64,000 nt of DNA from the NCBI GenBank assembly GCA_964016985.1, contig OZ024828.1, forward strand, positions 78,637,869 to 78,701,868. The letters run 5' to 3'. Below are positions 1-64,000 of the stretch, in pieces. Under the pieces are notes generated by a model. It saw nothing but the letters and a program-made list of their open reading frames with translations, was not told the origin of the DNA and searched no databases. The stretch comes from Anodontia alba. Lineage: Eukaryota; Mollusca; Bivalvia; Lucinida; Lucinidae. The translations under genes and the position numbers were made by a program. Positions within the stretch are counted from its first letter, which is position 1, and every line of letters begins with the position of its first letter.

Positions 1-940
1 AGAACGGAGTAAAAGATATGGTGCATTAGCTAAGGACTAAACCAGCAAAACAACACCAACAACAAAAAGTATAAATAAACAATCTAAAAATATATTCGTA
101 AATTGGATTTTATAACATAATTTTACTGATCTTCTTTTTATACCAGCTAGAATTTTTGAACCGAATAAATGAAAGATTCATTGAATACGTGACAATTATT
201 ATTATTGGGATTACGGCATCCTATAGCCATGCACTGTGTTTCGCCACTTTTTCTCGAAAAAAAAAAACAAACAAACAAAAAACAAAAACAAAAAAAACCA
301 ACTAAATTTGACATATGCTCTCTAGAAAATAAATTACCCATCGTTTCCCCGTTTATTATCGCATGAAAGTAAATCTAGGAGCACTGCTGTCTTTTTGTTT
401 TTAATCACTTTACACTTCCGCATCACTGAATGAGAGAAGGGAGCTCATTTTTTTAATCAGTAAGACAATTTATTTCAGAGAAAGGTGCCATCACATAAAG
501 GTTATACAATAGTGTGAAGTAATGTATGTTAACATTAAAGTAGATTAGTACACAAGTGATAAAGCAACAACAATCATACAAGTTAAGTTACAGTTTACAG
601 ATTTTTAACGCTGCCAGGCAACTGAGTCACATAGAGGCAGCGCCAGATAAATCTGGATTAGTTTTACTGGACTACTGGGTTGGCTTGAAACGGTGCCTAG
701 TTATAATTCATAACCAGGTCACCTCGCCCAGACACGGGGTGCGTGCACGTCTAGACATCGTGCGTGTCCAGACCTCGTGCGAGAGTAGTAGTCCAGCCTG
801 GAAGTTGCAGAATTTTGACGATTGGCCGAAAAGTTTGAGCTTTTAATCTCGTACCTAATGCGTGTCAATTCCGACTGCATGGTGCATTAGGTACTCAGCT
901 CGAGTCGTGCTAAGGTTTCAGTCACTAGGCGAGGGAGTCG
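1..940. other. No gene recognised; AT-rich flank then GC-richer stretch
   Basis: Positions 1-550 are AT-rich with poly-A/T tracts and no coding signal. Positions 600-900 become GC-richer; an open plus-strand frame at 556-846 has no recognisable protein features. An inverted repeat lies at about 850-895 (GTACCTAATGC against GCATTAGGTAC). The change in composition continues into the coding fragment at 1076-1800, so this stretch may belong to the same inserted element, which is inference. Confidence 0.4.
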
Positions 941-945
941 CCGGA

Positions 946-1068
946 GGTGTGTCCTCACCCAGGCTGCCGAGAGGGTGTCTTCATCCAGAGCGCTGATAGG
1001 GTGTCCTCACCCATGTTAATGAAGAAAGTAGGGTGTCCTCACCCATGATCCAGAAGGGTGTCCTCACC
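946..1068. repeat. Five copies of a GGGTGTCCTCACCC hairpin motif
   Basis: Five copies or near-copies of GGGTGTCCTCACCC end at about 960, 986, 1012, 1044 and 1068, spaced 24-32 bp apart. Each copy is itself a hairpin (GGGTG stem, TCCT loop, CACCC stem). The second copy is degenerate. The array lies directly after the stop codon of the minus-strand frame at 1076, that is, in its presumed 3' untranslated region. Its function is unknown. Confidence 0.75.
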
Positions 1069-1075
1069 CGAGTCT

Positions 1076-1800
1076 CTAGCGTGGTTCCACTCTAACGAAC
1101 GGGTACTTCCCCCTTGGGTCGCCGCAGGAACGCTCTAGGAAGCCAAACCAGGATATGATGTTCGTCTGTGGCTTTCCTGATTTGGCTAGTTCTATCTTGG
1201 TGTAGAACTCTTCGTGGTGGTACTTTGACGTCGGTCCCTTGATTAACAGCCAACCTTTCTTCCATGTTCTGTGTAGGAAGTATGCTGGTAGGTCGATGTG
1301 CATCTTCTCATCTTCTTCAGGGATTCTTTGAGCCTTGATTATCGCGACGTCAAGACCATGGAGCTTGTTAATTAGAGCGTCCTGCAGGTCGTACTTCTCG
1401 TGGATAGGGTACTCTTCCTCGTAGTGGTACAAACAGTATTGGCTCGGGCGTTCTGGTGCTGGAGAATCTTTCCTGGCTTTCTTCGAAGGGAGTGTCACGG
1501 GAGACGCTGGTGCTGGTCTGGTGATAGTCGGTGATGCGGTGATGGTAGCTGTAGTCTTGTAGCGTGGTCTGGTGATCTGGTGCGGCGTCTGTACTGTATA
1601 GTCTGTGGTGGTGGTGGTAGCGTCTCCCTCTCCATCTGCGTCGGTTCTCGGCGTGGCGGTCTTCTAGCAGGAGCGGGCCACTCGCCAGCAGGGGGTGCAG
1701 GCTGCCTCCTGCTTTCAGTCCCCTTCTTGTAGATTCGAGGCGTTGGTAGCTTCTTATGAAAGGTTAGTTCAACCCGAACTAAATCCTTTCCGTCGGACAT
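1076..1800 (-). pseudogene. Unidentified gene remnant in two overlapping frames (probable frameshift)
   Basis: No family is recognised. An ATG at 1800 opens a 101-codon frame ending at 1495, rich in Pro and Arg after about residue 30. A second frame is open from 1663 down to 1076 (195 codons). It carries a Thr/Pro-rich linker, a basic KKARKD patch, and then a compact region with aromatic and charged residues (YCLYHYEEEYP, WKKGWLLIKG, ISWFGF). The second frame begins at a TAG at 1664-1666, and the Thr/Pro linker of one frame overlaps the Arg/Pro tail of the other. One protein with a frameshift near 1665 is therefore more likely than two genes; a programmed shift cannot be excluded. GC content is well above the surroundings, suggesting an inserted or mobile origin. 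The hairpin array at 946-1068 follows its stop. Confidence 0.45.
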
Positions 1801-1942
1801 CCTCCAGAGTGGGGAGCGACAAAATTGTACTCGTTCAGAGCCCTGAGGAGTACACCAGGCATAACTGAATCAGACATGGTTATTCGTTAGTTAGCGATGT
1901 TCACACTTCGAAGGTCGAAAGTAAAATGGTGGGTGGGTGGGT

Positions 1943-1965
1943 GGGGGGGGGGGGGGGGGGGGGGG
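1943..1965. repeat. Poly-G tract
   Basis: An uninterrupted run of about 23 G follows a GGGT repeat at 1929-1942. Length is likely polymorphic and error-prone in assembly. It could form a G-quadruplex. Confidence 0.9.
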
Positions 1966-2008
1966 TTCGATATGCTATCATACAAGAGTATATTCAGCTG
2001 TTTTTATA

Positions 2009-2231
2009 TGAGTTTACCTAACCACATGTTTACTGGGCAAGCTTAGTCCTCTAAGCGGTTAACCAGTATTGCGCACATTCTTTCGACAGAAACTGACAAC
2101 TACCCTTCTTGAATCAGCGGAAGGGAGAGAATGACCGTAGAAAATATTTCATCATCAATCTCCACGAAAGAATGTTGTCGACCTTGGCGGAGGTTGAACC
2201 CGCAACCTCCTGGTCTCCAGTCGGACGGCGC
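2009..2231 (-). mobile_element. SINE-A copy, truncated at both ends
   Basis: Matches the tRNA-derived SINE seen complete at 63577-63890, in reverse orientation. The tail (GTTGACTGGGCC) and the first bases of the tRNA head are missing. The B-box region reads as GGTTGAACCCGCAACC on the plus strand. Confidence 0.75.
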
Positions 2232-2460
2232 AATATAAAAACGTACCTTCGGACATGTGTGCCCAGCAAAGATTCAGATCAGCCTGCGTATTCGCACAGT
2301 CTGATCAGAATCTTCACTGGGCGCAGTTTGGACAGCCAAGGAAGCAGTTTTGTCATGCGGACAATGAAGACTGATCAGACTGTGCGGATGCGCAGGCTGA
2401 TTTGTGTCATCCGCTGATTCAAGAAGGGCAGTTGTCAGTTTCTGGCACAACATAAGAACC
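2232..2460. repeat. Foldback repeat joined to a SINE-A fragment
   Basis: At 2259-2408 two arms containing CAGATCAGCCTGCG and GCGCAGGCTGAT face each other with internal copies of CTGATCAGA. Positions 2411-2450 return to SINE-A sequence (GATTCAAGAAGGGCAGTTGT) but in plus orientation, so SINE-A pieces of opposite orientation flank the foldback. A related foldback lies at 45600-45790. Confidence 0.5.
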
Positions 2461-2582
2461 ACTTTTAACACTGCTGAAAGGCTTAGCCTAGTTTTACTCT
2501 AGCAAAACCTCAACTTTAATTCTCATGCAGCTCCAAGTTACCACCCAGTGTGGCAAGGGTTCTTGTTTATCCCTCTTTATTT

Positions 2583-2757
2583 TTTGTGTTGAGGTTTTAC
2601 GGCCCAGTCAACCCAATGGGGTCATGTCGAGCGCAGTCAGTTTACCTAACCACACGTTTACTGGACAGGCTTAGTCCTCTAAGCAGTTAACCAATATTGT
2701 GCACATTCTTTTTCGCCAGAAACTGACAACTGCCCTTCTTGAATCAGCTGAAGCCGG
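2583..2757 (-). mobile_element. SINE-A copy, 5' truncated
   Basis: The SINE tail (GTTGAGGTTTTACGGCCCAG on the plus strand) and body are present up to GAATCAGCTGAAG. The tRNA-like head is replaced at 2758 by a short hairpin (GATCAGACTGCGCAGGCTGATC, about 2800-2820). Confidence 0.75.
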
Positions 2758-2942
2758 GGGGCTGTATAAGGCACATGCGATCAACGAAAACTCAAGATCA
2801 GACTGCGCAGGCTGATCTGAGACTTTGCTGGTCGCACAAGTCTTATTGTAGGTTTTGTCATGCGCCGACTCGTATTGGTCCACATAGGAGTCCTTGCCAC
2901 TGAGAAATCACAAATAAACACATATAATCAAGAACATTGTGA

Positions 2943-3016
2943 TGTGGGATTCTTTTGCTCTGGATGAACCAGCCCTCTGCAGAGGGCTGGTTCATCCAGA
3001 GCAAAAGAATCCCACA
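2943..3016. repeat. Perfect 74-bp palindrome without spacer
   Basis: Arms 2943-2979 and 2980-3016 are exact reverse complements of 37 bases meeting at CTGCAG. The outer ends are TGTGGGATTC and GAATCCCACA. No coding sense is apparent. Confidence 0.95.
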
Positions 3017-3464
3017 AATAGGATCACAATGTGCCAGACCAGACCTCAGTCAAAAACCAACATTTTGAAACGGATTAAGGAGAGAGCCATCATTCAGTCT
3101 GAGAACCAACTCTTCATCTTGCAAATGAAGAGGAAGCAAAGATATCAGACAAAACATGCAAGCAGTTTATTGCAGAATGTTTCTGCTGAAGACTTATTTT
3201 CAGGAAAAACAAAATTGTTTTTTTTTGCCACTACCATTTTTTTTATTTTATTTTAATACCTTCGTTTGCTGAATACCAGTCTATATTACATATCTGAAGC
3301 TATTTTAGTAATTTCTGCTGGAATTATAAATAAATTTATAATTTCCAGGAGGAAATATTTCCTTTAGAATGTTATCATGCCACGTGATGAGTGTAGATGA
3401 TGTAATGGTGCAAAAGGTATTGACGTCATTTGAAAGAGTGGAAAACAGAATCCGAAGAAATCAT

Positions 3465-3565
3465 TTTTATGCCTTGCCGAGGCACTTCAAATGAGTACCC
3501 ACAACATATGTTTTCGTGGAGAAATAAGAAAAATATTTACGTGATACCCATTCTTGCCTAGACCT
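3465..3565. repeat. Half copy of palindromic MITE family D
   Basis: Contains AATGAGTACCCACAACATAT, TTTTCGTGGAGAAATAAGAA and the outer arm ATACCCATTCTTGCCTAGAC shared with the copy at 16860-17005. Only one arm is preserved. Confidence 0.6.
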
Positions 3566-3665
3566 ATCGAATCCATTATCTTAAATTACCATTCTCCTTG
3601 GTTATAAATATACAGCAATTCAACAGTCAACACTATTCACAATTCTCCTGCATCTGTCCTTTTTC

Positions 3666-3875
3666 TTAACCCTAGTCCTGCTGAACTCGGATATACCCTA
3701 CCTTTGCAAACAGTGTAGATCCAGATCAGTTGGCTTCTGAAGAAGCCAACTGATCTGGATCTGCACTGTTTGCCATTAAGAATGTGAATTTATAGCAAAA
3801 ATCCAGATCAAGTAATCTGATTGGTTGAAAATTAGATGTGGGTTTGGCATCTTTATTCAGCAGAACAAGGGTTAA
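3666..3875. mobile_element. piggyBac-like MITE (PB-MITE) copy
   Basis: TTAA flanks at both ends, inner termini CCCTAGTCCTGCTGAA and TTCAGCAGAACAAGGG. The central hairpin reads GATCAGTTGGCTTC against GAAGCCAACTGATC. TTAA targets with termini starting CCC are typical of piggyBac; the assignment is inferred from termini only. Confidence 0.8.
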
Positions 3876-4088
3876 CATTAAATGTGACTCCAACTTTTGT
3901 GTATCACCAGATGACCAGACCATTAAATTTTTGGTAGTTTTTTGTACCACTCCACAAAAACATTGGAGATGGACAGTAGTCTGAATCATCAAAAGTAAGA
4001 AAAAATTAGATGTCACATCCTATGTTTTCAAAAGTACTTCAGTAATTAATATGTTTATCTGAAGCACTGGCAGAATTTTTGTTCTGGA

Positions 4089-4429
4089 TTAAAGGCTCCA
4101 TATCCCTCAAAAATAGGCATTTTTTTTATCCAAGAAAGATTTAATAAATTGATATATAGTATCAATTCGATCATAAAATGCAGCATCTGACAGCCTGTAA
4201 AATTTCAGTTAGTCTCTCGTTTTTGAACTGAATCATAAATGAAATGATTTTGGCAACATTAATGCAGAGATACGATAAAAAATCATTTCATTTCAAGAAC
4301 GAGAGACTAACTGAAATTTTACAGGCTGTCAGGTGCCACATTTTATGATTGTATTAATACCATGTATCAATTTATTAAACCTTTCTTGGACAATAAAATG
4401 TCTGCTTTTGAGGGATATGGTGCCTTTAA
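4089..4429. mobile_element. TTAA-flanked long palindromic MITE
   Basis: About 340 bp between TTAA sites. Arms AAGGCTCCATATCCCTCAAA and TTTGAGGGATATGGTGCCTT are inverted, and pairing continues inward (TACAGGCTGTCAG region, CGAGAGACTAACTGAAATTT). No reading frame is present. Confidence 0.75.
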
Positions 4430-4604
4430 CCCTGATTCTCACAAAAAGACTGCAGCTAAACAACGACTGAAATGGTTCCTACTGTTCTATACCTAAATTC
4501 TTCACTACAAGCTGGTATAGGAATGGATTTCATTTTTAAGGATTTTATTGATATAAAAATGCCAAAGAATAACTCAAACTGAATAACGCCTGAAGGGCTT
4601 TATG

Positions 4605-4843
4605 TTAACCCTTAAACTGCCAATCACAACAATTGTCCTTTGCTTTGTCATCTGCTTGTGATTTTAAAAGTCACTTTTTGCAAACAGTGTGGACCCAGAT
4701 CAGACTGCTCCTCTAGGAGCAGTCTGATCAGGATCCACACTGCTTGTATGCAAAAATAGGTTTGAAAAGTTTGCAAGAATATTCAGCAGATGACATATAC
4801 AGACATTTTCAAATGCAGGTTTTCTTGGCATTTTAAGGGTTAA
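4605..4843. mobile_element. TTAA-flanked MITE family E1
   Basis: Ends are TTAACCCTTAAACTGCCAA and TTGGCATTTTAAGGGTTAA (allowing mismatches). The central perfect hairpin is CAGATCAGACTGCTCCT / AGGAGCAGTCTGATC. A second copy lies at 35311-35572. Confidence 0.75.
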
Positions 4844-4849
4844 GTTTTA

Positions 4850-5384
4850 GGCTGATTTGCTGCCATTTACTCATCAATATAATTCACAAAAATGAAATTC
4901 ATTTCTTATAATTCCAACTTGACCATGTTTACTTTGAAAACAGGAGTTCAATAGCATATTTTAGAAATGCAGATACCTACTTGGAGAATTTATCAAAGTA
5001 TCAATGTTGTTATGAATTTTCTCTTCACCAATGAAATTATGCTAAACTGATGTTAAGTCTGTTGAGTTGGAATTATCAGCTAATAAAATTTTATGGAGAT
5101 GACATATACTCCTCCAACTGGAGGTGCTCCTTTGCACAAGAAATTTATAATGAAAACAAACACAAGAATCTACTATCAAAGTCAACAGTGAAACAAAACT
5201 TGACACAAGTGTATTCATAACAATTTTATTTCTTTTTCACAATACTGGTAGTTTATGATGTCAAATTCAGATTGATTTCTATTAATAAATGTGCCACAAT
5301 ATAAGAAATGTACATTAAGACAAGTGCACAAAGTGAAGGCTGAGATCTGTCAGTGCAGTCTGCAGTCTGGCCCCGAGGTTATAA
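4850..5384. other. No gene or repeat recognised
   Basis: AT-rich sequence without coding signal, clear inverted repeat or SINE similarity. Confidence 0.4.
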
Positions 5385-5600
5385 CACTTTTTTTCATGCT
5401 CAACTCAGCTGAGCATGAAATTTTTCATGCTAATAAATCTCAAATTACTAATAATTGCAAATTCTTTCTTGCTAAACATAGCTGTACATGAAAATTTCTC
5501 TGCTAATAAATATGAAAATGCCAACTATTGTTGGCATTTTCATATTTATTAGCAGAGAAAATTTCATGCTCAGCTGAGATGAGCATGAAAAATGTTTTTA
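5385..5600. repeat. Imperfect foldback of about 215 bp
   Basis: Arms share TTTTTCATGCTCA...AGCTGAGCATGAAA in inverted order. The centre is a perfect inverted repeat (ATGAAAATGCCAACTATTG / TTGGCATTTTCAT around 5528). Confidence 0.7.
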
Positions 5601-5779
5601 CCCTGATCATACAGTATTTATCCTGTGGGACACCTTAATTCCTTACCATACCTATCCTATACCTGAGTTGAGTTGGAGTTTTACGGCCCAGTCAACACAT
5701 CAGGCTGATCATTTTTGGTAACTTCGAACAACTCCACTTCACTACCGTTTGATGTGCATAAAAGCTGATAAATGAATAG

Positions 5780-5865
5780 CAAATGGTGTAGATCCCAATC
5801 AGATGCCACATTCTGTTGTGTCTACTCTGTGTTTACACTGTTTGCTCAGGCCTGTCTATCCCATC
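5780..5865. repeat. Family G hairpin (degenerate)
   Basis: AATGGTGTAGATCCCAATCAGATGCCACATTCTG followed by an inverse arm ending CACTGTTTGCTCAGGCCTGTC. It matches the better copies at 8885-8990, 10545-10615 and 12465-12550. Confidence 0.5.
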
Positions 5866-6007
5866 ACTTAGCATAAATAGGGTATCCTAAAGAACTGAAT
5901 GGTTTTGTAAATGGGCAATGAAGACACTGAGCGGACTGTGAATGTACAGTCTGATCTGGGTTTTCACTGTCTGCATATGCTTCATCGACCATTTTCTCAT
6001 ATTTTTG

Positions 6008-6316
6008 TTTGTTTGTTTGTGTTGAGGTTTTACAGCCCAGTCAACCCAAAGGAGTCATGTCGATCGTGGTCAGTTTACCTAACCACACTTTTACTGGGCA
6101 GGTTAAGTCCTCTAAGCTGTTAACCAGTATTGTGTACATTCTTTCGCCAGAAACTGACAACTGCACTTCTTGAATTTAGCGGAAGTGAGAGAATGACTGT
6201 AGAAAATATATCATGATCAATCTCCACGAAAGAATGTTGCCAACACTGCGGGGGTCGAACCCTCAACTTCCTGATGACCAGTTGGACGTGCATCCAAGTG
6301 AGCCACTGAGGCCAGC
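6008..6316 (-). mobile_element. SINE-A, near full length
   Basis: Reads in reverse from a GTTTGTTTGTGTTGAGG tail to AGCCACTGAGGCCAGC. The B box appears as GGGGTCGAACCC on the plus strand. Mutated relative to the 63577 copy. Confidence 0.85.
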
Positions 6317-7042
6317 TTTTCTCATATTGCATTCATATAAAAGCAACTTATGAATGTGACCTGAGGCAGCCACGGTCTCTCTTACAAGCCAGTGTTTAAC
6401 TAGAACTATCACTGAAGGGGATTAATAACCACACAGAACTACTTTGCTCTGTGCCAAGGGCAGAACCTCTACTAAAATTTTAATGTCATTCACAGCCACA
6501 CCTCAGGCTGAGTCGAGTTGTACGGACCAGTCAACACATCCGGTTGATCGTTTATGGTAAGTTTTAAGGAAATATATAAATAAACCCCACAAACTCAGAT
6601 GATGATGATGACAAGTTCACATTTAGTGATGCATGAATCCATGAGGGTCAACAGGGTATATTAACTTGCTTCGCTAATTAAAAATGTGTAATGGTATATT
6701 AGCAAGTATGGATGAAAACATCAAGGTGGACAACAAACTCAGAGAGACAAACTAGTATGCTAAAGGCAGACAACCCTGCAATGTAAAATATTTAATGCAA
6801 TCACTACTACTCGTCTTGCTGATTGTTTATACCAAGTCATATGAAAAGCAAACAAAACTTGTATTAGATCATTCTACAAATTTGGACCAATTGGCAGACC
6901 AGTGATGACTCCCTTCCAGCTTCATTTGAAATGTTAGAAAAAGACCTGATTTCCATTCTTCAAGCAGTCATGAATTTTAAACATCAACTCAGTCACATTC
7001 TGATACCTCCTTAACCACGTAGTTAACAAGACAGTGGGTTGG
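6317..7042. other. Intergenic; no gene recognised
   Basis: Mixed AT-rich sequence with a partial GTACGGACCAGTCAACACAT stretch near 6520 that resembles a SINE tail variant (also near 5680). No supported coding region. Confidence 0.4.
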
Positions 7043-7322
7043 GTATTGTTTGTATCGAAGTTTTACAGCCAAGCCAACACAATGGAGTCATGTCGGGCAC
7101 ATCAGTTTACCTAACCACACTTTTACTGGGCAGGCTTAGTCCTCTAAGCGGTTAACCAGTACTGCGCACATTCACAGAAACTGACAACTGCACTTCTTGA
7201 ATCAGTGGAAGGAATAGAATGACCGTAGAAAATATTTCATGATCAACCTCCACGAGAGAATGATGCCGACACGGCAGGGGTCGAACCTGCAACCTCCTGA
7301 TCACTGGGTGGACGTGCACCAC
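7043..7322 (-). mobile_element. SINE-A, near full length, diverged
   Basis: Same order of blocks as the 6008 copy: tail, TCCTCTAAGCGGTTAACCAG, GAATCAGTGGAAGG, and a B-box region GGGGTCGAACCTGC on the plus strand. It lacks the outermost tRNA head. Confidence 0.8.
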
Positions 7323-7674
7323 ATTTTTTCACTAGAAACTGACAACTGTCCTTCTTAAATCAGCAAAAGAGAGAGAATGATTGTAATTTTCTCTCTTAGT
7401 GGTACTAATAAATTGTTTCAAGCCAAGTACAGCAAGGTATTGGAGCAGCTTCAAGATGGAACTCAGAAAGATCAGCTTGCACATCTGTAGTCTGATCAGA
7501 GTTGGATCATTTCACATACACCATTTTCTGCTTCTTCTATATTCTATAGGCGCTACTTCATGCAAACATAAACATTAACAGCCAACTTGGAAAGCCCCAT
7601 TCACCCGATGCCTCTGTCATAGCTCCAGATAAGTAGAAGTGAGATTATAATTCAGGATAATTTTTGTTAATATG

Positions 7675-7760
7675 CACAAGCATATCTTGTGGGTACTGAT
7701 TGGAATTGCCTCATTGAGGCAATTCCAATCAGTACCCACAAGATATGTTATGGTACAAAA
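7675..7760. repeat. Family D palindromic MITE core
   Basis: Near-perfect palindrome: ATATCTTGTGGGTACTGATT against AATCAGTACCCACAAGATAT, centred on GCCTCATTGAGGC near 7715. It lies just downstream of IMP4's stop codon. Confidence 0.8.
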
Positions 7761-7976
7761 ATACATAACAAATATGATCTGAATACTCCATTATCTGTTA
7801 TATGTTCGGTGCATATGTTTGGATAAAGGCCTCTTTGCTCTCATTTTCCAACAGATTTCATTAGCTACTGTAGAAACTTCTGACAGAGAAAGAAAGCCCA
7901 GATGTAAAGGCCATTATATATCTGTCTGTTTCAATATGACCTGAGATCCCATTGTTCATTACTGGCTCCTGTATTG

Positions 7977-10900
7977 TCAGTCAGCAAGAAATTTTCTCTT
8001 CTTGGCAGTATTCATATATGGTCGATAGACCCACTCCACATCAGCACTACTGGCATTTTCCAGGGTCCCTTGAATTATCTGATATACTGAAACAAACAAC
8101 AAATAATTTATAACAAGAAATTTCCCAAATTTATGGCTGCTACAGTGCTAAATGCAGCCTAAGACGTATGCTCTGCAAGGAGAGTATGCAAAAATGTTTC
8201 AAAGTCTGTCTGACACAGGTCAGACAAATGATTAAAATATACTTGAAATTCTCAGGGTTTTTGTTCGACCAAACACATTTTATCTGACATGTCTGGCAAC
8301 CCTACCAATTTTGTGTACACAATGCAAGCTTCAGGATCATAGATGGCAAAGATTCTGGTTTAACTGTGTGAATATAATGGAGATCCCCTTTTTGGTGCAA
8401 ATAAAAGCAAATTTGTACTCTATCCCTTTCTTTGCTATAGCACCACTCATTAAAATGTGTGCCTCATTTCCAGAAATTCTAGCATCCACTGAAGAAGGCA
8501 TATGCACTAAAAACATCTAACTGCATTTTCTGTTTGAGAAGGATTTCTGATTAAATTATTTATCCAGTAGAAGAATAGAAAAATATTCTTACTTTTCATT
8601 TCAAATCTTGGTCCAACTTCTGATAGTTCTATATCTTTCCCACCTTCTGTTTTTCTGTACACATGGTGTCTGAAATATTATTACAGTCCTGTCAATCAAA
8701 ACGGACCCATAGAACTAGTAGGTCAAATAAACTGATATTGAAACAGGTATATTTGCAGGAGACAATCTAAAAGTTTCATATATTAATCAAAGCACTGACA
8801 GCACTGGTGGGTCGATTGTCTTTGAGTGTAGGCTGGGAAAATGATCCCAAACTGGGACTTAAGACTGATTCATTTAACCCTTGACATCCTGTAAGTAAAG
8901 TAAACAGTATAGACCCTGATCAGATGCCACATTCTGTGCAGTCTGATCAGGTCTGCACTGTCTGCCAATGTCCTGGTACTAAGCCCAGTCCAGGTTTTAC
9001 AGATAACCTTCTTCACACAGCACTCTGACGTGACAGTGACAATAGCATGGCTATAAATATCCATTACCTGGATTTTGTACAAACGCTATTTGAGTGGATT
9101 AACTTTTGTCAGCAATAGTCACATGGACAACGGCAACACATGGTAACTCAGATTCTTTAGTAATTTTGGGTTGATCAACCCGAAAAAGTTTGGTTTGGGA
9201 TAGAGTTCAGTTTGTAGACAAAAGGTTGTGAGTTTCATATTGTGAACAACTGGTCAGTCTGTATGATGCATGGTAACTCAGATTGTTTAGTAACTTTGAG
9301 TCAACTGACACAAAAAAATTCAGTTTGGGAATAGAGTTTGGTTTGAAGACAACAGGTTGTGGGTTTCATATCTTAATCAATTGGTTGGCCTGTATAAAGC
9401 ATGATTTGATTTCATTGGTCAATGATAATCATGGGGACAAAAGGAAATTTTGGTGTACGTTTACTTTGGGTCAATTTTACAATTGACCAATAAATGGTCA
9501 TTTTCCCTCACACATGTATTTAATCTGAACTGTCCAGTGAAATGACAATTCTAAGTATATACATTGTATTTGAATGCAATCCCAGCTCCTAACTTGGAAA
9601 TGGTTAGTATGAAAACTATACATGAGCTGCATCATGCTATACAATTATTGACCATTGAGGTATTGGTTATGAGGTGACATCCATCAGAGAATACCATATT
9701 GACTGAGGCAATAGCCGAGGTCAATATAGGTATTCAATGGTGGACATCAACGTCATACCCAATACCTCAATAGTCAATAATGGTTTTATTATATACTTTG
9801 TCTTTTCTCTTGATAACTGTGGCAATAACAGGCAACACCAGACCCCATTAATACAAAAAGCGTGCATCGACTTTGGCATCACTACTAGCGACGTCAGCAA
9901 AACTTGACATCTACTGGCTTGTATGCCAACGATGTCACTGTTCTAGTTCAAACTAGTCAATATCACAAAAGCCGTCTGAGTCAATGAAAGGTTGTTTATT
10001 TATAGATCATATAATACCTCTCATCAGTGCATTTTAGCTTATCACAAGAAAAGTGGAGTACAGTAAGAGCAAGTACAGTAAGCTGTTGGTCCATATGGTT
10101 ATCTCGAAGTCCAAGAGACTCTTTGAAATACTTCAAGATATCCATACCTCGACTTATCAGATTTGCAGAAATTAGGAAAAAATTGATAATTAAAATCACA
10201 TCTGGGGCAATTCTAAGGATTCCCTAAGTAAAAATAACAAAAATAAACCCAACTTATCACCCAAATGGTCAAACGCTGCACAAGGCATGAAAAGGGCCCT
10301 TATGCAATTTGAGGTAATGCAGGCCCTGATCAGCCTGCATGAAAGTCAGGCTGATCAGGGCCTTTGTTGCCCACTTACAGATTCATATGACACTGTAGTA
10401 TATGCCATTGAATAGAGAATCCTCAGATCAGACTGCACAAATGTGCACACTGATCTCTACCCTTGGTGTCTGCTTATGACATAAGGGTCTTTTTCACATG
10501 ATTTAGAGTTGACACATTTACCCTAAGTATTTGGACAGACAGGTCTAAGTTAACAGTGTAGACCTTGGTCAGATGCTACAGAATGTGCCATCTGATCAGA
10601 GTGTACACTATTTGCAACACATCCAGGTGTTTTTAGACATATCAACAGGTGGTAAAAAGGATTTGCTTAAATTTTAGGACTAATAGAGGAATTGTTTAGG
10701 AGGAGTATTTGGTGATAATTAAATAATAATAATCGACTTTATTTATAGAGGGTAACACATTTAGTAATCTAGTACTAATCTTCCATGTGGCCCTCTTTTC
10801 CTGGGTAGAAACCAGTACTAAGCAATGTGGATAAAGTCTCTTGCTCAAGGAAACAACACTTGCTGTTAGTGGGGATCGAACCCGGTAATCTCGATCTCGA

Positions 10901-13900
10901 GTCCGATGCTTTACCACTGCACCACAGTGCTCCACATTTTTTCTCCAGTTCTGCATAAAAACATATGTTGTGGGTACTCATAGGAAGCTTCTCTGCAAGG
11001 TGCTTCTAATGAGTACCCACAACATATGTTTTTATGCAGAAATGAGAAAAATTATCCCAGAATTATCACAAAATACTCCTCCTTAACAATTCCTCTGGAC
11101 TAACAGTGAATGAGTAATGTGTTTTAATATTTAGGGTCAACACTGTATGCTTACCTAAATGATATATAATCATCATCATTAGAAAATGTGAGAACTCTTT
11201 TACTGTCATCTTTCGGCACAGGAAAAAGGTACTTGAGAATATTTTTAACCTGTAAAATGAAAATGAATGTGTCGGCTGAGAACTGCTATAACAAAATAAA
11301 CAATTTTTCAATACACAAGCAGGTAACAAAGTTAAGCCTCATAAATCCAATCTGGCCAATGACTTTGCTCTAAACTTTCACACAACAGAAAGTTTTTTGA
11401 ACTAATGGTCCTGATAATTTTGGTGACAATTTAGATTTTTTTTATACACTAAAACATTTCTCATGGGAACTATTTTTTTGCACCCAAGCATAAAATGTCT
11501 TTGTACCAAAACATATCTAAACACGAGTACTTTTTTATTATTTTACATCAGAACACAGTATTCTCTCTCTGTCTCTCTTTTGCACCAAATCATATCTTAT
11601 GCATGCTCATTTGAATTGCTTCACTGTGGCAATTCCAATACAAACCCACAAGATACGGTTTGATGCAAAAATGATAAAAATCTGCCCTTTATGAGCATAT
11701 ATAGTGAACAAAAAAAAAATAATCCTGAGTAGACTGTGCATAAATGCAGATAAGAAAATGTGATTTGATTTATCCCAGGGCAACCATGGATAATTACTGA
11801 ATACACAGTTGTCAAAAGCTTGGTCAGCTTAACAAAGCTGTTATATTAAAGAGTTTGTTAGGGAGGTGTATTTGAAAATAGTTCTGGGATAATTTTCTCA
11901 ATTTCTCCATAAGCATATGTTGTGGGTACCCATCAGAAGTACCCACAACATATGTTTTTATGGAGAAATAAATAAATTATCCAAAAATTATCACCAAATA
12001 TTCCTCCTTAAAAAGTCTTCTAATCTTTTCATGTAGAGTATACAGAGGATCTTACACGAGTGGTAATTTCATATGAAATTTATGATATGAGCCTTTGGCG
12101 AGTTTCATAAATTTCATATGAAATTACCACGAGTGTAAGATTAAAGATTCTGTTTATCATATGACAATTTAAAGTTGGATTTTATCGCCTATAAAGTTGA
12201 CAGTTGTTCAACAGAAAATGCATGGTTGACATGGACGTTATCATGACGTTACCCGTTCCCACCAAAGAGTTATGTAACGTGTGGTCATACGATTTTTATG
12301 ACATGATGTTATCCGCTAAATAACTGTGACGTCTTATGATAAATTGTATTACATACTGATAGAAATCTGAAAAATATTTACCAGAAGTAGTCTTAATCCT
12401 TACTATCTTGTTCTAAAATTAGAACGTTTATTTTACTACTTGCTGAAGTGGTTAACAACTGTTGGCTTAGTGGTAACAGTGTAGACCCAGATCAGACATC
12501 ACATTCTGTAGTGTCTGATCTGGGTCTACACTGTCTGCTCAGGCCTGTTTGACAGAAAACTGAGGGTAAATATGGTAGACAGAAATCCAGGACTACTTTT
12601 CTCAGGTAACTGTTTTCATAATGATCAGTTGGCTTATTCACAACATAATACTTTCCTGTCATATATTAACCCTTGTCCTGGTGAACCTAGATAAACCCTG
12701 CCTTTGCAAACAGTGTAGATCCAGATCAGTTGGCTTCTTCAGAAGCCAACTGATCTGGATCTGCACTGTTTACCATTAAGTATATGAATTTATGGCAATA
12801 ATCCAGATCAAGTAATCTGATTGGCTGAAAATTAGAAGTGGGCATGGCTTCTTAATTTATTCAGCAGAACATGGGTTAAGAGGAACTAATACACTTTCAG
12901 GGAGGCAGCTATCGAAATATTTTTGCCTCCCTTCTGAACCCTAAAAGGGAAAACATTTGCTCCAAACGGTCTATTCTAAAAGGAAAGAATTTGCTCCCCA
13001 TGGGAGCAAATTCTTTTCTTTTAGAATAGACCCATTTTCAGATGGGGCCTGGTGCACAGGAAAAGCAAAAATGAAATAAAAAAGTTGTCTCCCTTGTAAA
13101 AAATTGTGAACATACTACCAAGTGTATCCTGTTATATAGTAAGGAAAAAAGGTTGCTAACCCGGTTTCCTAATTTGGAGGAAAACTTGTTAAAAATTAGA
13201 TGTGGATAAGCCTCAGACATCTTGCCAACATCTGGGATATCATGTCTCATAATAACATTAGATAGGTTGAAATAAGCTGTTGGTCCATACGGCAGGTGAC
13301 ATACGATCAGACCATCTGTTAATAAAGAAGTGAGAGATAACAAATCTATTAAAGTACTAAAATGTAAGTTGGCTGGTTGGTTTGGAGTTTAATGGCCTAG
13401 TCAACATTATTAAGCTCATGTCAAGTCGGTCAGTTTGCCTATACACTTTGCCTGAAAAGGCTTAGTCTTCTTAGTTAACCAGTACTTGTGCACATTTTTC
13501 AGTCAGAAACTGACAACTGCCTTTCTTGCATCAGCAGAAGGGAGAGAATGACTGTAGAAAATACTTCATGATCAATCTCCACGAAAAAATGTTGCCTGAC
13601 CCAGTGGGGATCAAACCCGCAACCTCCTGATCACCAGTGGAATGCACATCCGACTGAGCCACCCATGCTGGCTATTAAAGTAAGAAAGGTATGAAATAGT
13701 TTTCTTATTTCTCCATGAATATATACATGTATGGTACCTCATTAGAATGGTCTTTGTAACACTATTTTATGTGATGTCACAACAGATCGGCTTGTAGAAA
13801 TAAGCAAATCACTAATATAGCTTAGTTTAACATCCATTTGTGGATGCTTGATAAAACAAGACCATATAACAAGATAAAAACAACTGTTTGTTTGTGTTGA

Positions 13901-16900
13901 GGTTTTACGACCCAGTCAACCCAATGGGGTCATGTCGAGCGTGGTCAGTTTACCTAACCACACGTTTACTGGGCAGGCTTAGTCCTCTAAGCGTTTAACC
14001 AGTATTGTGCACATTCTTTCACCAGAAACTGACAACTGCCCTTCTTGAATCAGCGGAAGGGAGAGAAATTCTCAGAGAATGACCGTAGAAAATATTTCAT
14101 GATCAATCTCCATGAAAGAATGTTGCCGACCTCGGTGGGGGGGGGGGGGGGGGGGGGTGTTGAATCTGCGACCTCCTGGTCTCAAGTCGGACGGCGCATC
14201 CAACTGAGCCACCGAGGCCGGCCCTAAAAACAATTGAGTCTCTTATCACTGGACACATTTGCCCAAGTCTATGGAAGGGAGTTAAGAATTAATACATCTT
14301 TAAGGCAGTTAACTCTGACATGGAAATATTTTATACTTTGCTCTTCAATGGCGGCTACTCTTATGTGTCTTTAAGAAAAGCCGCATTTTCAAAGGATTTA
14401 ACTAAAAAAGCAAATTACTGATGCAGAAGTTGTCTCCCTTTAAAATATGGTAGCAAAATTTCCGGGGCCCAGTTGTTCAAAGCCTCTTTAGCTTAAAGAG
14501 CTCATTAGTGGTCAAAATGTTAACTGTTCTAGTAAGTACAATATCTAATTCACAGGTATTTTTTGCTGAAAAAATATGAGTAGCTTTTGCAAATGCAAAA
14601 GCTACTCACATTTTTTTCAGCAAAAATTTTAGCTTATATGCCATATTTATGATCAGAGTTTTAACTAACGACATCGTTAGTTTTGAACAACTGGGCCCAG
14701 GTGTACCGTTTCACCTTAAAGAAACAACAAATTTGATCAAAAGTACAAGTTAGTATGAAAAAATGTATTTTACCAGGTACACCTCTGTGTTCATGTAACA
14801 AGATGAGATCTGTAACATCATTGGCTCGACAAGCATCTACCAACTGTTTAACCTCGTAGTTACCACGGTTTATTCTCTGGCTGTTTGGGAACATCAGTCT
14901 AATTTCCTGATAATAAATACATGTATACAGTCAAATCTGTCTTAACACTTAGCCAACAACAAATTAACACTTAGCAGATGACAAATTGATGATATTTTCT
15001 CTTATTTTTCTCAGAAAACAGGATACGACAGGAAATGTCAAATCCTATTTTCCGGAAAAAATACGAAAAATATTTGAAAATGACATGTGAAATTTTTGCC
15101 CAGCATGCTAAGTATTAAAGGCCACTTGTATTAAGCAATCACCTCAGTTAAGTGGACATATTTTTAATCACTCTGCAAATGAGGATAAATTTCTTTAAAG
15201 CAATCATGTTTTTGGCTTTCCCTTAGGTGCTTGTTTAACACAGGTTTTACTATATAACAGGGCCCAGTTGTTCAGAACTTAATAAAGTTGTTACCTAACA
15301 TGACGTTGAAATTTTTACCTTGAAATATGACAAATACATCGATATTTTTTGCTGAAAAAAATGTGAGCAGCTTTTGCATTTACTCACATTTTTGCAGCAA
15401 AAATTTCATATATTTGAAAATACCTTAGCTACAACAGTTAACAAGTTTATAAACTATAGCTGGTGACTTTTGTACAGGCTTTGCATTATAGGGTAAACAG
15501 GTTTTAAATTAGATCCATTTTGTATTCAATTTTTCTCAATACAATACAAATAAATGGTATTACTGATACAATATAAACATGTTTTTAAACAGTTTGATGT
15601 TAAAAAGATGCTGTGGGATCAGAAAGGAATGTATATTTTTCCAGATTGTTTCATGTAATAAAATGATAACTAGAAATGTGTGTTTGTAAAACACTATGCT
15701 CCCACCTGTATGCTTGTTCCTACAAAATTGTAAACTTGAAATAATTCACACAAAATTAATCTTTTTTTTTTTCAGAAATCAATCAGGTGTTCTACTCCTC
15801 AGCCTCAATAAATCTGCAAATATCAAATCCCTAGCAGGAATACTTTCTGAGATATCTTGCACAAATGGTAAAGTGTGACGAACGAATAAACAAACAGATG
15901 AACAAAACAAAAGCAATATGCACAGCCCCCTCAACATTTTTCAAATTTGGGCACTAAAAACTGAGTGATTCCAATAACAAACACTTACTCTTTAAAGGTG
16001 TCTATCAGACAACTTGCAGCAATCTCCTATTAATTACCTTTTTATCTAGAAAGAGACTCTGAAATGATGTAGGGGATTGTTTCACTGTACACTATTATGC
16101 AAGCACCTATTAATAAATAAAACTTAAAAACACACATACAAAAATACCTACCTTAGCAAACTGTTTAAGTTTTGAACTTGGGTCCCTAGAAGTAGTGACC
16201 ATTATCTTGGGATCTTCAACTCCTGCCCACTTATATTCATCATCTACATTAGTGGTCAACCCTTCAAAACATTATGAAAACACGCCTATGCAAATATATA
16301 GATTTCACCTCCAAAAACTAAAAAAAAATCAGATAAAAGCCCCGATATTTTTCATATTTCTGCTCAAAACATAGATTGTGGGTACTTGTTAGAACTGCCT
16401 CAGTGAGGCGGTTCTAACGAGTACCCACAATCTATGTTTTCGAGCAAAACTAAGAAAAATAATGTATACCTCTGTAAACTCCAGTTTTACTATATAAAAG
16501 TGGGGTTTAAGGGGGTCAACATTATATAGACATGTTTTCGTGATGACATGTAAAATTGTCCTAGTAAGACTGACACCAAGCTGATTATATTTTTTTCTTT
16601 CTCCATAAAAATGTAAGCTGCAGGTATTGATTCAAACTGCCGCAATGAGGTATTCAAATGAGTACTCACAACATTTATCTTTGTGGAGAAATAAGAAAAA
16701 TGGATTCATTTATTTGTTATTTGTACAGATACTGATCAGATGACGATTTTAACGTATGTCTCTTTCAACATTAAATGAATCAGTGGTATGATCAAGGAGT
16801 GATATAGGAAACTTGCATAGCTCTTGATAAGGCGCTTTTTTCAACCAAAAAGTATCTGTATTTTTCTTATTTCTCGACGAAAACATATGTTGTGGGTACT

Positions 16901-19900
16901 CATTAGAAGCGCCTCGCCGAGGCGCTTCTAATGAGCACCCACAATATATGTCTTCGTCTAGAAATAAGAAAACTATTTACCTGATACCCACTCTTATCTA
17001 GACCTATGGGAAAGACTTTGTGTAATGAAGCATGATACAGTCGTAAGCTGAATTTCACCTCTAGTGGGATTTGATCCAAAGTCAGGGCCATGTGGTGGTG
17101 TCTGATCCACGTCCGCCTGTCTGTTCCAATATGGTAAATACGGTATAGACTGTGTTGTAAGTTTATATCAAATAAAACATAGATTTTTTCTTACTTCTTC
17201 ATGCAAACATGTTGATGGTACCATTTCTCATGTGGTGGCTCCAAGTATTCTAAACTAATGAAATACATGTACCACTGTATACAATTATTATACAAGCATT
17301 TTTTAGGAAACAAGAGTCCTGTTACTATCGCAACATACCATCTGCTCCCTTGTCATCCCAGTCAAGTGTCTTCTGTACATCAAGGGCATCAGCTTGTAGA
17401 TCTGATGGTATTTGTGCATTATCTGGAAAACAGAAAATATATAGTATTATTTATCACAATTATTATTTGTAATAAGCCTTCCATGTTTTCTTTTAACTTT
17501 TAATTATCACTCTCTGGGCTAATTCAGCAGATGACAAATTGATGAAGTTTTTCATTATTTTCTCCAGAAAATAGGATCTGACATTTCATGCAAATTGTCA
17601 AAACCTGTTTTCCAGGAAAAACAAGAAAAACATTTCAAAATGTCATCTGCTGAAATTTTTACTCAGAGTGCTATGCATTATGGGTAGTAGACAACATTCT
17701 AAAAATGTTTGCTTTTGATATTCATGTAAACTGTCTGCTTGTTAGACCATTCACATGAAAGCTCAAGCCTTAGTTTCTTTGAAAAATTTATAAAAAATAT
17801 TTCAGAATGTCATCTATTGAATGGTGCCTTAAGGTTAACAAATATGGACAAAGGCCAGTACCTCTTTGTATGCTGAAGGTATATCAACACTTTGCATGCT
17901 GGGTAATTTTGCATGCTTTTTGGTCTTCTGAGGATTTTTTTTTTAATTAACTTTTTCAAAAAAATCTTCTTCAGAAGCCAACTGATCTGGATCTACACTG
18001 TTTGCAAAGGCAGGGTATATCCGGGTTCAGCAGGACAAGGGTTAAAGTGTTGTATGTTAAATTTTAATTAAGTGTGTTAATAATAAACAGTTTTGTAAAA
18101 GGTGACAATAACAAAGAAAGGTACTATAATCAGTTTTGCAAATGGTTAAGGGAGATAACAATCCACACTTTCCATATTTGTTCATTTCTCTTACCCACAT
18201 TAGTTCTTTCCCTACACAGAACTGGTCATCTCTTATCTGCACTGGTTAAAAGAGATAACAATTCTTTCCTTTTGCAAAATTGTATATCTCCAGTTCCAGT
18301 GGTATTTGTTTATCTCTCTTCCAAATATTGACCAACAGAAATATCAATTTCTATCTAAAAAAAAAACAACAACACTTTAATCCATTTGCAAAACATTTTA
18401 TAACCCATTTCTAAACCAATCAAAAGAAATGATTCAGTTTGCAAAACAGTTTATCCCCCTTTCCATTGGTGATTAAAAGAAGTGTTTTTTTTTCCCCCAT
18501 TTGCAAAACATCTACATAAGACAAATAAAATTCTTTCCATTTGCAAAATAGTTTTTCTCCTTTTTCTATAATAACAACTATTTCTTTCTACTTGCAACAC
18601 AGAAGCAGTTTAATTTTGGTCTGCAATGCTAATGCAGGTTCAGATATTTAGAGTAAACTCAGTATATTTTCTTTCAACCTTTCAAGTACAGTTGACTCTC
18701 GTTATCTCGACCTCGCTTATCTCAAATAACCGCTTATCTCGAAGTGAAAATCTGGTCCCTGCCTATACATGAAAACCTAACAACAGATGGAAAATATTGT
18801 AGAAAAGAGGAGAAATTGCTCAATATTTTCAATATATCTCTAACTTCAAAAGTCCATTTACCTATCAGTTTGTTAAATGTGGTTAATCAAATTATTTTTT
18901 CCTCAATTCTGCAAACCTGATATGTCGAACTACGGATATCTCGAAGTATTTCAGAGAGTCCCTTGGAATTCGAGATAACGAGAGTCGACTGTAATACCTT
19001 CAAGGGCATTTTTCAGTCGCTGTTTCTTTTCAAGAATTGTTCTTTCTCTGTCTTCTATTGATTTGCGATAGATATATTCTCTTCTAAGTCGGGCCTGTCG
19101 ACGAATCTTCAAATAAAGAAAATGACAATGCAATTGGAAATAAAATGCAGCTATGTAAAAATCCTGTGCATAAAGCATTTCATCACCCTTCCATCATCTT
19201 GATATCACTTAAATAATGTTAGAAGGGACATAGAACACCAAATCATCAACTACTAGAATTGTCTAGACTAGGGGTCCGGATCTCAACTGAAGGTCTGATA
19301 CTTGAATCCTGGCTTTGGACATTAGACGATCAGTGCATGAATCCTTGTCACTCCCAATTATGTATTGCTAGTTAAGTAAACTAAGGATGAAAAAGTGTGA
19401 CCAATGCAGTTCTCAAACCCGCAACCTGCTTGCAAGTCAGGTGCTCTACCAACTGAGCTAACCAGTCCTGCCAATCACCACATTAATTCCTCCTCTTTTT
19501 AACTTTTAAGTGCAAAGCATCAACTGAACATACTGTCAGTTTCTAGCCTCTACTTGCACTTAACAACACCAACCCTGTGGGTTATTCACGTTGGGCACCA
19601 TTTAAGTAAACTAAGGAGGAAAAAAGTGTGTCCGATGCAGGACTGGAACCTGCGATTGATTGTGTTGGGGTTTGACTACATGTCAACCCTTGTGGGTCAT
19701 TTTGTGTCGTCTCCCAGAGAGAGGGAGAAAAGAGATAGCAGAGGAAATGACAGAGAGAGGGATAGGGAAGAAAGAGAACAGGAATGAAAGTGAACAGAAG
19801 AAATAAAAACATCCCCCCTCTATCCTTACCTGTTACAAGGATAGCAGGCCTTACCCAACTGTAAGCTGATATCAGTTGGACGCCCCAGTGACGTAAGATA

Positions 19901-20431
19901 CATGACACCTTCACGGTTCCGAGATGTTTTGCCCCTAAACCATTTCCTTCCCTAGATGTTTCGGCCCCAAGACGTTTCGCTCCTGGTCGTTTTGCCCCCC
20001 TGGTCTTTTTTTTTTCCCCTAGTCGTTTGCCCCCTAAAACTTAAATAGATAAAGTTAATACATTAGGTAGTATAACGTCTTGTAGTACCATGACCCAGCT
20101 CATTTGCAATCATACAAATTTTACTATTCATTCAAAAACTGAAAGTTCAGCCAACTCAGCGTGAAATCAGTAATGGCAAAATAATGGCAAATTGAATAAA
20201 TAAATACCTGGCCCACAAAGCCTATGTTGCCATCGCTCACACAGTCACAAGAAATAGCATGGTGATGGCCATCTACTTCTTTCTGACATGCAATGCAGAA
20301 ATAAGACATTTTTCAGCTTTAGAATACTTCGATATTCATAAAATGACTTCAACAAAGATGAATGATATGCTCTGGTCTTTGGATGGGTCTAATATAGACC
20401 TGACGTAGGCATATGAAAGATTTACTGCCAT
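7977..20431 (-). CDS. IMP4: IMP4, U3 snoRNP Brix-domain protein (spliced)
   Basis: Component of the Mpp10-Imp3-Imp4 module of the small-subunit processome, which helps U3 snoRNA pair with pre-rRNA in the nucleolus. Minus-strand exons: 20431-20426, 19106-18998, 17422-17339, 16261-16152, 14906-14774, 13315-13161, 11249-11155, 8669-8593, 8086-7977 (TGA). All introns are GT-AG and phases agree at every junction. The product is about 292 residues against 291 recalled for human IMP4. Recognised blocks are RRQARLRREYIYRK at the N-terminus, VDDEYKWAGVEDPK, the Brix core (RDPSSKLKQFAK, HEHRGVPDG, LPYGPTAYFNL, VIMRHDIPD), YLFPVPKDDSKRV and ADVEWVYRPY near the C-terminus. The body exons are secure. The first exon (ATG GCA, with A at -3 and a GTAAAT donor) is inferred. 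No clear polyadenylation signal was found below 7977. Confidence 0.95.
8885..8990. repeat. Family G hairpin in IMP4's last intron-side region
   Basis: Inverted arms AGTATAGACCCTGATCAGAT and AGTCTGATCAGGTCTGCACT with a short loop, within the IMP4 intron between the exons at 11249-11155 and 8669-8593. Confidence 0.65.
9640..9790. repeat. Palindromic repeat
   Basis: ATTATTGACCATTGAGGTAT pairs with ATACCTCAATAGTCAATAAT, with inner pairs GAATACCATATTGAC / GTCAATATAGGTATTC around GGCAATAGCC. Probable MITE; termini are not defined. Confidence 0.7.
10318..10480. repeat. Family H hairpin (GCCCTGATCAGCCTGCA)
   Basis: GGCCCTGATCAGCCTGCA and CAGGCTGATCAGGGCC form a tight hairpin near 10320-10363. A second, weaker arm pair (CAGATCAGACTGCACA, GTGCACACTGATC) follows. 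Better copies of the same family are at 54946-55030 and 58465-58550. Confidence 0.65.
10540..10650. repeat. Family G hairpin
   Basis: AACAGTGTAGACCTTGGTCA...TGATCAGAGTGTACACTATT, an imperfect inverted pair within the IMP4 intron. Confidence 0.6.
10690..11095. mobile_element. MITE family D2 carrying a nested tRNA-derived SINE
   Basis: Outer arms GAGGAATTGTTTAGGAGGAG and CTCCTCCTTAACAATTCCTC are inverted, with an inner palindrome ACATATGTTGTGGGTACTCA / TGAGTACCCACAACATATG. Between the left arm and the palindrome, about 10725-10935, sits a minus-strand tRNA-like SINE. On its own strand it has GTGGTGCAGTGGTAAAGC (A box) and GGGTTCGATCC (B box), and a tail made of ATT repeats. Confidence 0.75.
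11577..11690. repeat. Family D palindrome, diverged
   Basis: ATCATATCTTATGCATGCTC...CAAACCCACAAGATACGG with a central GAATTGCTTCACTGTGGCAATTC hairpin, in the IMP4 intron. Confidence 0.6.
11850..12012. mobile_element. MITE family D2 copy
   Basis: Arms GTTAGGGAGGTGTATTTG and CAAATATTCCTCCTTAA are inverted; the inner palindrome is GCATATGTTGTGGGTACCCA / GTACCCACAACATATG. It shares its outer arms with the copy at 10690-11095. Confidence 0.75.
12045..12150. repeat. Palindromic repeat family I
   Basis: ATCTTACACGAGTGGTAATT pairs with AATTACCACGAGTGTAAGAT, and TTCATATGAAATTTATGA is repeated in inverse order. A relative is at 62455-62555. Confidence 0.8.
12460..12600. repeat. Family G hairpin, well preserved
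   Basis: ACAGTGTAGACCCAGATCAG and CTGATCTGGGTCTACACTGT are inverted arms around ACATCACATTCTGTAGTGT. Confidence 0.8.
12666..12879. mobile_element. PB-MITE copy (TTAA flanks)
   Basis: TTAACCCTTGTCCTGGTGAA at the left; CAGCAGAACATGGGTTAA at the right. Central palindrome CAGTTGGCTTCTTCAGAAGC. It is in the IMP4 intron between the exons at 14906-14774 / 13315-13161 and 11249-11155. Confidence 0.85.
12968..13032. repeat. Perfect-arm hairpin
   Basis: GGTCTATTCTAAAAGGAAAG and CTTTTCTTTTAGAATAGACC are inverted around TTTGCTCCCCATGGGAGCAAA, about 130 bp from an IMP4 exon. Confidence 0.8.
13376..13672 (-). mobile_element. SINE-A, diverged copy
   Basis: Tail-to-head order as in other minus copies, ending AGCCACCCATGCTGGC. 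B-box region GGGATCAAACCCGC on the plus strand. In an IMP4 intron. Confidence 0.8.
13877..14222 (-). mobile_element. SINE-A with internal poly-G expansion
   Basis: Full-length reverse copy from GTTTGTGTTGAGGTTTTACG to AGCCACCGAGGCCGGC. Near 14138-14157 the GGCGGGGGTT segment has become a run of about 20 G, and GAGAGAAATTCTCAGAGAATG shows a small insertion. Confidence 0.9.
14464..14699. mobile_element. Palindromic MITE family C
   Basis: Termini GGGCCCAGTTGTTCAAAGC and TTTTGAACAACTGGGCCC. The centre is GAGTAGCTTTTGCAAATGCA / AAAGCTACTC. This copy belongs to the same subfamily as the split copy around the OTU transposon (shared GATCATAAATATGGCATAT on the complement). Confidence 0.85.
14940..15118. 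repeat. Palindromic MITE family F
   Basis: AGCAGATGACAAATTGATGA at the left and AAATGACATGTGAAATTTTTGCCCAGC at the right are inverted relatives; the inner arms are CAGAAAACAGGATA / TATTTTCCGG. Confidence 0.55.
15260..15460. repeat. MITE family C, partial
   Basis: Begins GGGCCCAGTTGTTCAGAAC and keeps the central hairpin (TTTGCTGAAAAAAATGTGAG / CTCACATTTTTGCAGCAAA). The right terminus is eroded. Confidence 0.65.
16345..16460. repeat. Family D palindrome
   Basis: ATAGATTGTGGGTACTTGTT and CGAGTACCCACAATCTATGT around GCCTCAGTGAGGC, about 90 bp from an IMP4 exon. A near twin is at 62060-62165. Confidence 0.8.
16580..16710. repeat. Family D palindrome, diverged
   Basis: TTTCTCCATAAAAATGTAAG and ACATTTATCTTTGTGGAGAA are inverse arms with a degenerate centre. 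Confidence 0.6.
16855..17005. repeat. Family D palindrome
   Basis: AACATATGTTGTGGGTACTC against GAGCACCCACAATATATGTC, centre GCGCCTCGCCGAGGCGC (perfect). Confidence 0.8.
17510..17690. repeat. Palindromic MITE family F
   Basis: TCTGGGCTAATTCAGCAGAT and CATCTGCTGAAATTTTTACTCAGAG are the outer arms. Inside, TGACATTTCATGCAAATTGT survives on one arm only. Confidence 0.7.
17968..18045. repeat. Half PB-MITE
   Basis: Keeps the right half from CTTCAGAAGCCAACTGATCT to CAGCAGGACAAGGGTTAA. Confidence 0.75.
18046..18680. other. IMP4 intron sequence with TTTGCAAAA-type repeats
   Basis: Several irregular occurrences of CATTTGCAAAACA-like segments (18130, 18380, 18430, 18500, 18540) spaced 40-80 bp. A degenerate tandem origin is possible; no gene seen. 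Confidence 0.4.
18687..18993. mobile_element. Tc1/mariner-Tigger type MITE
   Basis: TA flanks and termini CAGTTGACTCTCGTTATCTC / GAGATAACGAGAGTCGACTG. Inner repeats such as CGCTTATCTCGAAGTGAAAA. The TA target is at 18992-18993 on the right, three bases from the GT of an IMP4 splice donor (18997-18996 on the minus strand). A fragment of the same family lies near 30900-31070. Confidence 0.8.
19370..19905 (-). mobile_element. Two tRNA-derived SINE pieces, one interrupting another
   Basis: At 19377-19472 (complement) a tRNA-like head has GTTAGCTCAGTTGGTAGAGC (A box) and GGGTTTGAGAACTGC (B box). A second head fragment (19600-19655) is broken by the 3' end of SINE-B (about 19656-19905). SINE-B carries a polypyrimidine-rich body and the end AAATGACCCACAAGGGTTGA. 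Further SINE-B copies are at 54073-54315 and 58657-58890. These are in IMP4 intron 1. Confidence 0.7.
19915..20035. repeat. Short tandem of GTTTCGCCCC-like units
   Basis: Repeated phrases GATGTTTTGCCCCTA, GATGTTTCGGCCCCA, GACGTTTCGCTCCTGGTCGT and GTTTTGCCCCC, about 20 bp apart. An inverted counterpart lies at 22330-22445. Confidence 0.65.
20207..20309 (-). pseudogene. Zinc-finger fragment of a transposase-like protein, frameshifted
   Basis: An ATG at 20309 opens MSYFCIACQKEVDGHHH followed by ISCD. After a one-base loss near 20245 the continuation LCERWQHRLCGPGI is in the next frame. Together these give a C-x2-C ... C-D-x-C-x2-W-x-H-x2-C pattern. This pattern resembles the N-terminal zinc-binding module I associate with FLYWCH/MULE-type transposon proteins in invertebrates; that link is from memory. 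It is a short relic in IMP4 intron 1. Confidence 0.5.
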
Positions 20432-20818
20432 TGTTCACTGACAATGTCAAAAGATCAACAGACCGATTTAATACACTATTTAAAACAGGTTAATGTACTA
20501 ACAAGATAATTAAAGTTGTTTGCTAAGAGCACGTTTTCACACCTCATTATTAATCACGTAAACAAGATGATTAACGGTATGGACCACAGCAGTAAGAACT
20601 TTTATTTTCAATTTTGATTAAAAAAAATGCAATGAATGCCGACATTTTTTTTTCTTTCTTTCATTGCTGTCTTCATTTTCCCGCATATTAAAATAATTAA
20701 AAAATATTATTATTAGATCATATTGTATTTTATTATTCATGATCTCTTTTGTTGATTAATAGAGAAGTCTCTCTCTCTCTCTCACACACACAACCACACA
20801 CAAATGCACCTTTAAACA

Positions 20819-22128
20819 ATAGGAGGTTTTATTGTGACGCACTTCCGGTGTATAAATAGAAACGGGATAGACCTGGCTGTCAAACTTGCTAAGAAGTGAT
20901 AAGGAAAACAAAGTTTTTTTAGGGAAATTTAATATTTTGAAGCACCGTTTGATAATTCAATCCAGAAACAATGCAGAAAAATGAAAAAGAAGACTCATAT
21001 TAAATTTATATATGATAAATTGATTTTAATATTGTGTTTTTGTTTATCCCAAGCAATTATGAAATTATACTTAAAAAAAAAAAATCTTCCCGCGAAATCG
21101 TTATGCTGTCCAAGAGTATATTACTATTATAAACATATCTTTTCTCATTAATTATAAATAGTAATATTAATAAAAAAAAGAAAGAAAAATCCAGTGAGTA
21201 TGTTGCAACAACGTCATGTTAACAGACGTGAACGACATCACACTGAATAATAATTGTATGTTGTTTGTTTACTAGAAACAAAATAAATAAATAAATAAAA
21301 ATAAATAAATAAGATAAACACAAAGTGCAACTAGTCTAGTTTGAGTTTTGCTGGACTAAATAGGCATTTTCAAAGACATCCAATTATGATATTAAATTAT
21401 CTACTCAAGCGGGATACTTGAGTTAAGTACGTACTCTTTCACACATTGCATGTATATGTCTGCCTTTTGTTGATGCCTTGAGGTCATGTATTTGGAATGT
21501 GTTGACACAGGAAACAATCCGTGGTATCTCTTAAGCAATTGGAATTAATTACTGCCGAAGACGTTCATTCACCAGAATGTATGTGTCATTTTATTATTGT
21601 TAATGAATTTTGACGGAATACAGTCAAAGTAAGTTAGTTATTTTAGTTCGTTCCCATTTGGCAATTTCTCAAGGTCCGGCACAACATGTAAACTGACAAT
21701 GTAATTTCTGGTAGGTATTTTTACATTTCTGTCTGAACGAATGTTTTGTTAATATTAATACACTGTGCTTAAAAGCATTTTAAATAAAAAAAAAAACTGT
21801 GAAAAATAAATAAATTATAGTTATTTACCGAAGGAATTTTTCTTCCTTCATTTGCCATGCGCTGTGTTAAAATTCAAACTTAAATAAATACAAATTCTGT
21901 GATTTCCTGTCGAAAAATTAAGAAACTGAGCAAAGGCACAGTTTAAGTTAATTGTCTACTAGAACATTTTAAAAAAATATGATTAATTACAACCAGAAGC
22001 TAATCTTTTTCATGATTAAAATCTACAGTTTTACATTGCGAAACACAGTGCTGGCCGATGAGTTGACGGCCAGGTAGGGGCGCATGCACAAGTTTGACGT
22101 CATAATGGGAATCCCTAAAACCTCCTAT
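20819..22128. mobile_element. Candidate 1.3-kb element with 13-bp inverted ends
   Basis: ATAGGAGGTTTTA at 20819-20831 and its exact complement at 22116-22128. Subterminal TTGTGACGC / TTATGACGT (complement) also correspond after a short gap. No transposase frame and no convincing target duplication are present. It occupies most of the IMP4-ISY1 intergenic interval. Confidence 0.35.
20841..20849 (-). promoter_or_regulatory. ETS-type motif upstream of IMP4
   Basis: ACTTCCGGT on the plus strand (ACCGGAAGT toward IMP4), next to GTGACGCA, a CRE-like half site. ETS motifs are common in housekeeping promoters; use here is inferred. A TATAAATAG follows on the plus strand at about 20851. Confidence 0.4.
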
Positions 22129-22329
22129 ATGCATTTTATTTAGACATTTAAACTGCATAAAATGTCCGAAGTGCCTTGTCGTTTGCCAGTAGCTGACAAC
22201 TGTCCTTCTTTAAAATGATGTTTGTGTTCTTACTTAAACTGTATTCTTTCGCCATACAAATGTTCAGAACCAGTTTTATGATATATATTCATACACACAC
22301 GCGTAAGACACGGTTAAACAGGGTTGTGG

Positions 22330-22445
22330 ACGAAACTACTAGGGGTTATGGATTGGGGGCGAAACGACTAGGGGTGAAATGGTATTGATGGGGTGGGAGG
22401 CGAAATGACTAAGGGTAAAAAATAGAGGGAAACGACCAGGGAGAA
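22330..22445. repeat. Tandem of GGGGCGAAACGACTAGGGG-like units
   Basis: Units GGACGAAACTACTAGGGG, GGGGCGAAACGACTAGGGG, GAGGCGAAATGACTAAGGG and GGGAAACGACCAGGG, about 25-50 bp apart. Inverse orientation of the array at 19915-20035. Confidence 0.65.
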
Positions 22446-22484
22446 ACGTCTTGTTACCCACCTTCACCACACCTGACCACCCCA

Positions 22485-22560
22485 CTCGAACCTGCAATCT
22501 CCTGCTTGCAAGTGCGGTGCTCTACCAACTGAGCTAATCATGCAGGCCAACAGTCCTGCC
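22485..22560 (-). repeat. tRNA-like SINE head fragment
   Basis: On the complement: GTTGGTAGAGCACCGCACTT and the B-box-like GCAGGTTCGAGTGGG. It lacks a proper tRNA fold end and is followed by repeat sequence, so it is a SINE piece rather than a tRNA gene. Confidence 0.6.
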
Positions 22561-22843
22561 AGTTACCACGCTTGTATCAACAATGTTTATCATTCTGACA
22601 ACTATGTCGATATTAGGTTACAGTGAAAATTGTGTCGGTGCCACTATGATGTTTAGAAGAGTGTAAAAAACCATCTAGAACCACCTAAATGTACGCCAGA
22701 AAAAAATAAACTGACCATTATAATAGTGAAGATAGTCTATTTTTCAATTGTTTTTTAGCTTTGGATCGGTATATCAGTTTTAAATCTGACTGTAAAACCG
22801 GCAATTTACTACCAACACCAGTTACACGTGTTTTTTTGTGTAC

Positions 22844-22852
22844 ACCGGAAGT
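22844..22852 (+). promoter_or_regulatory. ETS-type motif upstream of ISY1
   Basis: ACCGGAAGT lies 161 bp upstream of the ISY1 initiator codon, with CACGTG (E-box) at about 22826. No TATA box is obvious. Probable core promoter region (inference). Confidence 0.45.
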
Positions 22853-23012
22853 ATTCAGCCTAACAGGACTTCAGGCGCTTCCAACAACATTTGCTATATT
22901 TAAAACGCTTTTGTAAGCGTCTATTAGATGCAACAGAAGACTTCAGAGTTGCAACAACGTTTTTGCTAAATACTTAATTTTCAAGTATTGAACAGAGTGA
23001 AAATTATTAGAC

Positions 23013-26000
23013 ATGGTAAATATGTAATAGTTTTTCATACTGTGCATGAAAAAACTTTTCAATAAACAAGGATATCTTGTGTAGATCACTTTCCTCTATG
23101 TTCAAGTAGGAAATAGGTGTGGGTGGGGTAATGTATTGTGCATAACAGCAATAGATAATATTCTTAGTATTTTAAATGGTATGCTCATGTTTTATAGTGA
23201 CTTGCCATGTGCGCATACATATATATTCCCTCTGTTTATGCTTTTTTAGCTGTTATTTATTTCAGCTATCTGTTGAAGTGGCTGAGTGGTCAGTGCTCCC
23301 AAATCCCGCTGGAAGCAGAATTCAGCACATGACTGTATGGCACTTTATTACAGAGAGCCATTCATGATTGCTGTTCCATCATCCTGATATGATTTAATGT
23401 TGAAAGCTGCGTCAAACAGCAAATCATCATCAATCATCTGTTTTGTCTTATTCTTCTATACTATGCTTCTTATGGCGGTAAATGGTCAGAATTCTCAAGA
23501 GAATGTACTGTTGACCATTGTAGACAGTAGATAAAGCCTCCTCTTTGGAATAAAAACAATTAAAATTAGCACTTTGTTTAAAATGAGCGGGTGGGTTTAA
23601 AAAACAGATAAAAACATACAACTTTGTCTCATATATCTTCTGCGAGTTGGCTGCTGTTGTCCTAAGCCAACTCTATACTCCTCAGTCTAAGAGTCTGTAA
23701 CTCCAGCTGGAAGGCAAGCGATTGCTATCTTGGATGGTCCTGGGAAAGAAGAAGTTCTTGTACACGCTGACAGCGGCTGTAGGCTATTATAGTCTCTTTT
23801 GACCTCTAGTGAATCTGTCCATTAGTTGCAGTATATCACCAGTGTCGATGTTGACAATCCATGCTGGATTTTTAGTGTTGTCAATCAGTCTGTCTTCTGT
23901 CTATGTCGGCCACGATGGCTCAGTCAGCTGCACATCCAACTGGTGATCGGGAGGTCACAGGTTCGTTCCCCAGCAGATCTGGCAACATTTTTTGGTGGCG
24001 ATTGATCATGAAATATTTTCTATGGGCATTCTCACCCTTCTGCTGATTCTAGAAGGGAGTTGTCAGTTTCTGGTGAAAGAATATGCAAAACTGTTGGTTA
24101 ACCACAAGGGGAACTAAGCCTGACCAGGAAAAGTGTGTTTAGGTAAACTTACCAGCTTGAAATGACCCTAATGAATTGACTGGGTTGTAGAACTCAGTCA
24201 ATCAGTTCTTCCTCCTACTTTCGAGTGTCTCCCAACCAAGATCAGTAACCATTCAGGTTACACAGCCAGGGTTTTTCCCCAGAGTAGTTTCTATGGACGA
24301 AACGGGCTGCATGTTGTTGGATTTTCTCAAGCTTGATGATGTCCTCTGCACTGGTGGGGTTCCAAGCTTGGGATTCATATTCCAGTGTCTGTCTCGTAAG
24401 CGAGATTTATGCCGTACACTTGACCTCTATGGTACATTCTCCACAATTACGTCATAATGATTAAAGAATCCCAGAGTTCTGAATGCCTTGGCAGTCACAG
24501 TGTCAATATTTTTGTGCCAGCTATGTAGTCTCTGAAGAAGATGCCAAGATTTTTTCTGCTGTCAATAATTTGTAGTGTGTGACTGTGGAGGGTATGTTTG
24601 TCATGGTGTTTATTAGTTATGATGTGGATGACCTGCAAATTATCAGAGTGGAACATATTTGCCATGTTCATTCCCATTCTTCCAAGGCTTGAGGATCTTG
24701 ACTGAACATCTGTATCACAGTTAATGAGCAGACAGTCATTCTCAAAGAGGTGAGGATCTGAGGCTTTGACAGATTCCAGTAGTTCAATAATAAATACCAG
24801 AAACTACAGGAGGCTTAAACATAGCTACAGATAAGAGGGGTATTCACATAATATTTTTCTTATTTCTCGACGAAAACATATGTTGTGGGTATTCATTAGA
24901 AGCACCTCGGCGAGGCGCTTCTAATGAGTACCCACAACATATATTTTCATTGAGAAGTAAGAACGATATCAGCATTTTTCTGATGAAAAAAGTGCTTTAT
25001 CTGTTACATGTACTATGTTAAAGTTTTAGTATTTTGTTGCTTAAATAGTCTCCACAAAACATATGTTGTCAGTACACATTAGAAGTGCTTCATTGAGGTG
25101 CTTCTGATGAGTGCAACAACATATGTTTCTTTCTCCACAAAAACACAGTGATGTGTTGTGGTACTCATAAGAAGCGCCTCAGTGGGACACTTTTAACAAG
25201 TGCCACAACATATGTTTTCTTGGGGATATAAAAAAAAATATGTGTATGTTTTGGTTAGATAAACAGGGATGCAGATTAATCATTCTGATTTAGGGTCCCA
25301 AAATGCCAAAACTGAATATTTAACATGAGATGTATGGGCATTTTCTCCAAATGTCTGGTGGCCTTGCCCAAAATTTAGGGGTCATTGGCAACTGGGCCCC
25401 TGTTAGTCTTTATCCCTGATAAAGCACATTTTCTTGAACTATGAAAGTTAAGTGTAACTATGACATCCCAGAATGGTAAATATCTGTCAACTGAATGAAA
25501 AATAACTCATGCATTAAAAAGGCATTAATTTGTATAAAATAAATAAATAAACTGTCATTACTTTTGAACTGATGATTTTTTCATGCAGTTTTCAGTGAAA
25601 TGATACTTTTTATGAACTCTTTCACTGCAGTAAAATTCATTGTTTTTAATTTTCCATTGTAGATTGGTTTTAATGTCCACTAAATGGTATTAGTGCTCCA
25701 GCTAGGATTTGAGGGCAGAGGCTGCTGGGAAGGGCACATTTTGCATGGTCATACAAGAATGAGGGCACCACATGTCATGTGATGTGCTTAGTATCAAGAC
25801 ATGTTACAAAGTATAATCCCATTCCTTAATGAGTGCCTCAAATAAGGATACATATACCTTTAAATATTGATAACTTTTTGAATTTTGGACCTGTTTTCAT
25901 CAAGATGTAGGGTTTAATGACTGGAGTTGAAATAGACATAGCACAGCTTCAGAAGTGCAGAGGGGCAGTAGGATAGGACAAGAGATGGGGCCCACCCACT

Positions 26001-29000
26001 TTATAGGGCTAGCTGGTGCACGAGATCTTGTTCTCTTGCTTTTTTTATCTCCTGGCACTTGCTGACCATTATGACCAAACTTTTGCCTGTATTAAATTAC
26101 ATGTAACTGTCGATTACAAAGTTAATAATACATTTAGCCTTATGAAACTATTAATTTGAAATGACAATACAATGTAATAAAGTTATATACATGTATAGAG
26201 AACTACATTGTTTCACCAATGATTATTCTTGAAAGTCAATATAATATACCAGTATTTGTAACTGGTACCTGCACGTTAATCAAAAATCCGATTATATGAT
26301 TGTAGTTCAGAATGTAGCCAGACTGTAGAAATTTTAAATGGAAATACAAATTGTTGTACCTTTTACCTGAATCTGACATATTTTCTTATTTTCCAGGCAA
26401 GAAACAGTGAAAAGGCTATGTAAGTTGTTTTATCTTTTAAATACAGTCTTTTAGAAATTATTTTCTGTGAAACATTTGCCTTGTATCATTGCATGGGTGA
26501 TACTGTATTTTCTTTGATATGTGAGCATTTTCAGTGAGTGACTTTTAGCTGCCAGGTTGATATTTCGCAACGGATTTCACTAAAAACTAGAGCAAGTCGT
26601 TGGCGCACCATCGCATATCCCCGCGTCATCACCATGGCATATCTCCTTGCACATCAAGATTCCAAATGCGTTCCTCCAATCCTCATTCATAGGGCTATCG
26701 CATGTGACAGTTTCAAGGTTCTAGCTAAAAAAAGCCTAAGAGGAGTTGGGTGACAATAAAAAAAGGACCCAAAACCCTACTTTTTGACCTAGTGACCCCC
26801 AGACATGCCCCTGGGGCAAACATTTTGCACTACTATATAACCTTCGATTTAATATGCAACATGACTGTTTGTACAAAATGGATTTTAGACCCTTTGGGCC
26901 CACACCCCATGGCCCTGTCCCCAGGGGTCACATCAATGTGTTCCTCCAGTCCTCATCCATAGGGCTATCACCTGTGAAAGTTTCGAGAATCTAGCTTAAA
27001 TGGTCTAGGAGCAATGATGTGATATTACAGACGGCCGGCTGGCTGGACTGCGGGTATAACAATATCCCAGCTTTTTCTTCGAAAAGCGCGGGGATGATAA
27101 TGAAAATACTATGAACATGTCATGTGAAAGGATTCTGTGTGTGGTGTTTTGTATTTTGGTGGAGGCAAAGAAAGAAGATCTCTGCAGAAACTCAGTGAAT
27201 CCTAAATGAACTTTATGGTACCTCAAGTGATTCAGGTGGATTAACCCTTGTCCTGCTGAACCCGGATATACCAGTGCCTTTGCAAACTGTAGATCCAGAT
27301 CAGTTGGCTTCTTCAGAAGCCAATTGATCTGGATCTGCACTGTTTGCCATTAAATATGCAAATTTATAGCAACAATCTGGATCAAGTAATCTGATTGGCT
27401 GAAAATTAGATGTGAGTGTGGCATCTTAATTTATTCAGCAGGACAAGGATTAAAATGGACATCTACTAAATGTCAATTTAGGAATTTGCTAAGTTGCTAG
27501 TATTATATACTACCACCATAAATGTCAGTTGGATAACAGTCTTATCAGTTCATTAGTGACTGCAGCAGGTGAGTGTAGGTAGCATGTTAGTATTTCTTTT
27601 GTTTCTGCATTATCACTTTTTCCCTCATCCTCTTCTTTCTTTCCCATCATCTCCTAGCTCTTCTGTCAATTTTCTTCCATTCGAGACATGACAAAATGAC
27701 CCACATGTGTTGATGGGTTGTTAACCCTTGTCATGCTGAATAAATTAAGATGCCATGCCCACTTCCAAATGTCAACCAATCAGATTACTTGATTCAGATT
27801 GTTGATACAAATTCACAGAATGACAAACAGTGCAGATCCAGATCAGTTCAGAGGCCAACTGATCTGGATCTACACTGTTTGCAAAGGCAAAGACTCAGCA
27901 GGACTAGGGTTAAACAAAAACTCAGCTAAAACTAGAGCTAGTAGATGGCGTGCCATCACATATCCCCACACCAGCACCATCACATATCTCCATGCACATC
28001 AAAATTCCAAATGCGTTCTTCCAGTCCTCATCCATAAGGCTATCGCCTGTGAAAGTTTTAAGATTCTAGCTTAAATGGTCTAGGAGCAATCGTGACATTA
28101 CAGATGGATGGACGGCGGGATGGACGGGGATATATCTCCGCTTTTTCTTCAAAAAGCGCGGGGATAACAAATAGATTTATGATTTAAGGGTTAGTATACA
28201 AGATTATATAGCCAGACCTTCAAGTACATTGTAAGTAAGCGGTATAATTTATTTGATCCCTGAAAAGTTTTTTTTTTCTTGTATTTTTTTTTCTTCTTTT
28301 GAAGCCTTAACTAGAGGTGTAAGATGAATTTTCTGTCACAAATGGCATAATTTTGAAATATTTAAATAAAATAAAATAAAAAAAAATGATGGTGCATTCA
28401 CATATATCTTAGATTGAATATTTTACAGTAGTAAAGTTTTAATGTAAGCTCTAGATAAGATGCTTTTTTTTTTTTTTTCAACAAAAAAAAAACAAAAAAA
28501 AACAGTATGGATATTTTTCTTATTTCTGCATGAAAACATATGTTGTAGGTACTCATTATTAGAGGTGCTTCTGATGAGTACCCAGGATGCTTTCTTGCTG
28601 AAATAAGAAAAATATTTTCCTGATATTTCCTGTTATCTGGAGCTATATCAAATAATAAACATAATACATATACATGTATATCTATTTTCTAGGACAACAC
28701 TGGCTCGATGGAGAGCAGCACATCTTGACGAGAAGAAAGAAGTGGTAAGTTTTAACCCTTGTCCTGCTGAACCCAGATATATCCTACCTTTGCAAACAGT
28801 GTAGATCCAGATCAGTTGGCTTCTGAAGAATTCAACTGATCTGGACCTGCACTGTTTGTAATTAAGAATGTGAATTTGTATTAACAACATGGATTAAGTA
28901 GTCTGATGAAATTAGAAGTGGGTGTGGCATCTTAATTTATTCAGCATGACAATCCCTGAAGCTTAATTTTAAAAAATGCCGCAAGGAAATAAGGCTAGGA

Positions 29001-32000
29001 ACTTTCAAGACCTAGGGATTTGAAGATCAAGCACTCCAGACTCAGTTGACAAACAGGGCCCAGTTGTTCAAAGCTAACGACGTCGTTAGTTAACGATTCG
29101 TTAAAATTTAAATCGAGTGATACGCAAATATGCTGAAATTTTTTGCTAAAAAATGTGAGTAGCTTTTGCAGTGCAAAAGCTACTCACATTTCTTTAGCAG
29201 AAAATATCGGAATATTGTATATTGAATCTGCTAAAACAGTTAACGAAATGACCCTTAACGAGCTCGTTAAGCTAACGATGCTTTGAACAACTGGGCCCAG
29301 AATTTGTATGAAATGTCAAGCCTTATCTGCACTTTGAAATTTTTAATCAGGAGTTATTATTAGGTGACCACTGAAGAGATGTTAAAGGGAAAGGCCCTAT
29401 AATTGCAACATATGCCCCAAATTCTTCAGCTTTAGAAAACAAGCATCTTGGTGCAAATTTGATCAAAATCAGAAATTAGAAAGATATTGTAGTTTATTGT
29501 CTGTGCCACTGGATGTAGACCATATAGAGGAGACACAGGGAAGTGGTCCATTATTGATCCACAATGCAAATCATTGACCTTGTGCTTGTTGGCTACAACT
29601 AAAACCTGGGACTAGCTGGAGCACTGAATAGAATAGAATAATATTTATTGGAAAATCTACATATACAGTTGTTCTCCATTTACATGCTTTATTTCGGCAT
29701 GCCATACTTATGTAGAATTCTAAACGGTCACCATTGCAGCACCTTATCAAAGGTTATATGATGTACACTAGACATTAATCTTAACAATTTCACTTTTAAA
29801 GTGGGTGGATGCATTGGTTCTGCTAAGCTCAGTTTATAGCATGACAAAAAGTTGTTGTTCTGAACTATTTATTTTATGATGGTTTTGTTTGTTTGTGTTG
29901 AGGTTTTATGGCCCAGTCAACCCAGTGGGGTCATGTCGAGCGCGGTCAGTTTGCCTAACCACACGTTTACTGGGCAGGCTTAGTCCTCTAAGCGGTTAAC
30001 CAGTATTGTGCACATTCTTTCACCAGAAACTGACAACTGCCCTTCTTGAATCAGCGGAAGGGAGAGAATGACCGTAGAAAATATTTCATGATCAATCTCC
30101 ACGAAAGAATGTTGCCGACCTTGGCAGGGGTTGAACATGCGACCTCCTGGTCTCCAGTCGGACGCGCATCCAACTGAGCCACCGAGGCCGGCTTATTTTA
30201 TGATGGATGAAGTGAGCCTAAAAAGCGAATTGAAATTAGCTAATTCTAATATAAGGGTCAACGGGACGAGATCTCATTTAGATATCTCAAAGTCGCATTT
30301 TGCATTATGGAATTTAGCCAAGATTTGCATGTAAAGAACCCTAGACTATTCTGTATTTAAATCAGCTTTCACTTTTATTGTGTGCTAAGCATAGACGATG
30401 GGTGTTGCTATTTTGAATATTTAATTAGATACATATTTAACTTTTGAAAGACGCAAATAAAAGTCTCCTATTAACAGGAATATGCTTCTTATGTGACCTA
30501 GCTGATAGTTTATATGCAAATGAACAAATTTACAGGTATTTAAACACAAAATATTGTTTCAGATATGATTTATATAATTATACCCCGCCACACAATAGTG
30601 GCAGGGTATTATGGTTTCGCATTGGACGTCCCTGTGTCTGTCCATCCGTCTGTCATACCTCCGTCTGTCCCTTTTTCATTTCCTGATGATAACTTGAGTA
30701 AACATCAATGGATTTTCACCAAACTTGGTATGTGCATTGATATTGTGGAGATCTGGTTTGGGATTGCTAATGGGCAAATTTCGTCAAATTTTTACAAAGT
30801 TATCTGCCCACGACACGATGGCAGGGTGTTATAGTTTAACGTTTTTATTATTTTTACCAAGGGAATCCTAAAGATTGCCTCAGATGTGATTTTAATTATC
30901 AATTTTTTCCTAAATTCTGCAAATCTGATGTCGAGGTATGGATATCTCGAAGTAGTCGATCCTCGTTATCTTGACCTCGCTTATCAAAGTGAAAATCTGG
31001 TCCCTGTTTTAATATGGAAATATAATAACAGGTAACAAAATATTGTGGAAAAGAGGAGAAATTGCTCCTGTTATCTGTCTGAGACATGCCCATATTTTCC
31101 TTTCCGGATGATAACTTGAGTAAATAACAAGGGATGTTAACCAAACTTGCTATATGAATTGACATTAAGGAGATCTGGTTTGAGATTGCTAATGGGCAAA
31201 TTTCGTCAAATTTTTACGGAATCTGCCCAAGACACACCCATATTTTTGTTTCCGGACGATAACTCGAGTAAATTACGAGGGATTTTAATCAAATGCTATA
31301 TTTATTGACATTAAGGAGATCTGGTTTGGATTTGCAAATGGGCAAATTTCGTCAAATTTTTACGGAGTTATCTGCCTGAGACACGCCCATATTTTCGTTT
31401 CCAGGCGATAACTTGAGCAAATAACAAGGGATTTTAACCAAACTTGCTATATGCATGGACATTAAGGAGATCATTTCCGGATGATACAATGTAACTTGAG
31501 TAAATAACAAGGCCTTTTAACCAAACTTGCTATATGCATTGATATTATCAAGATCTGGTTTAGGATTGTTATCTGTTCATTGATATTATCAAGATCTGGT
31601 TTAGGATTGTTATCTGTCCCTCTGTCATTTTCTTTCCAGACATTTTCGCAATGATAACTTTAATACATAAACAAATAATTGCTATGGGGTATTATGCTTG
31701 CGGTGCTCTTATTTTTGCATATTTAATTAGGTGATTATGAGGTCACTAACTCATAAAAATGGTGGCTTCCATGACAGCATTTTCTAGAACTTCAAAGCAG
31801 AATTACTTTCTTATTTCTCAACCAGTTTTCATAATTACTTTACGAAACTGTTAACAGGTTCTTCATTTTATTTTTATTTTTTTTTTTTATAGGTTTTTCC
31901 CTTTAAATATACAGTAAAACTGTGCTTTTGAATATCAGAAAAGTGGAGTAGGCTTTTATGGACAGGTGATCACTAATGAAGGCTTCACTGTATTGTGAAT

Positions 32001-35000
32001 ATTTATTTTTAGGAAAGACGACCTTTTCTAGCCTCTGAATGTGAAGACGTGAAGAAAGCAGAGAAATGGAGGAGACAGATTATTGGTGAAGTTTCTAAAA
32101 AAGTGGCACAAATACAGAATGGTGTGTATAATTTCTAATCTATGATCATTTCAAATGGAAAGGTACATTAAGTCTGCAAAATGTACATATGAGCAGCTTA
32201 GACCCAAACCAGATGAAACATTTGGGACTAAAAAGTACCAGATAAGGGGCTTATTCAGTATATAAGGTTTGTTATTTTCTCACCAAAACATCTTTTACTA
32301 TAGTTGCCAAAAATATTTAGACAGGCAGTGTAGACCAAGAGCAAACAGCTAAAACAGTTTGATCTGGGTCTGCACCATTTGCCATTCTATCACAAAATTT
32401 TGAAGAGGAGCAAATAGTCAGTTCAGCTTGATAAAATTTTTGGATAAGGCAAATGTCCTAAAATTTTAAACAGTTTATTCCATACTTTTTTGGCCTTAAT
32501 TTTGCTTTTAATGCAATTATTTCTGAAACCATTTAGTGTAATGGCAAACAGTGTAGACCCTGATCAGACTGCTTCTTCAGAAGCAGTCTGATTTGGGTCT
32601 GCACTATTTGCATATGCTATTTTGTTTGAAAGGTAAGTGTACAAAATTTTAGGACATTTGATTTACCTTAAGAAAGGTAAGAAGTTAGAGTGCCTGAATA
32701 TTTAGGTTTAATATGGTATTCTTTGGAATTGAGTCCTCTGCACAGCCTAATTAACCACACCTTCATGGATAAGGATTAATTTACCCTAGACAAACGCAAA
32801 AATACCTTTAAATTTTACATGTAAAACTTGGGCTCCATAGCACTGTCAGTAGCCCATCTGACTGCAGATCCAAGAGTTTTGAGAATCCCAGCATGGTCGC
32901 ATATGTAACTTTCGTGGAGATAGATTATGGAATACTTCCTATGATCATTATGCTTCTTCTGCTGATTCAAAGAGGGCAGTTGTCAGTTACTAGCAAAAGT
33001 ATGTGCACTAAGTATTGGTTAGCTGGTTAGAGAACTAAGTCTGCCCAGGAAAAGTGTGAGTAGTTTAAGTGACTGGCTCAATGTGATCATAACAGTGTTG
33101 ATTGGGCCATAAAACACCAAACTAAACCAAACCAAAACCAAATGTTTGTCTACCCTTTACCATTAGATTTTTGTAGATGCTTTTGATTTCGGTGATTGTC
33201 AGCCAAATCTGCGGAGAGTCAAATTCAGTCAATTGCCCTAGATGATTTGGCGATATTGAATTTAATAAGACTCTTTGGTAAATCAGTAAAATACATGTAC
33301 AATGCTACAACATAACTCTATCTGATTAAAAAATGTCAGATGCATAATCAAAAGTTACAGATAGGTAATCCATAGCGCCAGATAAGAGATAAAAATAGTT
33401 TTCTTGGTTCTCATAAAATATATGTTGTGGGTACTCATTAGAATTGCCTCAGTGAGGTTATGATTACCCACAACATATTTATCATGGAGAAATAAAAAGA
33501 ATATCAGGGCCCAGTTGTTCAAAGCGTCGTTAGCTTAACAAGCTCGTTAAGGGTCATTTCGTTAACTGTTTTAGCAGATTCAATATACAATATTCTGATA
33601 TTTTTTGCTGAAAAAATGTGAGAAGCTTTGGCACTGCAAAAGCTACTCACATTTTTTCAGCAAAAAATTCCAGCATATTTGCGTATCACTCGATGTAAAT
33701 TTTAACGAATCGTTAACTAACGATGTCGTTAGCTTTGAACAACTGGGCCCAGTACTTTTCATCTGAAAAAAAAAATGCCATATGATCATTCAGCTATGAC
33801 CGTCTCTGAGATTAATGCCAGGGGCAAGTTGTTCAAAACTAACGATGTCGTTAGTTAACGTATCATTAAAACTTTGGGGCCGGTTGTTCAAAGCTAACGA
33901 TGTCGTTAGTTAACGATTCGTTAAAATTTACATCAAGTGATACGCAAATACGCAAATATGCTGAAATTTTTTGTTGAAAAAATGTGAGTAGCTTTTGCAG
34001 TGCAAAAGCTACTCACATTTTCTCAGCAAAAAATATCAGAATATTGTATATTGAATCTGCTAAAACAGTTAACGAAATAACCCTTAACGAGCTCGTTAAG
34101 CTAACGATGCTTTGAACAACTGGGCCCTGATCATTAAATATGGCATATATGCTAATATATCGTGGGGTTAAAGCCAAAACCAATTATCGTCATTTTATAA
34201 AGTTTTGAGAAAACTAGTATTAAAGGTTTTAAAACAATATAAAATTTGCGAAATATGAATTATATTCGTATATTTACATTCGTTTTGTAGGGAATTCAAT
34301 TTGGCAGTGGCAGTTAATGATGAAAATCATAAATACATATCCAATTTATCTTAATTAGCTTTAATTAGTTAGTGGTGTTTTTGGCAAAACTATTTTTTCG
34401 AACAATGCTGCGAGACTTCTGGGCCAAAATCAAACATTTAATGTTACGTGGTTTTGGCAGTAAACATATTTACGCTATAAATACAATGAAGAAATCCAAA
34501 ACATTGTATGTCATGATACAATGTTTTGGCTTGTACGCTCTGAATTACTTCTAAAAGAAAAAAGTCATGCCAAAATATTGTAGGTCCAGATAAAGGGTTC
34601 TGGCTTTCACACAGTCTATTTGTGTGGCCTTGAAATAAAATGCCAGAGTATCATATTTATCAATACTATATTTTTGCAATGCTACTGCATTAAAAGCATG
34701 AGTATAAATAGCTGCCAAAAGCAATTTAGAACAAAACAAGGCCCATTGTAAGTAATTAACTATGTACCAAACTATCAATAGTGTGTTTCATCACACTTCA
34801 GACATTGATTTACTATTTTAATACATTCTCAAATTAGCAACGAAAATCTAATTGTCAGAAACTTGCTGTAATTTCTATGTAATACTATGAGAATTTAAAT
34901 TTCCATAAAATGAGTGTGCAGCACACATGACATAACTGTACATGCATTGCATGATGTTTCAGAAGATTGCTTTGGCCAGTCAGATGCAGTCTTCTGCTAT

Positions 35001-38000
35001 TAAGAATAAAAGAAATTCTGAATTGTTAAAAAGTGTTAAAATAATACCTTATACTGCAGTGATTTTTTACCTGCGCATCCCGAGTCCCATACTCACATTT
35101 TTTTGCTTTGGGACTCATACTTTAAATCTCAGTGAGTCCCCAGACTCACAAAATCATAGCGGAAAGTTCTGTAGTGGATGCAATTATTTTATAGTAGGAC
35201 TCTCTTTATAAAGCCCAGGCAAGTCCTGGGACTCGTAGGTATAAAATTGTAAATAAATCACTGATACTGATTAGATAATGTTCCATGGTGGTTTTGTTGT
35301 ATTAGGAAGATTAACCCTTAAGACGCCAAACACAACAATTGTCGTCTGCTTTGTCTTCTGCCGAATACTTTAAGAGTCATTGTTGCAAAAAGTGTGGGCC
35401 CAGATCAGACTGCTTCTCTAGTAGCAGTCTGATCTAGTAGCAGTCTGATCTGGGTCCAAACTGTTTGCCTATATGCAAAAGGTATGTTTGAAACGTTTGC
35501 AAGAAGATGCAGCAAACGACATAAACAAACGACATTTTCAGATGTAGGTTTTCTTGGCACTTTAAGAGTTAAGAGTTCACATTTTCTAAAGGGCCAAATT
35601 CTCTAGAAAAGAGAGACAGATTCCATGTACTCTTATATTTCAATAATTAAATGTTGCTAATACATAAATCTTCATGATCAAAATCAGTCATCCTATGTTG
35701 TCAACACTTATTTATTGTTAATAAACCTAAAAGGCATATGCTTTCATCATGAATAAATGAATCATACGCAAATGCAAATGCTAGTTTAATTATAAAAAGT
35801 ACAATCTAATGATTTGAAACAAAAATAGAATTTTGTTCCTATAGTTGAGCAGACCACAGCAAAACCTACAGTATGTGCCTACAGTGAAGACTAAGATCAG
35901 AACCCATCCGGTCAGTCTAATCCGCACAGAAAGGCTTTGGCTAATTGGCTGTTGCCCAGCTAAGACTCTCATTAGACTGTCCGATGCCCACATTGACCTG
36001 TGCCCTCCCCGAGCTCACCTGCAATCTTGTAGGTTTTGCTATCCCTCGGCTCAATCATAAATATTTGTAAGTCACCTTGATCAGTCATCCTAAGTAGTCA
36101 TTATTCATTTATCAGAGACTTAAAGCAGAGCTTATTCAGCATCAGTATCACAATCGCTGTTGGTTTCTAAGATATCAGGTTCTGGTAGTCTATCTCTGAC
36201 ACTTTGATGGGAAGGAAGAGATTTATAAAATTCATGATACTCTGATGGAATCACTCCAGACTTACAGAGATTCAGCAAGTCTTTCTTTTTTGCTGCTGAG
36301 ATCGGCAGCTTGGACTTGTATCTCCTTGGCAGTACATCACTGGGAGAAGCATCAGTGGTACGTCCACGTTTGCTACCAGATACCTTGATGCTTTGAAATT
36401 CCTCATCGTAGTCATACTTTATGAAGAATGTGTCCGGACAGTCTTCTTGGAAACGCATCCATCTGATTTTTGTCCAGATAACCCTCTTTCCTTCTGCGGT
36501 TATTTTCACATTTTTTATCTTCTGAGTTTTCATCTGTTTGAAGTCTATGATGTCTCCATGTTTGATTGGGACAACAGTGTAGGGATTCTTTCGTCTGGCC
36601 AACCGAATGACTGTATCCCATTGACTCGGAACGTAAATAGCCGTTTTCTTCTTTGCAAATTCAATCCCTGCATGCATTGAGTCACACTCCATGTGTGTAT
36701 GTCCACTTTCCAAAAAATTGTGGTCAATAAGTTTAATATTGTTACTAGCTGTTACTGCATCAAGAAGGCTTGTTGCTATTATTTGGTTCCTATTCTGGCC
36801 TCCACATGCATCCGAGTAAAAAATAACATGGTCAATATTTAGGGGCAGTGAAAGTAACTGCAATCTTAAACATGTGGCTACTTCACAGGACCCTCTTCCT
36901 CCTTCCGTTTCCGACCAGACATAACATGTTCCAGCTTGATTGCTTAAGTTATAAACAGACAGATTATAGCAGCACAGTTTGCCCATATAATACATTAGAC
37001 TGACTAAAGTGCAAGGTGTGTATAAGACTGATTGTAGATCAAAGGTTGCCACGAAGATATTTGATGTTGTTTTGGAGGTTTGCTTGTCACTTTCCTTTTC
37101 CTGCCTAGCACGAACTTTCCTGGACTGATGTTTCTCGTATTCAGTCTTTATTTCATCTGTCATCAATGTGTCCTCAGAAAGAATCTGGTTGTATCTTGTG
37201 CAGGTATTACACTGATCCTTTTTAGGGACATGGAATGAAAAATTGAATTCTTCATTGAACGTTCTCCTGTATACAGCTTTACTTACAGGTTTGTCTGAGT
37301 TTTGGAGGCATTTTTCCTGATACAACTCGTACATCCTTGAAATATTTAATTCTGGTCCCAGGAACTATCTGTTAGAATCCTTTCTCACATAGTGACCATC
37401 AACTTTAGGAAAGGAGGTAATATGCTCTCGGACCAGATCCAGTGTTTCTCTGTGTGTCTTATTATGTGGTATATGCCTACCTCTGTTTTCAGTGCTGTGA
37501 AATCGTCCTCCAGACTTGTTGGACAAGGCATGATTAATGTATGCTTCTCCAATATTCAGAGTGGCAGAAAAGAACTTTTTGCAGACTACATATTTTTGCC
37601 CTTCGTTCTCTAGTGTGTATGATCGGCTTACCATTCGTCTCTTCTCTTTCACCTCATCATTTTCATCTAAATATGTCTTTGTTTTCTTTTCCACCACACA
37701 GGAGCATACAAAATCTTTTTGTCGCTCATATGAAGCAAGTGACCAGAATGAACTGAAAATCTGCTTTCTGTTCTCTTCTGAAAAATTTGAAGTGCACTTG
37801 AATCTGCAGCTCTTACAAGGTTGTTTCATTGTTTTTTCTTGAATTATTTTGCCAGTGGAGCTCTTGTACTCCTGTCCACTTAGTCTTAATCTTTTCCTTA
37901 TATTCTTCTTCCAGTTTTCAGGTGTGGACTTACGCTTTCGGGCTAGTTTTCTTTTTACTGGTGTGATAAATTTAGCTGATTTTCTTGGTGTTAACTTTTT

Positions 38001-41000
38001 CGGAGAACATATGCTTTCTAAGGAGGATTTGTTACTATAATCTGTAGTAGATGTATTATCATATGGAGCTTTGTCTGGCAAGGTGCCATTTTGAATGTCC
38101 AATGGATCTGCTACATACTGTGGCTCAGCTTCTTCACAGATTCTAGCTGTGCTTACATCTACATTGGCTTCTGACCTTTCAGGAATGATGACTGTTTCAC
38201 AGTTATTGACCTCCTGTGGGGTGGTAACTGGTCCTGTGTCTAGTTCTTCATCTGCCTCTGTAATAGAAATCTGAACGGCTGTAAATACTTCAGTTTCACT
38301 TGAAGTACTCTGGGACCCATTCTGCACTAGTGACTGGCTTTCATCTGGCTGCATTTTGGAATGTGTTTCAGATGATAAAGCTTGACTTAGTGTACTACAC
38401 TTTATGCAGCCATCATAATGTTCAGAGATACCTGGTGACGAAATATACGCTAGACAGACAGGCTCAGATTCATTGTGTTGTCCGAGTGTAGGCTGTACTT
38501 CAATGACTGGCTGTTCTGGTTTGCTGGAATATATACGCACGGTGCGTTGACTCCAGTTGGCGAGGGCTAATGGTAACAAGTCACCAGCTCTGTTGGACCA
38601 GTAACCATTTTGTCTCAAGGTTTCAATTTGTTTGAAGTATGCTTTCAAAAAAGTTAAGTCATCATCGTTTGCGTTTCTATTTAGCAGAAACCCAGTATAT
38701 TCTTCAACGTTTTCTTCTAGATGTTGACAGAGTTGCTGCCGCAGGTGTTGCCTACTGTAATCTTCCCCCAATGTCATCCTAGCAGCTTCAAAAAAGCAAT
38801 TGCCATCAGGAATGACTGTTTTTCGGATAAATCCATTGCTGAATAGAAGCTGATCTAGTCTATTTTCATGTTGGAGTTCAATCATTTTCCTCCTTTCTTC
38901 CTCTTCTTTACTCTCTTCCTTGGCTTGTTGAATCATGGCAAGGTAGCAGAGGTTATCAGTTTGATTATTTAGCCTGTTACATTGCTGCTCAGAAGACTGT
39001 CCTTCAAATAATGTTTTTTTAACTCTGGTTTGTTTCACTTGTTTGACATTTCCATCTACATTTGCTTGGTTTTTCTCGTTTATTATCTTCTTAGCCTAGC
39101 TTTCTTTGTCAGATACTTTCTTTTTCTTTCCAGCTTTATCTACGCCCCTTTCTGTTTTTTTCTCTGATACTCTTGCATGAGACTTGTCACCTTTTCTTTT
39201 CATTGCTAATCCTCTCTTTGGTTTATTTTTCCCATCAGATGAATTTGCACAATATTCTGAATCAGTTGAATTGATTTCTGTATCACTAAGATTATAAGTA
39301 TCATCACTATCTTCAATTTGTGCTAATGCTGTAGCTTCATTTCGTAAGACACTTAAAGGTACATCATCATCAGAGCTTTGTGACTCAGATTGTTTCCGTT
39401 TGATGCCTTTTCTTTTACCTGAATTTGAGCATAATTTCACTCCCTTTATATTATTTTTGCACTGTTTCTTATTTCTTCTTGATTTTTTCGGCTTTTCTTT
39501 GTTTGTGCCTTTTTTGCTGGCTTTTCCTTTATTTTTCAATGAAAATGTGGATGCCCATTTCTTTACTCTCTTCCTCTCAATCGCAGCAAAGTGAATTTTA
39601 TCATTTTTTCTACGGGAGACTTTTGATGAACCTGATATTTTAGATTTCTTAGTTAATGTTTTGCCTTGTATAGTTCTCTTTCTCTTTTGGTTTATATTTA
39701 AATTTTTATGAACTGTTGACTTTTTGGGGCTTGAGTGTGACTTTAAACTTGACGCAGACCTAGATTTGTCATTAAAAAGACTGCCAGAATTTGCACTGTT
39801 CTTAACACTACCATTAGCGGTGTCACTGGGTTTGGCATTTTCAGAACTATCTGCTAAGGTTATTCCCTTCAAAATTGCATCATTCATGAACATTTGATGT
39901 TTAACTTGTTTTGTTTCCTTATCCTCAGTTCCTCCATCTTCTTCTGCATCTTTAAAGTATGTTTGAAACTGATTGTCATTAGGTTCAGCACTAATAACCA
40001 CATTGTTCCAATTGTCATTTAATGATTCATTGCTTGGCTGTGTTTCATTGGAAAGTATTATATTATTGGAAAAGTCATCCAAACTATGGTCGGTACCAAG
40101 GTTTTCACATCCTTGATTAGAGGTTCTTTTAGCAGTCAGATTATCGTTATCCTCTAGATGGGTAGTTACATGTTTGCATTCTGCAACATCTGCCTGTTGA
40201 GAAATTTGACTTTTTGCTTGTACTGGTTCACTACAGTGATTGCCTTTGTTTGGATAATTGCTTTCTTGATCAGTTTGTAACAGTGGGTCCTTCTTGAAAT
40301 CTGTCGGTTCTACTTCGCCAGCATAAGGAGCTGTTTGAAAACAGGCCTCATCATCAGACCAGTCAGACCAAAAGGGATCATCCATCCTACAAGTAAACAG
40401 TTATTGTCTGTTAGGTATATTCCTTTCTTGAGAATCATGCTAGGAAACCTTGGGAGGGGAGTGGTGAAGTGTAGTTTTATCATACTGTACTATTTGTTAA
40501 GTTTGTTTCTCTTAAACATTCTAAAATGAGCCAACTTTTCGTATATGTGCGACCAGCTAAGACTTTGGTCTGGTTACACCATACATAGTTCCACTTGAGC
40601 CTACATTTTCATTCTTTCGATAGCTAGGGATATCTCTATGGCATACGTTGCCATTTATGGTTGTTTTTCACAGCATGGCTGATATCAATCTTCCATACAT
40701 ACAATGCTGATGTTCAGGTAGATGTGGTCATGCGCAAGTAAAAAGTGCTTAGGAGTGCATGGCAGGGTTATGAACCATAAGGTGACTAGAGATGGCTAAA
40801 TAACAGTGTATAAAACGATAAATATCCCAGCAGTTAGCCTAAGGATAGAATAGTATTTTTCACCTGAGCCAATAAATTCTAAACCGATACACAGTGTGTT
40901 TGAACAGACCCATGAATACATGGCCGGAGCAGTGCCCAATTTCAGTTCTTTAAACGCACATGTTCAGCAGTTACATGTACACGGGACCAGTTAAAGAGAC

Positions 41001-44000
41001 GGATACTTGCCTGATGCTTTCTGGCGAAAGAATGTGCACAATACTGGTTAACCGCTTAGAGGACTAAGCCTGCCCAGTAAACGTGTGGTTAGGTAAACTG
41101 ACCGCGCTCGACATGATCCCATTGGGTTGACTGGGCCATAAAACCTCAACAAAAACAAACAAAAACTTGCCTGATACTTTCTCTAGGCTTGTATCACAAG
41201 AGGCTCTGGCGAAACTACACATACGCTCGTATGCCCAGGCCCTACTGAATCTTGTTATTTGCATTTTCAGCAAGTACCCTTTTCACATGGTTTGGCTCAT
41301 TTAAATAAAATTAAATATATTAAATAATTAAAGGACTCACCTTTATTGCAAACAAACTCCTCAAAACTCCATATGAACAAACAACAACAACAAAGGAGCT
41401 TTCTAACTATATAAACTGCAAGATAGCTGAGTACATACTGAGAAAACAAGAATAATTTCTTTCATTAAAATGCCAAAACATATTATTGCCAGATGTGTAA
41501 TAAGTAGTTGAAATGGAAAACTTTAATGTGTTAACCAGACACATGTATCTTTAATAGCAGTGTTTCAGATCTGTTTTCTCTAAAATAATGACTAATGACA
41601 TAAGAGCCAGAACAGCATAATTAGTAGTTAAAGGGACATGGCCGTCAGAAAATAAAACATAAATGACATTTTATGAGGGCCAGATCCATGTACATCTAAT
41701 TACTGTGGTTTGGCTCAAAAGTTTTAGTTTCATCATGATGCATTTCTAGATAGGCAAAATGAGGTAGCTCCAGATACTTGGTTTTGGCATGAAAGAAATT
41801 CTTAAATATAATAAAATTGTCAAAACCAAAACATCGTATTTCGATATACAACATTTTAGCGTGACAAAGGCTGTATCTTATAATAATTCTATCAAATGCC
41901 AAAGTCTAGTAACAGCATTTGTGCTGTTATGGCTGAAGTTGAGAGTAGCTAACTGAGATAATTGGTTTGGGTTTTAATTAATAACTGTAAAACTAATTAA
42001 GATATTGTTTTGAAATTTTCACAGATTAAAGGCAGTAATATGCTTAATCATAAAACGCAAAAAGGTAAAATTCGATAAAAATGTCCGATACAAGGTTTTG
42101 GCGTTAACCCCTCGATATTTGCTGAAAAAATGTGAGTAGCTTTTGCAGCTACTCACATTTTTCAGCAAAAATACCTGTGACTTAGATATTGTACTTACTA
42201 GAACAGTTGACATTTTGACCACTAACAAGTTCTTAGGCTAACAATGCTTTGAACAACTGGGCCCAGTAATTTGTGAAACTATCTTGTTGCATGAAGGATC
42301 CAGTTCAGAGTAATATTATTTATTTTCAGCTGGTTTGGGTGAATTTAAATTGCGAGATATTAACGATGAAATAAACAAACTGTTACGAGAGAAGGGTCAC
42401 TGGGAAGACAGGATTAAAGAACTTGGTGGACCAGATTATAGGGTAACTATCAATGCTTCAGATAAATACATGTAAACTGTGCAGTCTGAGTTTGGTCTGT
42501 GCTAATCTGTTTAATGTAGCTCTAAATAAGAGGAGGTATCAGGTAAATAGTTTTCTTATTTCTCCATGAAAACATATGTTGTGGGTACTCATTAGAAGTG
42601 CTCAGCACTTCTAATGATTTCCCACAACATATGTTTTCATGGAGGAATAAAAAACTATTAATATTTTTTTGGTTGAAAAAAAAAAGGGCCTAATCTGGTG
42701 CTATGTCAAGGTGTAAGAAATCACAGACTGGTCAGATAGGACTACTGTCCTTTCGACATCTCTTTGAAAGATGTTTTATGCTTGGCGTTTTATTTTGACC
42801 ATATCTTCTCAGAAACCATTTTTTCCTTTCTGTTAGAAACCAATTTTCCTTTCTGTATCTGTGTTTTGTTCTCAAATACTTACCCTAAAATTAAACTTAT
42901 GGCTAAAAATTGGTCTGACCTATGCAATTTCAATAGTTAATTTTTTTTTTTTTTTTAATTTTTGTTTAAGAAAATAATTTTTAGTTTTCTTTGCTAAATT
43001 TGAATTATTGATGTTTCACAACAATATTGTGAACATTACAGTAAAATTGAATAAGCAAAACTTGTTGAAAATCTGCCTCCAAGCTACCAACTCTACAGAT
43101 TTCTGCATAATTTGCTTTCATTTTTCTGTGGACATATTTAATTTTTTAAAATCAATGACTACAGTGAAAGTTTTTGTGCATAAGTAGGTATGAAAAATGG
43201 TTTAACACAGATATTCAGAATTGCTGAAATCGTTCCATTCAGATATCCAAGATGGCTGCCATAGCAGCCATCTTGAAATTCTTCAGATGACATCTAATCC
43301 CAAACAATAAGTCAGATTGAGCTGAAACTTGATGGACTACTTTGGAGAGTTATAGAGACTCAGAATTGCTAAAATCGTTCTTTTCCCATATCCAAGATGG
43401 CCACCTTGGACGCCATCTCCTCCCAAACCGTAAGTTGGATTGAACCAGAACTTGATGGGAAGCATCACAGTGACACAGAGATTCAGAATTGCTAAAATCC
43501 TTCCGTTCAGATATCCAAGATGGCTGCTATGGCCATGGTTCTTCAAACGACATCTCATCCTAAACCATAGGTCTGATTGAGTCAAAACGTAATTGGAGGC
43601 ATTGAAGCGACATAGAGATTCAGAATTGCTAAAATTGTCAGCCTTCTAGAAAATCTTCGAACAACATCATTCTCTGGCTATCTTGTAAGTCTTCAGTTGT
43701 TATCTGCTCCCGAACAGTAAGTTGGATGGAGGGGAAACTTGATGGAAGGCATTGGGGCAGCATGGAGATTTAGAATTGCTAAAATGATTCCGTTCTGATA
43801 TCCAAGATGGCCACCATGGCAGCCATCTTGAAAATCTTGAAATCACATCTGCTACCGAAGGGTAAGTCTGATTGAGCTTAAACATGATGGGAGGCATTGG
43901 GGTGATATGGAAATTCAGAATTGCTAAAATCCTTCTGTTCCAATGTCCAAGATGGTGGCCCTCTTGAAATTCTTCAAATCACATCTCCTCCCAACCAGTA

Positions 44001-47000
44001 AGTCAGTTTGAGCCAAAACTTGATGGGATGCATCGGGGTGAAAGGGAGATTCAGAATTGCTGAATCATTCAGTTCCAGTGACCAAGATGATGTCCATGGT
44101 GGCAATCTTAAAACTCTTCAAATAACATCAGATTCTGAATTGCTAAAGGCAATCTGATCTGATAGCCAAGATGGCCACCATAGCACAATGTAACATATCA
44201 TGATCAGACTAATCCAGGTGAGCCATCTCGGGCCCATTTGGGCCTCTAGTTTATTTAAGTATAAGTCTGCACTTCTTAACATATAATGGGATGATTCGCA
44301 AAATATCTAAGACAAAAGTGTGGCTGGGTAGGCCTATATAGTGTTTTATTACTCTTACTGCCCTAAGAAACTTTATGGAAATCAGTTTAAAGGTGTAAAA
44401 CTTATTCATGGGAATGACCCACTTTTTTATAATTGACATTCAGTAAAGAAAAAAATACTTCAAAACGTCAAAAGGCCAATTTAAACGACTTTATTTCAAC
44501 GTAACTTATATTATCAGTTTATCAGATCGGCTACTTGCCCCATCGTTTGATTACATATACTTTATTGATTTTTCAGTTGAAGAGTGCAAGGGAGATAACA
44601 GTGTGAAAGAGGTCTGTTTAATGAAACTTGATACACTGATAGAGGGCCATGGGGGGAATTGCAGAATGCAAGAACCATAACCCTGTCACCAGTATTTACT
44701 GAGTTACTTCCTTCTTAATTTTTGCAATGAAAAAGCCTGTCCGGAGCATATATCTGAAAGTATAGAGGGGGATTAAATGAAACGTGATACATTGATAGAC
44801 GGCCATCAGAGGAAGTGCAGAATGCAAGAACCATAACTCTGTCGCAAGTAATTACAGAGTTATTTCCCTTCCTTATTTTTGCATTAGTAAGCTTGTCCTG
44901 AGCATATCTCTAAAAGTATTGAAGATAAATAAATGAAACTTAATAGTGATAGAGGGCTATGAGCGGAAGTGCAGAGTGCAAGAACCATAATCCTATTGTC
45001 AGTATTTATAGATTTTCCCTTCCTAATTTTTGCAATATTAAATTTGCCTGGTGCATATCTCTGAAAGTATAAAAGAGAATCAAATGAAACTTGATACATT
45101 GAGAGACGGCCATCAGTGATATGAACCGGACAAATTTAATATTGCAAAAATTACTTTTTCACTAACATAACCCTCCAACTACTGCGCATCTTTGGGGAGC
45201 ATCCTTCAGTTTCACCGATTCTTTTGTTTAATTTAATATAACACTTTATGTGCAGTTTTACAGTTTGTCTGTTGACAAGCACTGACAGCCATAACCCTAG
45301 TCCTGCTGAACCCAGATATACCATGCCTTTGCAAACAGTGCAGAGCCAGATCAGTTGGCCTCTGAACTTCAGAAGAAGCCAGCTTATCTGGATCTGCACT
45401 TTTTGCGATTAAGTATGCAAATTTATGTATCTCAACAATTTGGATCAAGTAATCTGATTGGCTGAAAGTTGGAAATTGGCATGGCATCTTAATTTATTCA
45501 GCAGGAAAAGGGTTAACATGATATAGCCAGAATAGATGGTGAAAGAAAATGGTCAGGCCCGGTTCTTGAATGTTAAATGAAAAAGAAAATAAGCTGCTCA
45601 GTGAGAAAACCTACCTTCTAACATGGGTGCCCAGTGAAGATACACATCAGCCTGTGCATTCACATAGTCTGATCAGAATCTTCACTTGGACTATTTTGGA
45701 TAGCCGAGGGAGCAAAGTTTCTTCATGCCAGCAACAAAGAGTCATAAAACTGCAGAGGTGCTCAGGCTGATTTGAGTCTTCGATGGACACATCGAGGGTT
45801 GAGCGCAAGACTGGCGTAAGTCAGATGGTTGTTTTTCCCCAAACCTAATCTCCTCACCATGAAGGCGTTATGAAGATTACAACATTTCTTTCTGTAAACA
45901 TTTCTTTCTGTAAACAATGAAAATTAAGGTGCCATTGCTCGTATGAGCAATGGCACCTAAATTTGCATTGTTTACAAAGGGGTCCAAGTTGCCCCTAAAC
46001 AAGGGTTTCAAAAATATGTTTGAGTTACCATAGTTTTGCGCTGAACCCTCGACATGTTTTTTATATTGCAGCTCAGATGCTAGAGCTGTCAAATATTTCA
46101 TTTATTGCCATTCTATGTAGCCCAGAATAATGGCCATTTACAAGTGATTTACAGAGATATCCTTATCCACTGTCAGAAATTGGCTATTACATTTAATACC
46201 CTGCCATACAGTAGCAGTTGGGTATTATGGTTTCATGTTGGTTGTCCATGTGTTTGTTCAATCGTCTGTCTGTATTTTGATAACTTGAGTAAATATCAGT
46301 GGATTTTCACCAAATTTCATATATGCATTGGTATTGTGGAGATCTGGTTTCTGATTGCTAATGGGCAAATTTCAGCTATTTTTGACAGACCCACCTCTTG
46401 ATAATGGTAGGGTATTATTAATATACATTAATAATATGTAGCTCTTTATGATATTTTTGTTTTTCAGAAAGTGGGACCAAAAATGTTGGACCATGAAGGG
46501 AAGGAAGTACCTGGAAATAGAGGATATAAGTAGGTGACAAGTTGTTGATAAGCAGAGTGCTCTATTCAGTATTTTCCTTATACATGTATTCTCAATGAAA
46601 ATATATGTTGTGGCATCTCCTTAGAAGTATCTCTCTTATATTCTGCTAATCCAAGAAGGGCAGTTGTATTTCAGGTCTTCCGGGGAACTTTCTTTTCATT
46701 GGTCAAAGGTTTATAGTTAAACAGCAATTTCTTTAGGCTCATAAAACCCCTTTATTCCACCATGCTGCTGGCCCTCCTAAGTTTTATAGCCTCCTGCCAC
46801 AATGTTTATTATTATCAGCCTGTGTATTACCAGACTGTGTGTGGTATTTGCAGTAGAACTTTTTCTTTGTCAGATGTACATTAGTTTCATAAAGGATTCA
46901 GAATGGAAATGACAGTGAAAATGCATAATTGTTCTTTATACGAGTAGATAGTTGTTGAGACTGTTGTATAAATTTTACTTCAAAGGCTGTCGTTTTGAGG

Positions 47001-50000
47001 ATACTACTTGATTTTACATGTATTAAATAGAACTGGAAACACTGATGACCCTGATCAGTCTACCTTTACCTATTGTTGAGCAGTGGACTTGTCCATCCTT
47101 ATCAGTTAGGCCAGTCCATTTAGAAGTATAGGGGTGTCTGGTGGATTAAATTCAAATTTCTGTAAGCAAACAGTGCAGATTCTGATCAGACAGTGCAAAC
47201 ACTGATCAGATGCCACATTCTGATCTGGGTCTGCACTGCTTGCCTGTGTCCCTTAAATGGGCAGCTAGTTTATTTGGCATGTGCACTAAGCAAAGACTCA
47301 GATCAGCTTGTACATTCCTTGAAGCATGGAATTGAACTGTTAGGAGTTATTTGGTAATAATTAGGGAGCTTAATGGTGCTATAGAACAGTGCCTGCCCAG
47401 TAAACGTGTGGTTAGGTAAACTGACCGCGCTCGACATGACCCCATTGGGTTGACTGGGCCGTAAAACCTCAACACAAACAGCTATAGAACAGTCAGTTTC
47501 AGTTTATCTCATTCTAATAACTTGCCACATTCCTAACTGACCGCACTGCTTTGATATAATCAGATAAGGTTATAGAGGTGCCTGGAGAAACTGACCAATC
47601 AGTGAAATTTTCCCCAAAAGACCTGAAATAGTACTTCATAGCTCTGTGTGTGATGTGCTACTTGTCTTAGCCTATTTTCACTAGATATACATGTAGTTGA
47701 AAATTCTTTGTAAAATTGACAGACAGTTTCACACATCTTGCTGGTTGTTTGTCCCAACCTTTTTGAAAATTGTTTGTTATCATGCCCAGTATGTCCTGGG
47801 GTAGTGGGGTAGGTTGGTGTCTGGGGAATAGGGTCAAATTCTAAGTCTCTGAACATGGTTATAGTAAATGTCCTAAAATTTCAAACACCAAAGTGTCTAA
47901 CAAAATGACATATACAAACAATCCAGACCCAGATCAGACCTTGAAGGAGCAGTCTGAACAGGGTCTACACTGTTTGCCATTCAACTAAGTATTTTAAGAA
48001 ACTGCTGCATAAAAAGCAAAATTTAGGCAAAGTATTGTGGAATAGAGTGTTTGAAATTTTAGGACATTTATCCTGTGTATCATGTCAAATCAACCAGAAT
48101 GAAGATTAATTCATGTTTTTGCTAAAATATCTGTCCTGAGAGAGTTCATTGCCAAAGTGAGGGGCTTTGCCATTGTGTGCAATTGACTGCATTGTCTAGT
48201 TCCTTTGTCTGTGTTCTACATGTTTAAAATATTATTTTTCAACTAGAACTTTGAGGGCATGATTAGAATGGCCTCAGTGAGGTGAGTCACATTAGTATAT
48301 GCAATATATGCTTTGGTAACAAAATAAGAGAACTGTAAAGAAAACAGCTTAAAAAAGAAGTAACCAACTGAAAATTGTGTTTGTTATTGTCTTGTTCTAG
48401 GTATTTTGGAGCTGCCAAAGATTTACCTGGAGTGAGGGAATTATTTGAACAGGAGCGTAAGTCACCAATTATTTGCTATAATGTATGGTAAATGTCCTAA
48501 AATTTTGAACACTATTCCATACTATTTTGGCCAAAATTTTTCTCTTTATGCAGCTATTTTTTAAAGACTTAGTGGAATGGCAAACAGTGTAGATCCTGAT
48601 CAGACTGCTCCTTCAGGAGCAGTCTGATCTGGGTCTACACTGTTTGCATATGCAATTTTGTCAGACACTTTGGTGTCTAATTTTTAGGATTTTAACCGTA
48701 TTTATATTCATAGAGACAGGTCACAATATTTACTATTTTAAAACTGTAAATTACATTCTTCATATCTTTTACTTCCAAACTCTGCCGTGTATTCTGTACC
48801 AAGAGATAATTTACTAAAAATACAGAAGATAGTTTTGACACCATTCACCAAACCAAAAGTTAAGGGAGAGTAATGGATTTGCAGCCATTTTTGAAAGCAG
48901 AGTAGATCTTGAATCTATGAAGCCAAAATCAGTCTGCTTTATGAAAAATGTAGATATTTTTGTCAGTTGTATTTAGAAAAGTGTTAAAAAAGATTTGAAA
49001 AAAATGTTTATGTGTATATGTGTGTTCTTTAACACTTATTCTAATGCACTCGCGTATGTAACGCGACGTCTGATTGGATAACGTCAAAAATTTGCGACGG
49101 TATATTCTGCGATATACTGTCGCAAATCCGACGTCATCACGTAATGTCGCTTCTCATTGGCTGGCATTTGGTTTTACGCAGCTCACAGCACTTGTCGTTT
49201 TGTGCAACTAGAACATTTTTTCAATAGAAAAAATGAATAAATACATTAGAATGGGGATAACTGCATCAAATTTGTCATTTGGGGAGGTAAATCGGCGGTT
49301 TTACGGTCGCAAATTACCTTTTACGGCTCCGCTGACGCGTCGCCGTAAAACGAAATTTCCGACCGTAAAACCGCCGATTTACCTCCCCAAATGCCAAATT
49401 TGAATGCAGTTATCCCCTAATAGTAGCATGCTGGGTAGAAAATTCAGCAGACAACATTTTGAAATATTTTCCTTATGTAGAAAAATGGGTTTTGGCAGGA
49501 GACAATTTGTATGAAATGTCATAGCCTATTTTCTGGGGAAAATAAGAAAAATATAATCAGTTTGTTGTCTGCTGAATTAGCCCAGAGTGTGGTCAAGGTA
49601 AAGGGAGAGTAATGGATTCGCAGCCATATTGAAAGCAGGGTAGGCCTTAAATCTGTGGAGCCAAAACTAATCCATTCCGTGTAAGAATGTAGATATATTT
49701 ATCCTTTTGGAAAAGTGTTAAAAAGATTTGAAAAAATGTTTGTGCTCATATTTATGTTCTATTAAGTTTTATTGAACAGTATGTAATTTACAAATTATTA
49801 CGAATACAGTACTTTAAGTATGAAATATAATTCTAATACATGTAGTCAAGATTATACTTGAAAATGAAGTCTTTTGTATTAGCACTGAAGCTGTAGGTAG
49901 CTGAAGAATTCAACGTCTAGATTATATTTTATTAAATCATTCCTCTGTTGATATTAGCAGTGATATTGCCAAAATGAGCACACAAAATAGTTATAAAAAG

Positions 50001-53000
50001 TAAATAAGTTAACTCAGGAACTGATACAATCAGATCCGTATCAAGTTCTCAAAATCAAAGGAAAAGACAGACAAATACAATTAACCTTTACCACTCTCTG
50101 GGCATTTTCAGCAGACGACAAATTGATGATATTTTTCTTATTTTTCCCAGAAAACTGGATCTGACATTTCATGCAAATTGTCTCCTTGGGAGACAATTTG
50201 CATGAAATGTCAAATCCTGTTTTCTGGGAAAAATAAGAAAAATATTTTAAAATGTCGTCTGCTGCAAATATTACCCAGAGTGCTAAGCGTTAAACAGCCA
50301 CAAAAAGAACAGATGGCAAGCAGAGTTGGTAGCCTTTTCCCAAATAGGTGGCAACTATGTTACCCAACTGAATATATGTTTAACTTACATAATTGTTAAA
50401 AGAAAAACATTTGTAAGTGAAACACTACAGAACATTTAACTAAAAGTACCACAATGAAAAGACTGAGGTGGAGCGGTCAGTAATAGGTGGTGTGGAGGGG
50501 GTGGGGGGTGCGGAAGGCAAGGGGGGTTGGGGGAGGGTTGCTTAAGCTAGCTTTATTGCTGTTCAGATGATTGATACAAATATAATTAATAACCATTTTA
50601 TAGCATGAATCATTTAGCTTTCCAACCATACTGGTTTTGCCCAAAACCGATGAGAAGAAGTCATAATATTAAGTTTCTTGTAAATAATAGAAGACATTAA
50701 AGGCTATGAGATTTTCACTTTTATGAACTTTAATGCTTAGCAGTCTGGGTAAAATTCTCAGCAGATGACATTTTGAAATATTTTTCTTTTCCCAGAAACA
50801 GAATTTGATATTCCATGGAGACAATTTGCATGAAATGTCAAATTCTGTTTTCTGGGAAAAATGAGAAAAATATCCCCAATTTGTCATCTGCTGAATTTGC
50901 CCATAATGGTAAAGATTAATAAGGCACCTGATTTTACATGATTTAGTAACAACGTATAAAATTGTATGAGGGTTGTTTGGAAAGTTCATAGAGTTTTGTT
51001 TTATCTCTAATTATCTTCATCCAATATACATGGAATTGGGTACGCATGAACTTTTACTTACCTTTAAAGTATTTATAAAAAATAAAATAAAACTGACCAA
51101 GGAAACCAGATATACGGGTTGCTGTAGCAATGCATTTATGGGTACCAGGAGCAGCCTGAAAAATACCATTTTTTCCAAACATGTTCTTGAAGAAATAAAC
51201 TTAATTTCCAACTGTTAGCTCAAAGTAAAAAAAGTGCGGGAACGTCAAGCGATAATTTGACGTCACAAAGTCATTTCCTGAAAATTTCAAAATAATCTGT
51301 TCTTCCAGAAGAAAACTATAGTGTTTTTGTTCTCTTGTTGCAACAGTAGTAACTGAAAAAATCATAACGTCAAAGTCAAATGGTGACATTGTGTTGCGGA
51401 GTGTGGTGAAATTCTGTGTTGCTCTAAATAAAGCACCGACAGAAACACTGAGAATGATCAAATCAGGGGGAAAATACGATAAATGCAGTCCATATTTTGT
51501 TATAAATGACACTCACATTTTAGGAGGGGAAGAGAATCAATTGAGGACGATTTCAGGAGCGACCAACCCGCAGTCTTAACTTGTTCCATTAAGGATTTGG
51601 CTAAGGACATGGTTAACATGGACAGAATAACCACCATCAGAGTTATAGCTGATGAGCTTGGTGTTTTGTGCTCTACAGTACATGGGATATTAACTGAAGA
51701 ACTTGGAATGCGTAGATATTGCAGGTGACTGTGTTGAGAAAGTGCGGTGATCGCTGGACTTAAACAACGCTTGACATTTTCGGCATGTTATAATGACTTC
51801 GGACTGCTACGGGTACCTGTACCATACATATCTGTAATGGACATAAAATTTTTGTGTTTAAGTATATCATTTTGGTTTCCATAGAATTTATAGAGTAGAT
51901 GTTGAAGTAAAGATAGGTATAATATTCTTTGTTTCACTACACCTATTGTGTGTCATAACAGAATTCTATGAACTTTCTGAACAATCCTTGTAAGTCCTAT
52001 TTATATTTCATTGTAGCGCCACCCCAGCAACGGAAGACACGAGCCGAGTTAATGAAAGATATAGATGCTGATTACTATGGTTACAGAGATGAAGATGATG
52101 GTGTTATTGTTCCTTTAGAACAAGAGGCAGAGAAAACAGGTACCACAGTTAGTTCCTAAATATTTGACACCTTAACTTGTTAACATATTCTAAAATTTGA
52201 ACAAGACCATTTGACTACTAAGCAGAGACCTAAGATGGTGTATTTTGCAAAAAATCTCATCATACCTTGATCAGAAAGATGGACAATTGAATGTTTCATA
52301 TATAGATTCATAGAACATTGCTTTGTATGAAAAGTCTGTATACCAATTCAAAGTGAATTGCATTTCAGCAAAATGCATGCCATTCTGCACTGTACACTTT
52401 TTTCTTTGTGACTAGTAACTGTTCCCAGCATAAAAAAATACAATGATAGGTTGATACACCTGACTGGCCATGCTGATGTTGCAATAAAATATCCTTCAGA
52501 AGTAAAAAAAGTATAAAATTATAGATTTATTCACTCACTTTGAATATTTTGGCCTGAGGCAATCTTGACCCTGGTCCTTCTGAAACTGGATATGCCCTGA
52601 CTTTGCAAAAAGTGTAGATTCAGATCAGTTGGCTTCTTCAGAAGCCAACTGATCTGGATCTGCACTTTTTGTCATAAAGTATGTGAATTTGTATCAAAAT
52701 TCTGGATCAAGTAATCTGATTGGCTGAAAATTGGATGTGAGTGTGGCATCTTAATTTATTCAGCATGACAAGGGTTAAGTAAAAATGAAATACACTGTTA
52801 TTTACGTTTTAAGAAACTATATCTGTTCATAAGGGGAGTAAACAATGAACACAGACATAACAACAAAGATGAACACAGACGTAATATCAAAATTGGTTTG
52901 CTATGTTACGTGCCAAAACAATAAACAGCCTGCAATGTTAGAAAGAAGACACTATGTCCAATAAAAACATACGAAGACCCAGAACATGCATCTGGGCAGC

Positions 53001-56000
53001 CTGTCCAATACCCTTATTAGCCTCAGAAGAGACTGAACAAAGTCTCTTGTTCAGAGACTAGTGGAGACTGAACAATGGAAGCCAAGAACAGATCGCAGGA
53101 ATTTTCATCAGTCCAAGTCTTACCATTCTCAAATGCTTTTAAGCAACACAGAAAGCCACATCATATGACAATGGTAAGGAAACTGTACACACAGATGAGA
53201 CATACAGATGAAATAAGAAAAATATCAACATATTTTGTTTAAAAAAATCATCTTATCTAGATCTATGTATCTTGTGATACAGATTTTGCACTCTATAACA
53301 CAGAGGACTTGGCAGGACTTCCTGGACTGCGCAGTTACACAGGCTGATCTGAGACTTCTGTATGTCACTCATACAAGGAACGTAAGACACCAAATCATAA
53401 TCATCATCTTCATCTCTTCATCAAATTTTCCAGCCCACATTCTGTATCACAAGAGGCTCTGATGTAATTTATGCTTGTTTTAACCTTTAACATTCTCTGG
53501 GCTAATTCAGCAGACAACACATTAGTGATGTTTTTCATATTTTTTCCCAGAAAATAGGATTTGACATTTCATGCAAATTGTCTCCATTGGAGACAATTTG
53601 CATGGAATGGCAAAACCTGTTTTCTGCAAAAACTAAGAAAAATATTTCAAAATGTCAGCTGCTGAAATTTTACCCAGAGTGCTAAGCATTAAAAGCTGCT
53701 AATGGAGCTTATTTATATAATGAAAATCACCGGAGTTTCACTTTTGTTTCAAACTGATTTTCCCAATCAATTAGTCAGGGCCCAGTTGTTCAAAGCATCG
53801 TTAGCTTAACGAACTTGTTAAGGGTCATTTCATTAACTGTTTTAGCGGATTCAATATACAGTATTCTGATATTTTTTGCTGAAAAAAGGTGAGTAGCTTT
53901 TACACTGCAAAAGCTACTCACATTTTTTCAGCAAAAAATTTTAGCATATTTGCGTATCACTCGATGTAAATTTTAACCAGTCGTTAACTAATGACATTGT
54001 TAGCTTTGAACAACTGGGCCTTGATCTTTAGGGGGTGGTTGGTTCTGGATATGGTGTCGTTTATCTTCTGTCACTGGGGCATCCAACTAATATTGGCTTA
54101 CTGCTGGGAAAGGCCTGCTGTCCTTGTAGCAGGTAAGGGTAGAGGGGGAATGTTTTTATTTCTCCTGTTTCTTCACTTTCATTCCTGTTCCTCTTTCTTT
54201 CCTGTCCCTCTCTTTCATCTCCTCTACTATCTCTTCTATCTATTCTCCTTTTCTCTGGGAGATGACACAAAATGACCCACAAGGGTTGACGGTTCGTTAA
54301 ACCCCAACACAATCAAAAGTCAGATTTTTAATGTAGCTAGGCAACAGAGTCACACAGGGGCACACAAAAACACACAAGTGTTCTGATAATCTGAGTTTCA
54401 CAAAAATAATTTATGCTCTCACTGAGGTTGAGGAATCTGCACACTCATTGTGTAAGAAATATACATGCTTATCATCAAACTAAGTAAAAATACGAATATA
54501 CCATAGAACTTTTAAAGTAATTATTATAATCACTATTTAATTGATAACATTTTTACCTCCCTTGACCTAACTTGGCTACATAGCCTAGTTAGAAACTACA
54601 TACATGTTCTTAGACAATATTTTCCCCTATAATACTTTATTGTGTAGTCCTTAGAAACATTTTCTAGTAAACTAGGGCCAGCTTAATTTCATTTGGAAAC
54701 AGTCTTTTCAGACAACAAAAAGTGAGGTTATATCAAAATTAGCTGTTAGCAACCTTTAAAAGTATTTATTGACAATGGAACTTATATTTTTATCAGCTAT
54801 AGCAGAGAAAGTGAAGGAGTGGAAAGAGAGACAAGAAGCAATAGCAAGAGGAGAAATACCTAAAGAAACAGAGGAAACTGAAGAAGAAGATGTGTATAAA
54901 CCAGAGGTATGAAAAGATCATTCTTTGACAGCATTCTTTGATAGCAAAGGCCCTGATCAGCCTGCACAACTGTGCAGGCTGATCAGGGCTGTTGCTGTCA
55001 AAACGTACAGGCTTATCAGGGCCTTTGCTGTCCACATATTATTGGGATGTTCTGCTTGACTTATAGTACTAGTGGTGGTTTGGGAGGGAAGTGGAGGGTG
55101 GCTATATGACCGGTTTCATTTTTATACCTTTCCACATGATAATTCTGGGATAATATGAAAAAAGGCACTGCCTATGGGCTAGCATAGCATCTAACCAGTT
55201 AATAGCATGTGACACTGACTGTGCAGGTGTCGGGAATCCCACAGAGAATCATATGCAAAACTGCATGAGGGCCCTGCAAATAGTCACCATTGTAATGTTG
55301 CTAGGAGCTTGTCTATTTTTGAATTCCTGTCAAACTAATAGTATTTGAATCATACTGTTGTGTTTTGGTCATGTTTTCAAGCATGAACGACAAAATTATT
55401 GGAAGCAGTAGATGTATGTTACATCAGTGGTAAATTTCATCAAAATTCACGCCAATAATTTGAACATTTATGTATGTAAGTTTCTTAGGTCAATTCCCTA
55501 CCATTGAGCTCACACTTTTCACCAGACCCTTAGGAGCTGGCAAATTGCAAAGATCAATGCATTTAACTGAGTAATGAGTTACTGGTAGTGACAAAGTCTA
55601 TACTAAATATCCATAATTATTACAGGATATTGAAATGGAGGAAGAAGAAGAAGAAGAAAGAGAGACAGACATTCCACATTTTATTGCTCATGTTCCAGTA
55701 CCATCACAAAAAGAGGTAGGTCATTTACAATAAAGGGGTGAGTGGAGTGAAGGGTTGTCTGGATACTGTTCAGGTCATTTACAATAAAGAGGTGAGTGGA
55801 GTGAAGGGTTGTCTGGATACTGTTTAGGTCATTTACAATAAAGAGGTGAGTGGAGTGAAGGATTTTCTGGATACTGTTTAGATCATTTACAATAAAGGGA
55901 TGAGTGGAGTAAATGGTTGTCTGGATACTATTTAGGTCATTTACAATAAAGGGGTGAGTGGAGTGAAGGGTTGTCTGGATACTGTTTAAATCATTTACAA

Positions 56001-59000
56001 TAAATGGATGAATGGAGTGAATGGTTGGCTGGATACTGTTTAGGTCATTTACAATAATGGGGTGAGTGGAGTGAAGGGTTGTCTGGATACTGTTTAAATC
56101 ATTTACAATCACGGGGTGAGTGGAGTGAATGGTTGTTTGGATACTGTTTAGGTCATTTACAATAAAGGGGTGAGTGGAGTGAAGGGTTGTCTGGATACTG
56201 TTTAGATCATTTACAATAAAGGGGTGAGTGGAGTAAATGGTTGTCTGGATACTGTTTAGGTCATTTACAATAAAGGGGTGAGTGGAGTGAAGGGTTGTCT
56301 GGATACTATTTAGGTCATTTACAATAAAGGGGTGAGTGGAGTAAATAGTTGTCTGAATACTGTTTAGGACATTTACAATAAAGGGGTGAGTGGAGTGAAG
56401 GGTTGTCTGGCTACTGTTAGGTCATTTACAATAAAGGGGTGAGTGGAGTGAGGGGTTGTCTGGATACTGTTTAGGTCATTTTCAATAAAGGGGTGAGTGG
56501 AGTGAAGGGTTGTCTGGATACTGTTTAGGTCATTTACAATAAAGGGATGAGTGGAGTGAAGGGTTGTCTGGATACTGTTTAGGTCATTTACAATAAAGGG
56601 GTGAGTGGAATGAAGGGTTGTCTGGATACTGTTTAGGTCATTTACAATAAAGGGGTGAGTGGATACTGTTTAGGTCATTTACAATAAAGGGGTGAGTGGA
56701 GTGAAGGGTTGTCTGGATACTGTTTAAATCATTTACAATAAAGGGATGAGTGGAATGAAGGGTTGTCTGGATACTGTTTAGGTCATTTACAATAAAGGGA
56801 TGAGTGGAATAAAGGGTTGTCTGGATACTGTTTAGGTCATTTACAATAAAGGGGTGAGTGGAGTGAAGGGTTGTCTGGATACTGTTTAGGTCATTTACAA
56901 TAAAGGGGTGAGTGGAGTGGAGGGTTTTATGGATACTGTTTACAGCATAGTGAAACAAATTAATTATATGGGCCACTCAGTTAGAAAAGGTGTCTTTGGG
57001 GCAGAGCTTAACAGAAATTATCCAGTTCGGCCAGTGAAGCAATGTAGCCATATAGGCTGATCAGGTACTTTGTTACCGTATTTAACTGTGTATTACCTGC
57101 TCTTTTTTTACACAGAAAACATTTTTAAAAATCTGATGCGTGTTACTGATAGGGACACCAAAATCAGGACAGAAATCACCAAGATAATCGGTCGTGAAAA
57201 CTCATGACACACGCAATCGGCCGTTAAAAATGCAATATAGATCGATGGCTGTAAGATTTCCATGATTCTTGATACCTATCTCGCCCATTCCATGATTCTG
57301 GCAGCTCAAAACAAGCTGCTCGATCTGATTTGCAGTAATTTAATATCCTTTTCATGTTCATGCCGTTTTTTGTTTACGTTTTTTATTTGCTGATCAGGTG
57401 ATCTGTACAAAGGGAAACTACTCAAACAGGCATATGCCTCTGAATCTGTATTGATTACTGGACTTTGTAATATGACTCGCTTAACACACTGTAACTTGAA
57501 TAAATCAGCCTGTGCAACTGATTTACCGTAGTTCAAAATAGGAAATAGATTGGTTATTTTGTAAAATATGAATATTGGCACAAACGATCATACATCAAAA
57601 AAAATAAAAAAGTATTTAAGTTTATGCAGTTTTTAAAAATAATAAAAATAAACAAAATCAACTGGGTTTGGAGGTCGGTAGATTGGTCATTTGCATCATT
57701 TTGTTTATCTTTATTTTTCTTCTTTTCGTCAGACTTATCAACAAATTGTCAGAAATTAACAATGTTTATGATCAAAAGAAATTACCAGCATAGATCTGTG
57801 CACTTAATTGGTTAATTGGCAGTCAGTGTGACAACTAGTCGACTTTAATTGTTGTTTGCATTGAGCCCGGGGCATTGAGTTGATAATTTCATGTCTCAGT
57901 TAAGAAAGTGATACTGTCAGAGAAGGTGTTAATTATGAGACATACAAAAGAAATAACAACATTTTTGTTATCATCACATCTGCATTGGGGAAGCAAAGAA
58001 CTGTCTACACTACATCAAGTTCGCCGAGGCCCACGATAACAAGCTGCACTACAGGAATTCAGCACTATCACAAATTTGTCCTGTTTCGACTCGTAACCTG
58101 CTGATTTCGGCCATTTTCAACTCTATCCTAGTGAAATTTGACTTGCTTTTGCACCTGGGAACTTAGTGTCAGTTAGCACTACTGTAAAGTCGGCCTATTT
58201 GTTTGTAACCTGCCTCAAGTTCGCCCATTTTAAACTCGATCCTAATGAAATGTGACTTTTTTTTTTTGCACCTGGGAACTTAGTCAATAATGCATGGAAT
58301 GGTACTGCGTATTCTTTGTAGATACAATGTTTTTTTTTCACAAAATCTTGTGCAAAAATTTGCTGTGTGTTATATGCGGGTGCAGGTAATACACAGCGAA
58401 ATTCGGTATATACTTGTATGTCATTATATATTCTTCAGTAGATAGCCATTCTTTAAGTGGACAGCAACAGCCCTGATCAGCCTGCACAACTGTGCAGGCT
58501 GATCAGGGCTGTTGCTGTCAAAATGTGTAGGCTTATCAGGGCCTTTAATGTCCACATTTGCCTCAAAGACACATGTTCGCATGACTTGGCTCATTGTTTC
58601 ATAATATCGTAATTGGGTGGTCAGGTGTGGTGATGGTGTTGTGTGTCTAAAGTCACTGGGGCGCCCAACTGATATTGATGTACAGTTGGGCAAGGCTTGC
58701 TATTCTTGTAGCAGGTAAGGGTAGAGGGGAATGTTTTTATTTCTTCTCTTTCACTCCTGTTCCTCTTCCTTCCCTGTCCCTGTCTTTCATCTCCTCTACT
58801 ATCTCTTCTATCTCTTTTCTCCCTTTCTCTGGGTGAAGACACAAAATGACCCACAAGGACTGATGTGTCGTTAAACCCAAACACAATCAATTATAATGTT
58901 GTAAAAGACTGTTAAGAGTCAACATAAAGAAGTAGCTGGGTGGGTGGCTAGGTATTGATATATTAAGTATTGAAGTATACATTGCAACCTCCCTACAATA

Positions 59001-60596
59001 GCCACCCTTGGGAAGGCTTACAATTGACTTTTGTAGGGAGATGATTGCTACAGATAGGCCCAACTTACAGTTAAACTGCTTTTTTTGGGAAATCCAGAAA
59101 TAATGGCTTATATATGAAGACTGCTGTAGTTGAGATGTGACCATTCCTGGAGGTTCTGCTGTGTGCAGATTTCTTTGTTCAACAAAGTTCTGTGATTTCA
59201 CTGCAGTATTAAGCACTACTCTGCTTTTAAAATCTTTCAGAAAGTCATTATTTGCCCAGTGCTTTACAGAGAAGAAGTAAATTTGCAAACCGTTGCCATG
59301 ATTTAACCATTTGTCGTAACTACCTGTGCAGGAAAAAAAATATTCTATAAGTTGGTTTTTAAAAAAAGTCAGGTATTTTCACTTTTTTCTCTTGGTAAAA
59401 ATGGCTACAAATTATGCAGAAATTGATAGGCTAGGTAAATTAGAAGCAGACCTTTGACAAGGTCCGGTCAAATTTTCTGAAATTTTTACAATATTGTTGC
59501 AAAACCAGTTAAAAATCAGCGAAGAAAAGTAAAAAAAATATTTTCTGAGATAAAAATTTAAAAAATCACATTACTATAGAAACTGCATAGGTCAGACCAG
59601 TGTTTGGCCATAGATTTAATTTGAGGGTTAATATTGACAGAAAAGACAACTGGTTTCGAATAATATATGGTCAATTGGAACAAAATATTTTCATATAAAA
59701 TAAAATTCCAAGCAAAAAACATCTTTCCGAGTGATTTTGAAAGGAAAGCAGTGAGCTATTTCACAGTGCTCTGTGCTGGAAGTATTTTACAGATTGTCTT
59801 TTATTTTGCTGTATAGTGGCCACAAAATAGAGTGAAGAAAAAAACAAAATGAGTTTCTTGAGCACTATGCTATTAGTGCAGAGTATAATGATGACATTAT
59901 TAATGAATAGACAAAATAACATTTGAACTGGTGTTGGTTAGTGTTATTACATCTGTCAGTTTAAAGAAGAACATAGCTCTGCTGTCTGAGGAAAAGCAAA
60001 AAAAATGAATTGTGATTTATGGTTGTGAAAAATTTACCAGGAACCAGTGACTCCCTGAATAGAGAATTTCATGTCTTAAGTTATGCCCACAACTTCTGTG
60101 TTCATGATGTGTATGCCTTTGCTCCATCTTTAACTTCTAAACCACTAGAGCTAGGGTCTTTGAATTTTAATAGATGAATATACATGGAAAATTAGTAGAC
60201 TAATATTTTGTCTTTCTTTGTCAGAAGACTTCTATTTTAAGAATTGGGTCCATTCCCCCCTCCCCCCCCACCCAAAAAAAAAAAAAAAAAAAAAAATAGA
60301 AATGTTGCCATGATTTTAAGAGAGGATGTTTGTATTTGGAAAACTAATATTTGCCAAGGAATAGATGATTTGGGCCTGTTTTATGAATATTTGTCTTGAA
60401 TTATGGTACTTCGAGTATTCTGGTTTTATAAAGACATTCCCTGTCGAAAATGTGTGGATTAATCCTTATAAACTTCATCTGTTTACAGATAGAAGAAGCA
60501 TTATTAGAAAGAAAGAAGAAAGAATTGTTACAAAAATATACTAGTGACTCATTACAAGCAGAGGAAGATGAATCCAAGGAACTGATGGGGTTATGA
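23013..60596 (+). CDS. ISY1: ISY1, pre-mRNA splicing factor (spliced, 11 exons)
   Basis: Spliceosome component associated with the NineTeen/Prp19 complex and the catalytic centre. Exons: 23013-23015, 26397-26419, 28693-28744, 32013-32121, 42330-42442, 46468-46529, 48401-48456, 52017-52139, 54797-54906, 55626-55715, 60489-60596 (TGA). All junctions are GT-AG and in phase. The product is 282 residues against 285 recalled for human. Recognised blocks: ARNSEKAMTTLARWR, ERRPFLASEC, KAEKWRRQIIGE, KVAQIQNAGLGEF, INKLLREKGHWEDRIKELGG, GPKMLDHEGKEVPGNRGYKY, FGAAKDLPGVRELFE, RKTRAELMKDID, YYGYRDEDDGVIVPLE, an acidic run, FIAHVPVPSQKEIEEAL. The first coding exon holds only the ATG. Introns total more than 36 kb and are mostly transposon sequence; intron 4 contains an antisense transposon gene. 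Confidence 0.97.
23650..24790 (-). pseudogene. LINE reverse transcriptase C-terminal relic
   Basis: On the complement, broken frames show the end of a non-LTR retrotransposon ORF2. They include DNLQVIHIITNK, LQIIDSRKNLGIFF, FRTLGFFNHY, TLEYESQAWNP, IIKLEKIQQHAARFVHRNY, DLGWETLESRRK and, last, KNFFFPRTIQDSNRLPS. The order and motifs match the RT thumb/C-terminal part of jockey/CR1-like elements (family knowledge). Several stops and frameshifts are present. SINE-A at 23905-24197 splits it between the SRRK and the following segment. Located in ISY1 intron 1. Confidence 0.8.
23905..24197 (+). mobile_element. SINE-A inserted in the LINE relic
   Basis: Plus-strand copy from TCGGCCACGATGGCTCAGTC (A box) through a diverged B box (ACAGGTTCGTTCCCC) to GACTGGGTTGTAGAACTC. 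Flanks carry diverged duplicates of CAATCAGTYTGTCTTC, fitting a target-site duplication. Confidence 0.85.
24850..24965. repeat. Family D palindrome
   Basis: AACATATGTTGTGGGTATTC against GAGTACCCACAACATATATT, centre GCACCTCGGCGAGGCGC. Confidence 0.8.
25045..25230. repeat. Two adjacent family D palindromes, diverged
   Basis: ACATATGTTGTCAGTACACA / GAGTGCAACAACATATG and GATGTGTTGTGGTACTCATA / AAGTGCCACAACATATG lie head to tail. Confidence 0.65.
25235..26396. other. ISY1 intron 1 remainder; no gene seen
   Basis: No reading frame with protein similarity. AT-rich sequence with a polypyrimidine tract (TTTTCTTATTTTCCAG) just before exon 2. Confidence 0.5.
26530..27085. repeat. Interspersed repeat family K, long copy
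   Basis: Shares CATCGCATATCCCCGC, CATATCTCC, GATTCCAAATGCGTTCCTCC and TCATAGGGCTATCGC with 27920-28165. Both end in a hairpin-like TTTTTCTTCGAAAAAGCGCGGGGAT-type terminus (key parts GCTTTTTCTTC and AAAAGCGCGGGGAT). Open plus frames at 26538-26962 are chance reads through the repeat. Confidence 0.65.
27241..27453. mobile_element. PB-MITE copy (TTAA flanks)
   Basis: TTAACCCTTGTCCTGCTGAA on the left, CAGCAGGACAAGGATTAA on the right. Central GTTGGCTTCTTCAGAAGCCA. In ISY1 intron 2. Confidence 0.9.
27721..27913. mobile_element. PB-MITE copy, opposite orientation
   Basis: TTAACCCTTGTCATGCTGAA to AGCAGGACTAGGGTTAA. The asymmetric unique arm (AATCAGATTACTTGATTCAG) is on the left, so it is inverted relative to the 27241 copy. 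Confidence 0.9.
27920..28165. repeat. Interspersed repeat family K, second copy
   Basis: From AACTAGAGCTAGTAGATGGC to TCAAAAAGCGCGGGGATAAC. Matches 26585-27085 with an internal deletion. Confidence 0.7.
28440..28645. repeat. Family D MITE with long poly-T/poly-A
   Basis: CATATGTTGTAGGTACTCAT and AGGTGCTTCTGATGAGTACCC keep the palindrome; TCTAGATAAGATGC / TATCTGGAGC are the outer arms. Confidence 0.6.
28752..28955. mobile_element. PB-MITE next to the ISY1 exon 3 donor
   Basis: TTAA at 28752-28755 then CCCTTGTCCTGCTGAA. The right end is degenerate (CAGCATGACAATCCC). The exon 3 donor GTAAGT is 28745-28750, so the element begins one base after the donor consensus. Confidence 0.85.
29056..29298. 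mobile_element. MITE family C, well preserved
   Basis: GGGCCCAGTTGTTCAAAGC and GCTTTGAACAACTGGGCCC termini. Arms are nearly complementary throughout; centre GTAGCTTTTGCAGTGCAAAA. Confidence 0.9.
29300..29868. other. ISY1 intron 3; no gene recognised
   Basis: Low-copy-looking intronic sequence. A stretch at 29630-29720 (AATAATATTTATTGGAAAAT) resembles a retroelement 3' end but cannot be assigned. Confidence 0.35.
29883..30192 (-). mobile_element. SINE-A full length with target duplication
   Basis: Complete reverse copy from the GTTTGTTTGTGTTGAGG tail to CACCGAGGCCGGC. Flanked by a 14-bp direct repeat TTATTTTATGATGG at 29869-29882 and 30193-30206. Confidence 0.95.
30578..30832. mobile_element. 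Repeat family L with inverted CCCGCCA / GGCAGGGT ends
   Basis: Begins ATACCCCGCCACACAATAG, shows GTGGCAGGGTATTATGG, and ends GATGGCAGGGTGTTAT. A second copy is at 46196-46418. Confidence 0.6.
30895..31070. repeat. Fragment of the Tigger-type MITE
   Basis: TATGGATATCTCGAAGTA and CGATCCTCGTTATCTTGACC, then CTTATCAAAGTGAAAATCTG, parallel to parts of 18687-18993 in rearranged order. Confidence 0.55.
31080..31640. repeat. Tandem repeat, 140-160 bp unit, about 3.5 copies
   Basis: Unit marked by TTTCCGGATGATAACTTGAG, AACCAAACTTGCTATATGCA and AAGGAGATCTGGTTTG, recurring from about 31100, 31240, 31395 and 31475. It extends sequence found inside family L (30740-30800). Confidence 0.75.
32451..32660. 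mobile_element. MITE family E2
   Basis: AAATGTCCTAAAATTTTAAA and AAAATTTTAGGACATTTG termini. Core CAAACAGTGTAGACCCTGAT, GCTTCTTCAGAAGCAGTCTG. Confidence 0.85.
32835..33125 (+). mobile_element. SINE-A, strongly diverged
   Basis: GGGCTCCATAGCACTGTCAG replaces the head. The body keeps GCTGATTCAAAGAGGGCAGT and the tail GATTGGGCCATAAAACACCA. Confidence 0.7.
33390..33505. repeat. Family D palindrome
   Basis: ATATATGTTGTGGGTACTCA with GATTACCCACAACATATTTA; the centre has lost part of one arm. Confidence 0.65.
33507..33750. mobile_element. MITE family C
   Basis: GGGCCCAGTTGTTCAAAGC to GCTTTGAACAACTGGGCCC with the CAG trinucleotide on both sides. Confidence 0.9.
33876..34127. mobile_element. MITE family C nested in an older copy
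   Basis: GGGGCCGGTTGTTCAAAGC to GCTTTGAACAACTGGGCCC, a full palindromic copy. Confidence 0.9.
35311..35572. mobile_element. TTAA MITE family E1 inside the transposon
   Basis: TTAACCCTTAAGACGCCAAA and TTGGCACTTTAAGAGTTAA. The core GTAGCAGTCTGATC is duplicated in tandem once. Confidence 0.8.
35845..36054. repeat. 210-bp foldback with 26-bp inverted ends
   Basis: TTGAGCAGACCACAGCAAAA / TTTTGCTATCCCTCGGCTCAA with AACCTACA / TGTAGGTT adjoining. It lies about 80 bp past the stop of the transposon frame. Either a small MITE or part of the element. Confidence 0.65.
36132..37364 (-). CDS. Transposase-like segment (third part of the 1,418-codon frame)
   Basis: Open from just after the TAG at 37365-37367 to a TAA at 36132. 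The first methionine is at 37334, giving 400 residues. Numbered from that Met: a C42-x2-C45 pair with nearby aromatic residues, FDLQ with D99, then VWSETEGGRGSCE, FYSDACGGQNRN with D175, and GHTHMECDSMHAGIE with candidates E216, D218 and E225. The tail is basic and polar. The spacing of D, D and E within a GQN context suggests an RNase H-fold (DDE) nuclease. The same signature occurs in uncharacterised animal proteins I tentatively associate with Pfam DUF7869. It is in frame with the preceding segment, separated by one TAG, so it is probably the C-terminus of one protein. Confidence 0.75.
   Translation of the reverse strand, partial: FLGPELNISRMYELYQEKCLQNSDKPVSKAVYRRTFNEEFNFSFHVPKKDQCNTCTRYNQILSEDTLMTDEIKTEYEKHQSRKVRARQEKESDKQTSKTTSNIFVATFDLQSVLYTPCTLVSLMYYMGKLCCYNLSVYNLSNQAGTCYVWSETEGGRGSCEVATCLRLQLLSLPLNIDHVIFYSDACGGQNRNQIIATSLLDAVTASNNIKLIDHNFLESGHTHMECDSMHAGIEFAKKKTAIYVPSQWDTVIRLARRKNPYTVVPIKHGDIIDFKQMKTQKIKNVKITAEGKRVIWTKIRWMRFQEDCPDTFFIKYDYDEEFQSIKVSGSKRGRTTDASPSDVLPRRYKSKLPISAAKKKDLLNLCKSGVIPSEYHEFYKSLPSHQSVRDRLPEPDILETNSDCDTDAE
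37365..39095 (-). CDS. OTU cysteine protease plus Cys-rich transposase N-region (second part)
   Basis: Open between two TAG codons, 39098-39096 and 37367-37365. Numbering from the GTG at 39038: residues about 70-210 form an OTU domain with PDGNCFFEAARM (D78, C81 nucleophile), YWSNRAGDLLPLALANW, and ISEHYDG (H207). This is the D-x-x-C plus late His arrangement of the OTU family of deubiquitinase-like proteases. Then comes a long acidic Ser/Thr-rich linker and a basic NLS-like KRKLARKRKS. The last block is NWKKNIRKRLRLSGQEY, CKSCRFKC, IFSSFWSL and HSTENRGRHIPHN, which in related proteins precedes the DDE-like region. Internal ATGs exist but no start is needed if the upstream TAG is read through or is a mutation. 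Confidence 0.8.
   Translation of the reverse strand, partial: AKKIINEKNQANVDGNVKQVKQTRVKKTLFEGQSSEQQCNRLNNQTDNLCYLAMIQQAKEESKEEEERRKMIELQHENRLDQLLFSNGFIRKTVIPDGNCFFEAARMTLGEDYSRQHLRQQLCQHLEENVEEYTGFLLNRNANDDDLTFLKAYFKQIETLRQNGYWSNRAGDLLPLALANWSQRTVRIYSSKPEQPVIEVQPTLGQHNESEPVCLAYISSPGISEHYDGCIKCSTLSQALSSETHSKMQPDESQSLVQNGSQSTSSETEVFTAVQISITEADEELDTGPVTTPQEVNNCETVIIPERSEANVDVSTARICEEAEPQYVADPLDIQNGTLPDKAPYDNTSTTDYSNKSSLESICSPKKLTPRKSAKFITPVKRKLARKRKSTPENWKKNIRKRLRLSGQEYKSSTGKIIQEKTMKQPCKSCRFKCTSNFSEENRKQIFSSFWSLASYERQKDFVCSCVVEKKTKTYLDENDEVKEKRRMVSRSYTLENEGQKYVVCKKFFSATLNIGEAYINHALSNKSGGRFHSTENRGRHIPHNKTHRETLDLVREHITSFPKVDGHYVRKDSNR
39096..40385 (-). CDS. Charged, probably nuclear N-terminal segment (first part)
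   Basis: 429 residues from ATG 40385 to TAG 39098-39096. It begins with acidic and aromatic MDDPFWSDWSDDEACF, then low-complexity Ser/Asn/Glu-rich sequence. Several Lys/Arg clusters follow (QKRKRTIQGK, KKSRRNKKQCKN, RKGIKRKQ) and an acidic patch ESQSSDDDVP. No catalytic domain is recognised. It is in the same frame as the OTU segment, which follows after the TAG. A TTACTTGTAG just before the ATG could be a splice acceptor, so a short upstream leader exon is possible. Likely role (inference): nuclear localisation or DNA binding of the transposon protein. Confidence 0.65.
   Translation of the reverse strand: MDDPFWSDWSDDEACFQTAPYAGEVEPTDFKKDPLLQTDQESNYPNKGNHCSEPVQAKSQISQQADVAECKHVTTHLEDNDNLTAKRTSNQGCENLGTDHSLDDFSNNIILSNETQPSNESLNDNWNNVVISAEPNDNQFQTYFKDAEEDGGTEDKETKQVKHQMFMNDAILKGITLADSSENAKPSDTANGSVKNSANSGSLFNDKSRSASSLKSHSSPKKSTVHKNLNINQKRKRTIQGKTLTKKSKISGSSKVSRRKNDKIHFAAIERKRVKKWASTFSLKNKGKASKKGTNKEKPKKSRRNKKQCKNNIKGVKLCSNSGKRKGIKRKQSESQSSDDDVPLSVLRNEATALAQIEDSDDTYNLSDTEINSTDSEYCANSSDGKNKPKRGLAMKRKGDKSHARVSEKKTERGVDKAGKKKKVSDKES
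41015..41158 (+). mobile_element. SINE-A 3' fragment inside the transposon
   Basis: From TTTCTGGCGAAAGAATGTGC to ACCTCAACAAAAACAAAC. The tRNA head is absent, fitting 5' truncation. Confidence 0.85.
42520..42700. repeat. Family D palindrome
   Basis: AACATATGTTGTGGGTACTC and GATTTCCCACAACATATG around AGAAGTGCTCAGCACTTCT, 80 bp after ISY1 exon 5. Confidence 0.8.
43205..44190. repeat. Tandem array with CCAAGATGGC motif, about 7 units of 125-150 bp
   Basis: Units begin near CAGAATTGCTAAAAT at about 43219, 43361, 43485, 43619, 43771, 43916, 44053 and 44136. Each is followed by TTCAGATATCCAAGATGGC and later AGTTGGATTGAGC, AACTTGATGGGA. Units are diverged. Located in ISY1 intron 5. Confidence 0.85.
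44600..45135. repeat. Tandem repeat of about 155 bp, 3.5 copies
   Basis: AATGAAACTTGATACA, GGCCATCAG and GAATGCAAGAACCATAA recur at about 44619, 44775, 44932 and 45081. ISY1 intron 5. Confidence 0.8.
45291..45516. mobile_element. PB-MITE copy
   Basis: ATAACCCTAGTCCTGCTGAA to CAGCAGGAAAAGGGTTAA; one TTAA has mutated to ATAA. Confidence 0.85.
45600..45790. repeat. Foldback related to 2240-2410
   Basis: GGGTGCCCAGTGAAGATACA, ATAGTCTGATCAGAATCTTC and GAGGTGCTCAGGCTGATTTG follow the same order as the first copy. Confidence 0.55.
46196..46418. mobile_element. Repeat family L copy
   Basis: AATACCCTGCCATACAGTAG to AATGGTAGGGTATTATT; interior AACTTGAGTAAATATCAGTG and GGAGATCTGGTTTCTGATTG. Confidence 0.75.
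47150..47255. repeat. Family G hairpin, diverged
   Basis: AAACAGTGCAGATTCTGATC and GATCTGGGTCTGCACTGCTT are inverse arms with a duplicated loop. Confidence 0.55.
47391..47480 (+). mobile_element. SINE-A, 5'-truncated, with 13-bp target duplication
   Basis: Only the last 90 bp (GCCTGCCCAGTAAACGTG to CTCAACACAAACA). It is flanked by exact direct repeats GCTATAGAACAGT at 47378-47390 and 47481-47493. The fresh duplication indicates a recent insertion. Confidence 0.95.
47866..48070. mobile_element. MITE family E2
   Basis: AAATGTCCTAAAATTTCAAA and TTTGAAATTTTAGGACATTT termini with CCAGATCAGACCTTGAAGGA / AGCAGTCTGAACAGGG inside. Confidence 0.8.
48490..48695. mobile_element. MITE family E2
   Basis: AAATGTCCTAAAATTTTGAA left; the right end is eroded (GTCTAATTTTTAGGATTTTAACC). 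Core GATCAGACTGCTCCTTCAGG is perfect. It begins 33 bp after ISY1 exon 7. Confidence 0.8.
49040..49170. repeat. Imperfect inverted repeat with CpG-rich arms
   Basis: GACGTCTGATTGGATAACGT... and ATCCGACGTCATCACGTAAT with central TTTGCGACGGTATATTCTGC / GATATACTGTCGCAAA. Confidence 0.7.
49251..49420. repeat. GC-rich long palindrome
   Basis: AATGGGGATAACTGCATCAA / TGAATGCAGTTATCCCCTAA outer arms. Inner arms GGGGAGGTAAATCGGCGGTT / AACCGCCGATTTACCTCCCC are perfect; loop region GCTGACGCGTCGCC. Confidence 0.85.
49427..49586. repeat. MITE family F, diverged
   Basis: GCATGCTGGGTAGAAAATTCAGC and TTGTCTGCTGAATTAGCCCAG outer arms. Confidence 0.6.
50088..50292. mobile_element. MITE family F, well preserved
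   Basis: CACTCTGGGCATTTTCAGCA to TGCAAATATTACCCAGAGTG. The central palindrome is TGCAAATTGTCTCCTTGGGA / GACAATTTGCA. Confidence 0.85.
50735..50918. mobile_element. MITE family F
   Basis: CAGTCTGGGTAAAATTCTCAGC / GCTGAATTTGCCCATAATGG, inner GAGACAATTTGCATGAAATG retained on one arm. Confidence 0.75.
50965..51992 (+). mobile_element. Decayed mariner element
   Basis: TA flanks and about 30-bp inverted ends: GAGGGTTGTTTGGAAAGTTC left; on the complement, AAGGATTGTTCAGAAAGTTC right. The plus strand shows broken parts of a mariner transposase N-terminal region, including VVKFCVALNKAPTETLRMIK and, in another frame, ITTIRVIADELGV and STVHGILTEELGMRR (helix-turn-helix area). The D,D34D catalytic part is missing, so it is a non-autonomous relic. 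The right end is 24 bp before ISY1 exon 8. Confidence 0.85.
52565..52778. mobile_element. PB-MITE copy
   Basis: TTGACCCTGGTCCTTCTGAA to CAGCATGACAAGGGTTAA. Central CAGTTGGCTTCTTCAGAAGC. ISY1 intron 8. Confidence 0.85.
53487..53692. mobile_element. MITE family F, well preserved
   Basis: CATTCTCTGGGCTAATTCAG to TGAAATTTTACCCAGAGTGC; centre TTGTCTCCATTGGAGACAA. Confidence 0.85.
53778..54021. mobile_element. MITE family C
   Basis: GGGCCCAGTTGTTCAAAGC to GCTTTGAACAACTGGGCC. The AAAGGTGAGTAGCTTTTACA arm has mutations. Confidence 0.9.
54073..54315 (+). mobile_element. SINE-B copy
   Basis: CACTGGGGCATCCAACTAAT, a polypyrimidine body and AAATGACCCACAAGGGTTGA ending CCCCAACACAATCAA. The open minus frame through it is a by-product of the purine-rich strand. 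Confidence 0.75.
54946..55035. repeat. Family H hairpin
   Basis: GGCCCTGATCAGCCTGCACA and TGTGCAGGCTGATCAGGGC are perfect arms, starting about 40 bp after ISY1 exon 9. CAGGCTTATCAGGGCCTTTG repeats the arm. Confidence 0.85.
55717..56945. repeat. 54-bp minisatellite, about 22 units
   Basis: Unit parts in order: GGTCATTTACAATAAAGGGG, TGAGTGGAGTGAAGGGTTGT, CTGGATACTGTTTA. The array begins inside the GTAGGTCATT donor of ISY1 exon 10 and runs 1.2 kb into intron 10. The period is a multiple of three, so long frames appear on the minus strand without coding meaning. Units differ by 1-4 substitutions; one unit near 56660 is shortened. Confidence 0.95.
56946..58460. other. ISY1 intron 10; no gene recognised
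   Basis: Includes a diverged duplication (CCATTTTCAACTCTATCCTA with GCACCTGGGAACTTAGT near 58110-58170, repeated 58210-58290). No coding support. Confidence 0.4.
58465..58560. repeat. Family H hairpin
   Basis: GCCCTGATCAGCCTGCACAA and TTGTGCAGGCTGATCAGGGC perfect arms, followed by GGCTTATCAGGGCCTTTAAT. Nearly identical to 54946-55035. Confidence 0.85.
58657..58890 (+). mobile_element. SINE-B copy
   Basis: CACTGGGGCGCCCAACTGAT, GTAGCAGGTAAGGGTAGAGG, AAATGACCCACAAGGACTGA, end AAACCCAAACACAATCAA. Confidence 0.8.
58891..60488. other. ISY1 intron 10 end; no gene recognised
   Basis: AT-rich, with a poly-C/poly-A tract at about 60255-60297. The acceptor CTGTTTACAG precedes exon 11. Confidence 0.45.
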
Positions 60597-60995
60597 CATC
60601 ATTGACAGAGAATGTCATTATTGGATTGAGTATGACTTCACCAGATGGAGTATGACTTAACTGGATGGTGTATAACATCATTGGATGCTGTATTGTGATA
60701 CCATTGCACTAGATGGATGATGTCATTGGATAGATAATGGTATCAGTGGATGGATGACATCTCTGTATGCATTATGAAATCATAGATGAATAATGCTATT
60801 ATTGGATGAAGTTGCAATATGTTAATGTTGGACTAAAAGCTTGGAAGTCCTACATGTTTATTGCTGAGACAGTATGATTGTGTGTTCTCAAACTGTGAAT
60901 GTACAAACTGTATTCTGAAAAGTGAACAAGTCCTAGCATGCGAGATAGCAGTAGGTCAGAGATGCTAGTTGTGAAATAAAAATACTTTTATTGTT
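60597..60995 (+). terminator. ISY1 3'UTR with polyadenylation signal
   Basis: After the TGA, GGATG-rich imperfect repeats (CACCAGATGGAGTATGACTT, TTGGATGCTGTATTGTG, ATCAGTGGATGGATGACATC) run to about 60790. AATAAA at 60975-60980 is the first strong polyadenylation signal; the cleavage site is presumably 10-25 bp later. Confidence 0.7.
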
Positions 60996-61069
60996 GCAAC
61001 TGCTTCAGCTTCAGCAAGCAGGAGCTATGTAGGGATCACTTTCCGGCATCATCATTTGTGTAGATCTCT

Positions 61070-61283
61070 TTAACCCTTGTCCTGCTGAATAAATTAAGCT
61101 GCCATGCCCATTCCTAATTTTCAGCCAATTAGATAACTTGATCCAGATTGTTGATATAAATTCACATACTTGATGGCAAACAGTGCAGATCCAGATCAGT
61201 TGGCTTCTTCAGAAGCCAACTGATCTGGATCTACACTGTTTGCAAAGGCAGGGTATATCCGGGTTCAGCAGGACAAGGGTTAA
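61070..61283. mobile_element. PB-MITE copy with intact TTAA ends
   Basis: TTAACCCTTGTCCTGCTGAA / TTCAGCAGGACAAGGGTTAA, exactly inverted over 20 bp. It lies about 75 bp past the likely ISY1 poly(A) site. Confidence 0.95.
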
Positions 61284-61298
61284 TGTGAAATCTGTGTG

Positions 61299-61511
61299 TT
61301 AACCCTTGTCATGCTGAATAGTTTAAGATGCCACACCCACTTCTAATTTCCAGCCAATCAGATTACTTGATCTGGGTTTTTGATAGAAATTCACATCTTT
61401 AATGACAAACAGTACAGATCCTGATCATTTGCCTTCTTCAGAAGCCAACTGATCTGGATCTACACTGTTTGCTAAGACAGGGCATGTCATGTTTAGCATG
61501 AGAAGGGTTAA
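61299..61511. mobile_element. PB-MITE copy adjacent to the previous one
   Basis: TTAACCCTTGTCATGCTGAA to TAGCATGAGAAGGGTTAA, same orientation, 15 bp from its neighbour. Confidence 0.9.
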
Positions 61512-61779
61512 GCATTTTTTCTGAAAACACCAAGGCTTCTAGGCTAATGAGACTTCATACACACATCCACCATGATGCACTCTGTCCTCTGTCATTGACC
61601 GTTACTGACCTTGACCTACTTTTCATGCTTGGCTGAACAATGTTAAGTCTCTGCATTTACATTGTAGTTCCATTTCTTGAACACCACCAGAAGTTGCGAA
61701 ATAGCCATTCAGCAGATTTCTTGTTCCTCCATGAAATCACATGCAAGGTTATTCTTTTAAATGATTCTTGGTGCAAAAT

Positions 61780-61870
61780 AAGAAAATAAAAAAAAACAAA
61801 ACAAAAAAAAAAAAAAAAAAAACAAAAAAAAAAAAAAAAAAACACAAAAAACCCCACAAAAAAACAGCAT
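61780..61870. repeat. A-rich low-complexity tract
   Basis: Runs of A broken by C over about 80 bp; probably a decayed retroelement tail. Confidence 0.8.
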
Positions 61871-62054
61871 ATGTTTTTTCTGCTTAACACTCCTTTGGAG
61901 CTCATATTGAGTGAAATGCTAGATAAGGTCAATATTTTTGCAAACATGTAAAGTTTAGAAGTAATGTAGTTTTACCCCATCACGAAAACACGCTTATATA
62001 ATTTTGACCCCTTAAACCCCACTTTTATATAGTAAAACTGGGGTTTACAGGGGT

Positions 62055-62170
62055 ACACATTATTTTTCTTATTTCTGCTCAAAACATAGATTGTGGGTAC
62101 TCGTTAGAACCGCCTCGATGAGGCGGTTCTAATGAGTACCACAATCTATGTTTCGAGCAGAAATATGAAA
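62055..62170. repeat. Family D palindrome
   Basis: ATAGATTGTGGGTACTCGTT / TGAGTACCACAATCTATG with a GCCTCGATGAGGC centre; twin of 16345-16460. Confidence 0.8.
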
Positions 62171-62454
62171 ACTATCAGATTTTTTTATCTGAAAATTTTC
62201 AGGTTTTGGAGATGAAATTTTCAATATATTTGAATAGGGGTGTTTTCGTAATGCCATCTTCAAAGAAAACTGGGTATCATTAGTTATACTATGGCATAAA
62301 ACTGCTTTATCATAGGACATTGCTATTATTCAATGGATAACGTCATGTTATAAAAATGATACGAATACACTTTACATAACACTTGATTACTGGAACGTAA
62401 CATGATGCCGACCATGAAATATGGCCATAAAATACAGTCATATGGTTAAAAGAA

Positions 62455-62560
62455 TCTCACGTGTGTTCATTTCATTTGAAATATATGAAACTCGCTGAAG
62501 GCTCATTTCATAAATTTCATATGAAGGGACCTTTCATGTAAGATTCTCTATATTTGATAG
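62455..62560. repeat. Palindromic repeat family I, diverged
   Basis: TTCATTTGAAATATATGAAA and CATAAATTTCATATGAA around CTCGCTGAAGGCTC; ends in AGAATCTCACGTG / CATGTAAGATTCT. Confidence 0.65.
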
Positions 62561-62629
62561 AGGATACACAAAAGGGCCAGAAAATACATTACCACATTTA
62601 CTTAAAATATTGGGACACCTTAACATACG

Positions 62630-62873
62630 GGGCCCAGTTGTTCAAAGCGTCGTTAGCTTAACAAGCTCGTTAAGGGTCATTTCGTTAACTGTTTTAGCGG
62701 ATTCAATACATAATATTCTGATATTTTTTGCTGAAAAAATGTGAGTAGCTTTTGCACTGCAAAAGCTACTCACATTTTTTCAGCAAAAAATTTCAGCATA
62801 TTTGCTTATCACTCGATTAAAATTTTAACGAATCGTTAACTAACGACATCGTTAGCTTTGAACAACTGGGCCC
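62630..62873. mobile_element. MITE family C, best preserved copy
   Basis: GGGCCCAGTTGTTCAAAGC and GCTTTGAACAACTGGGCCC; centre AGTAGCTTTTGCACTGCAAA. Confidence 0.95.
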
Positions 62874-62894
62874 TGGTCCAGAAGTTTGAACAGT

Positions 62895-62990
62895 TGATCA
62901 GTGGCAAAAAGTCTAGACCCTGATCAGATGTTACATTCTGGGGTGTCTAATTTGGGTCTATATTGTTTGCTTAGGCCTGTCTGCTCCAAT
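62895..62990. repeat. Family G hairpin, diverged
   Basis: AAAGTCTAGACCCTGATCAG and AATTTGGGTCTATATTGTTT are inverse arms. Confidence 0.6.
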
Positions 62991-63394
62991 ACTTAGATAA
63001 ATTGCTGTGTCTGTAGTCTATCAAGGTATTTTGTTGTCAAATAAGGAATCGGACTTTGGCTACTGCGGAAGAACCAATTTTCTACCGAATGTGAGATATA
63101 TGTTTTCAGGTGATTTGTGGAATCATGAAATGTCATAAGTATTTAGGGAACATCCTTGCTGCTGGAGTTGATTTATATCAATAAACAAAAATGGCCATGA
63201 ATGACTAGAGATGTGCAGGCTGATCTAATAGCATATACTGTCTGGAGACCCAGATTAGTACATGGGAACCTCTTTATAACAAGTTACATATATAGTTTGT
63301 TTGTTGTTTAAAGCATGGTTTCTGGTATAATCATTTAAAGATGGACCCCATGTCAAACATTGTACTTATTTTTTAGTTTGCACAAATGACATAA

Positions 63395-63520
63395 AGTTTA
63401 AACCAAAGACGGACCCCAAAAATGTATCAAAACAAAATTGTATAGATTATGTAGAAAAATGAACATTTATGGTCATTTTTCTATATAATTTATACATTTT
63501 TGTTTGGATACAACATTGTT
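63395..63520. repeat. AT-rich inverted repeat
   Basis: ATGTATCAAAACAAAATTGT pairs approximately with ATACATTTTTGTTTGGATAC, and TAGAAAAATGA with TCATTTTTCTA. Confidence 0.65.
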
Positions 63521-63576
63521 GTCTAGCTAATATGGTTGTTGCTGTGGCCGCCAATAATAGTGTTACATAGGTTGTG

Positions 63577-63890
63577 GCCGGCCTCGGTGGCTCAGTTGGA
63601 TGTGCTGTCCGACTGGAGACCAGGAGGTCGCGGGTTCAACCCCCGCCAAGGTTGGCAACATTCTTTTGTGGAGATTGATTGTGAAATATTTTCTACGGTC
63701 ATTCTCTCCCTTCCGCTGATTCAAGAAGGGCAGTTGTCAGTTTCTGGCGAAAGAATGTGCACAATACTGGTTAACCGCTTAGAGGACTAAGTCTGCCCAG
63801 TAAACGTGTGGTTAGGTAAACTGACCACTCGACAGGACCCATTGGGTTGACTGGGCCGTAAAACCTCAACACAAACAAACAAACAAACAG
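63577..63890 (+). mobile_element. SINE-A reference copy, full length with target duplication
   Basis: Head GCCGGCCTCGGTGGCTCAGT (A box), B box GGGTTCAACCCCC, body GATTCAAGAAGGGCAGTTGT and TTAACCGCTTAGAGGACTAA, end GTTGACTGGGCCGTAAAACC and a CAAA-repeat tail. Direct repeats AGGTTGTG at 63569-63576 and 63891-63898. 314 bp, tRNA-derived. Confidence 0.95.
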
Positions 63891-63944
63891 AGGTTGTGAA
63901 GTATTATCTTATTAGCCCATTTAGTCTGGAGAACCCTAAAAGGG

Positions 63945-64000
63945 TAAGTGGCAAACAATGCAGACCCAGATCAGACACCACAGAATGCAGCATCTAATCA
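63945..64000. repeat. Family G hairpin cut by the window end
   Basis: GGCAAACAATGCAGACCCAG then ATCAGACACCACAGAATGCA; the second arm starts at the last bases. Confidence 0.6.

Follow-up and report, generated by a model that had tools for sequence, protein, structure and literature searches.

The 64-kb stretch of Anodontia alba DNA analysed here (the window) carries an apparent transposon of 7,954 bp at positions 34161..42114, with its gene on the minus strand. The element is delimited by two 21-bp terminal inverted repeats, CGTGGGGTTAAAGCCAAAACC on the left, at the 3′ end of the gene (34161..34181, plus strand), and CGAGGGGTTAACGCCAAAACC on the right (42094..42114, minus strand), which match each other at 19 of 21 positions. 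A copy of ATAT is located directly outside each end (34157..34160 and 42115..42118). These inverted ends and ATAT flanks had been pointed out in an earlier note on this DNA, and both are confirmed. The ends read CGTGG and CGAGG, with the shared form CGWGGGG. With up to 3 mismatches allowed, the core end pattern GGGGTTAAMGCCAAAAC has only two sites in the 64-kb window, both exact and both being the element ends, against 0.21 sites expected; none of 100 shuffles contained two sites.

The element interrupts a MITE, for which an uninserted paralogue is present in the window. The left remnant of this MITE (34127..34160) lacks its own outer left end, and the right remnant spans 42115..42264; both were delineated by aligning the joined flanks to 14465-14698 (minus strand). 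Six other copies of the host MITE family, which has GGGCCCAGTTGTTCAAA ends, were aligned in the window. For the empty-site comparison, the left flank (34122-34160) was joined to the right flank (to 42264), with 0, 1, 2, 3, 4, 5, 6, 8 or 10 bases removed at the join, and aligned to 14465-14698; the scores were 238, 242, 242, 247, 247, 240, 236, 228 and 223, respectively. Removal of 4 bases leaves the junction ungapped and gives a score (247) near the sum of the separate flanks (47 and 201), in a comparison where the empty site is paralogous, not orthologous, and the left remnant is just 34 bases long. The remaining five MITE copies score 139-150 against the joined flanks. Among lengths 1-10, only 2 and 4 give direct repeats fitting these ends, and removal of 4 bases outscores removal of 2 (247 vs 242); therefore, 4 bp is the best-supported length, with ATAT as the target duplication. 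Together, the ends, the ATAT repeats and the empty-site scores support the earlier view that this is a DNA transposon and that its target measures 4 bp.

Inside the ends, there are two subterminal zones (34173..34860 and 41415..42102), recognized by counting sites of GCCAAAAC, a word taken from the element ends, on both strands. Exact GCCAAAAC occurs 11 times in the whole window; the element holds six of these sites, none more than 700 bp from an end, and two fall inside the inverted repeats. When one mismatch is allowed, the element has 25 sites, 18 of them in the outermost 700 bp on either side, and the 56,046 bp beyond the element contain 59. Transposases commonly bind to repeats in such subterminal positions. 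The element also contains a nested MITE with TTAA at both ends (35311..35572; related copy at 4605-4844) and a nested SINE-like piece (41018..41164, plus strand) flanked by an 18-bp direct repeat with one mismatch (41005-41022 and 41165-41182). The latter piece is located within a possible 5′ UTR intron (40387..41340, minus strand), proposed from consensus splice signals alone and running from 41340 (donor AAAG/GTGAGT) to 40387 (acceptor TTTACTTGTAG).

The ancestral reading frame (36132..40385, minus strand) comprises 1,417 residues and is interrupted by two TAG stops: stop 1 at residue 430 (39096..39098) and stop 2 at residue 1007 (37365..37367), both on the minus strand. These stops divide the frame into ORFs of 429, 557 and 400 aa, and the OTU domain and the catalytic core fall on separate ORFs in this copy. 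The earlier note placed PDGNCFF, SEHYDG, FDLQ, SDACGGQNRN and HMECDSMHAGIE in a single minus-strand frame. All five motifs do share one such frame, but it is not open. In the relative P0124 (99% identity, covering 50% of the query stretch), an amino acid stands at stop 1 and the protein ends before stop 2; P0001 has an amino acid at the position of stop 2, and P0121 (71%) reads through both positions. Since these three proteins carry residues at those positions, both stops represent later damage. A residue is aligned at stop 2 in 29 of 31 relatives and at stop 1 in 21 of 31, the latter count being weak evidence because that stretch is poorly conserved. The possibility that the stops lie in introns was rejected, as the relatives are colinear through both places. 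The window copy is thus a dead pseudo-element with two stop codons. Uninterrupted relatives exist, and none of those seen is both full-length and near-identical.

The relatives come mainly from two collections. A length-filtered search returned 36 proteins, each at least 0.55 times the query length; because of this filter, the search favours fused proteins. Alignment A1 contains 31 of the 36 (without P0146 and P0153-P0156) plus the window sequence, 32 rows in all. Alignment A2, with 79 rows, includes 67 of the 120 listed relatives (155 were found) and 11 from the length-filtered search. Alignment A3 contains 26 of the 36 proteins, picked once A1 had shown that P0148-P0152 have no OTU. A last protein search, in which only the 7,983 candidates with most shared words were scored, yielded 20 proteins, 11 of them already among the relatives listed. 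In viral contigs, 33 stretches fit a pattern and none is a relative; in genome contigs, 48 matches to a pattern included one relative, a fragment with 26% identity located where a contig from a bacterial bin ends.

The OTU protease domain (38406..38849, minus strand) scores 39.8 bits against the PF02338 profile (curated cut-off 23.3 bits), and 23 of 27 A3 members match this profile individually (E ≤ 0.1). Its C530, H656 and D658 fall in columns that we take to be the catalytic positions of an OTU cysteine protease. Among the 27 OTU rows, the Cys is present in 27, a count that is partly a matter of choice as the rows were sorted by the alignment itself, the His in 26 (Tyr in P0121) and the Asp after the His in 24; the window sequence has all three. 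The OTU domain with triad candidates described earlier is therefore upheld. The best fold matches are cellular deubiquitinases. OTUD1, OTUD3, OTUD5/DUBA and yeast Otu2 show 18-23% identity in four rows, and differ from the window OTU in that the latter is fused to a transposase. The domain is a cysteine protease of the OTUD/Otu2 type, and it is predicted to cleave ubiquitin.

Downstream of the OTU, a linker of low model confidence contains a basic TPRK...KRK stretch. Such a linker between the two domains could be expected if the OTU, in the manner of papain-like viral proteases, cut itself apart from the transposase. However, the linker is anywhere from 33 to 151 residues long among the rows and has a GG pair in just 1 of 26, which makes self-cleavage less likely, and the resemblance to cellular deubiquitinases also speaks against it; we consider this reading improbable. 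Of the two roles suggested earlier for the OTU, polyprotein processing accordingly finds little support. The pairing pointed out earlier, an OTU joined to a transposase, is supported for the ancestral protein.

Next comes a conserved WKK...CxxCxxxC segment (37794..37940, minus strand), recognized by its invariant columns, which may possibly be a zinc- or DNA-binding part of the transposase. It is followed by the RNase H-like catalytic core (36576..37058, minus strand), with D1116, D1192 and E1233/D1235. The predicted structure of this second domain matches the integrase/transposase fold, and its acidic residues are conserved: in the 79 rows of A2, D1116 is conserved in 78, D1192 in 79, E1233 in 78 and D1235 in 79. 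E1242, the E of HAGIE, is E in 72 of the 79 A2 rows and in 26 of the 31 A1 rows having a residue there. It was rejected as the third catalytic acid because it varies, whereas D1235 is invariant and E1233 differs in only one of the 79 rows. Thus, the third acid is more likely D1235 or E1233 than E1242, and the choice between the first two is one that we infer. The earlier proposal of a DDE transposase retains its DDE/D-type core, through the fold and the conserved acids, and loses its third acid, E1242, which is outdone by D1235 and E1233.

DUF7869 (PF25273) is matched by 74 of the 79 aligned A2 members (E ≤ 0.1). The window ORF scores 21.9 against the curated cut-off of 26, and the relative P0037 scores 26.7. 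The transposase core is related to DUF7869 and, as modelled, of the RNase H-like DDE/D type. RAG, hAT, P and MULE transposases are not named among the 50 rows listed by VIA-align, a result that excludes none of them. No NCBIfam family was found in the three ORFs, no Rfam family at the gathering threshold in 33000-43000, no match in a BFVD fold search (E ≤ 0.001), and no match in a profile search against solved structures (E ≤ 10).

Of the 32 A1 rows, 26 combine the Cys of the OTU with the first Asp of the transposase. The unpaired rows are P0124, which stops before the transposase, and P0148-P0152, which show no OTU. Named sources of the paired proteins include Pinctada, Littorina and Batillaria; the term mollusc-type used here for the element is based on its named relatives. 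The moth rows (Cydia and Amyelois) have the transposase without the OTU. Distances between OTU domains and between transposases are correlated (r = 0.74, 26 rows), and none of 5000 permutations gave a value as high, in a test where related sequences count as exchangeable. When mapped onto a tree built from 31 transposase cores, the OTU label takes two changes, of which the starred branches force just one; on bootstrap trees, one change suffices in 30%. From these alignments, the OTU-transposase pairing is conserved among the relatives.

Could the frame instead be a host OTU gene, or captured cargo, that lies between inverted repeats by chance, with the DUF7869-related part being no transposase at all? 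The named relatives would allow this: those listed are uncharacterized, hypothetical, unnamed, OTU domain-containing or DUF7869 domain-containing proteins, with one SLA1-like, and DUF7869 has no stated function. On the other hand, the ends flank the frame, and relatives without the OTU retain the transposase part. Two observations led us to abandon the host-gene reading, to which we give hardly any weight: a MITE is interrupted by the ends, and the predicted fold of the second domain is that of an integrase/transposase, its acidic residues being conserved. The interval is very probably an inactivated cut-and-paste DNA transposon, whose ancestral protein joined an OTU to a DUF7869-related DDE/D core.

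Several known transposon groups were compared with this element. piggyBac and Kolobok target TTAA, and both were rejected because the target of the window element is ATAT. Sola elements have a 4-bp target duplication and a DDD-type transposase, and they are not known to carry an OTU. The window element is similar to Sola in its 4-bp target duplication. It is nearly an even bet that the element belongs to a group already catalogued in Repbase, most likely Sola by this duplication, and that only its OTU has gone unremarked. Sola1 and Sola2 have been reported in bivalves, with Sola1 among the longest elements (PMC10294476).

Transposons with an OTU are already known, as Ginger1 and Helentrons attest. 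In some Ginger1 families, an OTU or Ulp1 domain is present at the C-terminus of the transposase, the ends are TGTNR and the targets CCGG/CCGT; the authors suggest an involvement of the ubiquitin pathway in transposition (PMC2836005). Like Ginger1, the window element is of the cut-and-paste type, has a 4-bp target duplication and combines an integrase-type core and an OTU in one protein. In contrast to the Gypsy-like integrase and C-terminal OTU of Ginger1, it has a DUF7869-related transposase and an N-terminal OTU, along with CGWGGGG ends and an ATAT target. Membership in Ginger1 was rejected on the basis of the CGTGG/CGAGG ends, the ATAT target and the position of the OTU before the transposase core. 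The earlier note could name no described superfamily with this pairing, ends and target; Ginger1 is a precedent for OTU plus transposase, but its transposase, ends and target differ. Helentrons, which are Helitron-type elements, also encode OTU-like cysteine proteases (PMC4067079). They carry a rolling-circle Rep/helicase and encode the OTU in an ORF of its own, additional to the others, whereas the window element has inverted ends, a target duplication and a DDE/D-type core. No Pfam match to Rep/helicase was found in the three ORFs (E ≤ 1). Helitron was rejected, like the other groups discarded above, by its ends, target or domain order. A soybean CACTA paper (PMC2613891) was also discarded as a precedent: "ovarian tumor otubain" appears in it at one place, a BAC gene table.

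In searches of the open-licence PMC literature, a DUF7869-related transposase with an N-terminal OTU was not found. The same literature yielded no mention of DUF7869, none of the motif words QNRN/QNKN, and none of OTU together with Sola (plus three more terms).

The ancestral protein would have comprised about 1,400 residues, with a long, charged N-terminal region, the OTU, the linker, the Cys-rich segment and the transposase core. Its transposase may have bound the inverted ends and the subterminal GCCAAAAC repeats, cut with a 4-bp stagger, and joined the element to an A+T-rich target. Less certain is the part played by the OTU, which might work in cis as a deubiquitinase, shielding the transposase, or the complex that it forms, against removal by way of ubiquitin, or alternatively edit ubiquitin signals at the DNA break. 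Such a local role, which we favour, would explain why the OTU is kept with the transposase. As relatives keep the pairing, the OTU may aid the movement or survival of the element. A different possibility is that the main task of the OTU lies in trans, where it would counter defences of the host or signalling of DNA damage, and not in shielding the transposase. Ubiquitin controls repair, and activation of repair by OTU/Ulp1 was proposed for Ginger1 (PMC2836005). However, an OTU fused to the transposase is more suggestive of a local effect, and action in trans seems rather unlikely to us, though less so than self-cleavage.

Tentatively, and at less than even odds, DUF7869-related proteins could be the transposases of an undescribed animal superfamily, with a 4-bp duplication, CGWGGGG ends and a third acid in ME[CV]DSxH, in which a mollusc-centred branch carries a deubiquitinase co-selected over long divergence. 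If so, ubiquitin removal would be part of how this branch transposes. The fusion also allows the contribution of ubiquitin to DNA transposition to be studied within one protein. PF25273 proteins are listed in Pfam as being of unknown function; in the window, a DUF7869-related sequence with an integrase-like predicted fold is part of a transposon, which suggests a function for the domain. Moreover, in mollusc genomes the annotation "OTU domain-containing protein" can stand for a transposase gene. One candidate for this is OG1538, an OTU orthogroup of 82 genes confined to bivalves in a published gene-expansion list (PMC8382680).

The transposon, whose ancestral protein carried the OTU protease and the DUF7869-related transposase core, splits one copy of a MITE family characterized by GGGCCCAGTTGTTCAAA at its ends, a length of approximately 235-250 bp in the window and the inner hairpin AAAATGTGAGTAGCTTTTGC. 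In addition to this interrupted copy, six others are present in the window, at positions 14465-14698, 29056-29298, 33507-33750, 33876-34127, 53778-54021 and 62630-62873. The transposon has itself received insertions. Inside it, a SINE-like piece (41018-41164) with the tail AACAAAAACAAAC is bracketed by the two copies of an 18-bp direct repeat (41005-41022 and 41165-41182), which differ at a single base; other copies of this piece are found in the window at 2576-2722, 6008-6153, 13885-14028, 29883-30029 and 63741-63883. Within the 3′ part of the element lies a nested MITE with TTAA at either end (35311-35572), whose relative at 4605-4844 is without one 16-bp repeat unit. A tRNA-Ser (gga) gene is predicted by ARAGORN on the plus strand at 63579-63656.

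Among the proteins collected in the protein searches, P0165 is annotated with both reverse-transcriptase (PF00078) and OTU (PF02338) domains; by annotation, therefore, OTU is present in a retroelement-like protein too. Two relatives, P0153 (1,097 aa) and P0154 (1,067 aa), are annotated with the phage gp5 trimerisation domain (PF22178), which was confirmed in P0153 on re-check. The gene models of these two relatives are perhaps repeat-driven or chimeric. In bivalves, a table in PMC8382680 includes a bivalve-restricted orthogroup, OG1538, whose annotation is OTU-like cysteine protease and which comprises 82 genes, or approximately 5.5 for each bivalve species. OG1538 might have a transposon origin.

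Finally, the genome-contig scan returned a contig binned as Gemmataceae bacterium, L001, which at its start (within positions 1-500) has a DUF7869-related fragment, followed by other sequence. The fragment is 26% identical to query residues 1-127. L001 is probably a chimeric contig containing eukaryote DNA.
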